DNA of 11,661 nt, taken from Acidimicrobiia bacterium (GTDB lineage: Bacteria; Actinomycetota; Acidimicrobiia; UBA5794; UBA11373). A program made the position numbers and the translations under genes. The stretch is taken from NCBI GenBank assembly GCA_025456165.1, contig JALOLI010000014.1, positions 1-11,661 on the forward strand, written 5' to 3'. A model generated the notes under the pieces. It worked only from the letters and a program-made list of their open reading frames with translations. It did no database searches and had not been told where the DNA came from. Shown piece by piece: positions 1 to 11,661 of this stretch (positions are counted from its first letter, which is position 1; each line of letters starts with the position of its first letter).

Positions 1-1130
1 CCGCCCAGACCCTCCGCTACTTCGCCGCCCAGGGGGTGGCCGCCAAGGTCATCTCGGGCGACCATCCCCAGACGGTGGCCGCCATCGCCGAGCAGGTGGG
101 CCTGCCTGGGGCCGATCGGGTGGTGGACGCCCGCACCCTGCCCGAAGGCGGGGAAGAACTGGCCGACGCCATGGAGCAGGGGACGATCTTCGGGAGGGTG
201 ACCCCACACCAGAAGCGGGCCATGGTGGCCGCCCTCCAGTCCCGCGGCCACGTGGTGGCCATGACGGGCGACGGAGTGAACGACGCCCTGGCCCTCAAAG
301 ACGCCGACATCGGCATCGCCATGGGATCCGGGGCGGCGGCCTCGCGCGCCGTGGCCCAACTGGTGCTGCTCGACGGCTCCTTCGCCACCCTTCCCTACGT
401 GGTAGCCGAGGGCCGCCGGGTGATCTCCAACATCGAGCGAGTGGCCAATCTCTTCCTGACCAAGACGGTCTATGCCTTTTTGCTCGCCATCCTCGTCGGG
501 GTGTTCTCCCGGCCCTTCCCCTTCGTGCCCCGGCATCTGACGCTGGTCGGCTCACTGACCATCGGCATCCCCGCCTTCTTCCTGGCCCTGGCCCCCTCGG
601 CACAGCGCGCCCGGCCGGGATTCGTGCGCCGGGTGGTCTCCTTCGCCCTGCCGGTGGGAGGACTGGCGGCGGCCGCTACCTACTGCGCCTACGAACTGGC
701 CATCTTTGAGGACCTCGGGCTCATCGAGGCCCGCACGCTGGCCGCGCTGGTGCTGGTCTCCATAGGCCTGTTCGCCCTCATCATCAACGCCCGGCCGCTC
801 ACCCCGTGGCGGCGCCTGCTGATCGGCGCCATGGCTTCGGTGTTCCTCATCGTCATGGCCAGTGCGGGGTGGCGGGAGTTCTTCGAGCTGGACCTGCCCC
901 GCCTGGTGGTGCTCCTCGCCGGGGTGGGCATCGTGGGGCTCACCGGCGGGATCCTCTACGGGTCGCTTCGCGCGGTGGGCTGGATCCAGCAGGTGCCCGA
1001 CCTCCTGCGCTCCTCCGACGGCGGGGTCGGCCCGGCCCTGCGTCGCGGCCTGGCCTGGATGCGCGAGCGGGCCCGGCGCATCGGCGAGCCGCTGGAGCCG
1101 GAGCCTCCGCCCGACCCGCCGGCCGGGTAG
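1..1130 (+). CDS. ctpE: Cation-transporting P-type ATPase, CtpE-like (5' truncated by window)
   Basis: The gene is already open at the window edge (reading frame begins at base 3), so only the end of the P domain and the membrane C-terminus are present. The P-domain signatures are visible: SGDHPQTV near the start, then a hinge motif with TGDGVNDALALKDADIGIAM at about nt 262-321, which holds the Mg2+-binding aspartates. Six hydrophobic segments follow, matching TM5-TM10 of P2-type pumps. The stretch PRHLTLVGSLTIGIPAFFLA is characteristic of the CtpE/CaxP-like calcium exporters, so Ca2+ efflux is the likely role; this substrate assignment is inference from family resemblance. The protein ends in a charged and Pro-rich cytoplasmic tail. 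The phosphorylation site (DKTGT) and actuator domain would lie upstream of the window. NfuA starts 28 bp downstream with its own apparent promoter. Confidence 0.93.
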   Translation, partial: AQTLRYFAAQGVAAKVISGDHPQTVAAIAEQVGLPGADRVVDARTLPEGGEELADAMEQGTIFGRVTPHQKRAMVAALQSRGHVVAMTGDGVNDALALKDADIGIAMGSGAAASRAVAQLVLLDGSFATLPYVVAEGRRVISNIERVANLFLTKTVYAFLLAILVGVFSRPFPFVPRHLTLVGSLTIGIPAFFLALAPSAQRARPGFVRRVVSFALPVGGLAAAATYCAYELAIFEDLGLIEARTLAALVLVSIGLFALIINARPLTPWRRLLIGAMASVFLIVMASAGWREFFELDLPRLVVLLAGVGIVGLTGGILYGSLRAVGWIQQVPDLLRSSDGGVGPALRRGLAWMRERARRIGEPLEPEPPPDPPAG

Positions 1131-1144
1131 GGGCCCGCCGCCGG

Positions 1145-1150
1145 TACGAT
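1145..1150 (+). promoter_or_regulatory. Putative -10 hexamer for a leaderless nfuA transcript
   Basis: TACGAT matches the actinobacterial -10 pattern TANNNT and sits 8 nt before the ATG at 1159. The 8 nt between are CGCCCCCC, which cannot act as a Shine-Dalgarno sequence. A transcript starting at or next to the ATG is therefore the simplest reading. No convincing -35 box is seen. Confidence 0.5.
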
Positions 1151-1158
1151 CGCCCCCC

Positions 1159-1752
1159 ATGCCCGCCGAGCAGCGCGTCATCACGATCACCGACGAGGCG
1201 GTGAGCCATGTGCTCGAGGTGCGCGGCGCCGAGGACGACGCCGCCGACCTCGCCCTGAGCCTGGAAGTGGCCGGGCCCCGCGGCCGGGGCTGGGAGTACC
1301 GCCTCGCCCTCGTGCCCCTGGCCGATGCCCGCGAAGACGATGCCGTGGGACGCTACGGCGAGTTGCCGGTGGTCATTCCCGCAGCCAGCGTGGAGTTGCT
1401 GCGCGGTGCCGGCCTCCGCTTCGACGGCGGCGGCCTGGCCCTCGACAACCCCAACCGCCCGCCGGCGGCCCCATGGTGGCCCGGTGACGACTCCCCCCTG
1501 GAGCAGCGGGTGGCGGCCGTCCTCGATCACGAGATCAACCCCTCCATCGCCGGGCACGGGGGCTGGGCCCAGCTGGTCGAGGTCACGGGCGGAGTCGTCT
1601 ACCTGAGCCTCGGCGGCGGCTGCCAGGGGTGCGGCATGGCCCAGGTCACCCTGCGCCAGGGGATAGAAGTCGGCCTGCGCCACTGGATGCCCGAGATCGA
1701 GGCGGTCCACGACGTCACCGACCACGCCTCCGGGGAGAACCCCTACTACTGA
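1159..1752 (+). CDS. nfuA: NfuA-type Fe-S carrier (degenerate A-type domain + NifU domain)
   Basis: This 197-residue protein has the length and two-domain order of NfuA (about 190 residues). NfuA carries [4Fe-4S] clusters to client enzymes in the cytosol. The N-terminal half (about residues 6-100) is a HesB/IscA-like A-type fold ending in the family-typical LDNPNRPP. It lacks the three cluster-binding cysteines of true IscA, as is usual for NfuA. The C-terminal half (about 113-190) is a NifU domain, with the cluster-binding CxxC visible as C155-QG-C158 in GGCQGCGMAQVTLRQG. The ATG at 1159 is chosen because it gives the family N-terminus and is preceded by a leaderless-type -10. Upstream in-frame sequence lies inside the ATPase gene. 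It converges on the histidine kinase with an 18-bp gap. A client may be the radical SAM enzyme at the far end of the window, but that is speculation. Confidence 0.93.
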   Translation: MPAEQRVITITDEAVSHVLEVRGAEDDAADLALSLEVAGPRGRGWEYRLALVPLADAREDDAVGRYGELPVVIPAASVELLRGAGLRFDGGGLALDNPNRPPAAPWWPGDDSPLEQRVAAVLDHEINPSIAGHGGWAQLVEVTGGVVYLSLGGGCQGCGMAQVTLRQGIEVGLRHWMPEIEAVHDVTDHASGENPYY

Positions 1753-1767
1753 GCCGGCGGCGCCGGC
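1753..1767. terminator. Perfect GC inverted repeat between convergent stops (possible bidirectional terminator)
   Basis: GCCGGCGGCGCCGGC is a perfect inverted repeat (7-bp arms, one central base) that fills nearly all of the 18 bp between the nfuA stop and the kinase stop. No T-run follows on either strand, so intrinsic termination is uncertain. Such palindromes also arise by chance at this G+C content. Confidence 0.35.
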
Positions 1768-1770
1768 GGA

Positions 1771-4125
1771 TCAGACGGCGGGCAGCGTCACCGTGAAGAT
1801 CGAGTGCCCGCTGCGGTAGTCGTAGCTCAGGTCGCCGCTCATCAAGCGGGCCAGCTGCCGGGACACGGTGAGCCCGAGGCCCACCGACTCCGTGCGCCCG
1901 ACTTCCTTGTGGGCGCGGCAGTAGGGGTCGAAGACCCGCTCCCGCTGGCTCTCGGCGATGCCGGCCCCGTCGTCGATCACCGACAGGGCGAACTGCTCCC
2001 CGATGCGGTCCACGCGGACCGTGATGTGGGGCCCGCCGTAACGATCGGCATTGGCCAGCAGGTTGCGGAAGATCTGGCGCACCCGCACCGGGTCGGCGAA
2101 GACCTTGGCCTCCCTCTCATGGCGCGCGGTGACGACCTCCTTGCCGATCCGGCGCGCCACCAGCACGGCATCCACCTGATCCCAGAGGTGGATGGCGTCC
2201 CGGGTGACCGCCACCTCGTCGAGATCCAAGCGGGAGGCCACCAGCAGGTCCTCGACCAGATCGGCCACCTCCGTGGCCTGATCCCCGATGAGCCCGATGA
2301 AGGTTCGGACCTCTTCGGGCTCCAGCCGCTCGAGGCGATCCCGCAGCTCGTGGGAGAACCCCACCACGGCCGTCAGCGGGGTGCGCAGTTCGTGGCTGAC
2401 CGTCGCCACGAACTCGTCCTTGGACCGCACCAGCTGGCGCAGGCGATCCGACGCCCGGGCCTGCTCGGTGACGTCGTGAGACACCCCGATGACCCCGACC
2501 ACGCGCCCGTCCTCCCACATCGGCGAGAAGTGGGTGTCGAAGACGAGATCCCCGATGGCCAGCGTGCCGCGGAAGGGCTCACCCGCCAGGGACCGCCGCA
2601 TCGCCTGGACCACTCCCGGCGAGCCCCGGTACATCTCGAAGATGGAGCGGCCCACCGCCTCCCCCGGGGCCATGCCGAGAGAGCGCAGGCCCTGCCCCTC
2701 CGAGAAGGTGAAGACCCCGTGCTCGTCCACGGCGAACACGACGATGGGAGCGCCGGCCATGACGGTGCGCAGCCGGTCCTCCACCCGGCGCAACTGATCG
2801 CGGGCCCGCAGGTGCTCGGTGAGGTCGGTGAAGGAGGCGACTACCGACGACGCGTCGGGGTGGCCGTCGATCGTAGGCACCACCATGCGGAGGGTCCCGG
2901 TGTGCGTCACGCCGTCGCCGTCCGTCAGCTCGACCCCCACCTCGTGACGGGCTTGCCCCCGCCAGAGGGCGCCCACCTGGCCGAGCACGGCCTGGTGGTA
3001 GGCCGGGCCCAATGAGCCCGAGACCAGAGCCTGGGCAAAGCTCTCCGCGTCGGGAACCCGGAAGATCGCCAGAGTCGTCTCGTTGACCCGGCCCACCGCC
3101 GGCCCGGCCGTAGCCAGATGGGCTTGCTCGGGCCGTTCCTTCAGGAAGGCCACCAGGTCGGTGGCTCCCTCGGAGTGCCAGCGCTCGAAGTGCGCCACCA
3201 CCGCCGAGAAGTCCATCTCCCACAAGGGGACCGGCGAAGACTCGAAGAGGTTGCGGAAGTGGGCCTCGCTCTGTCGCAGCCGGCTCTCGGCCCGCACCCG
3301 GTCGGTCAGGTTGGTGACGTGGAGGAAGAGCCGGTGGGGCCGGGCGGCGAAGTCGTGCACCAGGGACATGCCGACGATGCCCCAGGCCGAGCGGCGGTCC
3401 TTCAGCCGCAGGCGGACCTCCTTCTGGATGCTCCAGGCATCTCCGGCGACCAGGCGCTCGACGCCGGCGGCATGCTGCGCGGCGTCGTCGGGATGCAGGT
3501 AGCCCGACCACGCCGTGTCCAACAGGGCGTCTCGTGGGTAGCCCAGCAAGTCGGAAAGCGCCTGGTTGACCTGGAGGAGGGTGCCGTCGAGACCCAGGAC
3601 GGCCATGCCGCTGGAGGCCCCCTCGAAGGCCGCCTGAAAGACGCTCTCGGCTTCGGCGAGACGCTCTTCGGTGGCCTCCTGCTCGCCGCGCCGGCGCCGG
3701 GCCAGCACCCCGAGCAGGCAGGCACCCGCCCCTACCGCGAAGACCACCAGGGCCCGGATCGAGGCCGTGGGCGTAGGCGGCGGGTTCTCGGCGAAGAGGA
3801 GAGCGCCGAAGTAGGAGCCGGCCACCAGGGGAGGCACTGCCGGCGACCGCTTCGACGACAGCACCAGGGGGTAGACGAAGGCCAGCAGGATGAACCACAC
3901 CTCGAGCGCCCCGGGGACCGATCCCGTCAATTGGCCGACGAGCAAGAGCACCGACAGGGCGAGGCCCCCGCGCACCAGCGCCAGCGACTGCGCCTGCGGC
4001 CGGGCCACCCCGGCCACCGCCAGCAGCCCGAGCATGCCCAGGATCCCGACGCCGGACCACACCCACACGCCCGGGTCGGCGAACGCCCAGGCGAAGCCGG
4101 CATGGATGGTGAGGCCCCCCGCCAC
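1771..4125 (-). CDS. Membrane-anchored multi-PAS sensor histidine kinase
   Basis: This is a 784-residue sensor kinase. About four hydrophobic segments occupy residues 20-140 (roughly 22-42, 48-68, 74-92 and 122-142), with RRRR after the last, so the sensory and catalytic parts face the cytosol. A short coiled stretch leads to PAS1 (about 158-275, including NQALSDLLGYP and HPDD). A second, divergent PAS-like region follows (about 285-440, LFESSPVPLWEMDFS), then PAS3 (about 448-555, ending in HDVTEQ). The HisKA helix carries the phospho-acceptor H578 in SHELRTPL. The HATPase domain has an N box (N688/N692), G1 DDGAG at 718-722 and G2 GLGL at 749-752, so it should be active. The GTG at 4125 is the farthest upstream standard start in the open frame; no good ribosome-binding site supports it. 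No response regulator is present nearby. The signal it senses cannot be read from sequence. Confidence 0.93.
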   Translation of the reverse strand: MAGGLTIHAGFAWAFADPGVWVWSGVGILGMLGLLAVAGVARPQAQSLALVRGGLALSVLLLVGQLTGSVPGALEVWFILLAFVYPLVLSSKRSPAVPPLVAGSYFGALLFAENPPPTPTASIRALVVFAVGAGACLLGVLARRRRGEQEATEERLAEAESVFQAAFEGASSGMAVLGLDGTLLQVNQALSDLLGYPRDALLDTAWSGYLHPDDAAQHAAGVERLVAGDAWSIQKEVRLRLKDRRSAWGIVGMSLVHDFAARPHRLFLHVTNLTDRVRAESRLRQSEAHFRNLFESSPVPLWEMDFSAVVAHFERWHSEGATDLVAFLKERPEQAHLATAGPAVGRVNETTLAIFRVPDAESFAQALVSGSLGPAYHQAVLGQVGALWRGQARHEVGVELTDGDGVTHTGTLRMVVPTIDGHPDASSVVASFTDLTEHLRARDQLRRVEDRLRTVMAGAPIVVFAVDEHGVFTFSEGQGLRSLGMAPGEAVGRSIFEMYRGSPGVVQAMRRSLAGEPFRGTLAIGDLVFDTHFSPMWEDGRVVGVIGVSHDVTEQARASDRLRQLVRSKDEFVATVSHELRTPLTAVVGFSHELRDRLERLEPEEVRTFIGLIGDQATEVADLVEDLLVASRLDLDEVAVTRDAIHLWDQVDAVLVARRIGKEVVTARHEREAKVFADPVRVRQIFRNLLANADRYGGPHITVRVDRIGEQFALSVIDDGAGIAESQRERVFDPYCRAHKEVGRTESVGLGLTVSRQLARLMSGDLSYDYRSGHSIFTVTLPAV

Positions 4126-4216
4126 CAGCGGCTCGAGGCGCGGCGGGGCTCCGGCAAAGAACGATGTAACCCGCCTGGGCGTGGCAGACCTCCGGCTGAT
4201 GCTGGGCGTGCTATCG

Positions 4217-4234
4217 GCAGGCTCCGGGGCCTGC
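4217..4234 (-). terminator. Hairpin downstream of the HAD phosphatase gene
   Basis: GCAGGC and GCCTGC form a perfect 6-bp stem around a 6-nt loop. The stem begins 15 nt after the HAD stop codon on the minus strand and lies between that gene and the kinase start. There is no U-tract, so it is a weak terminator candidate. If it works, the kinase would need its own promoter in the 123-bp gap, where I see no clear TANNNT box next to the start. Confidence 0.3.
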
Positions 4235-4248
4235 TGAAGGGTCCCGCG

Positions 4249-5193
4249 TCAGGCGTTCCGGGGCACCGGGGGCATGCCGGCCGGAGCGGCGCGCCGGGCG
4301 CCGACGATCCTCGCGGCGATCTGGCCGAGGCAATCCATCAGCCAGAGACGCGCCGCCCGGCCGGGCCTGAAGTCGGCTTCGGCCATCCCCTGGATGCGCC
4401 CCTGCTCGTGGAGGCCCTCGGCAAGGGAGCGGCTCCCCGGGGCCGCCGGGTAGACCCCGAAGGTCCGGCCTCCCCGGTCTTTGAGCAGGGCGAATGCCGG
4501 GACGTCGCTGAATCCGTCGGCCACATAGACCATCTGGGCGAAGGGCACCCGGCGCTGCTCCTCAGGCAAGGGGGCATCGACGTTGATGCTGGGGTCGCGG
4601 TTGGTGCCCTTGCAGATCTCGAAGATCGCCCGGGTCTTGGTCGTGCCGTCGATCACCAGCCCCTGGAGGGGAATCCGCCTGCCCGGGGCGGCGGCAGCAC
4701 CCCTGAGGTAGCCGGGGGGCGCGGTGTGCTCCAGCAGGGTGTTGGCCCAGATCCCGTCCAGGTAGGGGGAGATCGGGCTTCCTTCGATCATCGGGCGGAG
4801 ACCGGTGGAGACCGCGTAGTGCTCCACGGTGATGCCGGCCGCAGCGAAAGCCGGGTGTGCCGCCGGGAAAGCGCGGGCCGCGGCGAGGAACTCGGGTATG
4901 CCCGGGCTGGGCTGCAGGCGGGCGCCCAGGGTCCTCAGGCGGGCATTGTCGAGGCCGGGGAACACCCCGGCTTCCACATAGGTGAGCAGGTGCACCAGAT
5001 AGGCCGTGTCCCGCGAGATGATCTCGCCCCGTTCCCGATGGAAGGCCGGCAACGCCTCCACCTCGGCCCAGAAGGAATCGCCGTCGACGCCGTACTCCTC
5101 AAAGAGCGCCTCTTGCTGATTGCCCACTATCAGGGTGCTGTCGAAGTCCCAGATGAAGGCGATGACGGTCTGGGAAGGGCGGGCGGCGGCCAT
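4249..5193 (-). CDS. HAD-superfamily phosphatase
   Basis: This 314-residue protein shows all four HAD phosphatase motifs. Motif I is DFDST with nucleophile D16 and acid/base D18. Motif II is VSTG (S129-T130). The lysine of motif III is probably K186 in GTTKTRAIFEI. Motif IV is DGFSDVPAF (D226, D230). A helical insertion between motifs I and II (about 25-110) is the likely cap domain that selects substrate, broadly as in the phosphoserine-phosphatase-like branch. The substrate is not predictable and is probably a small cytosolic phosphate ester. The frame stays open far upstream, antisense to the GNAT and reductase genes. The ATG at 5193 is chosen because DFDST then falls about 15 residues in, as normal for the family, and because a -10-like TACCCT lies 7 nt before it. 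It is divergent from the GNAT gene across 63 bp. Confidence 0.88.
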   Translation of the reverse strand: MAAARPSQTVIAFIWDFDSTLIVGNQQEALFEEYGVDGDSFWAEVEALPAFHRERGEIISRDTAYLVHLLTYVEAGVFPGLDNARLRTLGARLQPSPGIPEFLAAARAFPAAHPAFAAAGITVEHYAVSTGLRPMIEGSPISPYLDGIWANTLLEHTAPPGYLRGAAAAPGRRIPLQGLVIDGTTKTRAIFEICKGTNRDPSINVDAPLPEEQRRVPFAQMVYVADGFSDVPAFALLKDRGGRTFGVYPAAPGSRSLAEGLHEQGRIQGMAEADFRPGRAARLWLMDCLGQIAARIVGARRAAPAGMPPVPRNA

Positions 5194-5200
5194 CCCGGCC

Positions 5201-5206
5201 AGGGTA
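5201..5206 (-). promoter_or_regulatory. Putative -10 hexamer for a leaderless HAD transcript
   Basis: On the minus strand TACCCT (TANNNT) lies 7 nt before the ATG at 5193, with GGCCGGG between. There is no proper Shine-Dalgarno sequence. This supports both the start choice and leaderless expression. Confidence 0.45.
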
Positions 5207-5235
5207 ACTGCTCGGCGCCCACCGGCACGGCCCGA

Positions 5236-5241
5236 TAGTCT
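5236..5241 (+). promoter_or_regulatory. Putative -10 hexamer for the GNAT gene
   Basis: TAGTCT (TANNNT) ends 15 nt before the ATG at 5257. It would give a very short leader of roughly 8-9 nt. GAGGGA at 5249-5254 is too close to the ATG to be a good ribosome-binding site. Confidence 0.35.
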
Positions 5242-5256
5242 GCGAGCCGAGGGACC

Positions 5257-5712
5257 ATGGCCGAGTTCGAAGTGCGGGCCGTTGAGGCCGACGAGGTGCG
5301 GCCGCTGCGCCGGGCCCTGCTGCGCCCCCACCAGACGGTGGAGGAACTGGTCTACGCCGGCGACGACCACCCCGACGCCCTGCACGTGGGCGGTTTCCGT
5401 CACGGGAAGCTGGTCGGCATCGCCTCCATCACCCCGCGCCCCATGCCGGGCAACCCGGAACGGGCCGCCTGGCAGGTGCGGGCCATGGCGGTGGACCACG
5501 GCCACCGGGGCTACGGCCTGGGGGGCCTCCTGCTGCGCCGGTGCCTGGAGCACGCCGCCGCCCACGGCGGGCGACTGGCCTGGTGCAACGCCCGGGCGGG
5601 CTCCTTCGGCTTCTACGAGCGGTATGGCTTTCGGCGCGACGGCGAGCCGTTCGAACTGCCCGACATCGGGCCCCACTACCGGATGTTCTCCCTCCTCGGG
5701 AGCACCGGGTGA
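5257..5712 (+). CDS. GNAT-family N-acetyltransferase
   Basis: This 151-residue protein is the size of a single GNAT domain, which transfers acetyl from acetyl-CoA to an amine. Motif A is clear. A beta strand VRAMAVD (about 74-80) leads into the pyrophosphate-binding loop H-R84-G-Y-G87-L-G89 (RxxGxG), followed by the helix LLLRRCLEHA. Motif B (about 108-125) has NARAGSFGFYERYGF, the usual CoA-side segment ending in a YxxxGF-type signature. The early part GKLVGIASITP fits strands 2-3. The acceptor substrate is unknown; small-molecule or protein targets are both possible. It is followed by the flavin reductase gene after 67 bp on the same strand, so co-transcription is possible. Confidence 0.92.
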   Translation: MAEFEVRAVEADEVRPLRRALLRPHQTVEELVYAGDDHPDALHVGGFRHGKLVGIASITPRPMPGNPERAAWQVRAMAVDHGHRGYGLGGLLLRRCLEHAAAHGGRLAWCNARAGSFGFYERYGFRRDGEPFELPDIGPHYRMFSLLGSTG

Positions 5713-5779
5713 CCCCGCCGCCGGAATGGCGCCGGCCGCCCGGGCGTTGGCCGGGGCACAGCCGCCGGGAGTACCCGTC

Positions 5780-6334
5780 ATGACCGACCCCATCCGCGTC
5801 CTCGCCGTCTCCGGAAGCCTGCGCCGCGGGTCGTTCAACACCGCCGCCCTGCGGGCCGCGGCAGAACTGGCTCCGGAAGGCATGGACATCGAAGTCGTCG
5901 CCCTCCACGGCATACCCAACTTCGATGCCGACGTCGAGGCAGCCGGCTTCCCTGCCGAGGTGGCGGCACTGCGCGAGGCGATCGCGGCGGCCGACGCGCT
6001 GCTCATCGCCACACCGGAGTACAACTGGTCCATCCCGGGGGCCTTGAAGAACGCCCTCGATTGGGCCTCGCGCGGCGGGGAGGCCTCGCCCCTGCGAGGC
6101 AAGCCGGCGGCCATCCTCGGGGCCGGCGGGCGCCTGGGCACGGTGCGGGCTCAGACCCACCTGCGGGAGATCCTGCGGCACAATCGGGTGCGGGTCGTAG
6201 GCCTGCCCGAGGTGCTCATCGACGACGCCGAGACCCGCTTCGATGCCGCCGGCCGGCTCACCGATGAGCGGTTCCGCAGCCAGATCCGCCGCCTCCTCGA
6301 GGCCCTGCGGGACGAAGCCGCCGCACGGGCCTGA
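5780..6334 (+). CDS. NADPH-dependent FMN reductase (flavodoxin-like, ChrR/YieF group)
   Basis: This 184-residue protein is full length for the NADPH-dependent FMN reductase family. These enzymes use bound FMN to pass electrons from NAD(P)H to quinones, azo compounds, chromate or free flavin. The FMN phosphate loop is GSLRRGSFN (residues 12-20). The isoalloxazine-contacting motif is TPEYNWSIPGALKNALDWAS (78-97). A third conserved segment, GAGGRLGTVRAQTHLREIL (114-132), completes the signature. The ATG at 5780 is supported by GGGAG at 5767-5771 with an 8-nt spacer. The likely role is detoxification or quinone protection in the cytosol; the natural acceptor is not determined. Downstream is the structured intergenic region, whose 10-bp helix could act as its transcription end. 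Confidence 0.93.
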   Translation: MTDPIRVLAVSGSLRRGSFNTAALRAAAELAPEGMDIEVVALHGIPNFDADVEAAGFPAEVAALREAIAAADALLIATPEYNWSIPGALKNALDWASRGGEASPLRGKPAAILGAGGRLGTVRAQTHLREILRHNRVRVVGLPEVLIDDAETRFDAAGRLTDERFRSQIRRLLEALRDEAAARA

Positions 6335-6353
6335 GCCGTTCAGGACGCGGACA

Positions 6354-6415
6354 GGCCCGGAGACACTTCGGCGTCGCCGCCGCCGTGAGAGGACCGGCTC
6401 ACGGATCTCCGGGCC
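6354..6415. ncRNA. Candidate structured RNA element: 10-bp helix closing an inner 7-bp hairpin
   Basis: GGCCCGGAGA (6354-6363) is perfectly complementary to TCTCCGGGCC (6406-6415). Inside lies a second perfect helix, CCGTGAG (6383-6389) with CTCACGG (6398-6404), around an 8-nt loop. Only one base separates its end from the outer helix. A third small stem, GACAC-TTCG-GCGTC at 6362-6375, has one mismatch and reads as a UUCG tetraloop on the plus strand; it competes with the outer helix for two bases. The element could be the 3' structure of the minus-strand micro-ORF transcript, a shared terminator with the FMN reductase, or an independent RNA. The strand is undecided. Confidence 0.4.
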
Positions 6416-6443
6416 CGGTGGTCCGGGTTGGAGTCGCCACCCG

Positions 6444-6490
6444 CCCCGGGTCACCCCGGGGAGCGGCCACCCCTGTGATGGCTGGCCGCT
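6444..6490 (-). terminator. Two abutting perfect hairpins directly after the micro-ORF stop
   Basis: CCCCGGG-TCAC-CCCGGGG (6444-6461) is a 7-bp stem with a 4-nt loop. AGCGGCCA (6462-6469) pairs with TGGCCGCT (6483-6490), an 8-bp stem with a 13-nt loop. No base lies between the two stems. On the minus strand the first stem takes in the last two bases of the micro-ORF stop codon, and the second follows at once. This placement suits termination or 3'-end protection of a short minus-strand mRNA. There is no U-tract. Confidence 0.4.
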
Positions 6491-6533
6491 AGCGCCCGGC
6501 CACCTCCGGGGTCCTGTAAGAACTGCCTATCAC
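6489..6533 (-). CDS. Candidate 14-codon micro-ORF with very strong ribosome-binding site
   Basis: Reading from GTG at 6533, the frame encodes MIGSSYRTPEVAGR and stops at TAG (6489-6491). The case rests on context, not length. GAAAGGAGGTGG ends 8 nt before the GTG, a -10-like TAGCCT lies just upstream, and perfect hairpins start at the stop codon. It is antisense to nothing annotated. It could be a functional micropeptide, a leader-type ORF whose translation controls the RNA folding behind it, or a ribosome-binding decoy. No further minus-strand gene follows before the oppositely oriented reductase, so a classical attenuated operon is unlikely. I do not recognise the peptide with certainty. 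Confidence 0.4.
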   Translation of the reverse strand: MIGSSYRTPEVAGR

Positions 6534-6536
6534 TAT

Positions 6537-6552
6537 GGGACCACCTCCTTTC
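6537..6552 (-). promoter_or_regulatory. Near-maximal Shine-Dalgarno sequence
   Basis: The minus strand reads GAAAGGAGGTGGTCCC. The 16S rRNA 3' end (GGATCACCTCCTTTC) could pair along 15 consecutive bases with one G-U pair. GGAGG ends 10 nt before the GTG at 6533, at the long end of the normal range. No other ribosome-binding site seen in the window approaches this length. Confidence 0.55.
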
Positions 6553-6565
6553 ACCGTTGCCGGGA

Positions 6566-6571
6566 AGGCTA
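6566..6571 (-). promoter_or_regulatory. Putative -10 hexamer for the minus-strand micro-ORF
   Basis: The minus strand reads TAGCCT (TANNNT), 13 bases upstream of the Shine-Dalgarno sequence. Transcription would begin around 6558 and give a short leader. No good -35 box is seen at the usual 16-18 bp distance. Confidence 0.3.
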
Positions 6572-6628
6572 GCGCCTTGCGACGGACAACCCCACTGCGG
6601 AAGACGGGCGCGGCCGGGCCGGCGTTGC

Positions 6629-6634
6629 TACCTT
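6629..6634 (+). promoter_or_regulatory. Putative -10 hexamer for the lipoprotein gene
   Basis: TACCTT (TANNNT) lies 33 nt before the ATG at 6668. This allows a leader of about 25-28 nt that includes the Shine-Dalgarno GGAGG at 6657-6661. The -35 region is not recognisable. Confidence 0.35.
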
Positions 6635-6667
6635 CGGGGCCGCGACCCATCCCCACGGAGGCTCTGC

Positions 6668-8050
6668 ATGGCCGCCTCTCGCCGCTGCGCCGTCCTGCTC
6701 GCCCTGTTGCTGGCGGCCGCCGCCTGCGGTGGTGGATCCGGCAACGCCACCACGACCTCGGCGCCCACGACGACCACGACGACTGCCGCCACCACCACCA
6801 CGGCGGCCACCACCACCAGCAGCACCGTCCCGCCCGACACCGGGCCCCTCGCCGGGCTGCTCGCCGACCCGGTGGCCGACCCGCTGCTGGGCTCGGGTTC
6901 CTACGCAATGGAGTACGGCGACGCGACGCGCGCCTTTGTCGTCTCCCAAGCCGCCCTGACGGCGGCGGGCGGCAGGCTGGTCCTGGCTCCCTTCGACCCG
7001 GCGCCGGCCACCACCGGAATCGGCACCGATCAGATCCTGCTCGAGGCGTGGATCGAGCCCCACGCCGGCGTGGCCCCCCGGGCCATCGTCCTGTACGGCC
7101 TCGGCGTCGGAGGGTGGAACCCCTACGTGACGATCACCGCCGAATCCATCCTCGAGTACTTGCTGACCACCACCGACTACCAGGCCCGGCAGCCACAGGG
7201 GCCGGTGGACGTCCGCACCACGCCCACCGCCTTCGATTGGACGGGGAGCGCCCACTTCATCGCCGACGTGGCCGTCTTCGCCCTCCCCGCCGACAACTCC
7301 CCCGCCTACGAGGGGCAGATCGAATGCACCTACGTCGGCAGCCTGGAGTGCGAGACCCTGTCCGACGACGGGATCCTGCGGCCGGGCGATGAGGGAGAGG
7401 CCGTGGAGGCTCTGCAAGACGCCCTCGCGGACCTGGGCTTCTACGCCGGTGCCGGCGAGGGCATCTACGACGAGGCAACGGAGGAGGCCGTCCGCCTCTT
7501 CCAGCGGGACTACCGCCTCGCGGTCGACGGCAGGGCCGGGCCGCAGACGCTGAACCTGATCGACGACGTGGTTGCGGGGCGCTCGGACATCGTGATGGCT
7601 TCGCAGGAGGGAGTGGGCGAGATCCTCTTCGGCACCGCTGCCGACGCCGCCCGCGCCGCCCTCATCGCCGTCTTCGGGGCCCCGGACAACTCGACCGGCT
7701 GGTTCTCCAGTCCCTGCAGCGGCGCCGACTGGCTCGAGATCAGCTGGGACGGGTTCACCGCCATCTTCACCGACCGCAACGGCTCACGGCAGTTCGACGG
7801 CTGGGAAGTCGGCGACCTGCAGGACCTGCCCGCCTGGCTCTACTTCGCCGGGGGCATCCGGCCGTCGTGGCGCTGGGCCGACTTCGAGGACATGGGGGCC
7901 GGCTTCGATCCCACCTACGGCGCCTTCTGGTACCACCACGACCTCGGATACAACAACGGCCGGTTCGTGAACCCGCCGTCTGACCCACCGGCCGCCGGGG
8001 CCCGCATCAGCGGCTTCGGCACCGGGACCGGGGCTTTCGTCAGCTGCTGA
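6668..8050 (+). CDS. Secreted lipoprotein with peptidoglycan-binding domain
   Basis: This is a 460-residue protein. A lipoprotein signal peptide (RR then LLALLLAAAAC) has its lipobox cysteine at C20. A Thr/Ala-rich spacer (27-53) crosses the wall. Residues about 58-230 form a domain I do not recognise, with a close cysteine pair C220/C228. Residues about 236-298 are a PG_binding_1 domain (LRPGDEGEAVEALQDALADL, then DGRAGPQT), which anchors to peptidoglycan. The C-terminal domain (about 314-460) begins GVGEILFGTAADAARAAL, resembling a module common at the ends of actinobacterial secreted proteins. It contains C350 and the very last residue C460, a plausible disulfide. The ATG at 6668 is fixed by GGAGG (6657-6661) with a 6-nt spacer and by the signal peptide. 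No catalytic motif is evident, so a structural or wall-sensing role is only a guess. Confidence 0.9.
   Translation: MAASRRCAVLLALLLAAAACGGGSGNATTTSAPTTTTTTAATTTTAATTTSSTVPPDTGPLAGLLADPVADPLLGSGSYAMEYGDATRAFVVSQAALTAAGGRLVLAPFDPAPATTGIGTDQILLEAWIEPHAGVAPRAIVLYGLGVGGWNPYVTITAESILEYLLTTTDYQARQPQGPVDVRTTPTAFDWTGSAHFIADVAVFALPADNSPAYEGQIECTYVGSLECETLSDDGILRPGDEGEAVEALQDALADLGFYAGAGEGIYDEATEEAVRLFQRDYRLAVDGRAGPQTLNLIDDVVAGRSDIVMASQEGVGEILFGTAADAARAALIAVFGAPDNSTGWFSSPCSGADWLEISWDGFTAIFTDRNGSRQFDGWEVGDLQDLPAWLYFAGGIRPSWRWADFEDMGAGFDPTYGAFWYHHDLGYNNGRFVNPPSDPPAAGARISGFGTGTGAFVSC
6746..6826 (+). repeat. Low-complexity ACC/ACG-rich tract encoding the Thr linker
   Basis: Imperfect reiterations of threonine codons (ACC, ACG) with interspersed GCC encode residues 27-53 of the lipoprotein. 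This is a coding microsatellite-like tract, probably variable in length between strains, and not a CRISPR or regulatory repeat. Confidence 0.75.
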
Positions 8051-8058
8051 GGGCCGCC

Positions 8059-8076
8059 GGGGTAGGCCCGTACCCC
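8059..8076. terminator. Hairpin between convergent genes
   Basis: GGGGTA-GGCCCG-TACCCC is a perfect 6-bp stem with a 6-nt loop, 8 nt after the lipoprotein stop. It is followed by C residues and not T residues on the plus strand. A second small inverted repeat, GAGCG/CGCTC, lies at 8095-8111 next to the stop of the minus-strand gene. Both are modest terminator candidates for the converging transcripts. Confidence 0.35.
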
Positions 8077-8113
8077 CCCCGCCTCCGGGCGAGGGAGCGA
8101 CCGTGGCGCTCGG

Positions 8114-8296
8114 TCAGGCCTTGGGAGTCGGCACGGGGATGCGCGCCGGCTCGGGCCGGGGCTGGTAGTGCCGCCAGCAGTACTCGTTCTTGTTGTAGCG
8201 GGAGATCAGGGTGCTGCACCCCTTGTGGGCACAGTGGCGGCCCCCGTCGTAGACCTTCTTGGGGCGCCGTCCCGCCACGTTCTTGATGGAACTCAC
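8114..8296 (-). CDS. Small Cys/His-motif protein, putative zinc-binding
   Basis: This 60-residue basic protein has four spaced metal-ligand residues, C22-x4-C27-x12-C40-x2-H43, in the segment CAHKGCSTLISRYNKNEYC. The shape CxxxGCxTxLSxYNxxxxCxxH recurs in small actinobacterial proteins and at the ends of some regulators, so I take the gene as real and zinc-binding. Its target (RNA, DNA or protein) is unknown. A Lys/Arg-rich N-terminus and a Pro-rich tail flank the core. GTG at 8296 is the outermost start in the frame, with a CATCCT hexamer 6 nt before it that could be a weak -10. GTG at codon 7 is an alternative. It has no signal peptide. It is divergent from the alcohol dehydrogenase gene. 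Confidence 0.75.
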   Translation of the reverse strand: MSSIKNVAGRRPKKVYDGGRHCAHKGCSTLISRYNKNEYCWRHYQPRPEPARIPVPTPKA

Positions 8297-8403
8297 CCCA
8301 TAAGGATGCCGCGACCGGGGCGCTATGGCAAAGCGAGAAGGGCTCCCGGGACGCCGGGGCGGGCCATCCGGGGGGCCGAGGTGACGACCCTGCCCGCAGC
8401 CGG

Positions 8404-8409
8404 TAGCGT
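8404..8409 (+). promoter_or_regulatory. Putative -10 hexamer for a leaderless ADH transcript
   Basis: TAGCGT (TANNNT) lies 7 nt before the GTG at 8417, with CCCCGTC between and no Shine-Dalgarno sequence. The hexamer favours GTG 8417 over the in-frame ATG at 8426 and over longer upstream extensions. Confidence 0.45.
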
Positions 8410-8416
8410 CCCCGTC

Positions 8417-9415
8417 GTGGAAGCCATGGTCCTGGCCCGTCCCGGGCCGATCGAGAACGCCCCCTTGCAGCCTGCCGACCTGCCGAGCCCCGTCCCCGGC
8501 GCGGGCGAACTACTGCTGCAGGTGGCCGCCTGCGGGGTCTGCCGCACCGACCTCCAACTCGCCGAAGGTGACCTGGAAGCCCGCCGCCTGCCGCTGGTAC
8601 CGGGCCACCAGATCGTGGGCCGGGTGGCCGCCGTCGGCCCGGGGGTAGCCGGCTGGGTGGTCGGCGACCGGGCGGGCGTGGGATGGCCGGCCGGGTCGTG
8701 CGGGTCCTGCGGCTTCTGCCGCAGCGGCCGGGAGAACCTCTGCGAACAGGCCCGGTTCACCGGGTGGGACCGCGACGGCGGCTATGCCGAGCAGGCAGTA
8801 GTGGCCTCCGGGTGGGCGGTGCGCCTCCCGGAACGGTTCCCGGACCTCGCCGCCGCCCCCCTCCTCTGCGGTGGGGTCATCGGCTACCGCTCCCTACGCG
8901 TGTCGGGCATCCGCCCCGGGGAGCGCCTGGGGCTCTATGGCTTCGGCGCCTCGGCGCTCCTCGCCATCCAGGTGGCGGTCCACTGGGGGTGCGAGGTGTT
9001 CGTGGCCACCCGCTCCCCGGCCGAGCAGCAACGGGCAATCGAGATGGGCGCGGTGTGGGCCGGGCCGTACGAGGAGCCGCCCCCGGTTCCCCTGGACGCC
9101 GCCATCACCTTCGCCCCCGTCGGCGAGGTGGTCGTGGCGGCGCTGCGCGCCCTGGATCGAGGGGGGATCGTGGCAGTCAACGCCATCCACCTCGACCGCA
9201 TCCCCGAATTCCCCTACCGGGACCTGTGGTGGGAGCGGCAGATCCGCAGCGTGGCCAACTCCACCCGGCGCGACGCCCAGGACTTCATCGAGGTGGCCGC
9301 CCGGATCCCGGTGCACACCGTCGTCGACGCCTTCCCCCTGGCAGAAGCCAACACGGCCCTGGCCCGCCTGAAGCGAGGCGACATCTCCGGAGCGGCCGTA
9401 CTGGTGACCGGGTAG
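8417..9415 (+). CDS. Zinc-dependent alcohol dehydrogenase (MDR family, AdhA-like)
   Basis: This 332-residue medium-chain dehydrogenase/reductase should oxidise an alcohol or reduce an aldehyde with NAD(P). Catalytic zinc ligands are visible as C42 (ACGVCRTD), H64 (PGHQIVG) and C151 (LLCGG). The structural zinc cluster is C95, C98, C101 and C109 in GSCGSCGFCRSGRENLC. The coenzyme loop is GLYGFGASA (172-180), ending in Ala where GxGxxG is usual. GHQ replaces the common GHE. Both changes fit the branch containing mycobacterial AdhA and not classical ADH, as I recall that family. The true substrate is unknown. GTG 8417 is chosen because the chain then begins VEAMVLARPG, as family members do; the open frame upstream overlaps the divergent zinc-protein gene and is low-complexity. 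Confidence 0.92.
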   Translation: MEAMVLARPGPIENAPLQPADLPSPVPGAGELLLQVAACGVCRTDLQLAEGDLEARRLPLVPGHQIVGRVAAVGPGVAGWVVGDRAGVGWPAGSCGSCGFCRSGRENLCEQARFTGWDRDGGYAEQAVVASGWAVRLPERFPDLAAAPLLCGGVIGYRSLRVSGIRPGERLGLYGFGASALLAIQVAVHWGCEVFVATRSPAEQQRAIEMGAVWAGPYEEPPPVPLDAAITFAPVGEVVVAALRALDRGGIVAVNAIHLDRIPEFPYRDLWWERQIRSVANSTRRDAQDFIEVAARIPVHTVVDAFPLAEANTALARLKRGDISGAAVLVTG

Positions 9416-9418
9416 GGT
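9413..9418 (+). promoter_or_regulatory. Putative -10 hexamer overlapping the ADH stop codon
   Basis: TAGGGT (TANNNT) begins with the TAG stop of the dehydrogenase gene and lies 30 nt before the GTG at 9449. It could drive the membrane-protein gene independently of the ADH transcript. This is weak evidence on its own. Confidence 0.25.
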
Positions 9419-9448
9419 CGCGAGGCACACCCGAGCACGGGAGCAGCC

Positions 9449-10285
9449 GTGAACGCCTTCAGCCTCGCCGGCCTCGTCATGGACGGTATCGGGATGGCCC
9501 TCATCATCGCCGGGGTAATCACCGGCGGGGAGGCGCGGTGGGGCCTGGTCATCACCGGCGCCTCCGTGTCGGTGGCCGGGGCAGTCATGTACCTGTCGGG
9601 GCGCAAGGTGGGCTCGTTCTCAGGCGTGGCCCCGCGCCTGCTGCGGGCCGGCCTGCCCGCCCGTGCCCTCGTGGAACGCATGTGGGAGACCGGGGTGACC
9701 ATCAACGAGTCCCCCGTCTTCGGCTTCGGGCTGCAGGTCACTCGCGAAGGAGAGGAGGCCTACTCCGCCGAGGTCCAGCAGGCGGTGCCCCGCATGCTGG
9801 TGGGCGCCGTCCTCCCCGGGGCGACGCTGGCGGTGAAGGTAGACCCGGCCGACCCGGCCCGGGTCGCCATCGACTGGTCTGCTCCGCCGGCGGCAGCGAA
9901 CCTCTCCGCCCTGGCGGCCGCGGCGCCGCCCGAAGAGGTGGCCGAGGCCCTCCGGGCCCTGCCCCCCGAGCAACGCGGCTCGGCCGCCGAGCTGCTGGCC
10001 CGGGGACGCCGGGGCACGGCCCGCCTGGTGGGCATACGGGACATGGGCGATGCGGTGGAGCTCGGCCTGATGGCCGCCGACGACGAGCGGGCCGGGGCCC
10101 GCGTGGCCCTGCTCGAACTCGAGGTCAAGCTGCCCGGGAAGGAGCCCTATCGGGCCCAGGTCATCCATTGGCTGCCCGCCCGTCTGGAGGGACGGGTAGG
10201 CCCGGGGCGGACCCTGGTGGTGGCGGTCGGGCGCGACGACCCGGAGCACGAGGTGGCCGTCGACTGGGAAGCGGCCGCCGAGTAG
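9449..10285 (+). CDS. Two-helix membrane protein with internally duplicated C-terminal domain
   Basis: This 278-residue protein has two N-terminal transmembrane segments (about 5-24 and 31-50) separated by a short GGEARW turn, followed by a large soluble part. The soluble part contains two related units, about 67-143 and 185-273. Each begins with a small-residue/TARLV-type strand and has a central (A/P)Y-x-A-x-V block: AYSAEVQQAVP in the first, PYRAQVIHWLP in the second. Each continues with a G-x-L-PG/GPG-x-x-L-x-V-x-V turn and closes on DP...VAIDW or DP...VAVDW. A helical linker (about 150-182) joins them. Start GTG 9449 has GGGAG at 9439-9443 with a 5-nt spacer. I do not recognise a named function; an envelope-associated scaffold or sensor is possible. 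It ends 46 bp before the radical SAM start. Confidence 0.88.
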   Translation: MNAFSLAGLVMDGIGMALIIAGVITGGEARWGLVITGASVSVAGAVMYLSGRKVGSFSGVAPRLLRAGLPARALVERMWETGVTINESPVFGFGLQVTREGEEAYSAEVQQAVPRMLVGAVLPGATLAVKVDPADPARVAIDWSAPPAAANLSALAAAAPPEEVAEALRALPPEQRGSAAELLARGRRGTARLVGIRDMGDAVELGLMAADDERAGARVALLELEVKLPGKEPYRAQVIHWLPARLEGRVGPGRTLVVAVGRDDPEHEVAVDWEAAAE

Positions 10286-10331
10286 GCATCCTGCCCTTGT
10301 GGAAAGGCCCGGCCGCGGGGATCATCCTCGC

Positions 10332-11369
10332 ATGGAGACGGCGGCGCCCACCCGCTACTGGCACCTGCGCGAGGACGGCCGGGTGCAGTGCGACCTCTGC
10401 CCGCGTCACTGTGCCCTGCGCGAGGGGCAGCGGGGCCGGTGCTTCGGCCGGGCCCGCCGCGGCGACGCCATAGTCCTCACCACCTACGGCCGGTCGAGCG
10501 GCTTCGCCGTGGACCCCATCGAGAAGAAGCCCCTGTTCCACTTCCTGCCGGGAAGCCGGGTGCTCTCCTTCGGCACGGCCGGGTGCAACCTGGCGTGCCG
10601 CTTCTGCCAGAACTGGGACATCGCCAGGGCGGTGGAGGACGAGGTCCTGGGAGCCGCTGCTTCGCCGGAGGAGATCGCCGCCCTGGCCGTGTCGCTCGGC
10701 TGTCCCAGCGTGGCCTTCACCTACAACGACCCCGTGGCCTTCCACGAGTATGCCGTGGACACCGCCCGGGCCTGCCGGGAGCAGGGCCTCGCCACGGTGG
10801 CGGTCACCGCCGGCTACGTGGACCCCGAGCCGCGAGCGGAGTTCTACGGCCTCATGGACGCGGCCAACATCGACTTGAAGGCCTTCGACGACGGCTTCTA
10901 CCGGCGCTGGTGCGGGGGGCGACTGGCCCCGGTGCTGGAGACCCTGGAGTCCGTGGCCCAGAACCCCGCCACCTGGCTGGAGGTGACCACCCTCCTCATC
11001 CCCGGCCTGAACGACTCCCCGGCGGAGGTGAGCGCCCTCAGCAATTGGGTGGCCGGTCACCTCGGCCCGGCTACCCCCCTGCACTTCACCGCCTTCCACC
11101 CCGCCTTCCGGATGACGGATCGTCCTTCCACCCCGCCCGCCACCCTGGCCGGGGCCCGGCGTCTCGCCCGGGAGGCAGGCCTGCAGTTCGTCTACACCGG
11201 CAACGTGCGCGACCCGGAGGGGCAATCCACTCGCTGTCCGGATTGCGGCACCGTGCTGGTGGGCCGCGACGGCTACCAGATCACCGCCTGGGGGCTGGCG
11301 AGCCGGGGCCGCTGCGGCGGCTGCGGCCGGGCCTGCCCGGGACGCTTCGAAAGCGATCCGGCGCGCTAG
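10332..11369 (+). CDS. amrS: AmmeMemoRadiSam-system radical SAM enzyme
   Basis: This 345-residue protein is full length for the AmrS family. The N-terminus carries C20-x2-C23-x3-C27 and C37 (CDLCPRHC ... GRC), the family's extra cysteines. The radical SAM cluster motif is C85-x3-C89-x2-C92 in GCNLACRFCQNW, which binds [4Fe-4S] and SAM. Further conserved pieces are SVAFTYNDPVAFHEY, NIDLKAFDDGFY and IPGLNDS. A C-terminal zinc-ribbon-like segment has CPDCG and CGGCG. In other genomes the partners are AMMECR1 and Memo proteins; neither is in this window, and the reaction is poorly defined. The start is ambiguous. ATG 10332 gives the usual family N-terminus and has GATCAT 6 nt upstream. GTG 10299 would add 11 residues and also has a -10-like CATCCT 6 nt upstream. 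Confidence 0.92.
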   Translation: METAAPTRYWHLREDGRVQCDLCPRHCALREGQRGRCFGRARRGDAIVLTTYGRSSGFAVDPIEKKPLFHFLPGSRVLSFGTAGCNLACRFCQNWDIARAVEDEVLGAAASPEEIAALAVSLGCPSVAFTYNDPVAFHEYAVDTARACREQGLATVAVTAGYVDPEPRAEFYGLMDAANIDLKAFDDGFYRRWCGGRLAPVLETLESVAQNPATWLEVTTLLIPGLNDSPAEVSALSNWVAGHLGPATPLHFTAFHPAFRMTDRPSTPPATLAGARRLAREAGLQFVYTGNVRDPEGQSTRCPDCGTVLVGRDGYQITAWGLASRGRCGGCGRACPGRFESDPAR

Positions 11370-11596
11370 GGCCGCCTGCCGCTCTCCGCCCGGCGGCGGC
11401 GGGCCAGCCCGGTGAGCCCGCCCACCACCGCACCGGCCGAAGCGCCGATCAGGACGAGCAGCCAGGGCGAGTTCCCGCCGGTCGCAGGGTTCGGGGCCGT
11501 GGTCGTGGCGGAGTCGTCCGGGGTCTGGGCGCTCGCCGGCGCAGCGACGGCGAGCAGCATCCCGACGAGCAGGAGGAGCAGCAGGAGGCGGCGCAT
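11366..11596 (-). CDS. Small signal-peptide / single-TM membrane protein
   Basis: This 76-residue protein starts MRR followed by a Leu-rich signal sequence, with probable cleavage after APASA (about residue 24). It has a short T/N/P-rich extracytoplasmic stretch (TTTAPNPATGG), one transmembrane helix (about 45-66, PWLLVLIGASAGAVVGGL) and an RRRR-containing cytoplasmic tail. Topology: the short linker lies outside and the tail inside. ATG 11596 is preferred over a start 10 codons upstream because signal peptides begin this way and because GAGAAT lies 6 nt before it, consistent with leaderless expression. Its TAG stop overlaps that of the radical SAM gene on the other strand. The function is unknown; small proteins of this plan are frequent in actinobacteria and are often unnamed. 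Confidence 0.72.
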   Translation of the reverse strand: MRRLLLLLLLVGMLLAVAAPASAQTPDDSATTTAPNPATGGNSPWLLVLIGASAGAVVGGLTGLARRRRAESGRRP

Positions 11597-11654
11597 GGGG
11601 CCATTCTCGCGTCTCCGGCGAGCCACCGGCCCGGCGCAGGATGAGGGCCGCGCA

Positions 11655-11660
11655 TAGGAT
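11655..11660 (+). promoter_or_regulatory. Possible -10 hexamer at the window edge
   Basis: TAGGAT (TANNNT) sits at the last bases of the window, divergent from the small membrane protein gene. It could be the promoter of a plus-strand gene starting just beyond the edge. The downstream sequence is not available. Confidence 0.2.
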
Positions 11661-11661
11661 G

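Follow-up and report, generated by a model that had tools for sequence, protein, structure and literature searches.

We describe here a small RNA gene, found across the Actinomycetota and usually present in a single copy, whose short open reading frame (ORF) supplies strands of the RNA's own fold. Comparison of relatives supports selection for translation of this ORF, and covariation shows, at the level of predicted pairs, that its last codons form a helix (P2) with a downstream arm and that its middle forms a pseudoknot with the loop of a distal hairpin. The family is already known as a 'non-coding' small RNA (sRNA), Ms_IGR-5; what we add is a conserved frame folded into its own pseudoknot. 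We hold it somewhat better than even that the RNA acts as an autonomous translation-gated switch, one that would report or capture initiating ribosomes.

Layout of the gene

The gene lies on the minus strand of an 11,661-nucleotide stretch of an Acidimicrobiia genome (GenBank assembly GCA_025456165.1, contig JALOLI010000014.1), the whole of which we call the window; positions refer to the window, and the RNA features are all on its minus strand. An earlier note on this DNA had pointed to a TAGCCT box, a Shine-Dalgarno (SD) box, a GTG-initiated ORF ending in TAG and an 8-bp hairpin, each of which is present where it had been placed. The TAGCCT box, a -10 element, occupies 6566..6571, here 23 nt before the GGAGG of the SD box, and transcription probably starts at about 6557-6560. 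The SD box, GAAAGGAGGTGGTCCC (6537..6552), is followed by an ORF of 14 codons (6489..6533) that starts with GTG at 6533 and reads GTG ATA GGC AGT TCT TAC AGG ACC CCG GAG GTG GCC GGG CGC TAG, that is, (V/M)IGSSYRTPEVAGR with TAG at 6491-6489; on the minus strand the ORF is the last part of a longer frame that is open from 6908 to 6489. Within the ORF lie the strand AGGACC (6510..6515), whose pseudoknot with the loop of hairpin P4 would compete with a putative pairing to the SD tail (P1), and an internal SD-like GAGGUG (6501..6506), in which the last G of GAGG stands 8 nt before the last sense codon.

Several predicted helices involve the end of the ORF or lie beyond it. The 5' arm of P2 and P2', GGTGGCCGGG CGCTA (6490..6504), was identified by RNAalifold and pair counts and takes in two bases of the stop. 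The same stop carries hairpin P3 (6462..6490), whose arms AGCGGCCA (6490-6483) and TGGCCGCT (6469-6462) pair perfectly over 8 bp, the first two bases being the AG of the stop codon; the inverted-repeat listing has it as an 11-nt pair that is 91% complementary. A hairpin recurs at this position in relatives, judged by eye, with variable sequence. The hairpin first noticed at the stop is therefore present, as P3, but it is only the variable element, and the conserved partners of the ORF lie downstream, at 6439-6417 and 6395-6390. These comprise the 3' arm of P2', TGGCG with the conserved (T)GGCGACUCCAA (GGCGAAUCCA in other clades; 6428..6439, from the alignments and RNAalifold), the 3' arm of P2, CCCGGACCACC (6417..6427, from pair counts), and the P4 loop GGTCCT (6395-6390), which covaries with the class of the ORF segment. 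P4 itself (CCGTGAG/CTCACGG, 6383..6404) has double changes in six of its seven stem pairs, with 81.3% of cells paired. A 3'-domain closing stem, GGCCCGGAGA/TCTCCGGGCC (6354..6415), is a 10-bp perfect inverted repeat in which four pairs are predicted with double changes, and probably marks the end of the RNA. The whole RNA, whose ends are approximate, spans about 213 nt (6346..6558) according to a cmscan match over the full model of a homologous Rfam family (below). The unit does not stop at 6462, as had been supposed; the conserved RNA reaches to about 6346 and is roughly twice as long. Against dinucleotide shuffles the RNA strand folds with a z of -2.5, and the opposite strand also folds better than its shuffles (z -1.93).

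The 16S rRNA of the nearest genome (G001, locus L366) ends in ...GGCTGGATCACCTCCTTTCT. With this tail the SD box GAAAGGAGGTGGTCC forms 15 consecutive pairs, 14 Watson-Crick and one G.U, which leaves one mismatch to the exact complement. As the earlier note held, the match is unrivalled in the window, being the sole site within 3 mismatches on either strand. Shuffled windows contain 0.20 such sites on average, at least one occurring in 37 of 200 shuffles, so that the window on its own is suggestive and not decisive as a case against chance. The question is settled by the relatives, because box, ORF frame and stop recur across the phylum, the SD being near-invariant in alignments A2 and A3; a chance origin, which had been called unattractive, can be ruled out.

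A phylum-wide RNA family

An Rfam scan of the window at the gathering threshold gave no match. Aligned by cmscan with RF02471 (Ms_IGR-5), the window scores 28.6 bits (E 5.7e-5 to 7.3e-5) over model positions 1-184 of 184; this is significant full-length homology, and we regard the element as homologous to Ms_IGR-5 on sequence grounds, but it is a homologue and not a curated member because the score falls below the gathering score of 45 bits. The earlier note, right about the parts of the gene, had missed this existing family. In the closely related genome G001 this RNA is the only match of RF02471 (E 3.5e-5). Translated by eye, the Ms_IGR-5 consensus presents its elements in the order seen here: first an SD, then a frame opened by UUG, GAGGUGgC and finally a stop. 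The family differs in that Rfam types it as an sRNA gene, leaves the 3' arm of P2 unpaired and has no pseudoknot in its model.

An exact pattern made of the SD, GAGGTGGC and CGCTAG found at least 120 loci, and all 120 among the pattern matches listed are of actinobacterial origin. At one of them, L008, the ORF specifies a peptide identical in all 14 residues to that of the window. The two share a block that extends from the -10 region through the whole of the 3' stem, whereas the flanks differ. In a sample of 396 Actinomycetota genomes the Rfam model finds matches in 85 at E up to 0.01, 35 of them above the cut-off; as it misses 3 of 12 genomes in which the pattern occurs, the lack of a match is no proof. 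We also used a model, R1, built from alignment A2, which holds 33 diverse loci including the window (35 were chosen; L048 was empty and L036 was left out). R1 has matches in 148 of the 396 genomes, over a third of the sample, five of which have weak matches alone (E 0.001-0.01), and exactly one match in 145 of the 148; within the class to which the nearest genome belongs, the corresponding figures are 66/148 genomes and one match in 65 of the 66. The window scores 89.6 bits, being itself one of the 33 training rows, and shows the traits of the extended family: the SD, an in-frame ORF, GAGGUG, a stop placed in a stem, and P2. On this evidence the RNA gene is found across the Actinomycetota and is usually single-copy.

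Earlier work has met the family as an sRNA. The S. lividans annotation includes Ms_IGR-5, backed by RNA-seq (PMC8079986); in S. avermitilis it is listed among the sRNA units (PMC8780764), and in M. smegmatis IGR-5 overlaps ncMSMEG15794c (PMC10454040). Ribosomal reads are reported on the MS_IGR-5 homologues of both M. abscessus and M. smegmatis, in a paper whose authors warn that protection of a non-coding RNA does not have to mean translation (PMC4974804). Our searches of the open-access literature gave mentions of annotation, expression and footprints; no paper listed there described the reading frame, its P2 and pseudoknot pairings, or what the RNA does.

One other family was considered. CC2171 (RF01867), an alphaproteobacterial sRNA from Caulobacter, has a similar 5' end, GAAAGGAGGUGAUCC, with nearly the same SD; it differs in that the window scores 17.2 bits against its cut-off of 75. 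Its model has no match in G001 and, among 14 control genomes, matches Caulobacter vibrioides only. We rejected kinship, the match being confined to the SD and a short hairpin.

A reading frame kept open

The frame was followed in 273 distinct SD-to-stop sequences. Repeats of identical sequences were left out, as were L208 and L214 (Rfam hits lacking the anatomy), L048 and L205 (no SD near the end of the stretch), L359 (a partial match), and L356, L358 and L364, in which our pattern finds no GAGG-type anchor and which make up 3 of 121 R1 loci; by eye, L356 and L358 preserve the layout and L364 looks false.

The start-to-stop frame is kept in all 273. In 240 of them an in-frame ATG, GTG or TTG stands 5-14 nt after GGAGG; the remaining 33, including L162, L169, L170, L180 and L207, have a near-cognate start alone (CTG, ATC, ATT, ATA or ACG), an arrangement behind a near-maximal SD that we take to be reminiscent of infC. 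The start is other than ATG at 183 of the 273 loci. The other frames offer far fewer starts, 22 canonical and 39 near-cognate in +1, and 0 and 1 in +2. When the loop between the SD and GGAC was permuted as a control, canonical starts appeared at a mean of 33.8 loci (maximum 47), and at 82.4 (maximum 102) with near-cognates counted, figures to be read with the caution that kinship among the sequences inflates this and every other shuffle test here. The excess holds for the 173 loci found by RNA models and not by the ORF-containing pattern, where 147 canonical and 26 near-cognate starts compare with shuffled means of 21.0 (maximum 35) for canonical starts and 50.9 (maximum 68) with near-cognates; R1 was trained on ORF-bearing loci, yet requires neither a start codon nor a frame. 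It also holds for 33 mutually diverse loci, with 31 canonical and 2 near-cognate starts against a shuffled canonical mean of 4.3 and a maximum of 11.

The stops are TAG in 225, TGA in 37 and TAA in 11 of the 273, TAG and GAGGTG being present by construction in the 100 pattern-found loci. The ORFs are 10-18 codons long, five of the 26 loci of the window clade show a 3-nt gap between start and GGAC, and GAGGUG stands 15 nt from the stop in 257 of 273. One clade (L184, L189, L190, L193, L200, L354) has one base fewer following GAGGTG, a one-base shift despite which a start-to-stop ORF is retained. The ribosome-binding site, start and frame are conserved among relatives, and the comparison supports selection for translation of the ORF.

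Codons as structural strands

Left unguided, RNAalifold joined GGUGGCUGY...CGCU, at the end of the ORF, to GGCG...GRCAGYCACC in the downstream arm, and this P2/P2' pairing was recovered both in the diverse set and in the window clade. Of the P2/P2' cells 93.9% are paired, compared with 85.8% after shuffling, and cells with double changes number 21 against 4.8. For P2, P2', the pseudoknot and P4 together in the window clade the values are 93.9% against 89.8% and 38 against 9.0; of the 38, 13 fall on a single pair of P2 and 6 on the pseudoknot, the others all belong to P4, and P2' has none. In some analyses, including that of the pseudoknot, the P2 arms were placed partly by complementarity.

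The pseudoknot was followed through variants of the ORF segment, 31 of the 273 loci being unplaceable. GGAC in the ORF is accompanied by GUCC in the P4 loop at 185 of 190 loci. Where the ORF has cGACC the loop has GGUCG at 10/10 loci (the same word occurs in 49/190 of the GGAC class); GUGAC goes with GUCAC at 12/14 (10/190), GUCC being also present in 7 of the 14; AGACC goes with GGUCU at 5/11 (22/190), and GGAU with AUCC at 2/2 (41/190). Perfect hexamers between ORF and loop occur at 75 of 242 loci, against a mean of 17.2 and a maximum of 29 when the regions are redistributed among loci. L184, L189, L190 and L354 have no matching P4 loop word, and the P4 loop and pseudoknot appear to have been lost in a clade of which these four are examples. 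For P1, the pairing of the SD tail with GGACC of the ORF, no covariation was found, 97.7% being paired in the window clade exactly as in the shuffles; as the SD hardly varies, covariation is uninformative here.

The comparative evidence shows, by predicted pairing, the last codons of the ORF in P2 and its middle in the pseudoknot. Because the same nucleotides double as codons and as strands of these structures, translation and folding should exclude each other. The suggestion that translation controls the folding of the RNA has been borne out to the extent that both P2 and the pseudoknot draw on ORF nucleotides.

Promoter and neighbourhood

A TANNNT hexamer lies 21-23 nt before GGAGG at 163 of 272 loci, compared with a mean of 32.4 and a maximum of 46 at any of 18 positions in composition-shuffled upstream sequences. 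This fixed distance to the SD upholds the -10 box, and comparison across loci shows the RNA to have its own promoter, insofar as sequence conservation can identify one. Downstream, the closest gene shares the strand of the RNA at 50 loci and lies on the opposite strand at 56 (crude ORF calls, with 106 of 121 loci yielding one), a split that does not look leader-like. The window's own downstream neighbour is convergent to the RNA. The proposal of a stand-alone minus-strand unit agrees with both the promoter-like box and this lack of a preferred orientation.

The DNA just upstream of the RNA in L008 resembles, by eye, the end of a small protein gene that in the window lies at 8114-8296 on the minus strand, and a gene for a peptidoglycan-binding protein (6668-8050, plus strand) stands between that gene and the RNA. 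This suggests an insertion in the window. Elsewhere in the window, the plus-strand gene at 10332-11369 encodes a Radical SAM protein (Pfam Radical_SAM) with CxxC pairs near its C-terminus, which presumably resembles AmmeMemoRadiSam-type enzymes.

Possible alternative closure of the Shine-Dalgarno box

The 3' arm of P2 has a second possible partner. Its GGACCACC (6424-6417) is an 8-nt complement of GGUGGUCC in the SD and could alternatively close the box over 8 bp; the A of GGACCACC is bulged in P2 yet invariant in 26/26 members of the window clade. Across the family, self-complements to the SD of at least 8 nt occur at 51 of 267 loci, against 7 expected, and are unevenly distributed. At L156, L206, L213 and L319 the stop is followed by GGACCACCTCC, an anti-SD mimic that nearly reproduces the 16S tail and is complementary to the locus's own SD.

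In folding calculations on the window RNA the P2 and SD-closed folds are predicted to compete. When each is forced they lie 3.7 kcal/mol apart with the SD-closed fold favoured, no credit being given for the pseudoknot, and in the predicted ensemble, again free of pseudoknots, the pairing of SD and GGACCACC has a probability of 0.91-0.97 and the outer P2 pairs of 0.0. When 30 nt around the stop were held unpaired, SD closure did not rise and fell from ~0.95 to ~0.45. The closing step of the order of events that we propose below is thus not supported by the folding calculation.

Discussion

Because the strands of the ORF are those of the helix and the pseudoknot, any ribosome that translates the ORF has to unfold the RNA, and the folded RNA in turn has to stand in the ribosome's way. 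From this, and from the comparative evidence, we arrive at the switch as the reading we lean towards. With its 15 pairs the SD would capture a 30S subunit, in many cases next to a weak start codon (UUG, GUG or a near-cognate), and the ribosome would read about a dozen codons and terminate in the stem. There, GAGGUG at SD spacing, 8 nt from the P-site codon, may hold it, and in the window clade the GGACCACC arm, common to P2 and to the SD-closing helix, could block a second ribosome. Such an RNA would count, capture or report initiating ribosomes. The fullest version, a counter of one ribosome in which SD capture is followed by melting of the pseudoknot by codons of indifferent sequence, a hold at the stop and closure of entry, is put forward tentatively, as a possibility that we do not expect to hold in every step; we know of no earlier description of such a system.

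The frame itself invites the reading that a micropeptide of 10-18 residues is the functional output, as the earlier note had allowed. In its favour are the conserved frame and recurrent C-terminal residues (among the 257 loci with 15-nt spacing, E occurs at every one, V at 256 and T at 232), and the frequency of Ser at -10 (79/257) and -11 (69/257), with both Ser codon families used at -10, leaves some room for a peptide effect. The codons argue otherwise. GAG (257/257) and GTG (254/257) are fixed at third positions too, an invariance favoured by the anchor pattern GAGGTG (used with fallbacks), and codons 2-4 of ORFs of 12, 13 and 14 codons have no excess of variation at their third positions. 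Codon -2 in the window clade is Gly or Glu in a ratio of 13:13 with the opposite base covarying without exception (GC 13, AU 13), and the one-base-shift clade reads the motif as SGG with its ORF preserved. Judging by the codon statistics and the compensated amino-acid change, conservation does not seem to lie in the peptide, and we think a micropeptide gene improbable. The idea that the ORF is incidental, and that ribosome binding at the SD serves to shield an sRNA that is in other respects non-coding, suits the position of the SD at the extreme 5' end and the sRNA annotation in the literature, and the B. subtilis aprE leader is reportedly a precedent for a 5' stabiliser of this kind. An in-frame start and an open frame throughout the 273 sequences are not demanded by binding alone, and mere stabilisation seems improbable to us as well.

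More deserving of attention, if still unlikely, is a decoy for ribosomes or 30S subunits, in which the RNA would titrate subunits through its extreme SD and a slowly terminating mini-ORF and would not itself be switched. The 15-pair SD, the prevalence of starts other than ATG, the fixed distance from GAGGUG to the stop and the single match in nearly all positive genomes all agree with it; titration would, however, require a very high abundance of the RNA, and P2 and the pseudoknot would not need to be made of ORF nucleotides. The combination of an ORF with alternative hairpins also resembles an attenuator, that is, a cis-acting leader of a neighbouring gene. Here the orientation of the neighbours counts against it, as do the convergent gene in the window and the flanks that differ between the window and L008, and we regard a leader as highly improbable. 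Micropeptide, leader and mere 5' stabiliser are all less likely than the translation-gated switch.

Two further kinds of known system are comparable. SgrS and RNAIII are dual-function sRNAs, regulatory RNAs that are also translated, and the present RNA is like them in being a stand-alone, putatively regulatory RNA with a translated ORF, for which there is the comparative evidence given above, along with the ribosomal reads in print for homologues. It is unlike them in that the coding nucleotides are here the structural ones and the peptide sequence seems little conserved. With leader-ORF attenuators and regulatory upstream ORFs it would share the principle that the position of a ribosome on a short ORF selects an RNA fold; it differs in belonging to an RNA family with no consistent downstream gene in cis.

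The family thus offers a testable case in which translation itself, and not the peptide, appears to be selected. If the counter of one ribosome were true, the RNA would be a genetically encoded device that senses or titrates the ribosomes available, with neither a protein product of its own nor a target in cis. The family may show by what means Streptomyces, mycobacteria and other Actinomycetota gauge their supply of ribosomes or the initiation of translation.
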